Source: Candidatus Hydrothermarchaeum profundi
GTDB lineage: Archaea; Hydrothermarchaeota; Hydrothermarchaeia; Hydrothermarchaeales; Hydrothermarchaeaceae
Length of the DNA stretch: 64,000 bases
Reading direction: 5' to 3'
Assembly (NCBI GenBank): GCA_002011125.2
Contig: MTMF02000009.1
Coordinates: 898,989 to 962,988 of the forward strand
Of the stretch, positions 1-64,000 are shown one piece after another. How positions within the stretch are numbered: position 1 is the first letter of the stretch; each line of letters begins with the position of its first letter. The notes under the pieces are model-generated. The model was not told where the DNA came from. It ran no database searches and saw nothing but the letters and a program-made list of their open reading frames with translations. The position numbers and the translations under genes are program-made.

Positions 1-1
1 C

Positions 2-655
2 GCAACAGTTGATCTAGGGGGTAAAGAGGAAAGAATTAAAGAAGTAGCCGAGTTAGTAGGAGAGGATATTGAGTCCCTACCATTGATACCCGGTCTTAAA
101 ATCAGGCTTACGGGTACCCCTTTAATGAGAACCACTCTAATGGAGCTTCTCGTAAGTGATGCAACCTACACTATATTTTTGTCTGCAGTCATAATACTGA
201 TAATGCTTATTTTCATGAGTAGACCTTTCACTCGGGGTTTCCTTATTTTCCTCCCTTTAATAAATGGGCTTACCTGGACCCTTGGAACGATGGGTTGGTT
301 GAATATCCCCCTCTCCATAGCTACGGTGGGTATTGGTGCTATGATCCTTGGGCTTGGAGTTGAGTATGGGGTCTTTATTGTTAGGGGTTATGAGGCCGAG
401 AGGCGTAAAGGTAGAAGCCAGCGAGAGGCTTTAACGACGGTTATTTCAGGCATAGGCACCGCTATTACTGGCTCTGCTACCACTACAATCATAGGTTTTC
501 TCGCATTGCTTCTAGCAAGTATGCCTATGATTCAACACATGGGAAGTACTTTAGCCCTCGGTATATTCTACTGTTTTGTCGCTGCAGTAATAGTGAATCC
601 CTCTTTTATCGTACTAGAAGAAAATTTTATGAGGAGGCTGAGGCATGCCAGTTAG
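2..655 (+). CDS. RND/MMPL-superfamily (HAE3-like) permease, 3' part; reading frame open to the window edge
   Basis: Frame of the 83..655 ORF stays open upstream to base 2; hydrophobic TM cluster with GIGAMILGLGVEYGVFIVRGYEAERRKG and GSATTTIIGFLALLLASMPMIQHMG, typical of an RND TM4-TM6 bundle. Confidence 0.8.
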   Translation, partial: ATVDLGGKEERIKEVAELVGEDIESLPLIPGLKIRLTGTPLMRTTLMELLVSDATYTIFLSAVIILIMLIFMSRPFTRGFLIFLPLINGLTWTLGTMGWLNIPLSIATVGIGAMILGLGVEYGVFIVRGYEAERRKGRSQREALTTVISGIGTAITGSATTTIIGFLALLLASMPMIQHMGSTLALGIFYCFVAAVIVNPSFIVLEENFMRRLRHAS

Positions 656-1784
656 ACTTATAGAGAGGTATGGCCAATTAGTTGCTCGTTATCCCTTTAT
701 ATCCTTAGTGTTTGTGATCATGATCACAGTGGGAGCATTCTATGGTGCTTCTAGGGTTTCTATGAGAGGCATGAGCTTTAGTTCAATGTTTCCTAGTGAT
801 ATAGAAGTTAAAAGGACCATGAAGGTAGTTGAGGATAACTTCGGAGGCTCAGAAAGTGTGAATATAGTAGTCCATCTTGATCCGGAACAAACAGGTTATA
901 ATTCGATTATGGATATCCGTGATCCAGAAGTTTTGAGATTTGTTGATATACTAAGTAAAAAAAGTAGGGATGTAGAGAATGTTCTACAAGTGACGTCTAT
1001 AGCTGATATATTAAGGAATGAGAATAATGGCATACTACCGAATTCTAAAAGAGAGATTCTCTCTTTACTTAAAGCCTCACAGAGGAGTAGAAGTTATGTT
1101 TCCGAAGACTATTCTACAACCTTAGTTAAGATTAGATTAGGTAATATTGAAGGCCAGGAAGAAGTATTAGTATCTGATCTTGAGGAAATTATAGCTCAGA
1201 CTACGCCCCCCTCTGGCGTAAAGGCCGAAATCTCAGGTTCTCCTGTAATATATGTGCTTTTCAAAGAGTCAACTGGGCCTGATATGTCGAGGACTACTAT
1301 GTATTCTTTTATAGGAATCTTGGTCGTAGCAATCTTGTTATTTGCTTCGATAAAGCATGGAATTATACCTATCATTAGTGTGGCTATAGGACTTTTGTGG
1401 GCTTTTGGATTAATGGGGGTCCTTGGAATAAGAATAAGCTCTAATATGGCGGGGTTTGGCTCGATGGTCATGGGGATAGGTATAGATTTCGCTATACAAG
1501 TTGTAAACAGGTTCAGATTGGAGAAAGAAGGGCTTTTCAGCGATAACCAGAAGAAAAAGCCTGAAGAGGCTCTAGCAAAAGCTCTTTCGAACACTTTTAT
1601 TCCTATGAGTACAACTACTCTAGCGGCGTTAATCGGGTTTAGAGCTATGTCTTTAGGTAAACTAACGATAATGGGAGATCTTGGAACTGTTATGTCTCTT
1701 GGGGTACTCGCATGTATGGGCACCGCTCTAACATTAGTTCCATCTCTCCTTATTATAAGTGAAAAATTTGAGAAGGTGGTTTAA
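645..1784 (+). CDS. RND/MMPL-superfamily half-size permease unit (379 aa)
   Basis: N-terminal TM, extracytoplasmic loop (MSFSSMFPSDIEVKRTMKVVEDNFGG), five C-terminal TMs with GMGIDFAIQVVNRFRLE; overlaps the previous ORF by 11 bp. Confidence 0.85.
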   Translation: MPVRLIERYGQLVARYPFISLVFVIMITVGAFYGASRVSMRGMSFSSMFPSDIEVKRTMKVVEDNFGGSESVNIVVHLDPEQTGYNSIMDIRDPEVLRFVDILSKKSRDVENVLQVTSIADILRNENNGILPNSKREILSLLKASQRSRSYVSEDYSTTLVKIRLGNIEGQEEVLVSDLEEIIAQTTPPSGVKAEISGSPVIYVLFKESTGPDMSRTTMYSFIGILVVAILLFASIKHGIIPIISVAIGLLWAFGLMGVLGIRISSNMAGFGSMVMGIGIDFAIQVVNRFRLEKEGLFSDNQKKKPEEALAKALSNTFIPMSTTTLAALIGFRAMSLGKLTIMGDLGTVMSLGVLACMGTALTLVPSLLIISEKFEKVV

Positions 1785-3032
1785 ATGAGAATATTATTAA
1801 TATTAGTGGTTTTGTGTCTTGTCCCGGCTTCTTATGCTATAGAGGCTGATTTTTATCTTATGGATATCAGTCCACAAAAAGTTGTGCCAGGTGAGAATAC
1901 AACTCTGAACATAACCCTTAAGAATCTTGCTCCCGCGCTAGCCAGCTATGTGAAAGCGAGTCTGGATCCTGAAGATGTAGCCCCTATAGACCCATTGGGG
2001 GCTGGAAAATATTTCTTAACTAAGAAGGCTGTTAAAGCGTCAGGAGATGAGAAGTATTTTGGGGCCGTATGGCAATATGAGGAGCTGTATTTGTCAATAC
2101 CTATCTACACCAAGTCCGGCACAGCTGAAGGTGTATACAATGTCCCTCTGGTAGTAGAATGGAAAAATGAGAAGCTTGAAGACAAGTCTCAAACCCTATA
2201 TGTCAACTTACTTGTTCAAGGCGAGATTGATATTGGACTAACTTCATTCTCTACCGAGCCATCTAAGATTAGGAGTGGTGATGAGGATATTAAAGTAACA
2301 TTCACCTTTGAGAATACTGGGGAGGCTGCAGCTCAAAATATTGAGATCCGTCTACTACTAGCGCCACCTTTTTCCACTACTTATTCTCACGGTGATAGGG
2401 CCTATATAGGGAGCTTAGGACCAGGTGAAGCGCAGTCAGTGACTTTTTATATAGATATCGACGAAAACGTAAAGCCAGGAAAATACTCTATACCATTCGA
2501 GATAACTTACAAGGATAAAAGAAACGACAGGTATGCAAAGAAAGATAGCGTAGAGGTTATTATAGAACCAAAACCCTATTTTGAAATCTCTAGCACCAAT
2601 TTGAAGCCCTCTACTCTAAAGCCTGGAGATCATTCGCTTCTCTATATAAATTTGAAGAACATAGGATTTGAGAAGGCAGAAGCTGTTGACGTAAGAGTAG
2701 TAAGAGAGACTGGGCAGCCTTTCAGATATGATGTAAGAAGTGACTTTATTGGAACTTTGAAACCGAACGAGACAGGTACAGCGGTTCTAGAATTTGATGT
2801 TGAGAAAGATGCAATTCCAAAAGAATACCTTTTAAGGATTATAGTTAGATGTACAGGAGACACTGAAAAAGGAGATACAAATGTTTACACTCAAGAATTA
2901 AAGGTGCCATTATTAGTTAATGAAGGAAGTTCTGAAAATATAAGCTTAAAATATCTCGCAGTAATTGTAGTGTTGTTAGCGGGTTTAATAGCTTGGCTAA
3001 AGTTAAGAAAGCCAAAGGAAACCGAAGAATAA
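1785..3032 (+). CDS. Secreted S-layer-type (COG1361/CARDB-like) protein with C-terminal TM anchor
   Basis: Signal peptide MRILLILVVLCLVPASYA, repeated Ig/CARDB-like segments (VTFTFENTGEAAAQNIEI; YINLKNIGFEKAEAVDVRV), C-terminal TM followed by KLRKPKETEE. Confidence 0.8.
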   Translation: MRILLILVVLCLVPASYAIEADFYLMDISPQKVVPGENTTLNITLKNLAPALASYVKASLDPEDVAPIDPLGAGKYFLTKKAVKASGDEKYFGAVWQYEELYLSIPIYTKSGTAEGVYNVPLVVEWKNEKLEDKSQTLYVNLLVQGEIDIGLTSFSTEPSKIRSGDEDIKVTFTFENTGEAAAQNIEIRLLLAPPFSTTYSHGDRAYIGSLGPGEAQSVTFYIDIDENVKPGKYSIPFEITYKDKRNDRYAKKDSVEVIIEPKPYFEISSTNLKPSTLKPGDHSLLYINLKNIGFEKAEAVDVRVVRETGQPFRYDVRSDFIGTLKPNETGTAVLEFDVEKDAIPKEYLLRIIVRCTGDTEKGDTNVYTQELKVPLLVNEGSSENISLKYLAVIVVLLAGLIAWLKLRKPKETEE

Positions 3033-3066
3033 AAAGTAGCCAGGTCTTTCGGAAAAATTGTGAAAA

Positions 3067-3702
3067 CTATTCAGTCCTAGCCATTTCTATGAATCTTTTT
3101 ACCTTCTCTAGGTCTTTTATCCCTTTTTCAGTCTCCACACCGCTTGAAACATCAACTGCATAAGGCCTAACAACTTTAATAGCATCTTTGACGTTCTCCG
3201 GGGTTAGACCACCTGCCAAAAATACAGGCTTTTCTACTTCCTCAACTATCCTTCTAGAAATCTCCCAGTCATGCGTTTCCCCCGAGCCGCCCATTTCTTT
3301 AGAGCTTGTATCTAACAAGATAGCATCACTAAACTTGGAGTGATCTTTTGCTTTCTTGATTGCATCTTCTCCTACATGTATCGTCTTAATAATATTGCAA
3401 GGAATGAGGCTTCGGAGCTGTTTAACGAAAGCTGGGGGTTCATTTCCATGTAGTTGTAGATAGTCAGGTCTCACTGTATTATACAGTCTAACAGCTTCTT
3501 CAATAGTCGTAGGCATTATTACAGCTACGCCGGAGGCCTCGTATTCTACTGCTCTGAGTATTTCTCTTGCTTTAGATGCGGTTACTTTTCTTGGCGTATT
3601 CACAGGCACTTCTACAATGACGCCAATATAGTCCGCTCCCATTTGTGCTATTTTAACTGCAAGTTCTGGCTCGGTATTTCCGCATATTTTTACTGCAACC
3701 AT
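3067..3702 (-). CDS. trpF: Phosphoribosylanthranilate isomerase
   Basis: VKICGNTEPELA, DYLQLHGNE, LLDTSS, FLAGGLTPENV, AVDVSSGVETEKGIKD are TrpF signatures. Confidence 0.93.
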   Translation of the reverse strand: MVAVKICGNTEPELAVKIAQMGADYIGVIVEVPVNTPRKVTASKAREILRAVEYEASGVAVIMPTTIEEAVRLYNTVRPDYLQLHGNEPPAFVKQLRSLIPCNIIKTIHVGEDAIKKAKDHSKFSDAILLDTSSKEMGGSGETHDWEISRRIVEEVEKPVFLAGGLTPENVKDAIKVVRPYAVDVSSGVETEKGIKDLEKVKRFIEMARTE

Positions 3703-3751
3703 GATTTCACTTTGATTATGTTACCCCTGATAAACTTTGTCAATCTGGTAG

Positions 3752-4831
3752 TTATTTTGCTACACCGGTCTTTTCAAGGCATATCTCGAAGTCTTTTTTC
3801 TGCGGATCTTGATCCTCTATAATCGTGTATCTGTGGGGTCTGATAGTTTTCGAATACATAAGAGCTTCCAGCATCATTTTTTTGTTTAAGTTAATCTCTT
3901 TTGCTGTGGTTGGGGCAAGAATTTTCTCTAGCGAGTTTTTAAGTATCTCCCAGTCCCCTTCTCCATAACATTGCTGGTGCATGTATTCCATTATTATGGT
4001 GCCAATACCAACTTGTTCTCCATGAGTTCCGTCGCCGTAGCCCAAGTAATCTAGAGCATGGCTAAACTTATGGGCTGAGCCAGATACCGGTCTAGATGAC
4101 CCATACATGTTAATCGCTAGTCCACTCAATATCAGTCCACGCACTAGAAGCCTTAGAGAGCTGGTATTTTGGAAATTTAGTTCTCTAGAACTCTTTAAAA
4201 GCAGCATCGCAGGCATTGTAGATATGCTCGCGACTATTTCATCGTAGTCTTCGTCTCTCTTTTCTACTCCTAACATCCAATCTTTAACTTCAACGACATT
4301 TGATATAAGGTCCCCATATCCTGATCTTAGAAGTCTAACAGGACTGTCCTTAATGATTTCAAGGTCTGCGATAATAGAAACAGGGGATCCGACTTTGATT
4401 GAGATAGGTTTTCCTCTCTCCTTAAAACTAGCCAATGGTGAAGCTATTCCATCATGGGCCGCATTCGTAGGTATACTGATTAGAGGAGCATTTGAATGAA
4501 AGGCAACAACCTTAGCGACATCTAGCACTTTTCCACCGCCAACGCCAATAACAGCATCAGCATCACCTAAGCCGGCTCCTATCTCTTCCTCAATTTTCTT
4601 TGCAACTTGGCGTGAAGCGTTTCTGACAATAAATTTTTTAGTTCTACACTCCATAAGTTTCTGAACTTTTCTACCGGCCACCTTATCTGTTTTAGCTCCC
4701 GTCAATAATACTGCAAAGTTTATATCGTACTTTCTAGCGATTTTTTTTACATGCTCTATAGCGCCCCTATATACCCTAACATCAACAGGCAGGGATATCT
4801 GTTTTAAATGTTTAAACATCATATTTATCAC
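3752..4831 (-). CDS. egsA: sn-Glycerol-1-phosphate dehydrogenase (EgsA/AraM family)
   Basis: GGGKVLDVAKV, ISIPTNAAHDGIASPLAS, SGYGDLISN, SGSAHKFSHALDYL, THGEQVGIGTI; the start could be slightly internal (MMFKHLKQ). Confidence 0.88.
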   Translation of the reverse strand: MINMMFKHLKQISLPVDVRVYRGAIEHVKKIARKYDINFAVLLTGAKTDKVAGRKVQKLMECRTKKFIVRNASRQVAKKIEEEIGAGLGDADAVIGVGGGKVLDVAKVVAFHSNAPLISIPTNAAHDGIASPLASFKERGKPISIKVGSPVSIIADLEIIKDSPVRLLRSGYGDLISNVVEVKDWMLGVEKRDEDYDEIVASISTMPAMLLLKSSRELNFQNTSSLRLLVRGLILSGLAINMYGSSRPVSGSAHKFSHALDYLGYGDGTHGEQVGIGTIIMEYMHQQCYGEGDWEILKNSLEKILAPTTAKEINLNKKMMLEALMYSKTIRPHRYTIIEDQDPQKKDFEICLEKTGVAK

Positions 4832-5397
4832 ATCTGTTTCATTGAGTATATCATTCTATGAAATGTTGTAATAAATCCCAGCAGAGCTAGGAAAGCTAAG
4901 AGGTAGTAAATTTCTCCTATAAGCACTCCTATTATTATTGCCAGTATTCTGAAGTCTCGGGTTGCTAGGCCTACTTTACATTCAGCATCTACAGCTTCAG
5001 CCATTATCCTAGATACACTAACCAAGAAAGTTCCAACGATGGCGAGAGTACCCACCAGCCAGTATTTAAATGGATTAAGCGCTATTAAGGCGATTATCAG
5101 TCCTGCGTCTACAAATCGGTCTAATACTCTATCCAGATATGCGCCTTTTTTAGTCACCTTACCCGTCAACCTCGCTAAATCACCATCTGCGCAGTCCAGT
5201 ATTTGAGAGAATAGCAATACAACTACCCCGGCTATCGCATTATTTTTGGAAAGTAAATATGCTGCATAAAAGCCCGAAAATGTAGCAATCCATGTTACAT
5301 AGTTAGGGGAGATACCCGTAGGTATTAGCAGCCTAGCGAGAGGTATGGAAAATCTCCTGTAAACATAATTTGTTAAAGGATACTTCAGCTCTATCAT
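4828..5397 (-). CDS. CDP-alcohol phosphatidyltransferase family membrane protein
   Basis: CDP-alcohol phosphotransferase motif DCADGDLARLTGKVTKKGAYLDRVLDRFVD (DGx2ARx8Gx3Dx3D) and TM helices. Confidence 0.92.
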   Translation of the reverse strand: MIELKYPLTNYVYRRFSIPLARLLIPTGISPNYVTWIATFSGFYAAYLLSKNNAIAGVVVLLFSQILDCADGDLARLTGKVTKKGAYLDRVLDRFVDAGLIIALIALNPFKYWLVGTLAIVGTFLVSVSRIMAEAVDAECKVGLATRDFRILAIIIGVLIGEIYYLLAFLALLGFITTFHRMIYSMKQM

Positions 5398-5555
5398 TTT
5401 TATTTTAAAGTTACTACGCGAAATATTAAAAGGGGACTCCGCGCATTTTCCTCTTTCTTATTTATTATTTTGCTTTTATTCCAACTAAACCCTATTTATC
5501 AGACAAAATTACTTACAACAAAACTTATTATAGTTCAATTTGTCTCTAAAGTAAA

Positions 5556-6302
5556 ATGAAGGCAGTGATTTTAGCAGCGGGAATGGGGAATAGGTTAGGG
5601 AGGCATACAGAGAACCTACCTAAGACTCTTTTACAGGTTGGCGGTAAGCCTCTATTACTCCATATTGTAGAGTGTATATACTCTAATGGTTTCAAAAAGC
5701 TGGTGATAGTTACAGGTTTTCAGCAAGATAAGATAAAGAAAGCCGTAGAGGAATTCTCCCTTCCAGATCTAGATGTAATCTATGCTCATAACCCGGATTA
5801 TGATTCTACAAACAACATATACAGCCTTAGGCTATCCGAGGAAGCTGTCCTCCCAGATGGTTTCCTTATCCTCAATTCTGATGTATATTTTCACCCATCT
5901 ATCTTGCAAAGGCTCATCGAATATAAAAAAGAGGGAATTATCTTATCGGTGGACGTAGAAAAAAAGTTGGGCAAGGAAGAGATGAAAGTGTCAATTAAGG
6001 AAGATAAAATAGAGAGCATCGGAAAAGATCTACCCCCTCACAAGTCAGACGGCGAGTACATAGGCATTGCAAGGGTAGATAAGAATTTTGCTCACATATT
6101 CTATGAAGTCCTCTCTGAAGTTATAGCAGATGAGGGTAAAGGGGTTTTTTATGAGGAAGTTTTTAAGAGATTGATCGACATGGGCTATGAAGTAAACTAT
6201 ACCACTACTGGCGGGTTACCATGGATAGAGATTGATACTCCCCGGGATCTTAAAACCGCCGAGGCAGATATTGCACCCGATATAGAGGGTCATATCAGCT
6301 AA
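5556..6302 (+). CDS. Sugar/alcohol-phosphate nucleotidyltransferase (IPCT/choline-P cytidylyltransferase-like)
   Basis: MKAVILAAGMGNRLG...PKTLLQVGGKPLL nucleotide-binding motif; 248 aa. Confidence 0.85.
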   Translation: MKAVILAAGMGNRLGRHTENLPKTLLQVGGKPLLLHIVECIYSNGFKKLVIVTGFQQDKIKKAVEEFSLPDLDVIYAHNPDYDSTNNIYSLRLSEEAVLPDGFLILNSDVYFHPSILQRLIEYKKEGIILSVDVEKKLGKEEMKVSIKEDKIESIGKDLPPHKSDGEYIGIARVDKNFAHIFYEVLSEVIADEGKGVFYEEVFKRLIDMGYEVNYTTTGGLPWIEIDTPRDLKTAEADIAPDIEGHIS

Positions 6303-6345
6303 AAAAACATATTCTTTTCTTGTAGTCATTAAAACCTAGTTTTGT

Positions 6346-7869
6346 ATGCTTGAGAGAAATGTGGTATTCAAAGATTTTCGGGATAAAATACGGGTTGCAT
6401 TGGTCTATCCTAATAGCTATACTATTGGAATGGCTAATCTGGGGTTTAGGATTTTATATGACTTACTAAACTCTATGGAAAATGTTTACGCAGAGAGATT
6501 TTTCCTTGATTTTAACAAAAGTTTAGAAACAAAGTCTGAACTTAAGGAATTTGAAATCATCGCATTTACCTGGCAGTTTGAGCTAGACGCTCTTAACATA
6601 CTTGATATCTTATATAGGAATAAAATCCCTCTCAGGCGAGATAGGAGAAAGCAAGTGGTTATCGTAGGAGGTCCTTGTGCAGTAAACCCCTACCCGCTGA
6701 AAAAATTTGTAGACTTCTTTTTCATCGGTGAGGCAGAAGAGAATCTTGTATCTTTTATAAACGATTTCTCTCGGGGGGGTGATATTTATTCTCTATCAAA
6801 AATTGAAGGAGTCTACTCCTCTGAGTTGGATAATTATACGAGGAAGGTTTACGTAAGTGACTTGGATAGATATCATCCAATAAAGCAAATAATGTCTCCT
6901 GAGGCCGCATTGGGAGAAAGTTTCTTACTAGAGGTTTCTAGGGGCTGTGGCAGAGGCTGTAGATTTTGTATGAGTGGATACACTTTTAGACCTCAAAGGG
7001 AGAGAAGTTTTGAAAGGTTGCAGGAAATAGCTGATCGAGGTATTGAAGCGTGCGCGTCAAGGAAAATTTCATTAATAGGTGCCAGTGCCTCGGATTACCC
7101 CCGGATAGAAGATCTTTGTGAGTATCTTTCGGCTAGGGGCGTAGGGCTATCAATACCCTCATTAAGAGCGGATTCTCTCACAGAGCCAATAGTTGAGGCG
7201 CTTGTTAAGACAGGACAGCGAAGCCTTACTCTCGCTCCAGAATCTAACTGGAGGTTGAGGACTCTAGTAAACAAGCCTATCGAAGATGAGGATATACTCA
7301 GAGCTTATAAGATGTCAATTGATAGGGGCATAAAGAATATAAAGCTATATCTGATGGTAGGCATACCTACTGAGACTTCCGAGGATTTAAATGAGCTTGT
7401 TGGCTTGATAAAGGAACTTAAGAAAATATCTGGTAGAGTAAGACTTAGCGTTAATCCACTTATACCTAAGCCTCATACGCCTTTCCAGTGGCTTGGTTTA
7501 GAAAAATTGAGCGATTTAAGAGAAAAAATAGAGGTACTAAAGAAAGCCCGGGTACAGATGGAGGTCGAGGACTTAAAAATGGCACATATTCAAGCTACTA
7601 TATCCCTAGGGGACGAAGGACTCTCGGATATCCTTGAAAAAGCTTACTTCTATGGAAAGGGCTTAGGAGCTTTTAGGAGAGCTTTCAAAGAAGAAGGCGT
7701 AGAGTTTGACTATTATATTAGGGGAAGAGATACATCTGAGATTCTCCCTTGGGAAAAGATTGATGTCGGAGTAAAGAAAAGTTTTTTAATTAGGGAGTTT
7801 AAGAAATCTTTTAAAGGAGAGGTAACGAGCATTTGCAGAGAAGGTTGCAGGGTCTGCGGTGTCTGCTAA
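6346..7869 (+). CDS. Radical SAM protein with N-terminal B12-binding-like domain
   Basis: SRGCGRGCRFCMSGYTFRPQRERS radical SAM CxxxCxxC; N-terminal VALVYPNSYTIGMANLGF and VVIVGGPCAVNPYP. Confidence 0.9.
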   Translation: MLERNVVFKDFRDKIRVALVYPNSYTIGMANLGFRILYDLLNSMENVYAERFFLDFNKSLETKSELKEFEIIAFTWQFELDALNILDILYRNKIPLRRDRRKQVVIVGGPCAVNPYPLKKFVDFFFIGEAEENLVSFINDFSRGGDIYSLSKIEGVYSSELDNYTRKVYVSDLDRYHPIKQIMSPEAALGESFLLEVSRGCGRGCRFCMSGYTFRPQRERSFERLQEIADRGIEACASRKISLIGASASDYPRIEDLCEYLSARGVGLSIPSLRADSLTEPIVEALVKTGQRSLTLAPESNWRLRTLVNKPIEDEDILRAYKMSIDRGIKNIKLYLMVGIPTETSEDLNELVGLIKELKKISGRVRLSVNPLIPKPHTPFQWLGLEKLSDLREKIEVLKKARVQMEVEDLKMAHIQATISLGDEGLSDILEKAYFYGKGLGAFRRAFKEEGVEFDYYIRGRDTSEILPWEKIDVGVKKSFLIREFKKSFKGEVTSICREGCRVCGVC

Positions 7870-7904
7870 GCCTTCCTTTACCTCTTGTTATAGTGTGGTT
7901 AGAA

Positions 7905-8219
7905 ATGAGAATTAGTTGGAGCGACTTCAAAAAAATGTTTCCGCACCTTGCTAAGGAATTAGAGGGGGAATGGATGCAGATAGAAGCCGTTAGGACGGAT
8001 TCATTAGAGGCTGAGAAAGCATATAGGGATGGACTTGAGGGCTATGATCCTACTGTTATAGATTTTCTTAGGAGATGTGATACTGAAGAGCAGGGATTAG
8101 AGATTATAGACTATATGAAGGAGAGGAAGGAGATATCTGAGAAATATGCCACGGAGTTGAAGGTTCAACTCCTTAGGAATGGTATAAGGAGCTTTGGTCC
8201 AAAAAGAGAGAGTTACTGA
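7905..8219 (+). CDS. Small conserved archaeal protein (DUF2095-like)
   Basis: MRISWSDFKKMFPHLAKELEGEW...; the upstream start in the ORF track overlaps the radical SAM gene, ATG at 7905 is preferred. Confidence 0.6.
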   Translation: MRISWSDFKKMFPHLAKELEGEWMQIEAVRTDSLEAEKAYRDGLEGYDPTVIDFLRRCDTEEQGLEIIDYMKERKEISEKYATELKVQLLRNGIRSFGPKRESY

Positions 8220-8770
8220 GTGAGATATTCTATTAGTCCAGGGGTTATGAGTACTTTTTCATTGAAGACAACATATCCATAAGGCAGGACAATTGACTCG
8301 TTTTCGTTACTCTTTATCTCCACTTCTGAGGTTATCTCTATCTCTTCTAGTTTCATTCCAAGGTAAATCATCTTTGATACTAATACAGCTGAATCTATGG
8401 AGAGTTGGATTTTACCTAGGTTCCTCGCTCTGCTCCCTTTTGATTTTGTGGTAATTAGTTTTTTTGTCCTTCCCTTAGGTTTAAAGTATCCCAGTATGCC
8501 TCCTACCACTAGGGCTTTTGCCGAGGCAAAGTCCTCCGTGCATAGTTCTCTATCAGCTAGGGGGTCAAGTATGATTAGCTCACTGGGTTTAAATAATTCA
8601 TAAAAAGAGGATTTTTCGACCCTTCCAATTTTTGAGAGGATTTCCTTGTCTTTTTGAGATTTGACTCCGGTGAAAATCAAATTATCCCATATCTCAGATG
8701 TATTCTTGTATTCTAAATATAGCCACTCTGATACTGCAGGTTCGCAATGTTCTATAATCATAACTACCAT
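8213..8770 (-). CDS. SPOUT-type SAM-dependent methyltransferase (DUF431/SFM1-like)
   Basis: IIEHCEPAVSEWLYLEYKN, LIILDPLADREL, VVGGILGYFKPKGRT pattern. Confidence 0.7.
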   Translation of the reverse strand: MVVMIIEHCEPAVSEWLYLEYKNTSEIWDNLIFTGVKSQKDKEILSKIGRVEKSSFYELFKPSELIILDPLADRELCTEDFASAKALVVGGILGYFKPKGRTKKLITTKSKGSRARNLGKIQLSIDSAVLVSKMIYLGMKLEEIEITSEVEIKSNENESIVLPYGYVVFNEKVLITPGLIEYLTQ

Positions 8771-8823
8771 AACAAAAAATTAGAAATATATAAGAAATTA
8801 AAATGTTTTTTGTGTAACCAAAA

Positions 8824-8832
8824 TTTATATAT
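8824..8832 (+). promoter_or_regulatory. Archaeal TATA box upstream of the Era-like GTPase cluster
   Basis: tttatatat, about 40 nt upstream of ATG 8869. Confidence 0.55.
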
Positions 8833-8868
8833 GCCATCCGCTGTTGTTAGAAGAAATAAGGTGTCCTA

Positions 8869-9501
8869 ATGTTTGACGGCTTTGGAAAACGGTTCTGGAA
8901 AAAGCTTTTGAGATTATTTAAAAGAAAGAAAATAATACAGCTAGGCTTTTATGGACCAGTAAACGCCGGAAAAACCACCCTTGCAAATCGAATATCTCTT
9001 GACTGGCTTGGAACAGAGGTGGGCACAGTTTCTGAGATTCCGCATGAGACCAGGCATGTCCAAAAGGTTGAGAACGTGAGAGTGGCTACCGACAATGGGG
9101 AGCTAAGAATGAATATAATTGATATGCCTGGAATAGCCACGCAAGTTGATTTTAAGAGCTTCCAAGAGTACGGTATGAGCGAGGAGGATGCTAAGGAAAG
9201 GGCAAAAGAAGCTACGAAGGGAGTGATAGAAGCTATAAAATGGTTAGATGATGTTGATGCAGTACTTATTGTGATGGACTCAACGGAGGATCCATATACC
9301 CAGGTGAATGTTACGATTATTGGAAATCTAGAGGCGAGGGGGATACCTGCTATAATTGTAGCCAATAAGATAGACGACGAAAGAGCATCGCCTTCAAGCA
9401 TAGAAAATGCGTTTCCACAGCATGTTGTCATTCCTATATCTGCGCGGACTGGTGAGAATCTAGACAAGCTTTATCAAGCTATTCAAGAGCATCTTACGTA
9501 G
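8869..9501 (+). CDS. Era-like small GTPase (archaeal)
   Basis: P-loop GPVNAGKT, DMPG (G3), NKID (G4), SARTGEN (G5). Confidence 0.9.
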   Translation: MFDGFGKRFWKKLLRLFKRKKIIQLGFYGPVNAGKTTLANRISLDWLGTEVGTVSEIPHETRHVQKVENVRVATDNGELRMNIIDMPGIATQVDFKSFQEYGMSEEDAKERAKEATKGVIEAIKWLDDVDAVLIVMDSTEDPYTQVNVTIIGNLEARGIPAIIVANKIDDERASPSSIENAFPQHVVIPISARTGENLDKLYQAIQEHLT

Positions 9502-9923
9502 TGGTGGTTAAGATGGGAATTCAAGTTGACTTCATATCTTCAGAATCGCTGCGAAGTAAAGGCTCTGTAGAAAAAATAAACATGATCTTGGAGAAGATAA
9601 AAAATAATGTTATTGTGGTGCTTGAAGACGGGCTCACTCCAGTTGAAGAAACAGAACTGATTGAGGCAACTATGCGGGAGATAGATACAGAAGATTTTCA
9701 TGGGATAGAATTCTACAGAATGGATCATAAAACTACTAGGTTGCGGGACAAAATCGCGGACTATATTTCAGGTAGGAAGTCCGGGCTAACTATAGTGGGC
9801 TCTGCTAGGATTGTTGAAGCAATAAGAAAAGAACCAGATTATATATCTATGCTCGCTAAGCTTGAAGAGGAGAGCTCTGAGAAGAAAAAGAAGAGAAAAT
9901 CTAAGAAAAAAGGTGTAAAATAA
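9501..9923 (+). CDS. DUF2073 family protein
   Basis: Sits between the Era-like GTPase and a Zn-ribbon protein, a recurring archaeal arrangement; ILEKIKNNVIVVLEDGLTPVEETELIEATM; Lys-rich tail. Confidence 0.8.
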   Translation: MVVKMGIQVDFISSESLRSKGSVEKINMILEKIKNNVIVVLEDGLTPVEETELIEATMREIDTEDFHGIEFYRMDHKTTRLRDKIADYISGRKSGLTIVGSARIVEAIRKEPDYISMLAKLEEESSEKKKKRKSKKKGVK

Positions 9924-10264
9924 TGCCTCACAGATGTACTAGGTGTGGCAAGACCTATGAAGAAGGCTCTGAGGCATTGTTAAAAGGTTGCAGCTGTGGG
10001 AATAGATATTTTTTGTATTACCGGAGAATAACTGATAAGGAAGCTGAAGAATTTAAGACCAAGGAGCAAATTAAAGAAATAACTGGTAAGGACATCTGGA
10101 ATATTAAGGTCAAGAATGGTGTCTACGAAATAGACATAGCTTCTCTTATGAAACAGGAGCCAATAATTGTGGCAGGTGAGGAGGGGAGATATCTTCTGAG
10201 CCTTTCATCAGTTTTTAAAGAAAAAAAGAAGAAAATTAAGTATCCTGAAAGGATTAAGAAGTAA
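9923..10264 (+). CDS. Zn-ribbon-containing archaeal protein (COG3364-like)
   Basis: CTRCGKTYEEGSEALLKGCSCGNRYFLYYR. Confidence 0.85.
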   Translation: MPHRCTRCGKTYEEGSEALLKGCSCGNRYFLYYRRITDKEAEEFKTKEQIKEITGKDIWNIKVKNGVYEIDIASLMKQEPIIVAGEEGRYLLSLSSVFKEKKKKIKYPERIKK

Positions 10265-11162
10265 GATATTCTAGTAACTCACGTATACCATTCTCTAATC
10301 CTATTTCTGGTCTCCATCCAAGTTTTTTCTTGGCTTTTTTTATATCCAAGCATATACGATACACCTCCCCTTTTATAGGAGGCCCGTATATAGGCGTAAT
10401 ATTTTTTCCTAGTATAGAGCGGATAGTATTAAAAATCTCGTTAACAGAGGTTTCCCTGCCTGTTCCGATATTAAAAGCTTGGCTTGACACCTTTTTTTCA
10501 ATTGCCATGAGATTTGCTTTCGCAACATCTTTAACATAAACGAAATCTCTGGTTTGATTTCCGTCTCCGTTGATTTTAGGCCTATTTCCGTCAAGCATCC
10601 TTTTAGCAAATATTGCGACAACGCCTGCCTCGCCATAAGGGTCTTGCCTCGGTCCATACACATTTCCATATCTCAGCGACACATATTTCAGACCATATGT
10701 TTTACTAAAAGAGTGTAAGTAATTCTCTACCGCAAATTTAGATACTCCATAGGGCGACAGTGGTTTAACCGGGTGTTCTTCGTCCACAGGTAGATATTCA
10801 GGTTCTCCATATATGGCCCCTCCGGATGAGGCATATACAAACTTTTCTACGTCAAGGCAGTTTTCTATTAGATTTATCGACCCCAATATGTTTACCTGAG
10901 AGTCGAATACAGGATCCTCAAGCGACTTTCTTACTTGGACTTGGGCCCCCATATGTAATACGCAGTCGATTTCCTCTTTTTTTATTATGTCGTTTAACTC
11001 ATCTAAGATGCTAGCCCTATAGAAGATTGCCTCTCTATTTATGTACTCTTTTTTTCCTGTAGAGAGGTCGTCGATTACTACTACCTCATAACCTTCAGAT
11101 ATCAAAAGGTCCACAGTATTCGAACCTATAAAGCCTGCCCCGCCTGTTACTAGTACTTTCAT
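10254..11162 (-). CDS. NAD-dependent sugar epimerase (UDP-glucose 4-epimerase-like, extended SDR)
   Basis: MKVLVTGGAGFIGSNTVDLL; YxxxK as YGVSKFAVE; ATG at 11162 preferred over the longer ORF. Confidence 0.9.
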   Translation of the reverse strand: MKVLVTGGAGFIGSNTVDLLISEGYEVVVIDDLSTGKKEYINREAIFYRASILDELNDIIKKEEIDCVLHMGAQVQVRKSLEDPVFDSQVNILGSINLIENCLDVEKFVYASSGGAIYGEPEYLPVDEEHPVKPLSPYGVSKFAVENYLHSFSKTYGLKYVSLRYGNVYGPRQDPYGEAGVVAIFAKRMLDGNRPKINGDGNQTRDFVYVKDVAKANLMAIEKKVSSQAFNIGTGRETSVNEIFNTIRSILGKNITPIYGPPIKGEVYRICLDIKKAKKKLGWRPEIGLENGIRELLEYLTS

Positions 11163-12175
11163 CTTGCCCCCGTGAACCATTTTATCGTCTTCTTTATCCC
11201 TTCTTCTAAGGATACTTTAGGTTTCCACTTGAGGAGGCGTTTAGCCTTAGAGATATCCGGGCATCTCCTTTTTGGGTCGTCTTTTGGGAGGGGATAAAAG
11301 GTGATTTTTGATTGAGAACCGGTCAGTCTTTTAACCAGTTCAGCTAATTCAAGTATAGATGTTTCCTTATCGTTGCCAATGTTGACAACCTCTCCTTTAG
11401 CATCCATTGAGGTCAATCTTAGAATACCTTCTATCTGGTCTGTGATGTATGTGAAACTCCTAGTCTGTGAGCCGTCTCCGAACACTGTTATTGGTTCTCC
11501 TTTTAGCGCTTGGTCTATGAATCTCGGCACTACACGACCATATATGTCTCCTGTTCGCATACGAGGTCCGTAGCTATTGAAAATTCTAACTATCCGTGTG
11601 TCAAGACCGTGTTGAAGCTCATAGGCCTTCACAAAGGCCTCGCCTGCCCGCTTTGATTCATCATAGCAACTTCTTGGACCAATTGGGTTCACATTTCCGT
11701 TATAAGTCTCAGGTGTAGGTATGAAGCTTTCATCAGGATCTCCGTATACCTCGCTGGTTGATGTATAGAGGAACCTTGCATTGTGCTCTTTGGCTATTCC
11801 TAGTGCCACCCATATCCCCATTGTGTTAGCTTTAAGAATTTGGATCGGGAACTTATCGAACTCGAAGGGAGAAGCTCTGCTAGCCATGTGCATTACTATA
11901 TCAAATTTCTCTTTGAAATATATGGGTTTAGAAATATCGTGTTCAATGAAATTTAGGTTCTCGTTATTCAGCAGATGTTCTATATTGGACATTTGGCCGC
12001 TGACTAGACTATCTATGCATGTAACTCTGGCCCCCATCTCTATGAGTACGTCACATGTCCAAGAACCTATAAAGCCTGCCCCGCCTGTAATGAGGATATG
12101 TAAATCAGAAAAACTTATCCCCTCTTCTTTCAATGAAGATACGATCTCTCTGACTCCTTCATTGATGACGTTCAA
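11159..12175 (-). CDS. NAD-dependent epimerase/dehydratase, UDP-glucuronate decarboxylase-like
   Basis: ILITGGAGFIGSWTCDVL, YDESKRAGEAFVKAY, RIFNSYGPRMRTGDIYGRVVPRFI. Confidence 0.88.
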   Translation of the reverse strand: MNVINEGVREIVSSLKEEGISFSDLHILITGGAGFIGSWTCDVLIEMGARVTCIDSLVSGQMSNIEHLLNNENLNFIEHDISKPIYFKEKFDIVMHMASRASPFEFDKFPIQILKANTMGIWVALGIAKEHNARFLYTSTSEVYGDPDESFIPTPETYNGNVNPIGPRSCYDESKRAGEAFVKAYELQHGLDTRIVRIFNSYGPRMRTGDIYGRVVPRFIDQALKGEPITVFGDGSQTRSFTYITDQIEGILRLTSMDAKGEVVNIGNDKETSILELAELVKRLTGSQSKITFYPLPKDDPKRRCPDISKAKRLLKWKPKVSLEEGIKKTIKWFTGAR

Positions 12176-12179
12176 TTGT

Positions 12180-13043
12180 CTACACCTTGTTTAAAAGTTC
12201 TTTGAGATACTTTTTAAGCTCAGGACCGTTTTCCTCGCTATTCAAGGCTATTTCTATCGTACTCTTAAGCCAATCAATCTTTGTTCCTATGTCATACCTT
12301 CTTCCTTGGAAGTTATATGCATAGACAGCTTGGATATCTTTCAGTAGCCGTATAGCATCGGTTAGCTGTATTTCCCCACCAACTCCCGGCTTAGTTTTCC
12401 TAATGCACTCAAAGATTTCAGGAGTAAGAACATATCTGCCGATTATTCCTAAATCAGATGGGGCTTCCTCGGGGCTAGGTTTTTCAACTAGGTCTTCTAT
12501 GCGATAAACGTCATTAATAGGGGTCACCTTAACTATCCCATAGCTCGAGATCTTTTCTTTGTTGACCTTTTCAACCGCTATGATTGAAGCTTTATACTCC
12601 TCATATTTTTTGATTAGCTGCTTTGTGCAGGGAGTCTCGCTAATTGTTATTGTATCCCCTAATAATACAGCAAAGGGCTCATTGCCTACGAACTTTCTAG
12701 CACAGAATATAGCATCTCCTAAGCCCTTCTGTTCTTTCTGCCGAATATAGTGGATATCCGCCATATTAGCACTGGCTTCAAGTTCTTCTATAAGGTCAAA
12801 CTTTTCTCCTTTTATTAGAGTATTCTCCAGCTCAAAAGACCTATCGAAGTGATCTTCTATCGCCCTCTTTCCTCTGCCTGTTATTATTAATATGTTATCT
12901 ATACCTGAATCAACGGCCTCCTTTACAACATACTCTATGGTAGGCCTATCATAAACTGGAAGCATCTCTTTTGGCTGGGCTTTTGTAATTGGAAAAAACC
13001 TTGTTCCTAGTCCTGCGGCAGGGATAACAGCCTTCACCAACAT
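12180..13043 (-). CDS. galU: UTP-glucose-1-phosphate uridylyltransferase
   Basis: VIPAAGLGTRFFPITKAQPKEMLPVYDRPTIEYVV; 287 aa. Confidence 0.93.
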   Translation of the reverse strand: MLVKAVIPAAGLGTRFFPITKAQPKEMLPVYDRPTIEYVVKEAVDSGIDNILIITGRGKRAIEDHFDRSFELENTLIKGEKFDLIEELEASANMADIHYIRQKEQKGLGDAIFCARKFVGNEPFAVLLGDTITISETPCTKQLIKKYEEYKASIIAVEKVNKEKISSYGIVKVTPINDVYRIEDLVEKPSPEEAPSDLGIIGRYVLTPEIFECIRKTKPGVGGEIQLTDAIRLLKDIQAVYAYNFQGRRYDIGTKIDWLKSTIEIALNSEENGPELKKYLKELLNKV

Positions 13044-14320
13044 ACCCCCTCATAATAATCTGCTACCCTCGCTTCGTCAATTCTTCTCCCATCTATAACT
13101 ATCTTACCTCTGTAGAGGTCCTCTTTTTTATATTCATCCCATTCGGTCACTATGAGCACATATCTACATTTCTTTAGGGCGTCCTCTGCCGTAGTATAAA
13201 ATTTCAGCCGTTCATGTTTTCCAAAAATCTTCTTAGCTTCGTTAATGGCCTTGGGATCAGTAGCGTGGACGACAGCGCCCTTAGAAAGCAAGTTATGTAT
13301 CACTTTAATAGAGGGGGCTTCCCTCATATCATCTGTTCCCGGTTTAAATGCGAGTCCTAGGACCGCCACGTCTACGTCCTTTAGCGAGCCTATTTTTCTC
13401 TCTAAAAGCTCTACGAGTCTCAAGGGTTGCGATTCATTCAATTCGAGGGCTGCATTAAGCACAATTGGCCGATAGTATACCTCCTTGGCTTTCCCCACTA
13501 ATGCTTTTACATCTTTTGGAAAGCAGCTTCCTCCGAAACCGATTCCAGCGTTTAAGAATTTCGGAGAAATCCTAGAGTCCATACTTAGACCCTTAGCTAC
13601 TTGGTATACATCTATCCCAAGGGACTTGCATATGTTCCCTATCTCGTTAATGAAACTTATCTTAGTAACCAAGAATGAGTTGGTAGCATATTTTATCATC
13701 TCTGCAGTCTTAGGATTAGTTAACAATATAGGGCAGTGGAAGTCAAGATATAAGTCGAGTAGATAGTAGTTAGACCGCCGGTCTATCCCCCCTATTACTA
13801 TCCTATCAGGGTTCATGAAGTCCTCAATGGCGTTACCCTCCCTCAGGAACTCCGGATTCATTGCTACACCAAAGTCCGGTCCTGCTTTTTTAACTGAGTA
13901 TCTCTCAAGCAGAGGTATTACAGAGTGCTCGGTCGTACCCGGAACTACAGTACTTTTTACTACCACGAGATGATATCCGTTCTTGTTTTTTAGAGCTTTT
14001 CCAATCCCCTTGCTAACCTCTTCGATATATTTTAAGTCAATATAATCTAAAAGACCAGAGGGAGTTCCAACACAGATAAAGGATATATCAGTTTTTCTTA
14101 CAGAATCTGCGAGGTTTTTAGTTGCCCTAAGCCTACCTTCGTTAACGTTTCTCTCTAGAAGCTCTTCTAGTCCCTTCTCGTAAATAGGAGGTATACGTTG
14201 GTTGATTTTTCTAATTCTTTCTTCATCAACATCAACGCATATAACATTGTGCCCGAGGTCTGCGAAACAAGCGCCTGTGACAAGTCCCACATATCCCGTG
14301 CCTACAATAGAAATATTCAA
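13034..14320 (-). CDS. ugd: UDP-glucose 6-dehydrogenase
   Basis: ISIVGTGYVGLVTGACFADLGHNV, FLNAGIGFGGSCFPKDVKAL, GLAFKPGTDDMREAPS. Confidence 0.94.
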   Translation of the reverse strand: MNISIVGTGYVGLVTGACFADLGHNVICVDVDEERIRKINQRIPPIYEKGLEELLERNVNEGRLRATKNLADSVRKTDISFICVGTPSGLLDYIDLKYIEEVSKGIGKALKNKNGYHLVVVKSTVVPGTTEHSVIPLLERYSVKKAGPDFGVAMNPEFLREGNAIEDFMNPDRIVIGGIDRRSNYYLLDLYLDFHCPILLTNPKTAEMIKYATNSFLVTKISFINEIGNICKSLGIDVYQVAKGLSMDSRISPKFLNAGIGFGGSCFPKDVKALVGKAKEVYYRPIVLNAALELNESQPLRLVELLERKIGSLKDVDVAVLGLAFKPGTDDMREAPSIKVIHNLLSKGAVVHATDPKAINEAKKIFGKHERLKFYTTAEDALKKCRYVLIVTEWDEYKKEDLYRGKIVIDGRRIDEARVADYYEGVCW

Positions 14321-14448
14321 TTCATCACACTCCTCGCATCGAGAGAACCACAGCTCAGCTGTTTATGAGAACAAACATTAATAACTCCGTAGTATCCATT
14401 TTCATCCTCACATTATAACTTCTATAAAGGCAAATAGTAGGGATTGTT

Positions 14449-16056
14449 TTAAATTATTTTCCCCATATAAGGACCTACTCTTTTGTAGCCAAATCTTCTA
14501 TAATACTCCCGAGTACCTATCGCGCTTGTTATCAATATTTTATTGAAGTTCTTTTCCTTAGAGATCTCTTCTGCCTTCTTAAGGAGGAGTTCTCCCCATC
14601 CTTTATGTTGGGATGCTTTCTCTATTCTCTTACCCAAAGGCACAGAGGTTCCCAAAACTCTCAGCTCTCTGACGATGGATGCTCCTCTAACTTCCTCTCT
14701 ATGAGCTTTTTGAGATGGAAATCGCAGTCTTAGGTAGGCTATAAGAGCGTCATTCTCTTCATCTTCTATTGAAATAAAGTTTTCAATCCCCTGAGATGCG
14801 CTATATGTCTCTACCTCCAATTTCACGTCTCCGCTGAACTCTATCCCTTCGCGATAAGAAAGGTGCCCTATATCCCTACACCTTATACATCTACATTTCA
14901 TACCTTCTTCTTTAAGCCGTCTGTATACAAGTTCACCTAGATCTCCTTTCTTCACTCCCGCCTCTATAAGGTATTTTGGGATATCCCTCTGAATGCGCAT
15001 AGTCCTGACCCATCTTGGCATTATCTTTTTAATCTCACAAATCAACGGCAAGGCATCTTTATCTGAATATGGAGTATACTCCCCTCTTTTCCACAGCTCA
15101 TAAAGCTCTGTGCCCTTAACTACGAGGGTAGGGTATATCTTAATAAAGTCTGGCTTAAATCCGTCTTCACTAAAAATTCTACGAAACATCTCTAAGTCAG
15201 TTTTAAAGTCTGAAAAAAGTCCCGGCATCATGTGATAGCCAACCTTTAGCCCGGAGTCTCTAATTATCCTTGTTGCTTCAATTACATCACTAACCCCATG
15301 TCTCCGCTTCACCTTATCGTACACATGGTCGTAGATGGTCTGGACCCCAAGCTCAACCCGGGTGACTCCCCTGTTCAGCATCATGTCTACATGACGTTCC
15401 TTGGCGAAATCAGGCCGTGTCTCGATGGTGATGCCTACATTTCTAACACGTGACCTCTCATTCTCCTCTTCCACGCTCTCCCAATTCTGCGGTCTATCAT
15501 TCTTTTTCTCTTTATAATCGTTCATGGACTCCAGGCATCTTTTTAAGAACCATTCTTGGTAGGCATCTGGCTGAGCCAGAAAGGTACCTCCCATTACTAT
15601 CAGCTCTACCTTATCTATCGAATGTCCAATCTGTTCTAACTGCCGTAGACGATTTTCAACTTGCTTATACGGGTCATAATTTGCCATCTTAGCTCTTAAG
15701 GCAGCAGGCTCTTCTCCTGTATAGCTCTGGGGAGCATTTTCACCTCTAGGGCAGTATATACACTCTCCAGGGCAAGGATAAGGCTTGGCCATTACAGCGA
15801 CCACAGCTATTCCGGAGATGGTTCTAACAGGCTTACGCATTAATAGCGGAAGTAGAATTTGGATATCCGCTTCTTGTGCGTTGGCTAGGATCTCAGAGTT
15901 GCTAGGTATTTTACTTAATCTATATTTCCTAGCGATTTTCATCTTTAATCTCTGTAAATCTTGCTCAGGATTTCTCTTAATCTCTTTTATGATCTCTTTT
16001 ACTGCCTGCATTAGTTGATGTAGAAAATCTTGACTTCGACAAATTTTTCCCTCCAA
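14449..16056 (-). CDS. elp3: Elp3-family radical SAM/GNAT tRNA uridine C5 acetyltransferase
   Basis: PYPCPGECIYCPRGENAPQSYTGEEPAALRA, GVTRVELGVQTIYD, C-terminal GNAT domain HKGWGELLLKKAEEIS. Confidence 0.94.
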   Translation of the reverse strand: MEGKICRSQDFLHQLMQAVKEIIKEIKRNPEQDLQRLKMKIARKYRLSKIPSNSEILANAQEADIQILLPLLMRKPVRTISGIAVVAVMAKPYPCPGECIYCPRGENAPQSYTGEEPAALRAKMANYDPYKQVENRLRQLEQIGHSIDKVELIVMGGTFLAQPDAYQEWFLKRCLESMNDYKEKKNDRPQNWESVEEENERSRVRNVGITIETRPDFAKERHVDMMLNRGVTRVELGVQTIYDHVYDKVKRRHGVSDVIEATRIIRDSGLKVGYHMMPGLFSDFKTDLEMFRRIFSEDGFKPDFIKIYPTLVVKGTELYELWKRGEYTPYSDKDALPLICEIKKIMPRWVRTMRIQRDIPKYLIEAGVKKGDLGELVYRRLKEEGMKCRCIRCRDIGHLSYREGIEFSGDVKLEVETYSASQGIENFISIEDEENDALIAYLRLRFPSQKAHREEVRGASIVRELRVLGTSVPLGKRIEKASQHKGWGELLLKKAEEISKEKNFNKILITSAIGTREYYRRFGYKRVGPYMGKII

Positions 16057-16061
16057 AGTAT

Positions 16062-16223
16062 ATGACTAAACTTCAAAGAACAAGTAAGGACCAGTACTTT
16101 TTGATAATACCAAGAGATCTGATTAGGTTAGTCGGATGGAAAGAAGGAGATGAGATAGATATACGCTCCGGCTCGGAGGTTAGTCCAGGGAAAAAGGATC
16201 TGGTCTTAAGAAAAGTCTCATAA
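16062..16223 (+). CDS. Small AbrB/SpoVT-fold-like DNA-binding protein (53 aa), absent from the supplied ORF track
   Basis: Manual translation: MTKLQRTSKDQYFLIIPRDLIRLVGWKEGDEIDIRSGSEVSPGKKDLVLRKVS; resembles swapped-hairpin AbrB (IP..L.. .GWKEGDEI). Confidence 0.65.
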   Translation: MTKLQRTSKDQYFLIIPRDLIRLVGWKEGDEIDIRSGSEVSPGKKDLVLRKVS

Positions 16224-16285
16224 AAAATTACTCTACGCTGGTCTAAGTAGAAAACTCGAATTAATAAGATTAGCACTAACATAAG

Positions 16286-16295
16286 ATATATATAC
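16286..16295 (+). promoter_or_regulatory. Archaeal TATA box for the cytochrome locus
   Basis: gatatatata(c), about 25 nt before the start of a GC-rich foldable segment at ~16315. Confidence 0.5.
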
Positions 16296-16317
16296 ATAAA
16301 ACTTATAGCAATACTTT

Positions 16318-16382
16318 AGGGTGGTAGGGTCCTTCTTGAAACCCGCTTGAGGGATAGTAGTAAGGAGAGGAGTTGCCACCCT
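16318..16382 (+). ncRNA. Candidate structured leader RNA or small RNA at the 5' end of the cytochrome transcript
   Basis: agggtggtag (16318-16327) pairs with ttgccaccct (16373-16382), 10 bp with two G-U pairs; inner tcctt/aagga and ccc/ggg pairing possible; no covariation data. Confidence 0.4.
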
Positions 16383-16555
16383 AATAGGTATGAGGCCGTC
16401 CAATGAAGGAGAGGAGCAATTTATTAGGCATTTGGACAATTTCACCAAGAGCTTTTAAGGAATTCTATTCAAACCTCCTAGAGTATATATGCATATATAG
16501 AATATTTCCCGAATCTATAAGCCCATGTAGGAACTTAGTATACTATGGAGAGCGA

Positions 16556-17476
16556 ATGATAATAAGAAGGGCGGTAGAATTTATAGTATTATCCATATTT
16601 ATTTTATCCTCAGTAAACATAGTTTTCGCTGATGTCTTCATAGAGTCTCAGGGTCCAGGAGGCTACGGCTGGCAGCAGCTTTTCTATAATACTACTTCTC
16701 CATATAACTTTTACAGGCTGACAGCTTCTGCAGATAGACAATACTACGATTATGGTTATAAGAGCATACAGATATATGCTCGCCAAGAAGACTATTGGTC
16801 TCAGGATAGCGGGTGGTGGTATGTTACAAACCCTACTATTAGTTCCATTAAAATATACGATAATGGATCTGGATTGGTATATTCAAAGACCAGCGGATTT
16901 ACTGTGACAAATGCAACGGTTTACATAACTTATAACTGGGGGACAAATATCAGCGGAACAGAGAAGCCTGGTACTTGGACGGTTAATGTTAGTGACGGCA
17001 CACAGACAGCGACTTTTTACATTTTCGTGAGAGGGCAATTGAATGTCACATCCATAACAACCAGCGCTAGTCCTACGGCTAATAGCCCCGTGACAGTATA
17101 TGCTACAATAAAGGATGCAAGAAGCGGCATTGAAGTGACAAGCGGGATTACCCCAGTGCTCTATGTTACAGGTGGTACAGGATACACTTATAGTACAACG
17201 ATGTCCTACAGTGGGGGGTATTGGAACGCACAGTTTACTCCGCCTTCCCCGGGAGACTATAAGATTATAGTTAAGGCCTCTGACGGTCATAATAAGTGGG
17301 TGGATGGGAGGGGAAGTAAGGACATCTCGGTTGGAGGTGCATTCCCTGCTAGCATGATTGGAGGTAACTCGCTACTCAGGTTAGCGATTTTAATTGCTTT
17401 GATTTTAGGATTTGGAGTGAATAATAGCGTAAGAAGGAGGTTTCTCTACCTATTGAAGGAAAGGAGAGGTAAATGA
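16556..17476 (+). CDS. Surface protein with 'GPGGYGWQQ' domain, Ig-like domain and C-terminal TM; partner of the giant cytochrome
   Basis: Start MIIRRAVEFIVLSIFILSSVNIVFA signal peptide at 16556 after ggag; homologous to the N-terminus of the 37636..43743 protein; TM near the C-terminus. Confidence 0.75.
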   Translation: MIIRRAVEFIVLSIFILSSVNIVFADVFIESQGPGGYGWQQLFYNTTSPYNFYRLTASADRQYYDYGYKSIQIYARQEDYWSQDSGWWYVTNPTISSIKIYDNGSGLVYSKTSGFTVTNATVYITYNWGTNISGTEKPGTWTVNVSDGTQTATFYIFVRGQLNVTSITTSASPTANSPVTVYATIKDARSGIEVTSGITPVLYVTGGTGYTYSTTMSYSGGYWNAQFTPPSPGDYKIIVKASDGHNKWVDGRGSKDISVGGAFPASMIGGNSLLRLAILIALILGFGVNNSVRRRFLYLLKERRGK

Positions 17477-20400
17477 AGGGCTGCAGTTCAACAAGACTAT
17501 GCATTGCAGTGCTAGTAGGTATCTTGGCATTATTAGTACTCTCGCCTACAGCAACCGCTTCGGTAGCGACTTCAGGAAGGTACAATCTTTCTAGACCCAC
17601 TAATCTTGAGATAGAACCAAATCCTACTCCTAGTTGCTCTCAAGGTAATGGCGTGTCTGCTACATGTCACTTGCTTAATGCGACTTTCCCGGCGAGCAAA
17701 GCAGGAACTGCTAGAGATGGCTCCATAACAAGTACTTGGGATCATAAAACTTGGTTCAATCTCGGCGATGGGGCTACCCGAGGGGATACTTCTATTGCGC
17801 ATCCTGGTGCCGAGCGGGGGCCTGCTTCAATGTTTCCTCTATGGGTACACCAGCAACATGGTTTGGGTAATTGGCCTACGTGGAATCTGAATCCTAATTA
17901 TCCTGTTAACTACACAGTTGACCCTAATTGGATTAATTCGTCATTATATTCTGCAAGTGCAGCCCCTGGCAAAAGAGATCAAGACGTAGGAGACAATATA
18001 GGTAATGACCAGGGGAATAGGAGATTTCCAGCGCAAGCTGAAAATAACGTGGGACCATATTGGGGGAAGAAAATAAAGGGCGATTCCATAATAATGTCTG
18101 GTGAGGACCCAAATCAAATCTTAGCATTAGCTTTCATAGCTTATCCAACTGCTGACAAAGACCGTACTCCAGCAGGCCTACCTTCCTGTACCTACGGGAG
18201 TCAGGGGAATTCTTATGAAAACACAACCGATACCGTTGGATGTCACGGGATCTATGAGCCTTACAAGGCGAAAGCGGACAATTATCGCTCAGACGAGCCA
18301 GCTTGTACGAAGTGTCATACCACGATAACGTCTGGCGCAGTAACCAGCACTAACAGCAAGCATGGATCAGCTACTAATGCCCAGTTCTGTAGGGACTGTC
18401 ATAAGAATGCCTCTCAATCTCCAACAGCGGATAAGCTTGCAGATAATACCGTTACTGGTACAACAGGGTTTATACCCATGGTCAGAGAATGTTGGGAATG
18501 CCACTCAGGTACAAAACTTGGGGCTTCTGGAGTTAATACAACTTTCGCCCACTCTGGTAAAGACTGCCGCTATTGTCATGGTCACGGACATAACATAACA
18601 AGGCAACTTAACTGGAACACAACTTGTGGAAATAACGATGACATTTGCCATGGTAGCGGATCTACAAAGCCTCAGACTACTTTAGTTACCCACAATAAAA
18701 CCGGTAGCTCTACGCCTAGCCCAACTTGCTTTAATTGTCATGGGTCATCCACCGCCCATAATATAACGATACCGGGGTGCAATAAATGTCATAACTCTAC
18801 CTCAACATGGGGCGCAGCTAGAATAAATGGAACAGGTGCAATACCGGCCTGGGATTCTTCGAATGCTATTTATCATGGGGGGGCAGATAAAAAGTGTAGT
18901 GACTGTCATCAAAGCTCTCCCCACTCTAGGCCGGTGAAAAGAGAGTCATGCGGGATTGATAATAGTAGTTGTCATGGTAGCGGTGCAACCAAGGTTATAA
19001 CTCAGACGCATTCTAATCTTAGTTGTACAGATTGCCACAACAATAACACGATAAAGAGCTATTCCGGAAATCTACAAACCATTAACACTAATTTCCACGC
19101 TACTGAGCGTAGCACATCTGGAGCTAATATGACTCCTTTCAATATCTCTTCACCAATTCAAAAATCTGACTGTACTAAGTGTCATGATAATAGCAGCTAT
19201 ATAGACCCAAGCCTAAGTTGTGATAGTTGTCATACAGATACATCTCAAGGCAAGTTCACTGTCCACAGCAGCGACATGGAGGTGGCTTCTAGAGAACAGG
19301 GCAAGTTGGGTGATGGGAGACATGATGCAGGGGGACCTAATTGTACGCAGTGTCATTGGACGGGCAGCAATGAGAATAGGCCAGATGTTAACATCACAGT
19401 CTTTAACCAGTCTATACATCGATGGATAAACAACGCTAGCGAGCCAGGAATAGATGAGAACGAATCCATCAATAGGGCTTGTAGAGGATGTCACGTTACA
19501 AATGGAGAAGCAAGTCATCACAACAGGTATACTTACTGTTGGGATTGCCACAATGGTACTGCAATGTATAGTAATGTCAGTAATGCCCCAGCTGTGAGAG
19601 AGCACTATAATAACGCTTCAGAACTTAATATCTCCCTATTAAGCGGTGATATAAATTCTTCATGTGTAACATGCCATAATAAAACGGAAATGCTTCTCGA
19701 CTTCTGGGAAAATGCTACGACCACTAAAGGTAGGAATACCTCCTTTTATAATGTCTCGCATTATGGAAAGAAGAGGACCGACTTGAGGTATATCGAGAAC
19801 GGTAAAAATGTCACTTACTGTATATATTGCCATCAGAACTCCAGTACTGCATTTTCAGATGTCATGCAGAATACAGAGCATATCTCTATGTCTAATCACT
19901 CACCAAGGATGGGGGCTCCAACATGTTCTAATGAAACCTGCCATAATCAAGGTAGAATCCACGATGTCTCTCTAACCAAGCCTCAATTTAATGCCACCCT
20001 ATGTAGAACCTGCCATACAGACAGATATAATCATAGTGGCTCTAAACCAACTGGAGGTGTTAATTGTACTGAATGCCACACCAACACCTCTAAGGGAGGA
20101 TGGGATATTCACGGTATTAATGGCACCTATCTTCAGAACACAGGTAATACATATGGTCCTAATACTACCGCTGTTAACTGCTCCACCTGTCATCAGACCG
20201 ATACTCCTCCATCATTAATTAATACGCCACCGAGGATTCCTTCACCTTTGAATCACTCTAATAATGAGTCTGCTGGGCAGCTTTGGGGTGACTACTGGAA
20301 TGATACAGACTCTGTATTGAGTAATGACTCGTGCTATTATTGTCATGGAGATACCAAGCATAATGCCACTGGACTTGGAAATGTTTCCATAATCACAGGC

Positions 20401-23400
20401 ACAGTTAATGGGAGCATAAACTCTACCTCGCAGTGGTGTCGTTCTTGCCATTATAATGATAGCACCTCTATTTATAAAGGAAATAACTTCTCGCCACGTC
20501 CTCCTGAGATAACAAACGACACAGGCGAATTCTACAATAAGGCCCCATCCAAATATTATAATCACTCATTCACAGACACTTATAATGATACTAAATGCGA
20601 TGACTGTCATGCGCCATCTCCTACGCCTACAAATATTACTGCCTTCATGCATAATGTGCAGATCGGGGTGGCAGGAGGACGGAATTGCACAAACTGTCAT
20701 GATATAGGAGGCTCAGCTCCCAAACACATTAATGTATCCGCTTTCAACAGGAGCATCCATGCCAATCTAAACAACAATACTGATCCGGGTTCAGGGATTC
20801 CCAATGTAACTACCGCATGTTGGGCGTGCCATGGAGACGGCACAGATCCTGGAAACAGTCATCCAAGCAACTATAAGAATCCATATACCTGCTCTGATTG
20901 CCATGTACAAGGAGGAGCAAATTATGGGAAGTATCCGAACGCTAAGAACGTATCAGAGCATTATAATAATGGAGCAGATGTCAACGTTTCTAAGTTAACA
21001 GGAGATGTAGACTCCTCCTGTGCCTATTGCCATTATGGGAAGTCAGAGATGCTTCTATCAGCCAGCGAAATAAATGATCCAGATACCGTATCATGGTCCA
21101 TTTACTCAGGCTATAATGGTGGCAATAATAGTGCATCACATTATGGAAAGAAAAGATTCGTGAGCGGAGACGGGCTTTATACGGCGGGCGGATACACTAA
21201 CTGCTCATATTGTCATCAAAATACTGCGACCAACTTCGCAGACGCTATGGAAAACCTCAATAATATTAACCTTTATAACCACACCAATAGGACGGGGGGA
21301 CCATATTGCACGAACTCTACTTGTCATGGTTCCGGTAGGATACATGATGCTATCCTAACAAAACCCTACCTCAACTCTACTCATCAGTCTGGCGGCATGT
21401 ATAATAGTACTCTCTGTATCAGCTGTCACGCTAACAGAAGAGTGCATGCGGATGCTGGAGATATAAATGCTAATACGCTGGAGTGTGCATCTTGTCATGC
21501 TAATCCCACCGCCTACTCTGCGTCAGGCGGTGGAGCAGGGTATTTCAGTATTTCATATGATAGGGTGGTCATGAGAGATACTGATGGTTCGTATAGTGGT
21601 AACGGCTCGCCCTCAGAAGCTATGGTCGGTGACCCTGCAAGTGCCAAAATATCATCTAATATTGAGCCAACTGTTAAAACAGGAGGTTTATTAGATAAAA
21701 TAGGTAAATGGTTCTCTTCGGGCATCAACTCAGCTAAAGCTCTATTAGATAACATTGAGAAAGAGCTATTCAAACCATCAATAGAAATAGTAAACCCTGA
21801 ATCAAGACCTCGATTAGGTGGCGAGTGGGAGGTCTATTTCAAGACTAAGGGTTCAGGGGTGCTAGAAATACGAGATCATTCTTTCCCAGAGGAAGTGGGC
21901 TTCATAGCCCTGCTCTATAAGAAAATAGGAGATCAATGGATACCCGTGCCAATTGAAATATCTGGCGACCTTATTAGAGCCCAATGGAATCACGGTGAAG
22001 GTAAAGCCATCTTCAAGCCCCTCACCACAGGCAAGCACACGGTTGAGTTAAAATTTGGGAATTACGCCTATGCATATAACTATGTAGAACCTGAAGTAAA
22101 CTTTGATAGGCGCTTAGAAGGCCTGAAGACAGGGCAGCATAAAGTGCCACCTACTACTGAAATAGAAATTACAATAACAGCGACAGTTTCCAGCACGGTA
22201 GAAAATGCAATTCTTAGAGACTATGTGCCAAAAGACTTCACTATTATAAAGACTTATGGAGGCACGATAAAGGAGTATAATTCTGAGTACAATGTCATAG
22301 AATGGGAGGTTGGCACGGTAAATAAAAGCATTTCTAAGAAATATACTGTATACTCTCCTGAGAGAACTATACCTCCAACTAAGTACTATTTCTACTCTGA
22401 GCTGAGTCACGACGGGGGGAGCAGGACTAGTGATAAGTGGAGAGTAACTGTGGCTGATCCTAACACTTTGATTATAAGACCAAATGCAGATGGAACGTTA
22501 AACGACTGGAGTATAGGAGGCACTTCACCACCAGCAAACAGGTGGGAGGCCGTAGATGAAACAACACAAAATGATGACACCGACTATGTCTATGCGACAT
22601 CTCAGAATCTTGATCAGTTCTTCAATCTTCAGGATCACACTACAGAAACCGGAACTATAGACAATGTAACCGTGTATATTTACGCCAAACAAACGACTGG
22701 TAATGAGTACCTCCAGGTATGTATATGGGATAATACATACTGTCAGAATACTCCTACAATATCCACTTCTTATACTCTCTATAGCTATAGTTGGACGACT
22801 GATCCTTCAGATAGCCTAGCATGGACTTGGAGTGATATAGATGCTCTAGAAGCAGGGGTGAGGAGTAAAAATTCTGGAGGCTGGGGTGGAGAAATAAGGG
22901 TTACTCAACTCTATGTGGAGATATCATATACTCCTGCTGCCGCAGACAATCCACCCACATGGAGAAACCAGATGCAAAATGTTTCAACTATAAATGTCAG
23001 TGGCGCGGTTAATCTCTCGGCCCAAGGAAATGATGATAATGGCTTGTGGCAAGCTTATCTCGAAACAAATGAATCAGGAGGAACATGGGCTAACATAACC
23101 GATGGCACCTATGGTTCTCCGATTACTCTTAATAATGTAACAAGCTGGACTTGGACTAACTTTACATGGAGCAATTCTTCAATAGGACCCGGTACGAGTA
23201 TTGGCTGGAGGATATGGTATAAGGATAATGCTACTACGCCGCAGTGGAATGTCACAGATATTATGACTTTTGATGTTGTTGATGAGGTTCCGCCAGTGAT
23301 AACGTCCAAGTCTATAAACGAGAGCGGATCAGTAACTGTTGACACCTATGTGTGCATTAACACCACGGTTACAGATAACTGGCAATTAGATAAGGTCTGG

Positions 23401-26400
23401 TCTGTTTTAACTTATCCCAACGGAACAACAGAAAACGTAAGCTTAGCTAATACAGGAGTGCCATGCGCAAGCGGAGATACCTATGGTGCGGAAGTAAATG
23501 TGGGTTCAACTCAAGGGACCTTCTACTTTAATGCCAGTTATGCGAATGATACCTCAGGTAACATCGGGAGTAATACCACCGTACAGAGCTTAACAGTGAC
23601 TTCAGTTGATAATACTCCACCTTATAACATCTCCTTCATACCCCCCACACCTGATAATGCTACAACGTTACCCTCTACTCAAAATTGGACGACTATTAAC
23701 GTAACGGTTGAGGATGCCTCTAGCAGCATTGACACATGCCTGCTCGAATGGAATGGAACCAACGAGTCTATGACGATAGATGGCAGCGGCCTCTCCGTAT
23801 ACTGCTGGAGTAATAAAACCGACCTCTCAAATGGTGTCTATGGCTACCGTGTTTACGCTAATGACTCCTCCGGAAATATAAACGTTAGCGAGTACCGTGA
23901 GGTCACTATAGCTTACACTCCTACCTATAAGCAGATATACCGTTACTATGTCAAATTTGATATCTCAAGCATACCCCAAGGCGCCACCGTTAACGCAGCA
24001 AATCTCACAGTCAATGTCACTAGAGCAGCATCTGGGGCGATAGGTGTTGTAAATAGAACCACAGGGGACTACGACAGTACATCAGGGAACGACACGGTAT
24101 GGGCTGATAGCTCAGGAACAAAGAGCAGTGGAGGAACATTCGATGCAAGTACCACGGGTCTCAAAAACATCACAATCACTGAGGCAGTTCAGGCCGCTGT
24201 AAATGAGGGCGAAGGTTTCGTGGCTTTTGTGATAACAGAACTAAACGAAGACGCAGATCAAAACTTCACCATTGCTGGAAGCCAGAGCGGTTGGCCAAAA
24301 CTCTACATAAACTACTCAACTAATCCTCAAAAGCAAATCCACGGTATAAGATACATAAGAAAAGATGGCACCTATTCTACTCCCTATGACAGTTCCAATG
24401 TAGCCAACTGTACTTCTTGCCATCAAGGAAACATAGCAAGTGTAAATGGAACAAGTACGCCGCAGATTCCCTCTTCTATTACCCATAGTAATGGAAGCAA
24501 GTGGAATACTTCTCCAGGATACTGGGATGCAACCAACAATCTCTCAGCATGCCTCTACTGCCACGGGAATACGACTCATAACGATACAGCCCTAGGCAAC
24601 GCTAGTCAGGGCCTAGTTGATACTAATTATGTCAATGGAAGCATAAATACAACCAGCTACTGGTGCTCTGGCTGCCATAGAGAAGATTATGCTAACTATT
24701 ACGGCGATACTCTCTATCCAATCCCGCCCACCATAAATGCTTCAGGAAATTACTATCCGTCATCAGGAAGCCCAATAGATCACACAGGCTTCATTGCATC
24801 AGATAGCTCGGATTCAAAGTGCTTTGAATGTCATAAAGGCTCTTTGACTGGGGACCCGAAAATAGATGTCTTTTTGCACAAGGTCTCGGAAGGCAGGGCT
24901 GGAGGAGAGAACTGCACAACCTGCCACGATCTAGGGGGATCTGCTCCTAGCTTGCTAAACATATCAGCATTTAGAGAAGGAGTTCACGCTGGACTTAATA
25001 ATTATTCCAGCGATCTCGGTCCAAACAGTGGTTCTTCAGCAGATACCATCAACTATGCCTGCTGGGCCTGCCATGGTAATGGCTCGTCTCCTGGAAGCCA
25101 GCATCCGTCGAACTATAAGAGCCCATATAACTGCACCTCCTGTCACCTCGAGTCAGGGAGCAGGGCAGGTGTCTTCTATGGAGCTAGAAATGTCACTGAG
25201 CATTTCAAGGAAGGTGAAGACATACAAGCAGCAACATCTTATCCAAACAATATTACCTCTTGCCTATCATGCCACAACAAATCAGAGATGATATTATACA
25301 ATGGTAACGTAGGTGACCCTGATTTTGGAGGATTTAGTGATACAGATGGGGATGGAGTAGTAGGCGGAAACTACAGCTTCTATCACTACGGAAAGAACAG
25401 AACCTCTGACTTGGTGGTTAATGGCTACACAAACTGCTCGTATTGTCATCAAGATGCGAGCGATAGCTTTGGAGCGCCTGACGTTACAGAACATACTGAA
25501 GTGGGAGTGAACGTTTCAGTAACTAAAACCTGCGTCAACTCTGACTGCCACAATAGCGGCAGGATTCATGATGCTACGTTAAAGATTAGAACGGATATTG
25601 CACCCTGGACATCCGGCGCAAACGACAGGTGCGCTCCCTGTCATAACTCTACTGGTCCAGGTTCTTCCATTGTAATTTATAATCATACGTCCTCTGTTTC
25701 AGGCATCACCGATTGCTCCTATTGCCATGACAGTAACGCTAAGGGCAGTGGAGGATCGTATCTCATACTTCACAACTCTAGCCTACAGCAACCCTACGAT
25801 TCTAGCTCTTACCAGTGTAGCAACTGCCATCAAAACGCCGAAGACGATTATAACGCAAGAGATATATATGCTCACTCAAATAGCAGCTCTTCCACGCTGA
25901 ATGTAAACGGCTCAGACTGTGGGCGTTGCCATAAGACCGATTATTCTGCATTTACAGCGGGGGATAATCTCCATAACTCTACCCTAATAAAGCCTTCAGA
26001 GACCCAATGCACAGAATGTCATCAGAGTGCTAGTGACAGCGTATCAGCGGTAGATGTATATGAGCATACTACAGCGGCAGCTGCTAATGGACGTGATATT
26101 AACATAAGTAGAGAATGTACTGATAGTGGTTGTCATTGGAATGGCACAGGCAGTACGCCTACAATGCTTCACAACGACACTCTCGAGGTAAAGACAATAT
26201 ACGAGTTTAATCCATCTAATAGCGACGTAGACAGATGTGCTCCTTGCCATAACTCTTCAAGCAGCTGGTCTACGATAAATGTTACAGATCATACCCCAAG
26301 GGCAACGGGTCCAAGCTGCGTTAACTCAACATGCCACAGTGGTCAAAAGTTGCATACAGATTCCATTAAAAAACCGGCTACTATGTTCAATGATAGCCTA

Positions 26401-29247
26401 TGCTTAGAGTGCCACTCAGATCGGCAGCAACACGCCTCTTATGATCTTCCTGAGGTAGCAGATTCAAATAACCTTAACTGTACAGATTGCCATGCAAACT
26501 GGCAAAGCAGCGAGAAGCAGATTCATGGAATCAACAATAGTTACTTACAACAAGATCTTGCTTCATACGGAGCCAATACGACTGCGGTAAATTGCACTTC
26601 ATGTCACACTAATTCTACAGCAGTGATTAATGGCACTTCAGCTCCCTATATAGGAAGTAGCCTGAGACACAGCAATAATGAGTCTGCTGGGCAGCTTTGG
26701 GGTGACTACTGGAATGATACAGACTCTGTGTTGAGTAATGACTCGTGCTATTATTGTCATGGAGATACCAAGCATAATGCTACTGCCCTTGGCTATGTAT
26801 CTATCCTCAACGTAGATAATAATTATGTAAATGGTTCTGTAAATGGTACTTCTCAATGGTGTCGTTCCTGTCATTATAATGATAGCACCTCTATTTATAA
26901 AGGAAATAACTTCTCGCCACGTCCTCCTGAGATAACAAACGACACAGGCGAATTCTACAACCGTAACCCAAGCGGCTATGAATTACACACAGGTTCTAGT
27001 TATCTCGGAAATGACTCCACTTGTTCCAACTGTCATAAGGCAAGTAGTGAAGATGATCCTGGTATGGACAGGTTTGTACACAATGTAAAAATTGGTGTAG
27101 CTGGAGGTCGAAACTGTACTTCGTGCCATTATCTAGGCAGTAGCAACGCTCCTAAACATTTGAATCTCTCTGCAATGAATATCTCAGATAACGCCCACTA
27201 CATGCTTAATAATCGCTCTGGTGATCCTGGAACTACTGATACATCAGGCTCTGACTGGAATAACCGCAGGTGCTGGGCATGCCACAGTAATGGCACTAAT
27301 CCTGCAGACAGTCATAACAAAACCAAGTATAAGTCACCATGGACATGCCCTGACTGCCATCTCTCGAGTGGAGCAATGAACAGCGTATTCAACTGGAGCG
27401 CTGCAGGTCTAAGCAATGTCTCAGAGCATTATAGGAGCGGATCAGATATTCAAGCAACAGCGTTTGAGGCATCAGACCTAGAATCCTGTCTAAATTGCCA
27501 TGAGTATCGCGATGATATATCGCAGCCCATGTCAGAGATGCTTATACCAAATGTTAATGACCCAGATTACGGTAGCTTTACTGGAGATGGTGTAAGACCA
27601 AGTGAGACTGGTGGGAATTACAGTTTCTATCACTACGGAAAGAAAAGGTTTAAGAGTGGAGACGGGCTTTATACGGCGGGCGGATACACTAACTGCTCAT
27701 ATTGTCATCAGAATTCCTCAACAGGCTTCGATTTCACAGATACCAAAAGTTATCTGAAGAGTATAGAACAACATACTACACGACAACAAATCAATTGCAC
27801 TAATTCAACCTGCCACAACTCGGGCAGAATTCATGACTCCACATTGCAAAAGCCGACTTTAAGTATATCTAATGATACGATCTGCGTTACTTGTCATGGT
27901 AGTAGAGAGAGGCATGCTGGAAGCGTTAATTGCACTCAATGCCACACAAACACCTCAAAGGATATAGATATTCATCCAATCAAATATCTACTGCAAAACA
28001 ACACTTTCTCAACTTCAAACTCCTCTGCCGTTAATTGCACCACTTGCCATACAACATCAGCTATAACCGGAACTAACAATTTAGATCCACCGAGAGTACC
28101 TCAGTTAAACCATTCTAACGGCTCAAAATGGAGTTCCACCCCGTATTGGAATGACAGTGCCGGAAGCATGCAAAACTCATCCTGTTATTACTGTCACGGA
28201 GACACAAAACACAACTCTACCGCCCTTGGAAAAAGCTCAGGAGCCCAACAGGCTTGGGACTATATAAATGGTACCATAAATACCACTTCAACATGGTGCC
28301 AGGACTGCCACTATAATGGCAGCTCGAATTATATCGGCAGCTTGTTCTCTCCAGCTCCGCCGGAAATAACTAACGCCACTGGGCTCCTGGGCTCTGTCTC
28401 CGGATACTTTAACCATAGCTTGGGAAGCTATAATGACTCAGCCTGCTTCTCTTGCCATGGAAATAATACGTTAGGGGATAAGTTGGATGAATTCATGCAT
28501 AATATCTCTATTGGTAAGGCCTCAGGAAGCAATCCGAAAAATTGCACCTCATGTCATGCTTTACCCGAAGAAGGAGGAAGCGGAGCTGCTCCAAAAACGA
28601 TTAACAGAACCGCTTTTAACTCCACATATTCGATACATAGGCTATTAAATAGGACTGAAAGTGGAGATGAAAATACACCATGTTGGGCATGCCATGGTAA
28701 TGGCACGGCACCGTCGAGTGATATGAATCATTCTACATGGCCCAATCTGAAGAATCCTAAAGCATGTCCAGCGTGTCACGATCAGGGTAACTTTTCAGCG
28801 CCAGTTGTCTATAAGCATTCTCCAACCAGTTCGGCCGTTACTACAACTGCGGAATGCGAGTCCTGCCATAACAATAGCATGATCACCAATACTGGAGACA
28901 CAGCTACCAACTGGACTGCATTAGTTTCTCATTATGGCACTAACCAAAGTCTTAAGCCTGGAGGAACCTATAATACTACTAAGTGCATTAACTGCCATAA
29001 GAAGACTCTTGCCGAGGATCCTGTAGACGGATGCGCAGAAGCATCTAGTGCAACTGAGAGAGCAAAGTGGGGTAACCCGCCGATCGTTACCATGGGTCAG
29101 TGCGATGAGACACTTTGCTGGACATGCCATATGAGTGCAAACGAGAACAAAAAACCTGGAGAAAGTATCGAGACTCCAGATAATTTCCATAGCGCAACTA
29201 TAGTTGACATGATGTGGAACTGTCAGAGATGTCATGTAATAGACTAA
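17473..29247 (+). CDS. Giant multiheme c-type cytochrome, 3924 aa, about 67 CxxCH plus non-canonical motifs
   Basis: Signal peptide MKGCSSTRLCIAVLVGILALLVLSPTATA; dense CxxCH motifs in two arrays separated by a heme-free beta-sandwich region; ATGA overlap with the upstream gene. Confidence 0.95.
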   Translation: MKGCSSTRLCIAVLVGILALLVLSPTATASVATSGRYNLSRPTNLEIEPNPTPSCSQGNGVSATCHLLNATFPASKAGTARDGSITSTWDHKTWFNLGDGATRGDTSIAHPGAERGPASMFPLWVHQQHGLGNWPTWNLNPNYPVNYTVDPNWINSSLYSASAAPGKRDQDVGDNIGNDQGNRRFPAQAENNVGPYWGKKIKGDSIIMSGEDPNQILALAFIAYPTADKDRTPAGLPSCTYGSQGNSYENTTDTVGCHGIYEPYKAKADNYRSDEPACTKCHTTITSGAVTSTNSKHGSATNAQFCRDCHKNASQSPTADKLADNTVTGTTGFIPMVRECWECHSGTKLGASGVNTTFAHSGKDCRYCHGHGHNITRQLNWNTTCGNNDDICHGSGSTKPQTTLVTHNKTGSSTPSPTCFNCHGSSTAHNITIPGCNKCHNSTSTWGAARINGTGAIPAWDSSNAIYHGGADKKCSDCHQSSPHSRPVKRESCGIDNSSCHGSGATKVITQTHSNLSCTDCHNNNTIKSYSGNLQTINTNFHATERSTSGANMTPFNISSPIQKSDCTKCHDNSSYIDPSLSCDSCHTDTSQGKFTVHSSDMEVASREQGKLGDGRHDAGGPNCTQCHWTGSNENRPDVNITVFNQSIHRWINNASEPGIDENESINRACRGCHVTNGEASHHNRYTYCWDCHNGTAMYSNVSNAPAVREHYNNASELNISLLSGDINSSCVTCHNKTEMLLDFWENATTTKGRNTSFYNVSHYGKKRTDLRYIENGKNVTYCIYCHQNSSTAFSDVMQNTEHISMSNHSPRMGAPTCSNETCHNQGRIHDVSLTKPQFNATLCRTCHTDRYNHSGSKPTGGVNCTECHTNTSKGGWDIHGINGTYLQNTGNTYGPNTTAVNCSTCHQTDTPPSLINTPPRIPSPLNHSNNESAGQLWGDYWNDTDSVLSNDSCYYCHGDTKHNATGLGNVSIITGTVNGSINSTSQWCRSCHYNDSTSIYKGNNFSPRPPEITNDTGEFYNKAPSKYYNHSFTDTYNDTKCDDCHAPSPTPTNITAFMHNVQIGVAGGRNCTNCHDIGGSAPKHINVSAFNRSIHANLNNNTDPGSGIPNVTTACWACHGDGTDPGNSHPSNYKNPYTCSDCHVQGGANYGKYPNAKNVSEHYNNGADVNVSKLTGDVDSSCAYCHYGKSEMLLSASEINDPDTVSWSIYSGYNGGNNSASHYGKKRFVSGDGLYTAGGYTNCSYCHQNTATNFADAMENLNNINLYNHTNRTGGPYCTNSTCHGSGRIHDAILTKPYLNSTHQSGGMYNSTLCISCHANRRVHADAGDINANTLECASCHANPTAYSASGGGAGYFSISYDRVVMRDTDGSYSGNGSPSEAMVGDPASAKISSNIEPTVKTGGLLDKIGKWFSSGINSAKALLDNIEKELFKPSIEIVNPESRPRLGGEWEVYFKTKGSGVLEIRDHSFPEEVGFIALLYKKIGDQWIPVPIEISGDLIRAQWNHGEGKAIFKPLTTGKHTVELKFGNYAYAYNYVEPEVNFDRRLEGLKTGQHKVPPTTEIEITITATVSSTVENAILRDYVPKDFTIIKTYGGTIKEYNSEYNVIEWEVGTVNKSISKKYTVYSPERTIPPTKYYFYSELSHDGGSRTSDKWRVTVADPNTLIIRPNADGTLNDWSIGGTSPPANRWEAVDETTQNDDTDYVYATSQNLDQFFNLQDHTTETGTIDNVTVYIYAKQTTGNEYLQVCIWDNTYCQNTPTISTSYTLYSYSWTTDPSDSLAWTWSDIDALEAGVRSKNSGGWGGEIRVTQLYVEISYTPAAADNPPTWRNQMQNVSTINVSGAVNLSAQGNDDNGLWQAYLETNESGGTWANITDGTYGSPITLNNVTSWTWTNFTWSNSSIGPGTSIGWRIWYKDNATTPQWNVTDIMTFDVVDEVPPVITSKSINESGSVTVDTYVCINTTVTDNWQLDKVWSVLTYPNGTTENVSLANTGVPCASGDTYGAEVNVGSTQGTFYFNASYANDTSGNIGSNTTVQSLTVTSVDNTPPYNISFIPPTPDNATTLPSTQNWTTINVTVEDASSSIDTCLLEWNGTNESMTIDGSGLSVYCWSNKTDLSNGVYGYRVYANDSSGNINVSEYREVTIAYTPTYKQIYRYYVKFDISSIPQGATVNAANLTVNVTRAASGAIGVVNRTTGDYDSTSGNDTVWADSSGTKSSGGTFDASTTGLKNITITEAVQAAVNEGEGFVAFVITELNEDADQNFTIAGSQSGWPKLYINYSTNPQKQIHGIRYIRKDGTYSTPYDSSNVANCTSCHQGNIASVNGTSTPQIPSSITHSNGSKWNTSPGYWDATNNLSACLYCHGNTTHNDTALGNASQGLVDTNYVNGSINTTSYWCSGCHREDYANYYGDTLYPIPPTINASGNYYPSSGSPIDHTGFIASDSSDSKCFECHKGSLTGDPKIDVFLHKVSEGRAGGENCTTCHDLGGSAPSLLNISAFREGVHAGLNNYSSDLGPNSGSSADTINYACWACHGNGSSPGSQHPSNYKSPYNCTSCHLESGSRAGVFYGARNVTEHFKEGEDIQAATSYPNNITSCLSCHNKSEMILYNGNVGDPDFGGFSDTDGDGVVGGNYSFYHYGKNRTSDLVVNGYTNCSYCHQDASDSFGAPDVTEHTEVGVNVSVTKTCVNSDCHNSGRIHDATLKIRTDIAPWTSGANDRCAPCHNSTGPGSSIVIYNHTSSVSGITDCSYCHDSNAKGSGGSYLILHNSSLQQPYDSSSYQCSNCHQNAEDDYNARDIYAHSNSSSSTLNVNGSDCGRCHKTDYSAFTAGDNLHNSTLIKPSETQCTECHQSASDSVSAVDVYEHTTAAAANGRDINISRECTDSGCHWNGTGSTPTMLHNDTLEVKTIYEFNPSNSDVDRCAPCHNSSSSWSTINVTDHTPRATGPSCVNSTCHSGQKLHTDSIKKPATMFNDSLCLECHSDRQQHASYDLPEVADSNNLNCTDCHANWQSSEKQIHGINNSYLQQDLASYGANTTAVNCTSCHTNSTAVINGTSAPYIGSSLRHSNNESAGQLWGDYWNDTDSVLSNDSCYYCHGDTKHNATALGYVSILNVDNNYVNGSVNGTSQWCRSCHYNDSTSIYKGNNFSPRPPEITNDTGEFYNRNPSGYELHTGSSYLGNDSTCSNCHKASSEDDPGMDRFVHNVKIGVAGGRNCTSCHYLGSSNAPKHLNLSAMNISDNAHYMLNNRSGDPGTTDTSGSDWNNRRCWACHSNGTNPADSHNKTKYKSPWTCPDCHLSSGAMNSVFNWSAAGLSNVSEHYRSGSDIQATAFEASDLESCLNCHEYRDDISQPMSEMLIPNVNDPDYGSFTGDGVRPSETGGNYSFYHYGKKRFKSGDGLYTAGGYTNCSYCHQNSSTGFDFTDTKSYLKSIEQHTTRQQINCTNSTCHNSGRIHDSTLQKPTLSISNDTICVTCHGSRERHAGSVNCTQCHTNTSKDIDIHPIKYLLQNNTFSTSNSSAVNCTTCHTTSAITGTNNLDPPRVPQLNHSNGSKWSSTPYWNDSAGSMQNSSCYYCHGDTKHNSTALGKSSGAQQAWDYINGTINTTSTWCQDCHYNGSSNYIGSLFSPAPPEITNATGLLGSVSGYFNHSLGSYNDSACFSCHGNNTLGDKLDEFMHNISIGKASGSNPKNCTSCHALPEEGGSGAAPKTINRTAFNSTYSIHRLLNRTESGDENTPCWACHGNGTAPSSDMNHSTWPNLKNPKACPACHDQGNFSAPVVYKHSPTSSAVTTTAECESCHNNSMITNTGDTATNWTALVSHYGTNQSLKPGGTYNTTKCINCHKKTLAEDPVDGCAEASSATERAKWGNPPIVTMGQCDETLCWTCHMSANENKKPGESIETPDNFHSATIVDMMWNCQRCHVID
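20260..20540 (+). repeat. Near-identical internal patch, copy A (partner 26674..26961)
   Basis: aataatgagtctgctgggcagctttggggtgactactggaatgatacagactctgt...; copies differ at few positions except for a divergent centre. Confidence 0.8.
21540..24335 (+). other. Heme-free domain block within the giant cytochrome (DUF11-like, Ig-like, DNRLRE-like segments)
   Basis: No CxxCH between CASCHANPTAYSASGGGAG and QIHGIRYIRKDGTY; contains YYVKFDISSIPQGATVNAANLTV..., a DNRLRE-like pattern. Confidence 0.75.
26674..26961 (+). repeat. Near-identical internal patch, copy B (partner 20260..20540)
   Basis: Same DNA sequence as copy A with few substitutions at both ends of the block. Confidence 0.8.
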
Positions 29248-32200
29248 AAGCTATAAAATATCTCATAGCGATAATCTGCTTAATCTATCTTTACCCCAGT
29301 GTATATGCTTTAGGAAACCAGACGGGATGGCCTTATTATGTGGGGAATAGTCTTAGTTCTCCGATAATAGTAAATCTTGATGGCAATTTGTCTACTGGCC
29401 TTGAGATAGTACTCTCAAGAGGCCCAGGAATCCACCAGGGCAGAGGGAGGGTATATGCTTTCTACTATACCAACGAGACTTTATTCCCCTCCGGCTATCT
29501 TGAGGTATCTACCGATGGAGAAAGTATCGGTCCACCAGCAGTAGGAGACTTAATGGGCGATGGTAAACTATCTGTTGTTGTGGGTTCCAGCTTAGGAAAA
29601 ATCTATGCATGGTATTACAATGGTTCTGGAGTTTTAAATCAAAGCGGGCTTTTCACTGTCACTGGTAACAATATTCAGTCCTCTCCTGTTTTAGTAGACT
29701 TAGATAGTAATATTTCTAATGGGCTCGAAATACTTGTAGGTCTAGAAAATGGCAGTTTACAGGCTTGGTATAGTAATGGAAGCCTAATGTGGTCTAAATC
29801 TGTCGGTGGAGCTATATACTCAATTTCGGTTGCTGATTTAGATGGCGATAGTGCGATAGAAATAGTTGCAGGTTCTGGTGATAGTAAAGTTTATGCATTA
29901 CATTGGGATGGAGCCCCTGTTAGTGGATGGCCTGTTGATACGGGCGGGCCCGTGGTAGCATCCCCTGCTACCTGCGACCTAGATAGAGACGGCTATCCAG
30001 AGATAATAACGGGCTCAGAGGACTTTAAAGTATATGCATGGCGGCATGATGGAACTGCTCTAGCAGGTTGGCCTGTTACAACATATAATTATGTAGAGTC
30101 TTCTCCCTCTTGCGGTGATTTGAATGGGGATGGATACTTAGAGGTAGTTGTAGGTAGTAGAGACCACAGTGTATATGTCTGGAATTATAATGGTACCTTA
30201 TTAGATGGCTGGCCAAAATCGACCGAAGGTAATGTGGATTCATCCCCTGCTCTAGGTGACGTGGATGGTGACGGAAGTGTGGATGTAGTAGTAGGTTCAT
30301 CTGACGGTAAAGTGTATGCCTGGAGTTTTAATGGGTCTAATATTGAAGGTTGGCCGATTCAGGTTGATAGTCAAGTTGGATCATCTCCTGCGATAGGGGA
30401 TACAGACTTGGATAATAAAACGGAAGTCATTGTTACCACTCAGGGGGCTTGGATATATGTTTGGGAGACAGGAGTTTATAATAAGTCAAAGGTTCTCTGG
30501 CCAATGTTTCGGCAAAACCCAGCGCAGACAGCTTCAGTCCATCCTATTGTTAAAATAATCTCTCCTCAGGTTATTGGATGGTTTGGGGCATATGAGGACT
30601 CCCTTTTTTCCCTCAATCTTTCCAGTATTACTTTCCCCTATCACAGTGCTGTAACTTTTAATGGTTCTGCTTTTTATCCGAATGGAGAAATTTTAGCTTA
30701 TCACTGGAGTTCCGATATTAATGGAAGCATAGGAAACTCTTCAGACTTTATAATTGAAACCTTAAAAAGAGGATATCATAGAATTACTTTAACGATATCT
30801 ACTGACGATGGCTCATCAGGAAGTGCTACTGGAGACCTGTTTATTTACAATGGCCAGGTGAACTTCTCTGATAACACCTCCCTCTTTGAAATAAACTCTT
30901 CTACAGGGTACATCAGCTTTATTCCAGATAACTGGCAAGTAGGAGACTATGGGATAAATATAACAGTTAGTGATAGCGAAGGTGTTCTAGGATCTAAGAC
31001 ATTTTACCTGACAATTTTTAACACCAATGATCCACCACTAATTAATACCACTTCTCCCCAGACAATAGTTAATGAAGACACCATTTGGAGTTATGATTTC
31101 AATGCCACAGATGATGATGTAGATGCAGGTTATGGGGATACCCTTACATGGTATGTAAACAACACAAAAATCAGCATAGACCCTTCCACTGGATTTGCTA
31201 CATGGATACCAGGTAATAGCGAGGTAGGATATACCACTATAAACATAACAGTTGAAGATAGTGAAGGCGAAAGCGATACCCTCATATTCGATGTCTACGT
31301 GAATAACACTAATGATCCCCCAGTATTAGAGCATATTGGACCCCAAACTGCAATTACTAACCACACTTTTTATCTGAAAATTAATGCGTCCGATATAGAT
31401 AAAGGAGACAATGATACCTTAATATTTTCGGATGATACTCCTCTGTTCGACATTAACTCTACCACAGGAGAAATAAACTTCACTCCCACGTTATCTCAGG
31501 CAGGAAATACCTATTTCGTGAACATCTCGGTCAGAGATAGCAGTGGGGCAGTAGATTATGAGATAGTCCAGTTTTTCATAGATTATGAAATAAAAGAGCT
31601 TGATGTATCATGCTCACTAAATAAGGAGAATTACTATGTCAATGAAAATGTAACTCTAGAATGTACGGTTACTAATTACTATGGGCAAAACGCAACTGCC
31701 GACATAGTACAGGCTATAATAACCACTCCTTGTGGAGAAGTTTGGAAAAATCTTACTAGAGTCGGTGACAACATCTATAAAGCCATAATAGACGATTCTT
31801 TCATCCAAGGAAACTACACCCTAACTATATACGCAAATAAGTCGAACTATACCTCAGGTGAAGCGACGTTAAGCTTTGAGGCACTCCCGCCGGCTACATG
31901 GCACTATTATAAGAACGTAACTGTAAATTCAGGTACGAGTGAAAGGGAGAATGCACCCATTAAGCTGGAATTAAACTTTACTTATGAAATATCTAGTGTA
32001 GGTGGCTCTGGGACGTTCGACAATAACTCCATAAGGATATATGAGGTAGACTCACAAGGAAATGAAGTAGCAGAAGTAGAGTATTTATTTGAAAAGTCTA
32101 CAGGGGAACCTGGGGCAACTAATATAGCGTTAGGTAAAACGGCAACCGCTAGCTCTAGCTATGGGGGAGGCTATGAGCCTTGGAGAGCTGTTGATGGAAA

Positions 32201-35200
32201 TAAAAATACTATGTGGGGAACTGACTGTGGAAGCTGTGGCTGTGAAAACTGGCTAAAAATAGATTTAGGTGAAAAGAGAGATTTGTCTAGCGTAAAAATC
32301 ATAGGATGGGAGGGATATTCTCATCCTAAGGACTATACTATACAAGTTAGTGAGGATGATATCACATATACAACAGTGATTACCGTTGTAGGAAGCTCAA
32401 CTTATTCATCAACACATCAATTTCCGCCTGGCGTGTCTGGTAGGTGGGTCAAAATAAGTATAACTGATAATGGGGGCGCATATGGGTGGTGCTCGGAAAC
32501 CTACGTAGAGGAGCTTGAAGTATATCCTCTTATTAACGCCTATAATGCCTCTACAAATGCGATAGGAAATCTCACATGGATATTAAAAAATATAACTCCA
32601 CCAAACTCTGATAGATTCTACCAAATACGTTTTGATACTATTGAAAATGGCGAGAAAAAGGCCCCTGGCTACCAAGTTAATTATAGTGGATTGCAACCGG
32701 CAGAGGGCTTGAATATTTATGAGTATTCAACATATTTCAACCAGCCTCCTATTGCGTTAATAGAAGCCAATAACTCCACTCTTAGAAATAGGCCATTAAC
32801 CCTAAATGGATCTGGCTCTTATGATCCGGAAGGAGATGAGCTACAGTATATTTGGAATTTAGGCGACTGTAGCAGAGGGTTAGGAGAGTATATAGTACAT
32901 ACTTTCACAGCTAACACATCTTCTGATCTTGGTGTTAAAAATGTAACTCTATCTGTCTATGATAAAGAGGGAGGGGCAGGTATAGGCTCCTTTTTAGTTG
33001 AAGTTAGTAACGAGCCTCCAACGTTATATTTAGGCAACATGACCTTTATAGAAGACAACTTTTCTGTATTCTATGTAAATGCGAGTGATATAGACCAGCT
33101 TAGCTTCAGCGCTACTATAATCCCAAACCTCACAAAATTTAATATCAATGCTACTGGCGCTATATCCTTCACGCCAGACAATTGGGATGTGGGGAATTAT
33201 ACTGTTAACGTTTCAGTATCGGATGGCCTAGTAACGGTCTCGGATACAGCTAGCTTAGAAATAGTAAACGTAAATGATCCCCCTGCGCTCGAGGAGATTG
33301 GAAAGCTAAATGCAACTCAAGATGAACCTTTTTACTATGATGTGAATGCGTCAGACGATGATATCATACATGGTGATGTACTATCCTTCTATGATAATAC
33401 TACTCTTTTTGATATTAATGAATCAACAGGAGTAATATCATTCACACCCAATAATAGTGATGTGGGGATATATTCAATAAATATCTCAGTTACAGATGGC
33501 GAAGAATGGGATTTCGAAGAGATACTATTTAGAGTTGCAAACATCAATGATCCTCCTAACATAACTCAGCATTATCCACAATATAATCCAACTATCAATG
33601 AAACCCAGAATTTCACTTTTAATGTAACGGCAATAGATCCTGATGGAGACCCCTTATTCTATACCTGGTACCTAGATGGCTCGAAGGTCGCTGATGCATC
33701 CGGAAGCTCTTGGACATATCAATCCGATTACAATAGTAGTGGCGTACATGAGGTAAAGGCAATTGTAGATGACATTTCACTGGCAGCACATGTTTCCTGG
33801 AATATTACGGTTTTAAATGTGAACCGTCCCCCAATTATCACGATCCTTTCTCCTACGAATCATTCTTATTACATTGAGAGTCAGAAAATAGAAATAGTGT
33901 CTTCAGCCCAAGACCCTGATGGAGACCAGTTGAATTATAGTATAATGCTAGACGGGGTTGAGATTTCAAATGACTCAAACTATAGCTATACTTGGAGCTA
34001 TGAAAGTGCCGGAAACCATACTATAAATATAACAGTCACAGACAGTAATGGAGCTTCTGCTAGCGAGAGTATTGTGGTTTTTGTAACCGAACCGGACATT
34101 TCTTTGAATTCTTCAGAGGTATACTTCTCTGATTCTCTCGTAGATGGACGTAGAGTATTGATAACAGCCACCGTAAGCAACTTGGGAAATGCAAGTACTT
34201 CTCAACTCTACCTCTTCTTCTATGATGGAAACATCACTAGTGGAGGGTATATCGGTAAGCAGGTTTTCACTCTTCAGCCATATTCAGTAACCAATGTATC
34301 TGTATATTGGACCCCAAGCTATGGAAACCATACCATCACTCTCTATGCCGATCCAAACCAAGTGGCGCCCAATTACGAAACAAGTAGTGAGAACAATCTT
34401 GCTACAAAGGAGGTGTATGTTAAAGCTAAGCCTGACCTTGCAATATACCCGGAGAACATAATTATTAAAGATTCTAATCTCGTGGAGGGGGATAATATAA
34501 GCATAGAGGCAACCATAATAAATGAAAACGAGACTGATGTCAGCTCTTTCATCGCCGAGTTAAGAGTAGATAACATAGTTAAAGCTACAAAAGAGTTATC
34601 TGTATCTGGAAATTCAAATACTACAACAAGCTTCAGTTGGATTGTTCTAGAGGGAGAACAAGAAATATCAATAGTCATAGATCCAGAAGATGTAATTGAT
34701 GAGGGGAATGAATCAAACAATCAAGCATCTGTTAAAATCACAGGAACGAGGGGATCAATAGACTTAACACCGCCTGTTATAAGAGTTTTTAATCCTTCTA
34801 ATGGCTCAAGTATTAATATCTTTAACAACACGGTAAAGGGAGAAGTTAGCGATAGAAGCGGAATTGATAATATAACCCTCAAACTCAATGGGGATATGGT
34901 AGATTCTTGGAACACGCCAGGCACTTTCCTTGAGAAGGTAAGCTATTCCCTAGGAAAAAACATTATAGAAATAATTGCAACCGACGCTTTAGGCCACTCA
35001 TCTACAAAGGAGGTAGAAGTTGAAGTACTGGCGCCGTATGCGAGTTTTCTAAAAAATGCTAGTGAAAAGGAATTCCTCGAAGTGGATGTTAGAAACCTCA
35101 CGAGTACTCTAATAGAGTTTATGCCGGAGACTGATTCCCTATTAAATATAACAATAGAAGCTGGAAGAGAGCCTTCGGACCTCTCAGCAAGACCGATGAC

Positions 35201-35966
35201 ATCCGCATATGGGTTAGAATCTCAGTACTCTCTCAACAAGTTTGTCAAAGTAGATATAACCAAGACTAACGACGGCTCTGGAGCTAATGTCTCATGGGCC
35301 CTTCTAAAGATATATTACAGCGAGGAAGATTTGGATAGAACAGGGGATGGTGAAGGAGGGCAATCTGGGGATATCAGTGAAGATTCTCTCCGGCTATACT
35401 GGTATTCTGAAAGCGAAGAAAAATGGATACCGCTAAGTCAGGAGGTAGGGCTAGTTGAGAAAGGAGCTCCCGATGTTTACAGCAGTGGTATTAATAAAGC
35501 TGAAAACTATATCTGGGCAAACTTGTCTCATTTTTCTGTTTACGGGGTAGCAGGGGATCCGATAACAGAGGGGTACAATAGCGGTAGTGGATATTCACGT
35601 CCACCAGTAGTGTTTCTCGCAAATTCTATTGACGGAAATATCTCCAAGAGCTTCATTTCATTTTTAGAAAAAAATGGAGTAAAAATAATACACGTAGATG
35701 CATCCAATTTCTCGGAATTCAAAAAAAGGAGGTATATCCTTATATTAGGAGGGCCAGATGCATACGAAGGAGTGGGAGACATTGTTAGCGGAATTCTAAC
35801 AGAAAATGAGAAGGAAGCCATTAGAAAAGGAGAAAAAAAGCTGTATATAAGTGATAACGTTTGGGAAGACTTCCAAACAGTAATACTTCTCGCGGGCAGA
35901 GATCGGTGGGCAACAAGAGAAGTTTGTGAAGAAAATAAATATGAGGTCCTAAGAAAAATAAGGTAG
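29229..35966 (+). CDS. Very large surface protein: FG-GAP/VCBS beta-propeller, Ig/cadherin-like, F5/8-type C (discoidin)-like, PKD-like, CARDB-like, PGF-pre-PGF-like and CW_binding_2-like C-terminus
   Basis: Repeated DLDGDSAIEIVAGSGDSKVYALHWDG blades; ATASSSYGGGYEPWRAVDGNKNTMWGTD (F5/8C); PFTPDNWDVGNYTVNVSVSDG repeats; ILGGPDAYEGVGD and LLAGRDRWATREV; start MSCNRLKAIKYLIAIICLIYLYPSVYA at 29229 overlaps the cytochrome stop. Confidence 0.8.
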   Translation: MSCNRLKAIKYLIAIICLIYLYPSVYALGNQTGWPYYVGNSLSSPIIVNLDGNLSTGLEIVLSRGPGIHQGRGRVYAFYYTNETLFPSGYLEVSTDGESIGPPAVGDLMGDGKLSVVVGSSLGKIYAWYYNGSGVLNQSGLFTVTGNNIQSSPVLVDLDSNISNGLEILVGLENGSLQAWYSNGSLMWSKSVGGAIYSISVADLDGDSAIEIVAGSGDSKVYALHWDGAPVSGWPVDTGGPVVASPATCDLDRDGYPEIITGSEDFKVYAWRHDGTALAGWPVTTYNYVESSPSCGDLNGDGYLEVVVGSRDHSVYVWNYNGTLLDGWPKSTEGNVDSSPALGDVDGDGSVDVVVGSSDGKVYAWSFNGSNIEGWPIQVDSQVGSSPAIGDTDLDNKTEVIVTTQGAWIYVWETGVYNKSKVLWPMFRQNPAQTASVHPIVKIISPQVIGWFGAYEDSLFSLNLSSITFPYHSAVTFNGSAFYPNGEILAYHWSSDINGSIGNSSDFIIETLKRGYHRITLTISTDDGSSGSATGDLFIYNGQVNFSDNTSLFEINSSTGYISFIPDNWQVGDYGINITVSDSEGVLGSKTFYLTIFNTNDPPLINTTSPQTIVNEDTIWSYDFNATDDDVDAGYGDTLTWYVNNTKISIDPSTGFATWIPGNSEVGYTTINITVEDSEGESDTLIFDVYVNNTNDPPVLEHIGPQTAITNHTFYLKINASDIDKGDNDTLIFSDDTPLFDINSTTGEINFTPTLSQAGNTYFVNISVRDSSGAVDYEIVQFFIDYEIKELDVSCSLNKENYYVNENVTLECTVTNYYGQNATADIVQAIITTPCGEVWKNLTRVGDNIYKAIIDDSFIQGNYTLTIYANKSNYTSGEATLSFEALPPATWHYYKNVTVNSGTSERENAPIKLELNFTYEISSVGGSGTFDNNSIRIYEVDSQGNEVAEVEYLFEKSTGEPGATNIALGKTATASSSYGGGYEPWRAVDGNKNTMWGTDCGSCGCENWLKIDLGEKRDLSSVKIIGWEGYSHPKDYTIQVSEDDITYTTVITVVGSSTYSSTHQFPPGVSGRWVKISITDNGGAYGWCSETYVEELEVYPLINAYNASTNAIGNLTWILKNITPPNSDRFYQIRFDTIENGEKKAPGYQVNYSGLQPAEGLNIYEYSTYFNQPPIALIEANNSTLRNRPLTLNGSGSYDPEGDELQYIWNLGDCSRGLGEYIVHTFTANTSSDLGVKNVTLSVYDKEGGAGIGSFLVEVSNEPPTLYLGNMTFIEDNFSVFYVNASDIDQLSFSATIIPNLTKFNINATGAISFTPDNWDVGNYTVNVSVSDGLVTVSDTASLEIVNVNDPPALEEIGKLNATQDEPFYYDVNASDDDIIHGDVLSFYDNTTLFDINESTGVISFTPNNSDVGIYSINISVTDGEEWDFEEILFRVANINDPPNITQHYPQYNPTINETQNFTFNVTAIDPDGDPLFYTWYLDGSKVADASGSSWTYQSDYNSSGVHEVKAIVDDISLAAHVSWNITVLNVNRPPIITILSPTNHSYYIESQKIEIVSSAQDPDGDQLNYSIMLDGVEISNDSNYSYTWSYESAGNHTINITVTDSNGASASESIVVFVTEPDISLNSSEVYFSDSLVDGRRVLITATVSNLGNASTSQLYLFFYDGNITSGGYIGKQVFTLQPYSVTNVSVYWTPSYGNHTITLYADPNQVAPNYETSSENNLATKEVYVKAKPDLAIYPENIIIKDSNLVEGDNISIEATIINENETDVSSFIAELRVDNIVKATKELSVSGNSNTTTSFSWIVLEGEQEISIVIDPEDVIDEGNESNNQASVKITGTRGSIDLTPPVIRVFNPSNGSSINIFNNTVKGEVSDRSGIDNITLKLNGDMVDSWNTPGTFLEKVSYSLGKNIIEIIATDALGHSSTKEVEVEVLAPYASFLKNASEKEFLEVDVRNLTSTLIEFMPETDSLLNITIEAGREPSDLSARPMTSAYGLESQYSLNKFVKVDITKTNDGSGANVSWALLKIYYSEEDLDRTGDGEGGQSGDISEDSLRLYWYSESEEKWIPLSQEVGLVEKGAPDVYSSGINKAENYIWANLSHFSVYGVAGDPITEGYNSGSGYSRPPVVFLANSIDGNISKSFISFLEKNGVKIIHVDASNFSEFKKRRYILILGGPDAYEGVGDIVSGILTENEKEAIRKGEKKLYISDNVWEDFQTVILLAGRDRWATREVCEENKYEVLRKIR

Positions 35967-35975
35967 GTGTTGTGA

Positions 35976-37484
35976 GTGAAGAGTAATATTTTTCTCCCTA
36001 TTCTTATCCTCACTCTTACTTTTTCCGGAGTTAGTGCAGCAAGTTGGGTGCATTTAGATTATGACTGGGAGGGTGATGGTAATGATACAAGCACTATTGG
36101 AGTTGACCCTCCTCAGAAATGGGAAGGCTGTTTCGCATGTCATGAAAACGGAATATGGCCTGGTAAAACACGGATATGCGAAGACTGCCATTTAGAAGGC
36201 GGATTAGGGCCCTTTAATAGTACTGGGACAGGGGAACACTTCCAGTATAGGCTCAGAGAGGATTATAATGCTAGAAAAGTTTACCAGCATTATTTTGGTG
36301 CACCGGTAGGTGTTCCATCTCAAAGGATAAGCGGTGCAGCCGTAACTTCTTCAACATGTTTTGGATACAACAATAATACCGGCGAGGGTAGATGTCATGG
36401 CATATCAAGTGCGCATCCTATTGATGGATATTATTCTTTTGACACCAGTAAAACCCTTAATCAAAGTGACCCCTATACCTTTACTGTAAAAGAGCATCTC
36501 CCAGATACTAATAACTGCTTATACTGTCACAGGCAGGAAAATGAAACCATAAGAATAGCGTGGGGGAATGCGAGTTTTCTAGGAGATCATTATAATTCCA
36601 CGGATAACACAGACTGTTATAGTTGTCATGTTGAGAGGGGGGTTAAGCCTATTTCATTTCACAGAGTTATAGTTAAACTGGCAGAAGGTCAGTCCGAAGA
36701 GACCTCACTACCTATCATAGGAGGAGGGGGATCACCAGCTACCGTTGAATCTGATCCCTTTAAAAGCGGAGTTAGCATCCTAACTACGGAACTTCTAAGG
36801 CAGATTATTATAGAAAAAAACCTAAGGTATGCAGATACTTTTGATGGGCCAAAAACCCTGGTTGGTCCCCTTATATTACTTGGAATGTATCCAAATCCTG
36901 AGGATCCTGGAGCATTAAGGGCTATGGCAAAAACCTCAGAAAAAATTCGAGAAGATGTATACAACATATCTGCCTATAGAGTCCTACAAAAATTCGATTC
37001 AACTGACTCACTAATTTTAGCGAGAGGAGACCTAGAAGTTGACTCTATGGCTGCTATCGCATACGCTAAGTCTGCGGGAATCCCGATATTACTAACTCGT
37101 CCAACCGATTTGCCTCGAAGTACCCTTAGTGCGATATCAAAGTTAAATCCAAAAAAGATCATAATAGTAGGGGGCCCAGTTGCTGTTTCTAAGGAAGTTG
37201 AAACAGCACTAGCGTCTATCGCTAAAGTAGAAAGAATCCAAGGGAAGAACCGTGTTGAAACGTCAATCGAGATTGCAAAGAGATCTTCTTCCAGTATTAT
37301 AGTTATTACTAGCGCTGCTTTCCCGAGCACAGACGCAGCCTTTATATCCTATATCTATGGAGCTCCGATTATATACGTCGATCCCACTGGCCCTTCTAAC
37401 GCTGTGAAAGAATACTTTTCCTCGCTTAGAGGGGTGAAAGTAGTATTAGTGGGCGTGGATACCGAATTACTTAAAGAACTATAG
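35976..37484 (+). CDS. Multiheme cytochrome (4 CxxCH) fused to a CW_binding_2 cell-surface domain; GTG start
   Basis: CFACH, CEDCH, CLYCH, CYSCH; C-terminal IIIVGGPVAVSKEVETAL..IQGKNRVETSIEIAK. Confidence 0.82.
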   Translation: MKSNIFLPILILTLTFSGVSAASWVHLDYDWEGDGNDTSTIGVDPPQKWEGCFACHENGIWPGKTRICEDCHLEGGLGPFNSTGTGEHFQYRLREDYNARKVYQHYFGAPVGVPSQRISGAAVTSSTCFGYNNNTGEGRCHGISSAHPIDGYYSFDTSKTLNQSDPYTFTVKEHLPDTNNCLYCHRQENETIRIAWGNASFLGDHYNSTDNTDCYSCHVERGVKPISFHRVIVKLAEGQSEETSLPIIGGGGSPATVESDPFKSGVSILTTELLRQIIIEKNLRYADTFDGPKTLVGPLILLGMYPNPEDPGALRAMAKTSEKIREDVYNISAYRVLQKFDSTDSLILARGDLEVDSMAAIAYAKSAGIPILLTRPTDLPRSTLSAISKLNPKKIIIVGGPVAVSKEVETALASIAKVERIQGKNRVETSIEIAKRSSSSIIVITSAAFPSTDAAFISYIYGAPIIYVDPTGPSNAVKEYFSSLRGVKVVLVGVDTELLKEL

Positions 37485-37596
37485 AGTAACATGCATATTC
37501 TGCCACACAAGATCTAATATAAGCACTACGGTTTCTAAAAATTTAGCAACATACAAAACAAGCTTATTGTTCGTTTTTACAAATTCTTAAAAGAAA

Positions 37597-37617
37597 CTCT
37601 TATATTTAGAATAAGAG
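37597..37617 (+). promoter_or_regulatory. Inverted repeat in the promoter/leader region of the second giant cytochrome
   Basis: ctcttat-atttaga-ataagag, 7-bp arms, 19 nt before ATG 37636. Confidence 0.35.
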
Positions 37618-37635
37618 ACTATACTTGGAGGAAGG

Positions 37636-40600
37636 ATGTCTATAATCAAAATAGCCGCAATATTAGTTATCCTTGCTTTGCTGTTATCGGCTGGAGATGC
37701 GTATGCAGCTCAGATTAATGAATCTACCGGTCCAGGAGGCTATGGCTGGCAGCAGGTATATGATGTCCCTCCAGGTGCCAAAACAACTGCGGTAACTGCT
37801 ACCAGAATAACAGGTTCTGCAGATAGGAAGTACTACGACTATGGATACAAAAAGATTCAGATCTCAGGGAGATATGAAAACTATTGGTCAACCGACTCTG
37901 GATGGTGGTATGTAAGTGGAACATCTCCAAACATCTATATAACAATATATGATAATGCTAGCAATGTTGTTGTTGGTCCTGATCTAGGCGTTTCTACTAC
38001 AAGAGGCTTGGGCACATACAATTATACGTGGGGATCAAGCTCTAACGAAACGCCTGGAGAGTGGACAGTACTAGTTAGAAACCAATCATCGCCAACGGGG
38101 TCTATAGTAGCTCAGTTCAAAATATTTGTGCGTGGGCAGTTGAATGTTACTGCGATATCAGTAAACTCCACATCTCCCAGAGTTGGAGATACATTGCTAA
38201 TCAATGCAACCCTTAAAGATCATACAAACGCTCTTGTAGGGAGCACCTCTCTTGGTTCTGGGCAGGTTACAGCGTATATTGTTGGGCCAGGAGAAAATTC
38301 TGAGGTTGCCCTTTCGGATGCAGATGATGATGGTTACTGGACCGGAGAGTTCACCCCAAATACCTATGGAGATTATATCATTGTCGTCAAAGCAACAGAT
38401 GGCCATAATAAGTGGATTGATGGCAGAGGAAGCCAGAAAATAGCAGTCACAGGTAGTTTTCCATCTTCATTTTTCGGGTCACTCTTTAGGGGAATAATAG
38501 GATTATTTATCGTTTTTTGGCTGTTGAGGAGTTCTACAAAAAAAAAGTTTAGTATCTTTTTTATTATAGCGTTGCTGATTCTCGTCGGAGGGGTAAGTGC
38601 TATAGATACCGGGAGATATAACATATCTAAGCCTAATTTAGAGATAGAAGGCTCTACTACTGCAAATCAACTTGACTCAACAGCGCGGGGATGCATCACT
38701 AGTGTAGATAATTCTTCATGCCATCTTAGGGACAATAATTTTGGTACAGGAGACTATCAACAAAGAGGGACAACAGATTTGAGTGGGGTAACTCATCCAG
38801 GTGCTAATAGAGATGTAGCAGGTTTTTTTCCAGACTGGGTGCATATGCATCATGGCGGTAGCAATTGGCCGCAGTGGTATTGGGATATAACAGGGACGAC
38901 CGGTAACGATGCTAGTGGACTGGCCAATATAACGTCTCCAAGGGTAAGTAGTTTGGCGAAAGGTAATGGCGATGCGCAGATAGGATCTGGCTTTGACGCG
39001 GCATTTAATAGAACGCATTATGATGCAGATAGAGACGCATATGAATCCTTGCCTTTTCTAGGTCAGCCCTACGATATTGGAGGAAATAATCCTCAAATGC
39101 CAAAAAGCTGTACGTATGGCGCACAACCAGCGTTGGGAGGTGTTGCAGAGCCTTTCCCCGATCAAGAATCTCTAGGATGTCACGGTACTAGAGAGTTAGG
39201 AGATACTCTAGCTAGAGATTACCCGAGAAGCGATAATGTGAACTGTACTGATTGTCATGGCTCTATAACCGTTCAAAGCACCAATACGAAGCATGGTAGT
39301 GTTGCAGGTGCAAATTGCACATCATGCCATAATGCATACTATAATAGTAGTGTTTCCAAATACCAGTTAGATGGTTCTACTAATATAACAGTATATTATT
39401 GTGCAAACTCGACTTGCCATCAATCTTCTGTAATTACTCCATTAAACACTTCATATCTACATGCTGGAAGAGACTGCCGCTATTGTCATGGTCATGGCCA
39501 TAATATAACAAGCACACCAAAAAGCACTCCCTCTCTGTGGTGGAATACTACCTGCGGGAGTCAAGACGATACGTGCCATGGTAGCGGGGCGCCTTCTCCG
39601 AGAAATGTAGGTGTAGTGCAACATAATGTGACAAACCCCTTCTCGTCACCGCCCAATTGTACCGATTGCCATTCTTATACTTCGTCTGCTCATAACGTAT
39701 CCTCTATACCAGCATGTAGCAAATGTCACAACACTACTTCTACTTGGGGAAAAGCAAGAGCAAATCAGAGTGTACCCAACTGGATAAGCTCACAGACAAA
39801 TAACATGACTCATGGCGACCTTGGTAGAGGAAATAGAAGCAATCTCTCCTGCAACTTCTGTCATAATGATACTAGCTATCATTTTCCTGGATATAGAAAT
39901 ACCAACTATGAGACACAGGGATGTAATAATACTTTATGTCATGGTAATGCAAGTAGTTCTCTCATGGCAAGCAATCTGACTCAGATAAACCGTAGTCATT
40001 CTAATCTAAATTGCAAAGCATGTCACAACAACCAGACTATTTATAGCGAGTCTAGTAATAAGACTTTGGGACCTATAACTATAGATACGAATATACATGC
40101 AAGTAATTCATCTTGGCTAATACCCTTCAATGTTACTACTAGAGGATATGTTACGAACACAACATGCCTGAACTGCCATAACAACAGAACCTATATAGAT
40201 CAAAGTCTAAATTGCACTGGGTGTCATGGGATAAATGGCAAGTTAAATGTCCATACAGATCTTAATGTTGAAGCAACTGTTGGAGACGGCATCCACAATA
40301 CTGGAGACTGTGGCGCATGCCACGCTGATCCATCAAGAGATATTTTCGTTAATTTTTCTGCGGTGAATGAGAGTGTTCATCGTAACTTGAATGTGAATGC
40401 CTCGAATTCTACGCCTTTGTCTTGGGGTAATGTTACTAAGGCGTGTTGGGCTTGTCATGGTAATGGCTCGCAGCCTAGTGGGCATCCGAGTAATTATAAG
40501 ACGCCTTGGAACTGTACTTATTGTCATACCCGTAATGCCTCTGGTCTGGGTAATTTTTCTGCTCCCTTGGTGTATGAGCATTTTGATAATGAGAGTACGC

Positions 40601-43600
40601 TGGTGAATATTGATATTAATGTCTCGGTTGGCTGTGTGGATTGTCATAATAATAGTGTTGTGGATGCTAATGACACCTTGTATAGGTCTATTGTTCAGAC
40701 TGGGAGGTCTAATGTCTCGCATTATGGTTCTAGTAGTGGTCTTTTGCCTGGTGGTCAGCCTTCTCGTAATTGTACGGCTTGTCATAGGAATCAGACTACC
40801 GCGAAGACTTGGGGGATCCGGGATAGGTATCCTTTCACTAATAATATCTTTGGTAATCGTACTATTAGGCATTCTGGGAATGAGACTAACTCTGATGATT
40901 CCACGTATTGTGTGAAGTGTCATAATACTTCTACGTCTTCTTCTGGCTTTTTTGACGGTAGCCCGGATGTGAGCTTGCTTGTTAATCTGCATTCTGAGCA
41001 GCTTTTTGGGGCTACGCCTCCGGGTAAGGTTGCTAGCGTGCACTTTTATTTTGACTGGGAGGGTGATGATTCTGCTGAGTATCCTCCTGGTAATGGTAGC
41101 GTGGAGAATAAGGCTTATGAGAGTTGTCCGGCTTGTCATAATAATACTGGTCTTACTGGTGAGGGTGCGGATGCTGCTAATGCGAAGGTTTGTGAGGATT
41201 GTCACGTGATTAATGAGTCTCTCGGTAAGCCTAATGGCCCTTATCCTGGCCCTGTTGGGCCTTCGGGTCCCTTGGTGAATAAGTTTGTGTTGAGGTCTGA
41301 TTATGATAATGCCTCTGTTCCTGTGGTGAAGGAGCATATTAACGCTACAGACTACTACACTGGAACCGAGATAAATGTCACTACTAATCTTTCTGAGATA
41401 TTTGGCAGTACCTTGAAGCGTTCTACTTCTTGTGTCGGCTATAATGCTACCTCTGGCGAGGGAAGCTGTCATGGCGTCTCATGGGAGTTTAGGGGTAGTG
41501 CTGGAAGCTTTTTCGCTTTTAATAGGAATAGGAGCGTGAATGAGTCTAATGCTACTTATCATTATCAGCTTATCGTTGACTATTTGCCTGACACCCGGAA
41601 CTGTACCTTCTGCCATCTTAGCACGGATGAGAACCTTAGAAAAGCCTGGGGAAACGCCACATATATACCAAATAGTACTGTTAGGGCTCACAATGAAACA
41701 AGTAATTCTCAGTGCTATGATTGTCATGCAGGTGGAACAGCTCCATATAATTTCCATACTACTTCAGTTAATCCTGGAATAGGTGGGGCAGACTGTGGAT
41801 CAGCAGGGTGCCATGCGGATTCTTCGAAAAATATCTGGGTTAATTTTTCTGCGGTGAATGAGAGTGTTCATCGTAACTTGAATGTGAATGCCTCGAATTC
41901 TACGCCTTTGTCTTGGGGTAATGTTACTAAGGCGTGTTGGGCTTGTCATGGTAATGGCTCGCAGCCTAGTGGGCATCCGAGTAATTATAAGACGCCTTGG
42001 AACTGTACTTATTGTCATACCCGTAATGCCTCTGGTCTGGGTAATTTTTCTGCTCCCTTGGTGTATGAGCATTTTGATAATGAGAGTACGCTGGTGAATA
42101 TTGATATTAATGTCTCGGTTGGCTGTGTGGATTGTCATAATAATAGTGTTGTGGATGCTAATGACACCTTGTATAGGTCTATTGTTCAGACTGGGAGGTC
42201 TAATGTCTCGCATTATGGTTCTAGTAGTGGTCTTTTGCCTGGTGGTCAGCCTTCTCGTAATTGTACGGCTTGTCATAGGAATCAGACTACCGCGAAGACT
42301 TGGGGGATCCGGGATAGGTATCCTTTCACTAATAATATCTTTGGTAATCGTACTATTAGGCATTCTGGGAATGAGACTAACTCTGATGATTCCACGTATT
42401 GTGTGAAGTGTCATAATACTTCTACGTCTTCTTCTGGCTTTTTTGACGGTAGCCCGGATGTGAGCTTGCTTGTTAATCTGCATTCTGAGCAGCTTTTTGG
42501 GGCTACGCCTCCGGGTAAGGTTGCTAGCGTGCACTTTTATTTTGACTGGGAGGGTGATGATTCTGCTGAGTATCCTCCTGGTAATGGTAGCGTGGAGAAT
42601 AAGGCTTATGAGAGTTGTCCGGCTTGTCATAATAATACTGGTCTTACTGGTGAGGGTGCGGATGCTGCTAATGCGAAGGTTTGTGAGGATTGTCACGTGA
42701 TTAATGAGTCTCTCGGTAAGCCTAATGGCCCTTATCCTGGCCCTGTTGGGCCTTCGGGTCCCTTGGTGAATAAGTTTGTGTTGAGGTCTGATTATGATAA
42801 TGCCTCTGTTCCTGTGGTGAAGGAGCATATTAACGCTACAGACTACTACACTGGAACCGAGATAAATGTCACTACTAATCTTTCTGAGATATTTGGCAGT
42901 ACCTTGAAGCGTTCTACTTCTTGTGTCGGCTATAATGCTACCTCTGGCGAGGGAAGCTGTCATGGCGTCTCATGGGAGTTTAGGGGTAGTGCTGGAAGCT
43001 TTTTCGCTTTTAATAGGAATAGGAGCGTGAATGAGTCTAATGCTACTTATCATTATCAGCTTATCGTTGACTATTTGCCTGACACCCGGAACTGTACCTT
43101 CTGCCATCTTAGCACGGATGAGAACCTTAGAAAAGCCTGGGGAAACGCCACATATATACCAAATAGTACTAAGCAGTCACATTCAACATCTCTAACTAAC
43201 ACAGAGTGTTATGGCTGTCATACCGAGGATAATCAAGCCCCATACAATTTCCATAGCGCTACACTAGCAACCACTAATTGTAGAGGATGTCATTTTAGTT
43301 GGACAACCATGAATAATACGAAGAACGCACCTACTAAATACGTCAATCAGACTCTTTTCAATACGAGCGTGCACGGTAATAGTTCTGTGATAGATTGTCA
43401 AGACTGTCATACAGGAAGCCATGGGACCTTTGAATCTGGTGGTGGTCCAGAAGAGTACACCTGGAAGTGGTGTGAATGTTGTCATACGGTTATGCCTACC
43501 TATGCAAATAAAACTCCAATAATTTCAACTGGGATAGGATTGAGACACAATTTGACGCGAAAGCCCCAATACCTCTATTATAATATATCAGGCACACTTC

Positions 43601-43743
43601 AAACTCCTCTAGAGATAACGACTTGTACGACTTGTCATGATTCGACGCTTTATAACAACGCTAAGGCTAATTTCAACCGTTCTGCCTCAAAGGATTGTAC
43701 CTACTGCCATCCTTTCCCAGATAAACTGCCAGGAGGGGACTAA
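37636..43743 (+). CDS. Second giant multiheme c-type cytochrome, 2035 aa, about 33 CxxCH; N-terminal 'GPGGYGWQQ' surface domain fused in the same ORF
   Basis: Signal peptide, NESTGPGGYGWQQ domain, internal TM (GIIGLFIVFWLL..FFIIALLILVGGVSA), then heme modules. Confidence 0.95.
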   Translation: MSIIKIAAILVILALLLSAGDAYAAQINESTGPGGYGWQQVYDVPPGAKTTAVTATRITGSADRKYYDYGYKKIQISGRYENYWSTDSGWWYVSGTSPNIYITIYDNASNVVVGPDLGVSTTRGLGTYNYTWGSSSNETPGEWTVLVRNQSSPTGSIVAQFKIFVRGQLNVTAISVNSTSPRVGDTLLINATLKDHTNALVGSTSLGSGQVTAYIVGPGENSEVALSDADDDGYWTGEFTPNTYGDYIIVVKATDGHNKWIDGRGSQKIAVTGSFPSSFFGSLFRGIIGLFIVFWLLRSSTKKKFSIFFIIALLILVGGVSAIDTGRYNISKPNLEIEGSTTANQLDSTARGCITSVDNSSCHLRDNNFGTGDYQQRGTTDLSGVTHPGANRDVAGFFPDWVHMHHGGSNWPQWYWDITGTTGNDASGLANITSPRVSSLAKGNGDAQIGSGFDAAFNRTHYDADRDAYESLPFLGQPYDIGGNNPQMPKSCTYGAQPALGGVAEPFPDQESLGCHGTRELGDTLARDYPRSDNVNCTDCHGSITVQSTNTKHGSVAGANCTSCHNAYYNSSVSKYQLDGSTNITVYYCANSTCHQSSVITPLNTSYLHAGRDCRYCHGHGHNITSTPKSTPSLWWNTTCGSQDDTCHGSGAPSPRNVGVVQHNVTNPFSSPPNCTDCHSYTSSAHNVSSIPACSKCHNTTSTWGKARANQSVPNWISSQTNNMTHGDLGRGNRSNLSCNFCHNDTSYHFPGYRNTNYETQGCNNTLCHGNASSSLMASNLTQINRSHSNLNCKACHNNQTIYSESSNKTLGPITIDTNIHASNSSWLIPFNVTTRGYVTNTTCLNCHNNRTYIDQSLNCTGCHGINGKLNVHTDLNVEATVGDGIHNTGDCGACHADPSRDIFVNFSAVNESVHRNLNVNASNSTPLSWGNVTKACWACHGNGSQPSGHPSNYKTPWNCTYCHTRNASGLGNFSAPLVYEHFDNESTLVNIDINVSVGCVDCHNNSVVDANDTLYRSIVQTGRSNVSHYGSSSGLLPGGQPSRNCTACHRNQTTAKTWGIRDRYPFTNNIFGNRTIRHSGNETNSDDSTYCVKCHNTSTSSSGFFDGSPDVSLLVNLHSEQLFGATPPGKVASVHFYFDWEGDDSAEYPPGNGSVENKAYESCPACHNNTGLTGEGADAANAKVCEDCHVINESLGKPNGPYPGPVGPSGPLVNKFVLRSDYDNASVPVVKEHINATDYYTGTEINVTTNLSEIFGSTLKRSTSCVGYNATSGEGSCHGVSWEFRGSAGSFFAFNRNRSVNESNATYHYQLIVDYLPDTRNCTFCHLSTDENLRKAWGNATYIPNSTVRAHNETSNSQCYDCHAGGTAPYNFHTTSVNPGIGGADCGSAGCHADSSKNIWVNFSAVNESVHRNLNVNASNSTPLSWGNVTKACWACHGNGSQPSGHPSNYKTPWNCTYCHTRNASGLGNFSAPLVYEHFDNESTLVNIDINVSVGCVDCHNNSVVDANDTLYRSIVQTGRSNVSHYGSSSGLLPGGQPSRNCTACHRNQTTAKTWGIRDRYPFTNNIFGNRTIRHSGNETNSDDSTYCVKCHNTSTSSSGFFDGSPDVSLLVNLHSEQLFGATPPGKVASVHFYFDWEGDDSAEYPPGNGSVENKAYESCPACHNNTGLTGEGADAANAKVCEDCHVINESLGKPNGPYPGPVGPSGPLVNKFVLRSDYDNASVPVVKEHINATDYYTGTEINVTTNLSEIFGSTLKRSTSCVGYNATSGEGSCHGVSWEFRGSAGSFFAFNRNRSVNESNATYHYQLIVDYLPDTRNCTFCHLSTDENLRKAWGNATYIPNSTKQSHSTSLTNTECYGCHTEDNQAPYNFHSATLATTNCRGCHFSWTTMNNTKNAPTKYVNQTLFNTSVHGNSSVIDCQDCHTGSHGTFESGGGPEEYTWKWCECCHTVMPTYANKTPIISTGIGLRHNLTRKPQYLYYNISGTLQTPLEITTCTTCHDSTLYNNAKANFNRSASKDCTYCHPFPDKLPGGD
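40348..41679 (+). repeat. 1332-bp direct repeat, copy 1
   Basis: Starts gttaatttttctgcggtgaatgag, ends ccaaatagtact; identical by eye to 41839..43170 at a constant 1491-bp (497-codon) offset. Confidence 0.93.
41839..43170 (+). repeat. 1332-bp direct repeat, copy 2
   Basis: See copy 1; 159-bp unique spacer between copies. Confidence 0.93.
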
Positions 43744-43744
43744 A

Positions 43745-44269
43745 ATGCAAGCAAGAACGACTTGGTCTATGGTATTATCGGCGATTCTCCTAGTCGTTAT
43801 AGCAGTAATGGCTATTTATCCTGGAAAAACCACTTTCGCAGGAAGTCATACCATTCATTCTATCCGCAATAGCACAGATTATGGTGATGCTCAATTCTGC
43901 TGGAAGTGTCATCCGAGCCAGGTGGTGAATGTCACATCATCTGGAAATTATACGGCTCATAACTCAACTGCATGTATATGTCATGGTTACCTTCCAAATT
44001 ATACCCAGCTTAGCGGACCTTTTGGATACTATACTCCAAGGACTATAAATCTAGAGCATAATCTAACGATGAACATCTACTGTACCAATTGTCATACTAA
44101 TTATAATGAGAGTGAAACAGTTGGGGCGATAATTATATACTCTGACGGTACTAAAACCGAGAACCAATCTGCCCATTATATCTACTTTAACGGTAGTAGT
44201 TCTTCATCTATTGAGGAGACTTATAATAGAAGCTGGAGTTATTTCAACAGAAGCTTCGGTAGTCCTTAA
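43745..44269 (+). CDS. Small membrane-anchored multiheme protein (CWKCH, CTNCH plus CICH)
   Basis: ATG at 43745 follows the previous stop by 1 nt; N-terminal TM MQARTTWSMVLSAILLVVIAVMAIYPG. Confidence 0.78.
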   Translation: MQARTTWSMVLSAILLVVIAVMAIYPGKTTFAGSHTIHSIRNSTDYGDAQFCWKCHPSQVVNVTSSGNYTAHNSTACICHGYLPNYTQLSGPFGYYTPRTINLEHNLTMNIYCTNCHTNYNESETVGAIIIYSDGTKTENQSAHYIYFNGSSSSSIEETYNRSWSYFNRSFGSP

Positions 44270-44362
44270 ACGATGTGTAAGAAAATAAACCTCACTTATA
44301 AATTAAATTTCTGGAATATTTTCAATTGTTAGAAGCTTTTTCTTCTGAAAGAGGTTAAAGGA

Positions 44363-44686
44363 ATGGTAAAAGTAACTAAAAAAGCAGCAGAGGAAATTAA
44401 GAATATTTTAGAAAAAGAAAATAAGCTTGGGTACGGTCTAAGGATATTCATCGCAGGTGCGAGCTGTGGAGGGCCACATTACGGCCTTGCCTTGGAAGAG
44501 AAGCCCGGGGAAGGAGATAAAGTAATAGAGAGCAACGATGTCAAGATATTTTTAGACGAGAAGACCGCTTATTATCTTGAAGATGTGGAGCTGGATTACA
44601 TCGAGACTCCAGAGGGTTCTTGGTTCTCATTAAGCAATCCAAACGTAGACTCAGCTTGTGGTAGCGGGTGTAATTCTTGCTATTAA
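44363..44686 (+). CDS. A-type iron-sulfur carrier (HesB/IscA family)
   Basis: VTKKAAEEIKNIL, GASCGGPHYGLAL, C-terminal CGSGCNSC. Confidence 0.88.
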   Translation: MVKVTKKAAEEIKNILEKENKLGYGLRIFIAGASCGGPHYGLALEEKPGEGDKVIESNDVKIFLDEKTAYYLEDVELDYIETPEGSWFSLSNPNVDSACGSGCNSCY

Positions 44687-45465
44687 CCTAATAGCATTAT
44701 TTTAAAGGTATCTCTCAATCCAGGGGAATATCCTAACAAGAAAATTGCATAATACCACAGTGAGTTCTCATCTATTTTTTCCAGTAAGGAAATTGCTATT
44801 ATAAGAATGAGTATCTTAAGGGGATATAAAACTAGAGCTGTATTTGCTAAATGTATAAGATAGTTCTCAAAGACATGCTCTTCCCAGTAGCCGTAAAACT
44901 GGATGGCTATAAAAGTAGCGCTCGCATCAAGCATATGGGAGGAGTAGATAAGAGAGATTACTTTACTCTTGATTTTAAATGCTCTCAAGAAGAAGAGAAT
45001 AAAAAGAGAGGATACTACAGTTACAGCGATTATCTGGAGTAAGGGAACCCAAAAGCGAATATTTTGTAATAGCAATGCTAGAGGGTATGCTAGAAATCCT
45101 AGCCCAAAACCAAAAAAGGACTTATGGTACTCTATCCCCTTTTTATTTTCTAATATCAGCGCTATACCTAGGCTGAAGAAGGTTAATAGGAAGATTGTTA
45201 GGAAAATCCCGGGAGTTATAAAGAAAAATGATGTTGGCAAGATGTGAGCGTCCGTTAAAGCGCGTAATATTGATGCTAATGTTAAGAAGGGGATAGTAGC
45301 AAAGTAAAACTCTCTATTAATCGAGATTCTTAGCTTTTTAAGCATCTTGTCCGCTAAAATAATGCCTATTCCAAGTAGAAGGCCATAAATTATAGTATTG
45401 TAAATATTATAGCCTGTACCTTTATAGATGGGTTTTATGAAATGTTCTGATATAAAGTCAATCAT
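44683..45465 (-). CDS. DUF63 family archaeal membrane protein
   Basis: Polytopic; FYFATIPFLTLASILRALTDAHILP, HMLDASATFIAI pattern of DUF63. Confidence 0.8.
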   Translation of the reverse strand: MIDFISEHFIKPIYKGTGYNIYNTIIYGLLLGIGIILADKMLKKLRISINREFYFATIPFLTLASILRALTDAHILPTSFFFITPGIFLTIFLLTFFSLGIALILENKKGIEYHKSFFGFGLGFLAYPLALLLQNIRFWVPLLQIIAVTVVSSLFILFFLRAFKIKSKVISLIYSSHMLDASATFIAIQFYGYWEEHVFENYLIHLANTALVLYPLKILILIIAISLLEKIDENSLWYYAIFLLGYSPGLRDTFKIMLLG

Positions 45466-45502
45466 ATTTATATAGCTCGTTTACAGATTGAAATTCTATA
45501 TG

Positions 45503-45781
45503 ATGTCTAATCTAAGGAGGGAAATCGACCTCATCCATAGGCATGTTTTCATATTGAAACTTGTATTAGAAAATGAGCCTATTGGGATTTTAAAGCTTTC
45601 CGATCTTAGCCACCTCCCACAGCATAAGGTTAGATATTCTCTAAGAGTTTTAGAGCAGATGGGTTTGATAAGACCTTCCCTGCATGGTGCGGTCTCTACT
45701 AAGGCTGCTAAAAACTTTCTCAAAACTCTGCCTGAGGAAGTAGAGGAGCTTATAGCTAAGCTGGAGATCTTAAGGACCTAG
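45503..45781 (+). CDS. Small winged-helix transcriptional regulator
   Basis: IGILKLSDLSHLPQHKVRYSLRVLEQMGLIRPSLHGA wHTH; start MSNLRREIDL at 45503 preferred. Confidence 0.7.
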   Translation: MSNLRREIDLIHRHVFILKLVLENEPIGILKLSDLSHLPQHKVRYSLRVLEQMGLIRPSLHGAVSTKAAKNFLKTLPEEVEELIAKLEILRT

Positions 45782-46213
45782 TTTATAATGGTCTTTATCA
45801 ACGGAAGCTGTTTTAATGACTTTCTCCGATACATATACTGGGGAGTTCGTTCTTACTGCTAGCGCTAGACTATCACTCGGTCTAGCATCAAATTCGAATT
45901 CATCACCGTTCTTCTCCACTATTAATCTAGCGAAGAAAACTCCGTCATTAAGGTCGTCTATTATGACTTTTTTTATCCTAGAATTCAGACCCTCCAATAT
46001 AGAAAGTAAAAGGTCGTGGGTTAGAGGTCGTGGGTAAGGTAGTTTCTCCAAAGCGGTCTGTATAGAAAATGCTTCAGCCGCTCCGATATAGATAGGCAGT
46101 ACCTTCTCTTCGTCATTTTCAAGGAAAACTATTGGCGTTGACCCCTCTGGGGAGCTTGCCATATAAACGCCTGCTACTTTTACCTGCTGATATCCTGTTT
46201 CTGTGTCTACCAT
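45770..46213 (-). CDS. Bifunctional nuclease-like (BFN/DUF151) protein
   Basis: VFLENDEEKVLPIYIGAAEAFSIQTAL, ARPSDSLALAVRTNSPVYVSEKV. Confidence 0.85.
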   Translation of the reverse strand: MVDTETGYQQVKVAGVYMASSPEGSTPIVFLENDEEKVLPIYIGAAEAFSIQTALEKLPYPRPLTHDLLLSILEGLNSRIKKVIIDDLNDGVFFARLIVEKNGDEFEFDARPSDSLALAVRTNSPVYVSEKVIKTASVDKDHYKLGP

Positions 46214-46301
46214 ACTACTACTTCACCCTCATTGCATAAAATTGTTTTCTATAACGTTGTTATTCAATGCTGTAATGGAAAGGTTTTTGAATTCTTTCTA
46301 A

Positions 46302-47585
46302 TTGACAGTAAGACGGATGTATAATGGAATGACTATTGCTGAAAAAATTCTGGCTAAGAAATCTGGTAAAAAGAAAGTCGAGCCAGGAGAAATAATTGAA
46401 GCTGAGGTAGACTATATAATGGTTAACGATGTCACGGGGCTTCCAGCCTTTGAGGTGTTTGAGAATTTTAACGTTGCGCCATTGAGAGATAAAATCGTAT
46501 TAATACCCGATCATTATGTCCCAAACAAGGATGTTCCTTCTGCAGAGCAAGCTAAAGCTATGCGAATCTTCGCTAAAAAATATAATCTACCCTATTATTA
46601 TGAAGTGGGAAGTAGTGGCGTATGCCATCAGCACATGATAGAAAAGGGATTTGCTGCTCCTGGCAGATTGATAGTGGGAGCAGATTCGCATACATGTTCC
46701 TACGGAGCTCTGGGGGCTTTCTCAACAGGTATAGGCTCTACAGAGGCTGCTTGTGCAATGGCTCTGGGTAACTTATGGTTCCGTGTTCCAGAATCCCAGA
46801 AATTCATTATAGAAGGAAAAACAAGGAAATATGTTATGGGGAAAGACGTGATACTTCATATAATTGGGGATATAGGGGTAGATGGAGCGTTATATAAATC
46901 TATGGAATTCTATGGTTCCACAGTTGAATCATTCCCATTAGCGGATAGAATTTCTATAGCTAATATGACCGTAGAGGCTGGAGCTAAGGCAGGTATTATC
47001 CCTCCAGATAATACAGTATACGAATACTTGAAGGGCAGGGTTATCGGGGAGTATGAACCAGTATTCGCTGATTCAACTGCTGAATATATTGAAACTTTCT
47101 CTTACGATGCCATCGAGATTCCATGTACAGTAGCTAAGCCTTATCTACCGTCTAATATTGCCCCTGCTTCTGAGCTTGGAGACATAACAATCGATCAGGC
47201 ATATCTGGGATCATGCACTAACGGGAGAATAGAGGATCTTAGAATAGCTGCTAAAATTTTGAAGGGGAAAAAAATACACCCAAATGTTAGAATGATAGTA
47301 GTGCCAGCGAGTAAGGAAGTATACGAGCAAGCCTTGGAGGAGGGAATCATTAAAGTTTTCCTAGACGCTAATGCATATGTCTCTGGCCCTACATGTGGCG
47401 CGTGCCTTGGCGGTTATATGGGCGTATTAGCGAGGGGAGAGAGGTGCATTTCTTCGACAAATCGGAATTTTATTGGCAGGATGGGTCATAAAGAAAGCGA
47501 GGTGTATCTCGCTAATCCTGCAGTAGTTGCCGCTAGCGCTATAACAGGTAGGATTACTGATCCCGGAGAGGTTGAGCATGGATAA
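46302..47585 (+). CDS. leuC: 3-isopropylmalate dehydratase/homoaconitase large subunit
   Basis: GADSHTCSYGALGAFSTGIGSTE, YLGSCTNGRIEDL, GPTCGACLGGYMGVLA; true start may be 46317 or 46329. Confidence 0.92.
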   Translation: MTVRRMYNGMTIAEKILAKKSGKKKVEPGEIIEAEVDYIMVNDVTGLPAFEVFENFNVAPLRDKIVLIPDHYVPNKDVPSAEQAKAMRIFAKKYNLPYYYEVGSSGVCHQHMIEKGFAAPGRLIVGADSHTCSYGALGAFSTGIGSTEAACAMALGNLWFRVPESQKFIIEGKTRKYVMGKDVILHIIGDIGVDGALYKSMEFYGSTVESFPLADRISIANMTVEAGAKAGIIPPDNTVYEYLKGRVIGEYEPVFADSTAEYIETFSYDAIEIPCTVAKPYLPSNIAPASELGDITIDQAYLGSCTNGRIEDLRIAAKILKGKKIHPNVRMIVVPASKEVYEQALEEGIIKVFLDANAYVSGPTCGACLGGYMGVLARGERCISSTNRNFIGRMGHKESEVYLANPAVVAASAITGRITDPGEVEHG

Positions 47586-48069
47586 GATAAGAGGACGTGT
47601 ATGGAAATTTGGGTCTAATGTTGACACTGATCAGATAATACCCGCAGAATACCTTGTTACAGGAGACCCTAAAAAACTTGCAGGACATGCTTTTGAAAAA
47701 GTTAGACCAGACTTCGCTAAAAAAGTAAAAAAAGGGGATATAATAGTTGGAGAAGAAAACTTTGGTTGTGGATCAAGCAGAGAGCATGCTCCGCGGGCTT
47801 TGATTGGATGCGGCATTTCCTGTGTTATTGCTAACTCATTTGCTAGGATATTTTTCAGAAATTCTATAAATATCGGCTTGCCTTTAATTGAGTGCGCCGT
47901 AGAGGCTACTGAGGGGGATATACTTGAGATTGATTTCGAAAACGGCAGGATATTGAATACGAACTCTGGTAGAGAATATCGCTTTAAGCCCTTACCGGAT
48001 TTCTTACTAGATCTTTTAAAGGCCGGAGGGATAGTAGAGTATACTAAAAGAAAATTAGCTAGTAACTAA
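47572..48069 (+). CDS. leuD: 3-isopropylmalate dehydratase/homoaconitase small subunit
   Basis: GRVWKFGSNVDTDQIIPAEYLVTGD, EENFGCGSSREHAPRAL. Confidence 0.92.
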   Translation: MSMDKIRGRVWKFGSNVDTDQIIPAEYLVTGDPKKLAGHAFEKVRPDFAKKVKKGDIIVGEENFGCGSSREHAPRALIGCGISCVIANSFARIFFRNSINIGLPLIECAVEATEGDILEIDFENGRILNTNSGREYRFKPLPDFLLDLLKAGGIVEYTKRKLASN

Positions 48070-48528
48070 CTCAGTATACAATCTCGGTTCTATATTTTCC
48101 TCTGTGTAGCCGAGTGTCTTGATAAATCTAATTAAATCTCTTTTCCTGTGTTTCTCCGTACTTATGATTTCAAAATCAGCAAAACAGCCTGCCCCCTCTA
48201 CTTCATTCAATTCGATAGTTATATCCCCGTAGCGGTAAATTTTTCTTGTTTTTCTTACTACTACAAGCTCTTCAAATCCCAGTTTTTTTAAAATAGCTAA
48301 GAGTCCAACTTTTTCTCCTACCTCCACCTCTATTTCTCTAAAAAGAGTGTTTTCTCTGTCTATAATCTCTTTATACCCAAGAAAATATCTCCCCTCTACC
48401 TCTCTAATCCTAAGAAGCTTTCGATCAGGCATTTTAAAATAGGTGTCAATTTGCCTCTCTGACCTGATAAACGTGGCAAAAGATATTTTCTTTTCTAGTT
48501 CTTCTATACTTCGAAGCCTTATTTTCAC
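48055..48528 (-). CDS. CYTH-domain protein (CyaB/class IV adenylate cyclase-like)
   Basis: TYFKMPDRKLLRIREVEGRYFLGYKE...FREIEVEV. Confidence 0.8.
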   Translation of the reverse strand: MKIRLRSIEELEKKISFATFIRSERQIDTYFKMPDRKLLRIREVEGRYFLGYKEIIDRENTLFREIEVEVGEKVGLLAILKKLGFEELVVVRKTRKIYRYGDITIELNEVEGAGCFADFEIISTEKHRKRDLIRFIKTLGYTEENIEPRLYTELVTS

Positions 48529-49589
48529 TTCAATCTCGATTGGATCGCCTTTATGAATTCCTCTACCTCCTCTTTCGTATTATAAAAATGGGGAGATACT
48601 CGAACATAATCATCTTTTTTTGTTACCACGAATTTTTTTGGAATTTTAAAGTCATACTTAAATGAAAAAATTCCAGAGGTATTCTCAGGGGTTAATCTAT
48701 TTTCTAAGTTCTCATGAAAGATTTGCGTCAAGGATAAGACTCTTTTCTTGATCTTTTTAATTCCTATGGAAAATAGATATTCCAAAGCAGCCTTATAACC
48801 AAAAATACTGGCATGACAAGGAGTCCCAATTTCGAATTTTTTAGCGCCTTCAGCGGGCTCATATTCTAATTTGAAGTCAAAGGGATTTCTAGCGGATTTC
48901 CATCCGATATACGGAGGCTCAAACATATCTGTTAGCTCTTTCCGGATATAAAGCACACCAACTCCAGATGGACCAAGTTGCCATTTATAGGCTCCAGATG
49001 ATAAAAAATCTATTTTGGCTTTTTTTACATCCACCTCTAGGACTCCCATAGATTGGATAGCATCTACGAAAAAATAGATGTCTTTCTCTTCGCATAGCTC
49101 ACCCAAAGCTTCAATATCATGGGCGAAACCATTTTTATAGGAAACATGACTCACAGACAAAACCTTAGTGTTTTCGTTAATCTCTTTCTCGAAATCTTCT
49201 AAATCTATCCTCCCCTTCTTTGATCTTACAACTTTATACCTAAACTTCATCCAAGGATAAGTATTAGATGGAAACTCCAAGTCATTAAGTAATACCTCTC
49301 CTTTGCCTTTTAATCCAAGCATATTTGCTACTATATTTATTCCTTCTGATGTGCTGCCCACTAACGCTATCTCGCTGACATCAGCATTCAAAAGTCTTGC
49401 AATCAATTTTTTTGTTTTTCGTGCAACTTCATGCCAGCGCTTGTAGTAGAGGCCGCCATATTTTCTGGTTTCATAGTATTCTTGAACTGCTTCTATAACA
49501 GGCAAGGGTAATGGAGACGTAGCAGCGTTATTTAGGTAAACGTATTCCTTTGTAACAGGAAAATCTTCTCTTATCTTCTCAATATCCAT
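48525..49589 (-). CDS. Class V aminotransferase (cysteine desulfurase-like)
   Basis: YLNNAATSPLPLPVIEAV, SVSHVSYKNGFAHDIEALGELC, VDAIQSMG, SSGAYKWQLGPSGVGVLYI. Confidence 0.88.
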   Translation of the reverse strand: MDIEKIREDFPVTKEYVYLNNAATSPLPLPVIEAVQEYYETRKYGGLYYKRWHEVARKTKKLIARLLNADVSEIALVGSTSEGINIVANMLGLKGKGEVLLNDLEFPSNTYPWMKFRYKVVRSKKGRIDLEDFEKEINENTKVLSVSHVSYKNGFAHDIEALGELCEEKDIYFFVDAIQSMGVLEVDVKKAKIDFLSSGAYKWQLGPSGVGVLYIRKELTDMFEPPYIGWKSARNPFDFKLEYEPAEGAKKFEIGTPCHASIFGYKAALEYLFSIGIKKIKKRVLSLTQIFHENLENRLTPENTSGIFSFKYDFKIPKKFVVTKKDDYVRVSPHFYNTKEEVEEFIKAIQSRLK

Positions 49590-49683
49590 TTAACCACATT
49601 TTCTTTATTTCTTGCACCGGTTAGAGTAATATATATAAGTAAGAGCAATATAATATCTTTCGGAAATATTTGGAGGCAAAATT

Positions 49684-50823
49684 ATGAAAGTTCTTGTCTT
49701 AGGATTAGGTCAAGCTGGCGGTAAAATAGCCGACCTGTTTTTAATGGATGACCGGAAAAGTCATGTCCCTCATACTTTCGAGGCTATCGCCGTTAACACA
49801 GCGATTTCGGATTTAATGGGTCTACAATATATACCCCAAGAGGATAGGATATTGCTTGGGGAAACAGCTGTAAAGGGTCATGGCGTGGGGGCAGATAATA
49901 AAAAAGGAGCTGAGATAGCCGAGGATGAGGCGGAGATTGTCTTAAACAGAATTTCTAAAACTAATGTTAGCAACATAGATGCTTTTTTTATAATTGCAGG
50001 CCTAGGAGGAGGTACAGGTAGCGGAGCGATATCAGTTATAACAAAACATCTCAAGAAGGTATATGACGAGCCAGTATATGCTATAGGCATTCTTCCAGCT
50101 GAAAATGAAGGCGACATTTATACACTCAACTCAGCGAGAAGTTTGAAGGCGCTTCTCCCGGTAGCAGATGCTACGATTCTCGTTGATAATGGGGCGTTCC
50201 TTAGGTCAGGTGAAAGTGTTAGAGAAGCCTATGATAGAATAAATGCAGAAATTGTTAAGAGGATAGGAATTCTGTGCAGGTCAGGAGAAATTAGGTCCCG
50301 AAAACAGGTAGGGGAGATGGTAGTTGACGCTGCTGAGGTTATAAATACATTCAGAGCGGGGGGAATATGTAGTATTGGATATGCGTCAGAGATGGTCAAA
50401 CGTGAAGGACTTTTCACAAGGATGTTCAAAAAGAAGCAGTATGAGATAGGCAAAGCTTCTAGGATACTATCTGTTACGAAAAGGGCAGTAAAAGGAAGGT
50501 TGCTTCTACCATGCGATTATAAAACAGCTAACAAGGCGTTGATAATCATAGCCGGGCCTCCCAGCCAGTTAGATAGAAAAGGAATCGAAAAAGCTAGAGA
50601 ATGGCTAGAGAACACTATAGCAGGTTCTGAAGTACGGGGAGGAGACTACCCACTTCCTAAGAGTAATTACGTTGGTTGTGTTGTACTGCTAGCTGGAGTA
50701 GCTAATGCTCCACGAGTTAAATCAATGCTAGAGAAGGCAAGATATGTCCAAGAGAAAATAGGAGAGGAGCCTGAGCGAGAAAAAGACCTGGACTATCTCT
50801 TAGGTGAGATAGACAATCTCTAG
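49684..50823 (+). CDS. Tubulin/FtsZ superfamily GTPase (CetZ-like), paralogue 1
   Basis: LGLGQAGGKIAD, IIAGLGGGTGSGAISVI tubulin signature. Confidence 0.85.
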   Translation: MKVLVLGLGQAGGKIADLFLMDDRKSHVPHTFEAIAVNTAISDLMGLQYIPQEDRILLGETAVKGHGVGADNKKGAEIAEDEAEIVLNRISKTNVSNIDAFFIIAGLGGGTGSGAISVITKHLKKVYDEPVYAIGILPAENEGDIYTLNSARSLKALLPVADATILVDNGAFLRSGESVREAYDRINAEIVKRIGILCRSGEIRSRKQVGEMVVDAAEVINTFRAGGICSIGYASEMVKREGLFTRMFKKKQYEIGKASRILSVTKRAVKGRLLLPCDYKTANKALIIIAGPPSQLDRKGIEKAREWLENTIAGSEVRGGDYPLPKSNYVGCVVLLAGVANAPRVKSMLEKARYVQEKIGEEPEREKDLDYLLGEIDNL

Positions 50824-50824
50824 G

Positions 50825-51838
50825 GTGTATGGAATGCTCTCTTTGGTAGGAGTGGGAGGCGCCGGATGTAATATAATCGAGGCCTTCTACAGAAAAGACC
50901 TTATCAGCACTATCATTAGTAAAATTGGCGGAGAGGGATATGTCAGAGGGGTTGCTATCGACACTTCAGAGAGCATCGCTAATCTAAATTCTATTCCAAC
51001 TCAAAATCGAGTACTAATAGGAAGTAGTCGCGCAAAGGGTCATGGCACTGGGGGGAGCGTTGAATTAGGTAGAAAGATAATGAGCGAAGAATCAGAGCTG
51101 GCGATGAGTGCTATACGCAGGGCCAACGTAGAAAAGCCGGAGATATTCTTCATAGTAGCGGGCTTAGGTGGGGGAACAGGCACCGGAGGATTGCCAATTC
51201 TAATTGAAAGGATAAAGGTCACTTATCATGTGCCAATTATAGGCGTGCTGATTCTCCCTTCTAGGAGTGAGGGCACCTTATACATGAAGAATGCTTTCCA
51301 AAACTTTGATGCCATAAGCAATGCACTCGATGGAACGATAGTGTTAGATAATAATGTTCTCACTAATAGAGGAGAGGATATCCTTAACTGCTACAAGATA
51401 GTTAATGATGCTATTTTTAATTTTCTAAGCGTGATAGACCCTGTGTATATCCTAAGGGCTACTAGAGAAAAAATATCTACGATAGGGTTTATGAGGACTA
51501 AAGTGGCTAGAATTTCCATTAAAGAGTTGCTGGATAAAATGTTGAGAGACTACGTCTATTTCTCTATAGAAGATAAAAAAATAGATGAGATGCATCTAAT
51601 ACTAAACGGGGATATGGGTAAAGTGTATGGCCAGAGTTTTGCGCAGAAGTGGGTGAAAGAAAATTTTGACGTAGATGTGAATCTAGCTTTAAAGGATGAG
51701 CCGAATTCTAAATATTTAAATACTGGGTTGATTATTACAGGATTAAAGGATATTACCCAAGGTTTTAAAGTGGAAGAAGAAAAGAAAATCCCATCAGAAC
51801 TGGAAGACTTGTTGGGCGACATTAAGCCATTATTCTAG
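50825..51838 (+). CDS. Tubulin/FtsZ superfamily GTPase, paralogue 2 (divergent)
   Basis: LVGVGGAGCNIIEAF, IVAGLGGGTGTGGLPILIE. Confidence 0.83.
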   Translation: MYGMLSLVGVGGAGCNIIEAFYRKDLISTIISKIGGEGYVRGVAIDTSESIANLNSIPTQNRVLIGSSRAKGHGTGGSVELGRKIMSEESELAMSAIRRANVEKPEIFFIVAGLGGGTGTGGLPILIERIKVTYHVPIIGVLILPSRSEGTLYMKNAFQNFDAISNALDGTIVLDNNVLTNRGEDILNCYKIVNDAIFNFLSVIDPVYILRATREKISTIGFMRTKVARISIKELLDKMLRDYVYFSIEDKKIDEMHLILNGDMGKVYGQSFAQKWVKENFDVDVNLALKDEPNSKYLNTGLIITGLKDITQGFKVEEEKKIPSELEDLLGDIKPLF

Positions 51839-51846
51839 GAGGTAGG

Positions 51847-52662
51847 ATGATGAAGAAGATTTTGATATTCCTATTACTCGCTTCCCTTGCTCTAAGTACT
51901 GTAAGTGCTCAGATCCCAGACTACCTTAGAGCAGTTTCTTCAGATGTTTCTCCTTCTGTTCAAGCCCGGATGGGGCAACCTGTAGCGGCTTCTATGATAC
52001 TCAAAAGAGTTGGGATAGTTCCAGATGAGGCTAAATTAAATGTAACGGTAGACCTTGTTGCTCCTAGAGTAGAAGTTAGAATTGACCAGAATTACGAGGT
52101 ATTTGGCATTAATCAATTTGAAGTTCCTCTCCCGCCTGATGGTGTGGATGAAGTGGAAATAAGAGTTAGTGGATACGCGCCTTCAGTTGAGAAGGAGTCA
52201 AAGATTAGAGCGTTAGAAGTTAAAACATATGTTAAATATAAGGGTGAGGAAGGGGTATACCAGGACGATGGAAGCCTAACATTAACGGTGACAACGAAGG
52301 AAATAAAAGAAACACTCTTGGTGTTAGAGGACGCTAAAACTCTCCTTGCTCAGGCAGAGTCAAAGATAAATGATCTTAAACAAAAGGGAGTTAATACCGC
52401 AGAGTTGGAAGCCGATTTAATTAATGCTAAGGAGCAGATATCTAGGTCAGAGGCAGAGCATGAAAAAGGTGATATAGATAATGCTAAGTTTTTAGCAGAG
52501 CAGGCCAAAAAAGATCTGCAGGATATTATAAGTAGAGCGGAGGAAATGGGGGCAGGACCCGCTCCAGTGGACATAAAAAGGTATTTGACGATTGGTGCAG
52601 CGATCGTTGTCATACTAATAATAGCGTTTTACATTAGAGGTAGAAGAGAAGAGCTTGGATAA
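51847..52662 (+). CDS. Secreted coiled-coil protein with C-terminal TM, in the tubulin-like operon
   Basis: Signal peptide MMKKILIFLLLASLALSTVSA; coiled coil LLAQAESKINDLKQKGVNTAELEADLINAKEQISRSEAEHEK; C-terminal TM and RGRREELG tail. Confidence 0.75.
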   Translation: MMKKILIFLLLASLALSTVSAQIPDYLRAVSSDVSPSVQARMGQPVAASMILKRVGIVPDEAKLNVTVDLVAPRVEVRIDQNYEVFGINQFEVPLPPDGVDEVEIRVSGYAPSVEKESKIRALEVKTYVKYKGEEGVYQDDGSLTLTVTTKEIKETLLVLEDAKTLLAQAESKINDLKQKGVNTAELEADLINAKEQISRSEAEHEKGDIDNAKFLAEQAKKDLQDIISRAEEMGAGPAPVDIKRYLTIGAAIVVILIIAFYIRGRREELG

Positions 52663-52807
52663 CTTTTGAGTATCATTCAATTTTTAATCTCAGCAGCTTT
52701 CCAAAGAACTGTAATTGCCTTTTTTCACTTATTACCTAGGTGATAGCATAATTTTAAGAAAAGCTTGATTAGTATATATTACTTGTTTGTAAAATATTCA
52801 AACCTAA

Positions 52808-53527
52808 ATGGTTTTAGCTATGGGACAACCAGTCCTCTCCCTTATAATCCCCCTCTATAATGAGGAAAAAAGAATAAAAAATGTCCTTGAAAGATATGTT
52901 AAGTTTTTGGACAAAGAATTTGATAACTACGAGGTAATCGGGGTTTGCAATGGATGTACTGATAGTACTCCTAGTATAGTAAGGGAGTTTGGTAGACGGA
53001 ATAGTAGAGTTAAATGCCTACAATTTAAAGACAAGCTTGGCAAGGGAGGGGCAATATTAGAAGGTTTTAAGCTAGCCAAGGGAGAATATATTGGTTTTAT
53101 AGACGCTGATGATAGTGTCGCCCCTACTGAATTTAAAAAATTGATATCGGCATTAACTAATGCAGATGGGGCTATTGCTTCAAGAAGAATAAAAGGGTCC
53201 ATAATTCAAATTAGACAATCCCTGGTAAGAAGGATTTCAAGTAAAATCTTTAATATTCTTGTTAGACTTATTTTCAGACTTAATTTTATGGATACTCAAT
53301 GTGGAGCCAAGGTATTTAAGAAAGAGGCGGTTTTGAGTATTCTCCCAACGATGGTGCTAAAAGGATTTGAGTTTGATGTCGAGCTATTATGGAGGATGGT
53401 TAATAAAGGTTATAGAATTAAGGAGATTCCCATTGTTTGGAAACAATCTCCAGGATCTAGGTTTAGTTTAAAATATGCTCCATCGATGTTTTTTAACCTA
53501 CTTAAGTTAAGACTAGGTGCATGGTAA
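52808..53527 (+). CDS. Family 2 glycosyltransferase (dolichyl-phosphate hexose synthase-like)
   Basis: LSLIIPLYNEEKRIKNVLER, GEYIGFIDADDSVAP, DTQCGAKVFKKEAV, ELLWRMVNKGYRIKEIPIVWK. Confidence 0.88.
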   Translation: MVLAMGQPVLSLIIPLYNEEKRIKNVLERYVKFLDKEFDNYEVIGVCNGCTDSTPSIVREFGRRNSRVKCLQFKDKLGKGGAILEGFKLAKGEYIGFIDADDSVAPTEFKKLISALTNADGAIASRRIKGSIIQIRQSLVRRISSKIFNILVRLIFRLNFMDTQCGAKVFKKEAVLSILPTMVLKGFEFDVELLWRMVNKGYRIKEIPIVWKQSPGSRFSLKYAPSMFFNLLKLRLGAW

Positions 53528-53639
53528 AAAGGAAAGCATTATGGAGTTTAAGTCTAAATATTTAAATATCTCGGAATCCTAGAAAATTGCCGTTATCCTA
53601 ATTAAGGCACTGCTAAAGAAACTTAAGAGAGGAGTTTAA

Positions 53640-54794
53640 GTGAAACCATTCATAATTGGCATTGGAAGAGCAGGTTGTAGAATAGCGAACTTACTCCTAA
53701 CCAAGGGGTACAATGGTATCCTAGCAGATACAGAAAAGTCGGATTTACTCTTTTTTCCTTATAGATACAAAATCTTGTTAGGGGAAAAAATACTAGATGG
53801 AAATGGCACTGGCGGGGATATCGATATTGGAAGAGAAGTACTCGAATTAGAAAAATATAACATCATAGATCGTATCGACTCAATCAAAGATTCTATGGAT
53901 TGCATCTTTGTGATATCTGCGATGGGAGGTGGAACTGGAGGCGCGGTCGATATCCTCATAGATGAACTTAAGAAAAGTTATATGGAGCCTATTTATTATG
54001 CTGGAGTGCTTCCTTCCGTAGAGGACCCCTCTGAAATATTGGCTAATTTTTCAGATAATCTAAAGCGAATTGCGCCAATGAGCCATGGTTTTCTCCCGAT
54101 AGACAATGACCACATCAAGGGAAAAATGAGACTAAGAGGATGGTATAATCATATAAATAGCAAGATTTCAAGGTACCTACTCGACCTCTTCAAGGTTGGG
54201 GATTATAGATCTAGGGATGAGTTAGGTGAAAATGTTTTGGGAACAACAGATGTAATTAATACCTTTAAGGGTATCAGTAGTATTGGTATAGGACTTCATG
54301 AAGTTAAGGATGAGGGATTTGGATTCTTTAGACATACGAGTAGTGAAGATAAGCCTGAAATTGTTATCGCTTTAACAGAGAAGGCTGTAAGTAATACATT
54401 AATTTCGGTTGATATCTCTGAAACGAGAAAGGCTCTAGTCGTAGTTTATGGCCCGAGAAAGTACCTTGACTTTTTAGGAAGTATCCCCGCAAGATTATGG
54501 GTTGAAAAAAATATAGGTGGAGTAGAAGTGAGAGGAGGCGACATACCTTGGTCTGAGAAAAAAGACTTAGAGGTCATGGTACTACTCTCAGCTATCAAAA
54601 AAAATGATAGGCTTAAGTATCTCTACCAGCTGGGGAAGATTCAGAAAAATCGAGACGAATATATAGATAAAATAACCAAACTATACGATAAGCTCAAAAA
54701 CATGGAATCTAAGTTTATAGAGATTGAAGAGGATTTTAAGGAGATATATGAAGACTTAAAGAAAATAGAGGAACCGCGAGAAGAGTCATCTTAA
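53640..54794 (+). CDS. Tubulin/FtsZ superfamily GTPase, paralogue 3 with C-terminal coiled coil; GTG start
   Basis: IIGIGRAGCRIANLL, VISAMGGGTGGAVDIL; C-terminal Lys/Glu heptad-rich tail. Confidence 0.78.
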   Translation: MKPFIIGIGRAGCRIANLLLTKGYNGILADTEKSDLLFFPYRYKILLGEKILDGNGTGGDIDIGREVLELEKYNIIDRIDSIKDSMDCIFVISAMGGGTGGAVDILIDELKKSYMEPIYYAGVLPSVEDPSEILANFSDNLKRIAPMSHGFLPIDNDHIKGKMRLRGWYNHINSKISRYLLDLFKVGDYRSRDELGENVLGTTDVINTFKGISSIGIGLHEVKDEGFGFFRHTSSEDKPEIVIALTEKAVSNTLISVDISETRKALVVVYGPRKYLDFLGSIPARLWVEKNIGGVEVRGGDIPWSEKKDLEVMVLLSAIKKNDRLKYLYQLGKIQKNRDEYIDKITKLYDKLKNMESKFIEIEEDFKEIYEDLKKIEEPREESS

Positions 54795-55232
54795 TTTCAT
54801 CAACATTTCGGTGATGTTATCAAGAGTCTGTATCAAGTCATCTATGTAGTGGGGAAGCACATCCCGGATTGTAACAATACCTACAAGCCTGCTCCCCTCT
54901 ACAACAGGCAGTCTTCTTATACCTTTTTTTATCATTAGAGCCGCAGCATCACCTAAATCGGAGTTTTTATCGATAGAGATAATAGGCGTGGTCATTATAC
55001 TTGTAATACTGTCGTTTAAATCCCTCTGTCTAGCGATAACTTTTTTTAGAAAATCTTTTTCGGTTACAATGCCTACCGGAGAGTTATCTTCTATGATAAT
55101 GATACACCCAATATCATTTTCATCCATTTTCTTAGCGGCTTCGAGTAAAGAGGCGTGGCTTGAAATAGTAACTACCTCTTTTACCATTATCTTCTCAATC
55201 GTTGAATTTTTGACAAGCAATTCAGTATTCAT
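54786..55232 (-). CDS. CBS-domain pair protein
   Basis: IMVKEVVTISSHASLLEAAKKMDENDIGCIIIIEDNSPVGIVTEKDF; second CBS GIRRLPVVEGSRLVGIVTIRDV. Confidence 0.92.
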   Translation of the reverse strand: MNTELLVKNSTIEKIMVKEVVTISSHASLLEAAKKMDENDIGCIIIIEDNSPVGIVTEKDFLKKVIARQRDLNDSITSIMTTPIISIDKNSDLGDAAALMIKKGIRRLPVVEGSRLVGIVTIRDVLPHYIDDLIQTLDNITEMLMKLR

Positions 55233-55409
55233 ATCATCAGTAAGCTAAGGTATTAACTGCTCCATGATATAAACTTTTTGAGAAGAATCTAACTCAACTA
55301 AATTACTCTAGTTACTATTCAGGTACTTAGTAAACTCATTTTAATATTTTTATATTTTTTCAGAAATCTTTATAAGGTTAAAAGGAATTCCCTCAAAGGA
55401 GGAAAAAAT

Positions 55410-55442
55410 ATGAAAGGACGGGATTACGTTCTACATGATTAA
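55410..55442 (+). CDS. Short leader ORF (MKGRDYVLHD) before leuA
   Basis: Strong SD aaaggagg at 55396; stop overlaps the possible leuA start ATG 55435. Confidence 0.35.
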   Translation: MKGRDYVLHD

Positions 55443-56967
55443 CAAGTCTAGGAAGGGTATGAATCTCCCAAAATCTGTTAAGATTTTTGATACTACGTTG
55501 AGGGATGGGGAACAGACGCCCAGTGTGGCATTAACGGTTGGAGAAAAAGTTACGATTGCTAGACAGCTTGATAAGCTTGGAGTAGATATAATAGAAGCAG
55601 GTTTTCCTATCTCTTCAAAGGGAGAAAAAAAAGCTGTTTCGAAAATAGCTGAAGAAGGATTGACTTCAAAGGTATGTGGCTTATCTAGAGTGTTAACCAA
55701 TGATATAGACGCTTGCTTAGACTGCGATGTTGACATGGTTCATACGTTTGTATCTACCTCAGATATTCAACTTGAGCACACACTGAAGAAAAGCAAAGAA
55801 GAAGTTCTGCAGATGGCTGTAAACGCCGTTTCCTATATCAAAGATCATGGAGTAGAATGTCTTTTCTCCGCAATGGATGCGACTAGAACTGATGTAGATT
55901 ATTTGATTAAAATTTATAAAGCTGTGGAAGAGGCTGGGGCGGACATAATAAACATACCTGATACAGTGGGAGTCATGATTCCTCCAGCTATGAGACTTTT
56001 GACTAGTGAGGTATATAACGCAGTAAAAATACCGATTGATGTACATTGCCATAATGATTTTGGCCTTGCTGTGGCTAATAGTCTAGCAGCGGTTGAAGCT
56101 GGGGCTAGTGAGGTGCAGTGTACCATTAATGGTTTAGGTGAAAGGGCAGGAAACGCGGACTTAGAGGAGATTGTAATGAGCCTTACCTCAATTTATGGAG
56201 TAAAGACAAATATTAAGACCCAGTATCTGTTTGAGACTTCCAAGCTTGTAGAAAGACTTACGGGTGTAAAGATGCCTCCTAACTTCCCTATAGTAGGGGA
56301 AAACGCATTTTCTCATGAATCAGGTATCCATACACATGGAGTGATTTCCAAAGCAGAAACGTTTGAGCCGGGGCTTATGACCCCTGAGATGGTAGGCCAT
56401 AAGCGAAGAATAGTTTCAGGAAAACATGCAGGAACGCATGGAGTGTTAGCAATGCTAGAAGAAATGGGGGTCAAAGTGAATGAAGAAATGCTCAGAGAAA
56501 TTACAATGAGAGTGAAGGACTTAGGTGACAAGGGTAAGCGTGTTACTGACGCTGATCTCAAAGCTATAGCTGAAGCGGTTATGGGAGAAGTCGAAAAAGA
56601 AAAGAAAATAGTTGACTTGAAGGAGTTAGCGGTGATGACGGGGAATATGGTACTTCCTACTGCTAGTGTGAAATTGAGATTTAAAGACAAAGAGTTAGTT
56701 GGTGCGGATATTGGAGTTGGACCCGTGGATGCAGCTCTTAATGCAGTAAGAAGAGTTGTAAAAGGTGTTGAGGATATTAAACTTACAGAATATAATCTAG
56801 AGGCTATAACTGGGGGGTCAGATGCTCTTGCGGAAGTCCTAGTGAAATTGGAAGATAGCAAGGGAAATGTTGTAACTGGTAGAGCAGCTAGAGAGGATAT
56901 CGTAATGGCGTCTGTAGAGGCAATGATATCCGGGATAAATAGGATTTTCTTATTAAGAGAAAAATAG
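55435..56967 (+). CDS. leuA: 2-Isopropylmalate synthase (LeuA family; homocitrate synthase not excluded)
   Basis: VKIFDTTLRDGEQTPSVALT, HCHNDFGLAVANSLAAVEAGA, C-terminal LeuA dimer regulatory domain. Confidence 0.88.
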   Translation: MINKSRKGMNLPKSVKIFDTTLRDGEQTPSVALTVGEKVTIARQLDKLGVDIIEAGFPISSKGEKKAVSKIAEEGLTSKVCGLSRVLTNDIDACLDCDVDMVHTFVSTSDIQLEHTLKKSKEEVLQMAVNAVSYIKDHGVECLFSAMDATRTDVDYLIKIYKAVEEAGADIINIPDTVGVMIPPAMRLLTSEVYNAVKIPIDVHCHNDFGLAVANSLAAVEAGASEVQCTINGLGERAGNADLEEIVMSLTSIYGVKTNIKTQYLFETSKLVERLTGVKMPPNFPIVGENAFSHESGIHTHGVISKAETFEPGLMTPEMVGHKRRIVSGKHAGTHGVLAMLEEMGVKVNEEMLREITMRVKDLGDKGKRVTDADLKAIAEAVMGEVEKEKKIVDLKELAVMTGNMVLPTASVKLRFKDKELVGADIGVGPVDAALNAVRRVVKGVEDIKLTEYNLEAITGGSDALAEVLVKLEDSKGNVVTGRAAREDIVMASVEAMISGINRIFLLREK

Positions 56968-57036
56968 TTTTCAAATGTTAATCTGAGCCATAGGTTTATA
57001 TATTCTAGTCGATTTAATCTTCAGGAGGAGAAAAAA

Positions 57037-57072
57037 ATGAAAGAACTAAAAGTGGGGGATCGCTTTATTTGA
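57037..57072 (+). CDS. Short leader ORF ([11 protein letters not shown]) before cimA
   Basis: SD caggaggag 57022-57030; tttatatatt TATA box about 40 nt upstream. Confidence 0.35.
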
Positions 57073-57082
57073 TCCTAAGGAA

Positions 57083-58642
57083 ATGCCTAAGGAAGTCAAA
57101 ATCTACGATACCACTCTTAGAGATGGGGCGCAATCAGAGAATATATCTTTTTCATTAGAGGACAAGTTGCGCATAGCCAAGAAACTAGATGATCTTGGCA
57201 TACATTATATTGAGGGGGGGTGGCCTGGATCAAATCCAAAAGATATGGAGTTTTTTAGAAAGGTTAAGAAATTAAATCTCAAAGCTAAAATTGTCCCATT
57301 CGGTAGTACGAAAAGGGCAGACAGCAGCGTTGAAAAAGATCGAAACCTGAGAGCCCTTCTAGAGACCAATATGAAGACTGTTTGTATATTCGGTAAGACT
57401 TGGGACCTTCATGTAAGACATGTCCTCGGTACCGGACTTGACAAAAACTTGAAGATGATTGAGGAGTCGATAGAATACCTTAAGTCGAAAGACCTTGAGG
57501 TAATATTTGATGCAGAGCACTTTTTTGATGCCTATATTAGCAATTCTTTATATGCGATTGAAGCTTTGAAGGCTGCTAGAGAAGCGAATTGTATCGTGCT
57601 TTGTGATACTAATGGTGGAAGTATCCCCTTTGAGATCCAGCGGATAATAAGGGAGGTAAAAAAGCACATTAAGACACCGTTGGGAATTCATGCCCATAAT
57701 GATTCTGATATGGCGGTTGCAAATAGTATAATCGCAGTTCGCACGGGCGTAATTCAAGTCCAGGGAACAATTAATGGCTTTGGTGAACGTTGTGGTAATG
57801 CGAATCTATGTTCTATAATTCCAAATTTGAAGTTAAAGTTGGGAATAAACTGCATAACAGATGAGCAGCTTAAAAAATTAACTAGCGTCTCTAGGTTCGT
57901 AAGCGAGATTGCGAATGTGAGTTTGCCCACTAATATGCCGTATGTAGGGGAAAGTGCTTTTGCACATAAGGGAGGCGTACATGTTGACGCTGTACTAAAG
58001 AAGGCGGAGACTTATGAACATGTTAAGCCCGAATTGGTGGGGAACTATAGAAGAATCTTAGTTTCAGAACTTGCTGGAAAAAGCACCATATTAGTCAAGG
58101 CTAGGGAATACGGTTTAGATTTAAAGAAGGATACCCCTGAAACTAGAAAAATATTAGAGAAACTAAAAGAAATGGAGAATCAAGGATATCAGTTCGAAGG
58201 GGCAGAAGCTAGCTTTGAGTTGCTAATGAAAAAGGCGTTAGGGACGTATAAAAGTTTTTTTGAGATGAAAGGTTTTAAAGTGATAGTGGATGCTAGAGAT
58301 GGGGAGCTAATCGCAGAAGCAACGGTTAAAGTAAGAGTAGATGGAAAGGAAGAACACACAGCGGCAGAAGGAAATGGTCCAGTAAATGCTTTGGATAATG
58401 CATTGAGGAAAGCCTTAGAAAAATTCTATCCGGTGTTAAAGGAAGTCCGTTTATCTGATTATAAAGTTAGGGTATTGGACGAAAAGAGGGGAACAGGCGC
58501 CAAGGTTAGGGTACTGATCCAGTCTAGGGATGATAAGTCTTCTTGGGGAACTGTAGGTGTTTCCGAGAACATAATAGAGGCGAGTTGGATTGCTCTCTCT
58601 GATAGCATAGATTATAAGCTAATGAAAGAATTATCTCCGTAA
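57083..58642 (+). CDS. cimA: Citramalate synthase family protein
   Basis: [50 protein letters not shown], characteristic of the citramalate synthase subfamily; LeuA-type regulatory domain. Confidence 0.85.
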
Positions 58643-58704
58643 GATTTATAACATTTGCAGGGTTTACCTTCTAAATCAAATCAATTCTAAAGGGTTGTTC
58701 TAAT

Positions 58705-60384
58705 ATGAAAATGAAAGGTGCAGAAGCCATTGTCAAAGCATTGGAGAAAGAAGGAGTAGAAGTCATGTTCGGGATACCTGGGGGAGCCTCTATACCAATA
58801 TACGATGTACTCTACGATTCAAGCATCCGGCACATTCTAACGAGACATGAGCAGGCGGCTGCTCATGCTGCTGATGGGTATGCCAGAGTAAGCGGTAAAG
58901 TTGGTGTTTGCTCCGCTACTTCTGGTCCAGGAGCTACGAATCTTACTACTGGCTTAGTTAATGCATATATGGATTCATATCCTGTGGTTGCTATAACTGG
59001 GCAAGTAGCAACCATTTTCATAGGGAAGGACGCTTTTCAGGAAGCAGATACTATTGGAATTACAATGTCAGCTACTAAGCATAACTTTCAGCTTAGATCG
59101 GTAGAAGAGATTCCGACTGTAGTAAAAAATGCTTTCACGATAGCTAGCACAGGTAGACCTGGTCCAGTATTAATAGATGTTCCAAAAGATATACAGGAAA
59201 AAGAGGGGGATATTAAATTTCCAAAAAAAGCAGAGATTATAGGCTATAAACCAACCTTGAAAGGTCATCCTAGACAAATTAAAAAAGCAGCTGAACTACT
59301 TTTGAATGCTGAAAGACCGATTATACTCGCTGGAGGAGGCGTAATATTATCTGGCGCGACAGATGAATTGCGTAGGTTGTCTGACCTTTTAGGTATTCCT
59401 GTTGCTACAACTCTAATGGGTAAGGGTTCATTCCCTGAGGACCATCCACTGGCTTTAGGTATGGTAGGGATGCATGGTAGAAAAGCTGCTAATTATGCTA
59501 TAAATGATGCCGACGTACTATTAGCCATTGGATGCAGATTTTCCGATAGGACTACAGGTCTAGTAAGCTGTTTTGCTCCTGAAGCGTATATTATCCATGT
59601 AGACATAGATCCGGCTGAAATAGGGAAAAACGTCAATGTGCACCTACCGATTGTAGGCGATGCCAAGCAGGTATTAAAAGATTTACTGAAATTTTTGAGA
59701 GAGAAAATAAGGAAAGGACATGAGACTGAGTGGATGCGTAAGGTTATGGAATACAAAAAAGAGTTCCAGCCTAAAATGGACTATAAGGATGTACCGTTAA
59801 AGCCTCAGAAGGTCGTAAAAGAGATAATGGACACTATTGGGGAAGACGATATTGTGGTTACAGAAGTAGGTCAATGTCAAATGTGGGCCGCTCATTATCT
59901 AGCTAGGACTAAACCCAAAACTTTTATTTCCTCGGGTGGCCTTGGGACGATGGGCTTCGGTTTTCCTGCGTCAATGGGAGCTAAGATAGCTAAGCCGGAT
60001 GTTAATGTCATAGATATAGCTGGAGATGGAAGTTTCTTGATGAACTGTCAGGAATTAGCGACGGTTGTTGAAAATGATATTCCTGTTGTCGTAGCAGTAT
60101 TGGATAACCACTATTTGGGAATGGTGCGTCAGTGGCAGGAGCTATTTTACAATAGGAGATATTCGGCCGTTGACTTAGGTAATACGCCTGACTTTGTAAA
60201 ACTTGCTGAGGCATTTGGGGCCAAAGGTATCCGAGTTGAAAATCCTGAGGAAATCGGGCCTGCGGTAAAAGATGCTTTTGAATCTGGGAGGCCTACTGTA
60301 TTAGATATAATAGTGAATCCGGAGGAGAACATATTCCCAATGGTTCCTCCTGGAAGGTGTTTAAAGGATATTATTGAGGGGTGA
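58705..60384 (+). CDS. ilvB: Acetolactate synthase large subunit
   Basis: GAEAIVKALEKEGVEVMFGIPGGASIPIYDVL, GDGSFLMNCQELATVVENDIPVVVAVLDN (TPP motif). Confidence 0.95.
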   Translation: MKMKGAEAIVKALEKEGVEVMFGIPGGASIPIYDVLYDSSIRHILTRHEQAAAHAADGYARVSGKVGVCSATSGPGATNLTTGLVNAYMDSYPVVAITGQVATIFIGKDAFQEADTIGITMSATKHNFQLRSVEEIPTVVKNAFTIASTGRPGPVLIDVPKDIQEKEGDIKFPKKAEIIGYKPTLKGHPRQIKKAAELLLNAERPIILAGGGVILSGATDELRRLSDLLGIPVATTLMGKGSFPEDHPLALGMVGMHGRKAANYAINDADVLLAIGCRFSDRTTGLVSCFAPEAYIIHVDIDPAEIGKNVNVHLPIVGDAKQVLKDLLKFLREKIRKGHETEWMRKVMEYKKEFQPKMDYKDVPLKPQKVVKEIMDTIGEDDIVVTEVGQCQMWAAHYLARTKPKTFISSGGLGTMGFGFPASMGAKIAKPDVNVIDIAGDGSFLMNCQELATVVENDIPVVVAVLDNHYLGMVRQWQELFYNRRYSAVDLGNTPDFVKLAEAFGAKGIRVENPEEIGPAVKDAFESGRPTVLDIIVNPEENIFPMVPPGRCLKDIIEG

Positions 60385-60387
60385 AGA

Positions 60388-60879
60388 ATGATGGAGGAAT
60401 CTCATATTCTAACTGCTCTGGTGGAAGATAGACCCGGTGTTATGCAAAGAGTTTCCGGTCTTTTCAGAAAGAGAAATTTCAATATAGATAGCATCTCTGT
60501 CGGGCATTCAGAAAAGAAAGGAGTTTCCAGAATGACCCTTACGGTTACAGGGGATGATAAAGTATTAGAACAGGTGATAAAACAGCTTAATAAGCTAGTG
60601 GAAGTTATAAAGGTATCTAAGATTGATAAGAGCGACTGTGTTGCCCGTGAACTTGCTTTGGTCAAGGTTGTAACTAAGAGTGAGAATATACGAGCTGAGA
60701 TCGTTCAGTATGCTAACATTTTTCGGGGAAGGATAGTAGATGTTAGGAAAGACTCCTTAATTGTTGAAATCACTGGAGATAGTGCTAAAATCGATGCTTT
60801 TGAAAAGCTAATGGAGTCTTATGGAATAAAGGAGTTGGCTAGAACCGGTATAACTGCGATGACCAGGAGTTCGAAATAA
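60388..60879 (+). CDS. ilvN: Acetolactate synthase small subunit
   Basis: ILTALVEDRPGVMQRVSGLFRKRNFNIDSISVG ACT domain. Confidence 0.95.
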   Translation: MMEESHILTALVEDRPGVMQRVSGLFRKRNFNIDSISVGHSEKKGVSRMTLTVTGDDKVLEQVIKQLNKLVEVIKVSKIDKSDCVARELALVKVVTKSENIRAEIVQYANIFRGRIVDVRKDSLIVEITGDSAKIDAFEKLMESYGIKELARTGITAMTRSSK

Positions 60880-60891
60880 GGAGGAAATAAA

Positions 60892-61869
60892 ATGATCTAT
60901 TATGATAAGGATGTGAAATTAGATATTCTTAAAGATAAAACTATAGCAGTTATTGGTTATGGCATTCAAGGGGCGGCCCAGTCACAATGTATGCAGGACT
61001 CAGGGCTAGATGTTGTAGTTGGTCTCAGAGAGGGTGGCCCCTCTTGGAAAAGAGCAGTTAAGGATGGGATGAGGGCTCTACCGATATCTGATGCTGCTAA
61101 GAGGGGAGATGTAGTTCATATCCTCATTCCAGACGAGATACAATCCAAAGTATACTACGAGCATATCCATGAAAATTTAGAAGAAGGTAACGCCTTAAGT
61201 TTCTCGCATGGATTTAATATTAGGTTTAACCAGATAGTTCCCCCAGAAAATGTGGATGTTATCATGGTGGCTCCTAAGGGTCCTGGGGCTATGGTCAGGA
61301 GGGAATATTTGTCTGGATCTGGCGTTCCCGCTTTGATCGCTGTTGAGCAGGATTACACGAAAAATGCTAAAGAAAAAGCTCTAGCTATGGCAAAGGCGAT
61401 CGGGGCAACTAGAGTTGGTGTTCTGGAGACTACTTTTGCTGAGGAGACCGAAACAGACTTATTTGGTGAGCAAGTTGATCTATGCGGTGGTTCTGCGGAG
61501 CTTGTGAAGGCTGCTTTCGAAACACTTGTGGAGGCAGGATATCAGCCGGAGATTGCATATTTTGAGTGCATGCATGAGTTAAAATTGATTGTTGATTTAT
61601 ACTATAAACAAGGTATTGAAGGAATGTGGAGGAATGTCTCTAACACAGCAGAATATGGTGGGAGAACGAGAGGCCCCAGAATAATTTCGCCTGAAGTGAA
61701 AAAGAATATGAAGGCTATATTGCGAGATATTCAGTCAGGAGCTTTTGCAAAGGAATGGGTCCTTGAAAACCAGGCTGGAGCTCCAATTTTGAATAGCCTA
61801 CGTAAAAGAGGAAAAGAGCATCCTATCGAAAAAGTCGGCAAAAAACTTAGAAAAATGATGAACCTGTAA
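60892..61869 (+). CDS. ilvC: Ketol-acid reductoisomerase
   Basis: [64 protein letters not shown]. Confidence 0.96.
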
Positions 61870-61957
61870 TTCTTTTAATCTTCTTACTTTGGAGAAAGCT
61901 ACCTTCCTTTTATGGCATGACATATGATTATATATCGCTAGTAGCAACTCTTATAAT

Positions 61958-64000
61958 ATGAAGGGCCTTTTGCTAGACATTGACTATAAAACTAGAGATG
62001 AGAAAGCAGTAGTTAGACTTTTTTTCAAAGGCGAGAAAGAGAACTTTATTGCTGAAGACGATACTTTTTATCCATACCTATATGTTTTGCCGACTACAGA
62101 TGACTTAGACTTACTTAAGGAGAATATAAAGAGATTAGAACAAGTCGTGGATGTTAGTGAGGAGCATAAGATTAATGGAAGAGAGATTCTAGTGTTAAAG
62201 GTTGTTGCCAAGCATCCTCAGGAAGTACCGAGATTACGTGCGATTTTAAAAGAAATTATTGGGCCTAACGCAGTATATGAACATGATATCCCGTTTGTTA
62301 GGCGGTATCTTATTGATAAAAAATTAATTCCTCTCACGTGGGTGGAAATTGAAGGCGATACCGTTGATGGAGTACTAAAAATAAGAAACTTCAAGCCTAT
62401 TGGAGGAAAATTTAACCCAGTTGTACTAGTCTTCGATATCGAAGTATATAATCCTAAAGGAGCTCCTAGGGCAGATAAAGATCCTATCATAATGATAAGT
62501 TTAGCGTCCACTACAGGCCTGAGGAAAGTTTTGACTTGGAGGAAACTAGAGAGCGATATGGATTATGTGGAAGTTCTAGAAGATGAGAAAGCTATACTAA
62601 AAAGATTCGAGGAAATAGTACGGGAAGAGAATCCTGATGTAATTGTAGGTTATAATACGGATAACTTTGACTTTCCATATATAAAGGAAAGGATTAAAAA
62701 ACTAAATACGGAGTTAGGTTTGGGGTGGGATAATTCCGAAGCTATTGTAACTAAGAGGAGAGGTCTATATGAGGCTAAAGTTAAGGGGAGGCCCCATATA
62801 GATATATACCCTATTGTAAGGAGGTCTATAAAGCTAACAAGCTATGTACTGGAAGATGTTGTAAGAGAGGTTTTAGAGGTAGATAAAGAGAAAATATCTA
62901 GCGATAAGCTTTGGCAATACTGGGATCATGGAGGAAAAGAACTTCAAGAGTTAATAAAATACTCGCTGGAGGATGCCGATTTCACATTGCAACTATGTGA
63001 AAAGTTCTTACCTCTTTATATTGAACTTTCTAGACTCGTGGGACAGACGCTACATGATGTAAGTAGGATGACTGCTGGCCAATTGGTTGAATGGTTGTTG
63101 ATGAAAGAGGCTGCTAGTAGGGGAAGTCTTATTCCTAATAGAGCTGGTGGAGAAGAGTTTCACCGTAGGAGGGAGGAGACATATGTAGGTGGGTATGTAA
63201 AGGAACCTAAAAAAGGGCTTTCAGAGAACATAGCGGTTTTTGATTTTAGAAGCCTATATCCTAGCGTTATAGTAACTCATAATATAGACCCGTTTACCTT
63301 TAACACGGAGGGGAAAGGAGATAAAGCTCCCGAATTTGAATACTGGTTTGATAAAGAGAAAAAAGGGTTTATACCTGCTATATTAGAGAATCTGATTGAA
63401 AATAGGTTGAATATTAAAAAGAGGATGAAAAAAGAAGTAGATCCAGTAAAGAGGAGAATATTGGATGTAGAGCAAAGGGCTTTAAAAATACTTGCCAATA
63501 GTTTTTACGGATACATGGGGTATCCTAGGGCAAGGTGGTACAAGAAAGAATGTGCGGAGAGTGTAACATCCTTCGCTAGGATGTATATTAAAAAAGTCAT
63601 GAGTATAGCTGAAGAAAAATTCGGCTTAGAGGTTGTCTATGGTGATACGGATTCCCTTTTCGTCGTAGTTCCTGAAGGGAAAAAAGAGAAGGTATTTGAA
63701 TTTTTAGATTTAGTTAATAAGGAACTGCCTGGTATAATTGAACTCGAGTTTGAAGACTTTTATCCGCGAGGGCTATTTGTTACTAAAAAGAGGTACGCCC
63801 TGATAAATGAGGAGGGAAAAGTCATTGTTAAAGGCTTAGAATTCGTGCGTAGGGATTGGGCTCCTATTGCCAAGAAAACCCAAGAAAGAGTACTCCACGC
63901 TCTGTTAAAGGATGCTTCTCCAGAGAAAGCTGCACGGATAGTTAGGAAGGTCGTTGAGGACATAAGAAACAGGAGAGTATCACTAGAGGACATAACGATT
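61958..64000 (+). CDS. polB: Family B DNA polymerase, 5' part, truncated by window end (missing from ORF track)
   Basis: [25 protein letters not shown]...; exo motif FDIEVYN; pol motifs [10 protein letters not shown] and YGDTDSLFV; open to 64000. Confidence 0.93.

Follow-up and report, generated by a model that had tools for sequence, protein, structure and literature searches.

A tract without A-ending codons in a giant archaeal cytochrome gene: strand-oriented third-position bias in repeats and a possible role for NucS

INTRODUCTION

Why do more than 300 consecutive codons of one cytochrome gene contain no codon ending in A, when the codons around them use A freely? The question was raised by a first-pass annotation of a 64-kb stretch of DNA (hereafter the window; C9:898,989-962,988, on the main contig, C9, of a 2.19-Mb archaeal assembly). 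Three causes were offered there: import of DNA from a replicon whose third positions are extremely biased, a strand-biased mutational process, and selection on mRNA or translation. Of these, the strand-biased process stood in a replication-strand-oriented form tied to repeats, and import and selection on translation did not.

RESULTS

The tract lies in an exact repeat

The codon count on which the question rests was reproduced. None of the 333 codons at 40348-41346 ends in A (T 207, G 93, C 33), and the in-frame run is larger than had been claimed, comprising 336 codons from 40339. A is normal at codon positions 1 and 2 (95/333 and 110/333), and the flanking codons and the other genes of the window use A-ending codons freely. 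With the protein sequence fixed and synonymous codons used as in the flanking giant genes, the chance of such a run was log10 P = -46.5; the longest run in any other ORF of the window is 24 codons. As the annotation had described, the 5' edge of the tract is sharp and coincides with the repeat boundary, and the pattern decays across the last ~300 bp of the block.

It had missed three things, of which the presence of comparable tracts elsewhere in the genome is taken up below. The tract had been taken as single, but it has two copies, since a block of 1,332 bp recurs at 100% identity (Table 1); the flanks of the two copies have diverged, while the copies themselves are identical. The loss had been assigned to A-ending codons only, but C-ending codons are depleted too (TGC 0/14 and TAC 0/12; among NNY codons, 14 C versus 105 T). 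With A absent and C depleted, the third positions are thus G/T. The tract holds 34 AAT codons, and Asn (AAT) is still common in the linkers. Since sense position 3 is without A, no antisense codon begins with T and no antisense stop arises, and the open frames over both copies on the opposite strand appear to be by-products.

The host gene belongs to a tandem cluster of giant multiheme cytochromes at 17473-43743 of the window (3,924, 2,250, 502, and 2,035 amino acids). A diversity-generating retroelement target was considered and rejected: the copies are identical, and there are no template and variable repeats differing at adenines.

Table 1. Repeat copies and runs in the window, and further tracts elsewhere in the genome (near 1,028 kb and C9 coordinates)
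Feature	Coordinates	Strand	Remark
Host ORF	37636..43743	+	2,035-aa multiheme cytochrome (Cytochrome_C7, MtrC/MtrF-like domains)
Repeat copy A	40348..41679	+	1,332 bp; DNA 100% identical to copy B
Run in copy A	40339..41346	+	336 codons, none A-ending; third positions G/T-rich
3' tail of copy A	41347..41679	+	Still identical to copy B; A-ending codons back (13/111), C up
Spacer between copies	41680..41838	+	159 bp; ordinary codon usage (A3 0.26)
Repeat copy B	41839..43170	+	1,332 bp
Run in copy B	41830..42837	+	Second run of 336 codons, none A-ending
Antisense open frame over copy A	40333..41472	-	379 aa; putative by-product
Antisense open frame over copy B	41800..42963	-	387 aa; putative by-product
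Five-heme cytochrome gene			Pattern search; present twice; A3 = 0 in 203 codons
Block common to two S-layer-like ORFs			Pattern search
Short repeat	near 1,028 kb		Pattern search
PAS-domain kinases			Pattern search
mtbC-mttB	C9:1885098-1887157	-	Pattern search; A3 1.5%

The bias follows the replication strand

The third-position keto skew has one minimum, at 494 kb, and one maximum, at 1.554 Mb, which gives two replichores; the minimum sits 11 kb from orc1/cdc6 (C9:482,683). All 13 G/T-ending loci lie in genes of the leading strand; codon share alone would give this with a chance of about 4e-4. The cytochrome repeat at C9:1632061-1632396, in a lagging-strand gene, has A/C-ending codons (fourfold A.60, C.33, G 0, T.07) and is the mirror image of the G/T-rich tracts. 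A/C-rich windows at 344-350 kb (n = 3) are also on the lagging strand. The A/C-rich window at 373.6 kb is opposite to expectation, and its identical copy at 1,010 kb fits the orientation.

Codon usage or import would not give a mirrored bias that follows the strand. The cause of the A-free tract is not codon choice; the phenomenon is real, strand-oriented, and mostly repeat-linked, and the tie of G/T enrichment to replication strand and repeats is well supported.

The A/C-ending windows in lagging-strand genes at C9:344529-350431 lie near an 85% local repeat and may mark a zone where the same process acted longer ago.

Exact local repeats are G/T-rich

Exact repeats were listed regardless of composition in 1.896 of the 1.918 Mb of the main contig (99%). 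The local coding repeat set, chosen by identity alone (exact, at least 87 bp, less than 2 kb apart), was small (n = 10), and exact pieces within repeats of only 87-90% identity were left out of it. In nine of the ten, G/T makes up 0.70-0.92 of third positions as read on the leading strand, compared with a mean of 0.53 (SD 0.05-0.10) in random coding segments; the homogenized tracts thus share a systematic base preference. The z scores were 2.9-6.7 for eight repeats and 2.1 for repeat 670123. Repeat 1591517 is weak and unexceptional (G/T 0.59), which counts against the explanation favored below. Silent G+C does not rise: GC3 is 0.28-0.50 in the local G/T-rich repeats, where C falls and T rises.

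Older repeats (85-93% identity) are mostly without G/T enrichment, and the difference classes of the older local repeats showed no significant excess (G/T versus A/C, 25 versus 18). Among the dispersed identical pairs, G/T richness is seen in the PAS domains that share one orientation relative to the fork and in neither of the two pairs with opposite orientations. An exception, which also counts against the favored explanation, is the TFB-like gene pair (C9:494316-495241 and C9:557711-558636): its members share 720 identical bp and have the same orientation, but they are not G/T-rich (0.40), and their third positions are GC-rich (GC3 0.63).

The first-pass annotation had named the presence of such tracts across the whole genome as evidence that would speak against its reading. 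About a dozen such loci do exist, mostly in repeats, which answers that description only in part. One of them, mtbC-mttB, is present in the assembly as a single copy, which counts against the favored explanation; its G/T tract suggests that a second copy once existed or was collapsed in assembly. The mttB gene contains an in-frame TAG, located where pyrrolysine is expected, which is read through and probably encodes pyrrolysine.

Two other features were observed on the contig. A G/T-rich repeat protein at C9:363851-364238 surrounds a 100-bp assembly gap with 55-bp repeats on either side, and CRISPR arrays with the 37-bp repeat GTTGCAGAAGTCGATCTAGTAAAACAAGGATTGAAAC lie at C9:770.7-771.7 kb and about C9:786-788 kb.

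The tracts are polar and low in purines

In the direction of the leading strand, G/T enrichment sets in abruptly at the repeat's 5' edge and has faded before its 3' edge is reached. The same polarity was found in the repeat at 1632061, whose gene runs the other way. A+C made up 30/261 in the leading-5' sixth and 97/261 in the 3' sixth (P = 7e-12). Polarity was less clean in the 1565947 array and at 1823905, where little polarity counts against the favored explanation.

Fourfold T/(T+G) was 0.67-0.77 in the tracts and 0.685 in leading-strand genes, as if the background had been restricted to G/T by removal of A and C. Fourfold purines drop from.48 in the background to about.29 in the tracts; transversions therefore took part, since pure deamination would not give this drop.

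Genomes with many G/T runs have NucS and lack MutS1

The genome studied here (G000) has a NucS/EndoMS gene, on contig C8, with a full-length match to NF003270 (254.7 bits; cut-off, 216). NucS equivalogs are present in it and in G008, with no MutS1 in either.

Among the genomes of this one small archaeal phylum (G000-G022), NucS and MutS1 are nearly mutually exclusive. G000, G008, G010, and G012 have NucS and lack MutS1, and 12 other genomes have MutS1 and no convincing NucS.

The density of G/T runs (NNK x 28 per Mb) was 87-108 in the four NucS genomes versus 0-27 in the 12 MutS genomes, without overlap; the exact P for this split, 5e-4, is before any phylogenetic correction, and the two groups belong to different families and are thus not independent points. 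Since NNK runs also catch low-complexity sequence, they were used only as a per-genome density. The unanchored NNB pattern was uninformative in GC-rich genomes.

In G008, four of the five coding-anchored loci, which were found through composition, are exact tandem repeats. G010 and G012 have few coding-anchored tracts, and this counts against the favored explanation. In G013, a MutS-containing genome, 777 kb of sequence contained a single local coding repeat family of any size (96.5% identical), with a G/T of 0.50, which is consistent with the split but weak. The giant cytochrome repeat of G013 (G013:C2:539710-540990 and 542515-543807; 96.5% identical) is low in A3 (0.09) but C-rich, and thus represents a different bias.

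EndoMS from Thermococcus cuts G:T, G:G, T:T, T:C, and A:G mismatches and spares C:C, A:C, and A:A (PMC7343888). NucS favors G/T mismatches and works with the sliding clamp (PMC8228993), and in M. smegmatis it acts as a barrier to homeologous recombination (PMC5290159). In a 2026 preprint, converted M. tuberculosis paralogs were biased T>C/A>G, and reduced NucS repair during recombination was suggested (PMC13061034). Since that bias differs, the G/T effect may not extend to actinobacteria. Our search of the open-access literature returned no description of the strand-oriented G/T phenomenon in repeats.

DISCUSSION

The explanation that we consider most likely, at about an even chance, is that gene conversion between the copies, going on over a long time and filtered by EndoMS/NucS, left the tract as its footprint. 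That NucS is the agent we infer with a little less confidence, slightly short of even. The general form is more tentative again: in NucS archaea without MutS, blindness to A:C, A:A, and C:C could turn recombination between repeats into a one-way ratchet toward G/T silent sites on the leading strand.

Under this explanation, two near-identical cytochrome-module copies would convert repeatedly, and leading-sense G or T would almost always replace A or C. Since purifying selection keeps the protein, the effect would saturate at silent positions. A lagging-sense 3' end of one copy (an Okazaki fragment or gap end) would pair with the other copy inside the 3' tail, be extended on it, and then re-anneal to its own leading-sense template. 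Each difference would give a mismatch between the recipient base and the complement of the donor base. Changes of A to G (A:C), A to T (A:A), C to T (C:A), and C to G (C:C) would all be spared by EndoMS/NucS, and the reverse changes of G/T to A/C would give G:T, T:T, T:G, or G:G, which would all be cut and rejected. Since only the former would be spared, the ratchet would run one way and on the leading-sense strand only. The sharp 5' edge would come from trimming of the nonhomologous 3' end, and the ordinary 3' tail from the homology that initiation requires. That the lagging-sense strand initiates conversion is suggested by the bias and the polarity; the derivation from mismatch to ratchet is our own, and it presumes that the NucS of G000 shares the specificity of the Thermococcus enzyme. 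Residual C in the tracts (~10%) runs against a simple ratchet model, which predicts near zero; the leftover C perhaps reflects codon selection.

Two alternatives keep the link to repeats and the leading strand but place the bias elsewhere. In one, which we regard as unlikely, the bias is mutational: a repeat-linked, single-stranded lagging-strand template would be deaminated (C to T, A to G) toward G/T, and conversion would only keep the copies identical. The direction and strand are those of the known replication asymmetry, and the mild genome-wide skew has the same sign. However, transitions keep the purine/pyrimidine content, yet fourfold purines fell as described above; the abundance of AAT codons in the tract indicates that A at positions 1 and 2 is not visibly eroded; and single-copy neighbors on the same strand are normal. 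In the other, somewhat less likely again, leading-strand conversion would be biased not by a mismatch nuclease but by RadA, a strand-exchange protein belonging to a family that favors GT-rich DNA. A preference of RecA and Rad51 for GT-rich pairing sequences is established (in references cited in PMC3763553), and the orientation and the link to repeats fit. A one-base difference should barely alter pairing, yet A is near-absolutely excluded (0/333 codons), and neither the NucS/MutS split nor the constancy of the T:G ratio follows from RadA.

The remaining explanations are far less probable. Selection on translation or mRNA, against codons that U34 tRNAs read, would suit mtbC-mttB, which is biased and probably highly expressed, but we consider it very improbable: the bias begins and ends inside one ORF, and such selection fails to predict that the repeat in a lagging-strand gene is dominated by A/C-ending codons. 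Import of DNA is a shade more improbable still. It would account for the abrupt 5' edge, and no close relatives were found in the collections searched, with matches of only 31-48% among 60 relatives. However, the orientation of the G/T-rich tracts is that of the local leading strand and reverses between replichores, and the mirrored A/C-ending tract in a lagging-strand gene contradicts import. The small cytochrome is a conserved gene of the phylum whose orthologs throughout have normal usage; since orthologs of MttB do as well, the bias does not belong to the genes themselves. No donor with the same bias was found in the plasmid, viral, and species-genome collections (plasmids, viral_contigs, and genome_contigs). 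An assembly artefact, to which we give the same very small weight as import, is raised by the metagenome-type assembly with its 100-bp gaps flanked by 55-bp repeats; but assemblers create no synonymous, strand-oriented bias in open frames, and the pattern recurs at many loci and in another genome, G008. Neither horizontal gene transfer nor translational selection is supported.

If NucS-filtered conversion is the true explanation, a single repair enzyme, through its substrate specificity, marks the genome in an oriented and readable way. The leading-strand G/T ratchet would be a strand-oriented form of biased gene conversion that could serve as a genomic signature of repair type, and it would reveal the strand that starts recombination between repeats. 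A near-total loss of one base from silent sites would be explained without codon selection or horizontal transfer, codon-usage tests for horizontal transfer could misfire in repeats, and heteroduplex rejection by NucS in vivo would become testable from sequence alone.

The tracts resemble several known systems in part. As in GC-biased gene conversion, a base-dependent winner in conversion between homologous copies would reshape silent sites, but here the bias is toward G/T over A/C on one replication strand and is therefore strand-asymmetric, whereas GC-biased conversion favors G/C over A/T. As in the concerted evolution of tandem repeats, local copies are identical and their flanks diverged; the homogenized tracts here differ in their saturated, oriented composition and polar gradient. 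The chromosomal leading-strand G/T skew has the same sign and strand, but the tracts are saturated (A near 0) and mostly confined to repeats, compared with.54 versus.48 in ordinary genes. Diversity-generating retroelements also lose A from one strand and leave the 3' end unmodified; in contrast, the copies here are identical and protein-conserving, C is also lost, and the orientation follows replication and not the gene. In noncanonical mismatch repair by EndoMS/NucS, we found no account in the open-access literature of a directional force on sequence composition, but its role against homeologous recombination is known in M. smegmatis, and its mismatch specificity predicts exactly the base changes allowed in the tracts.
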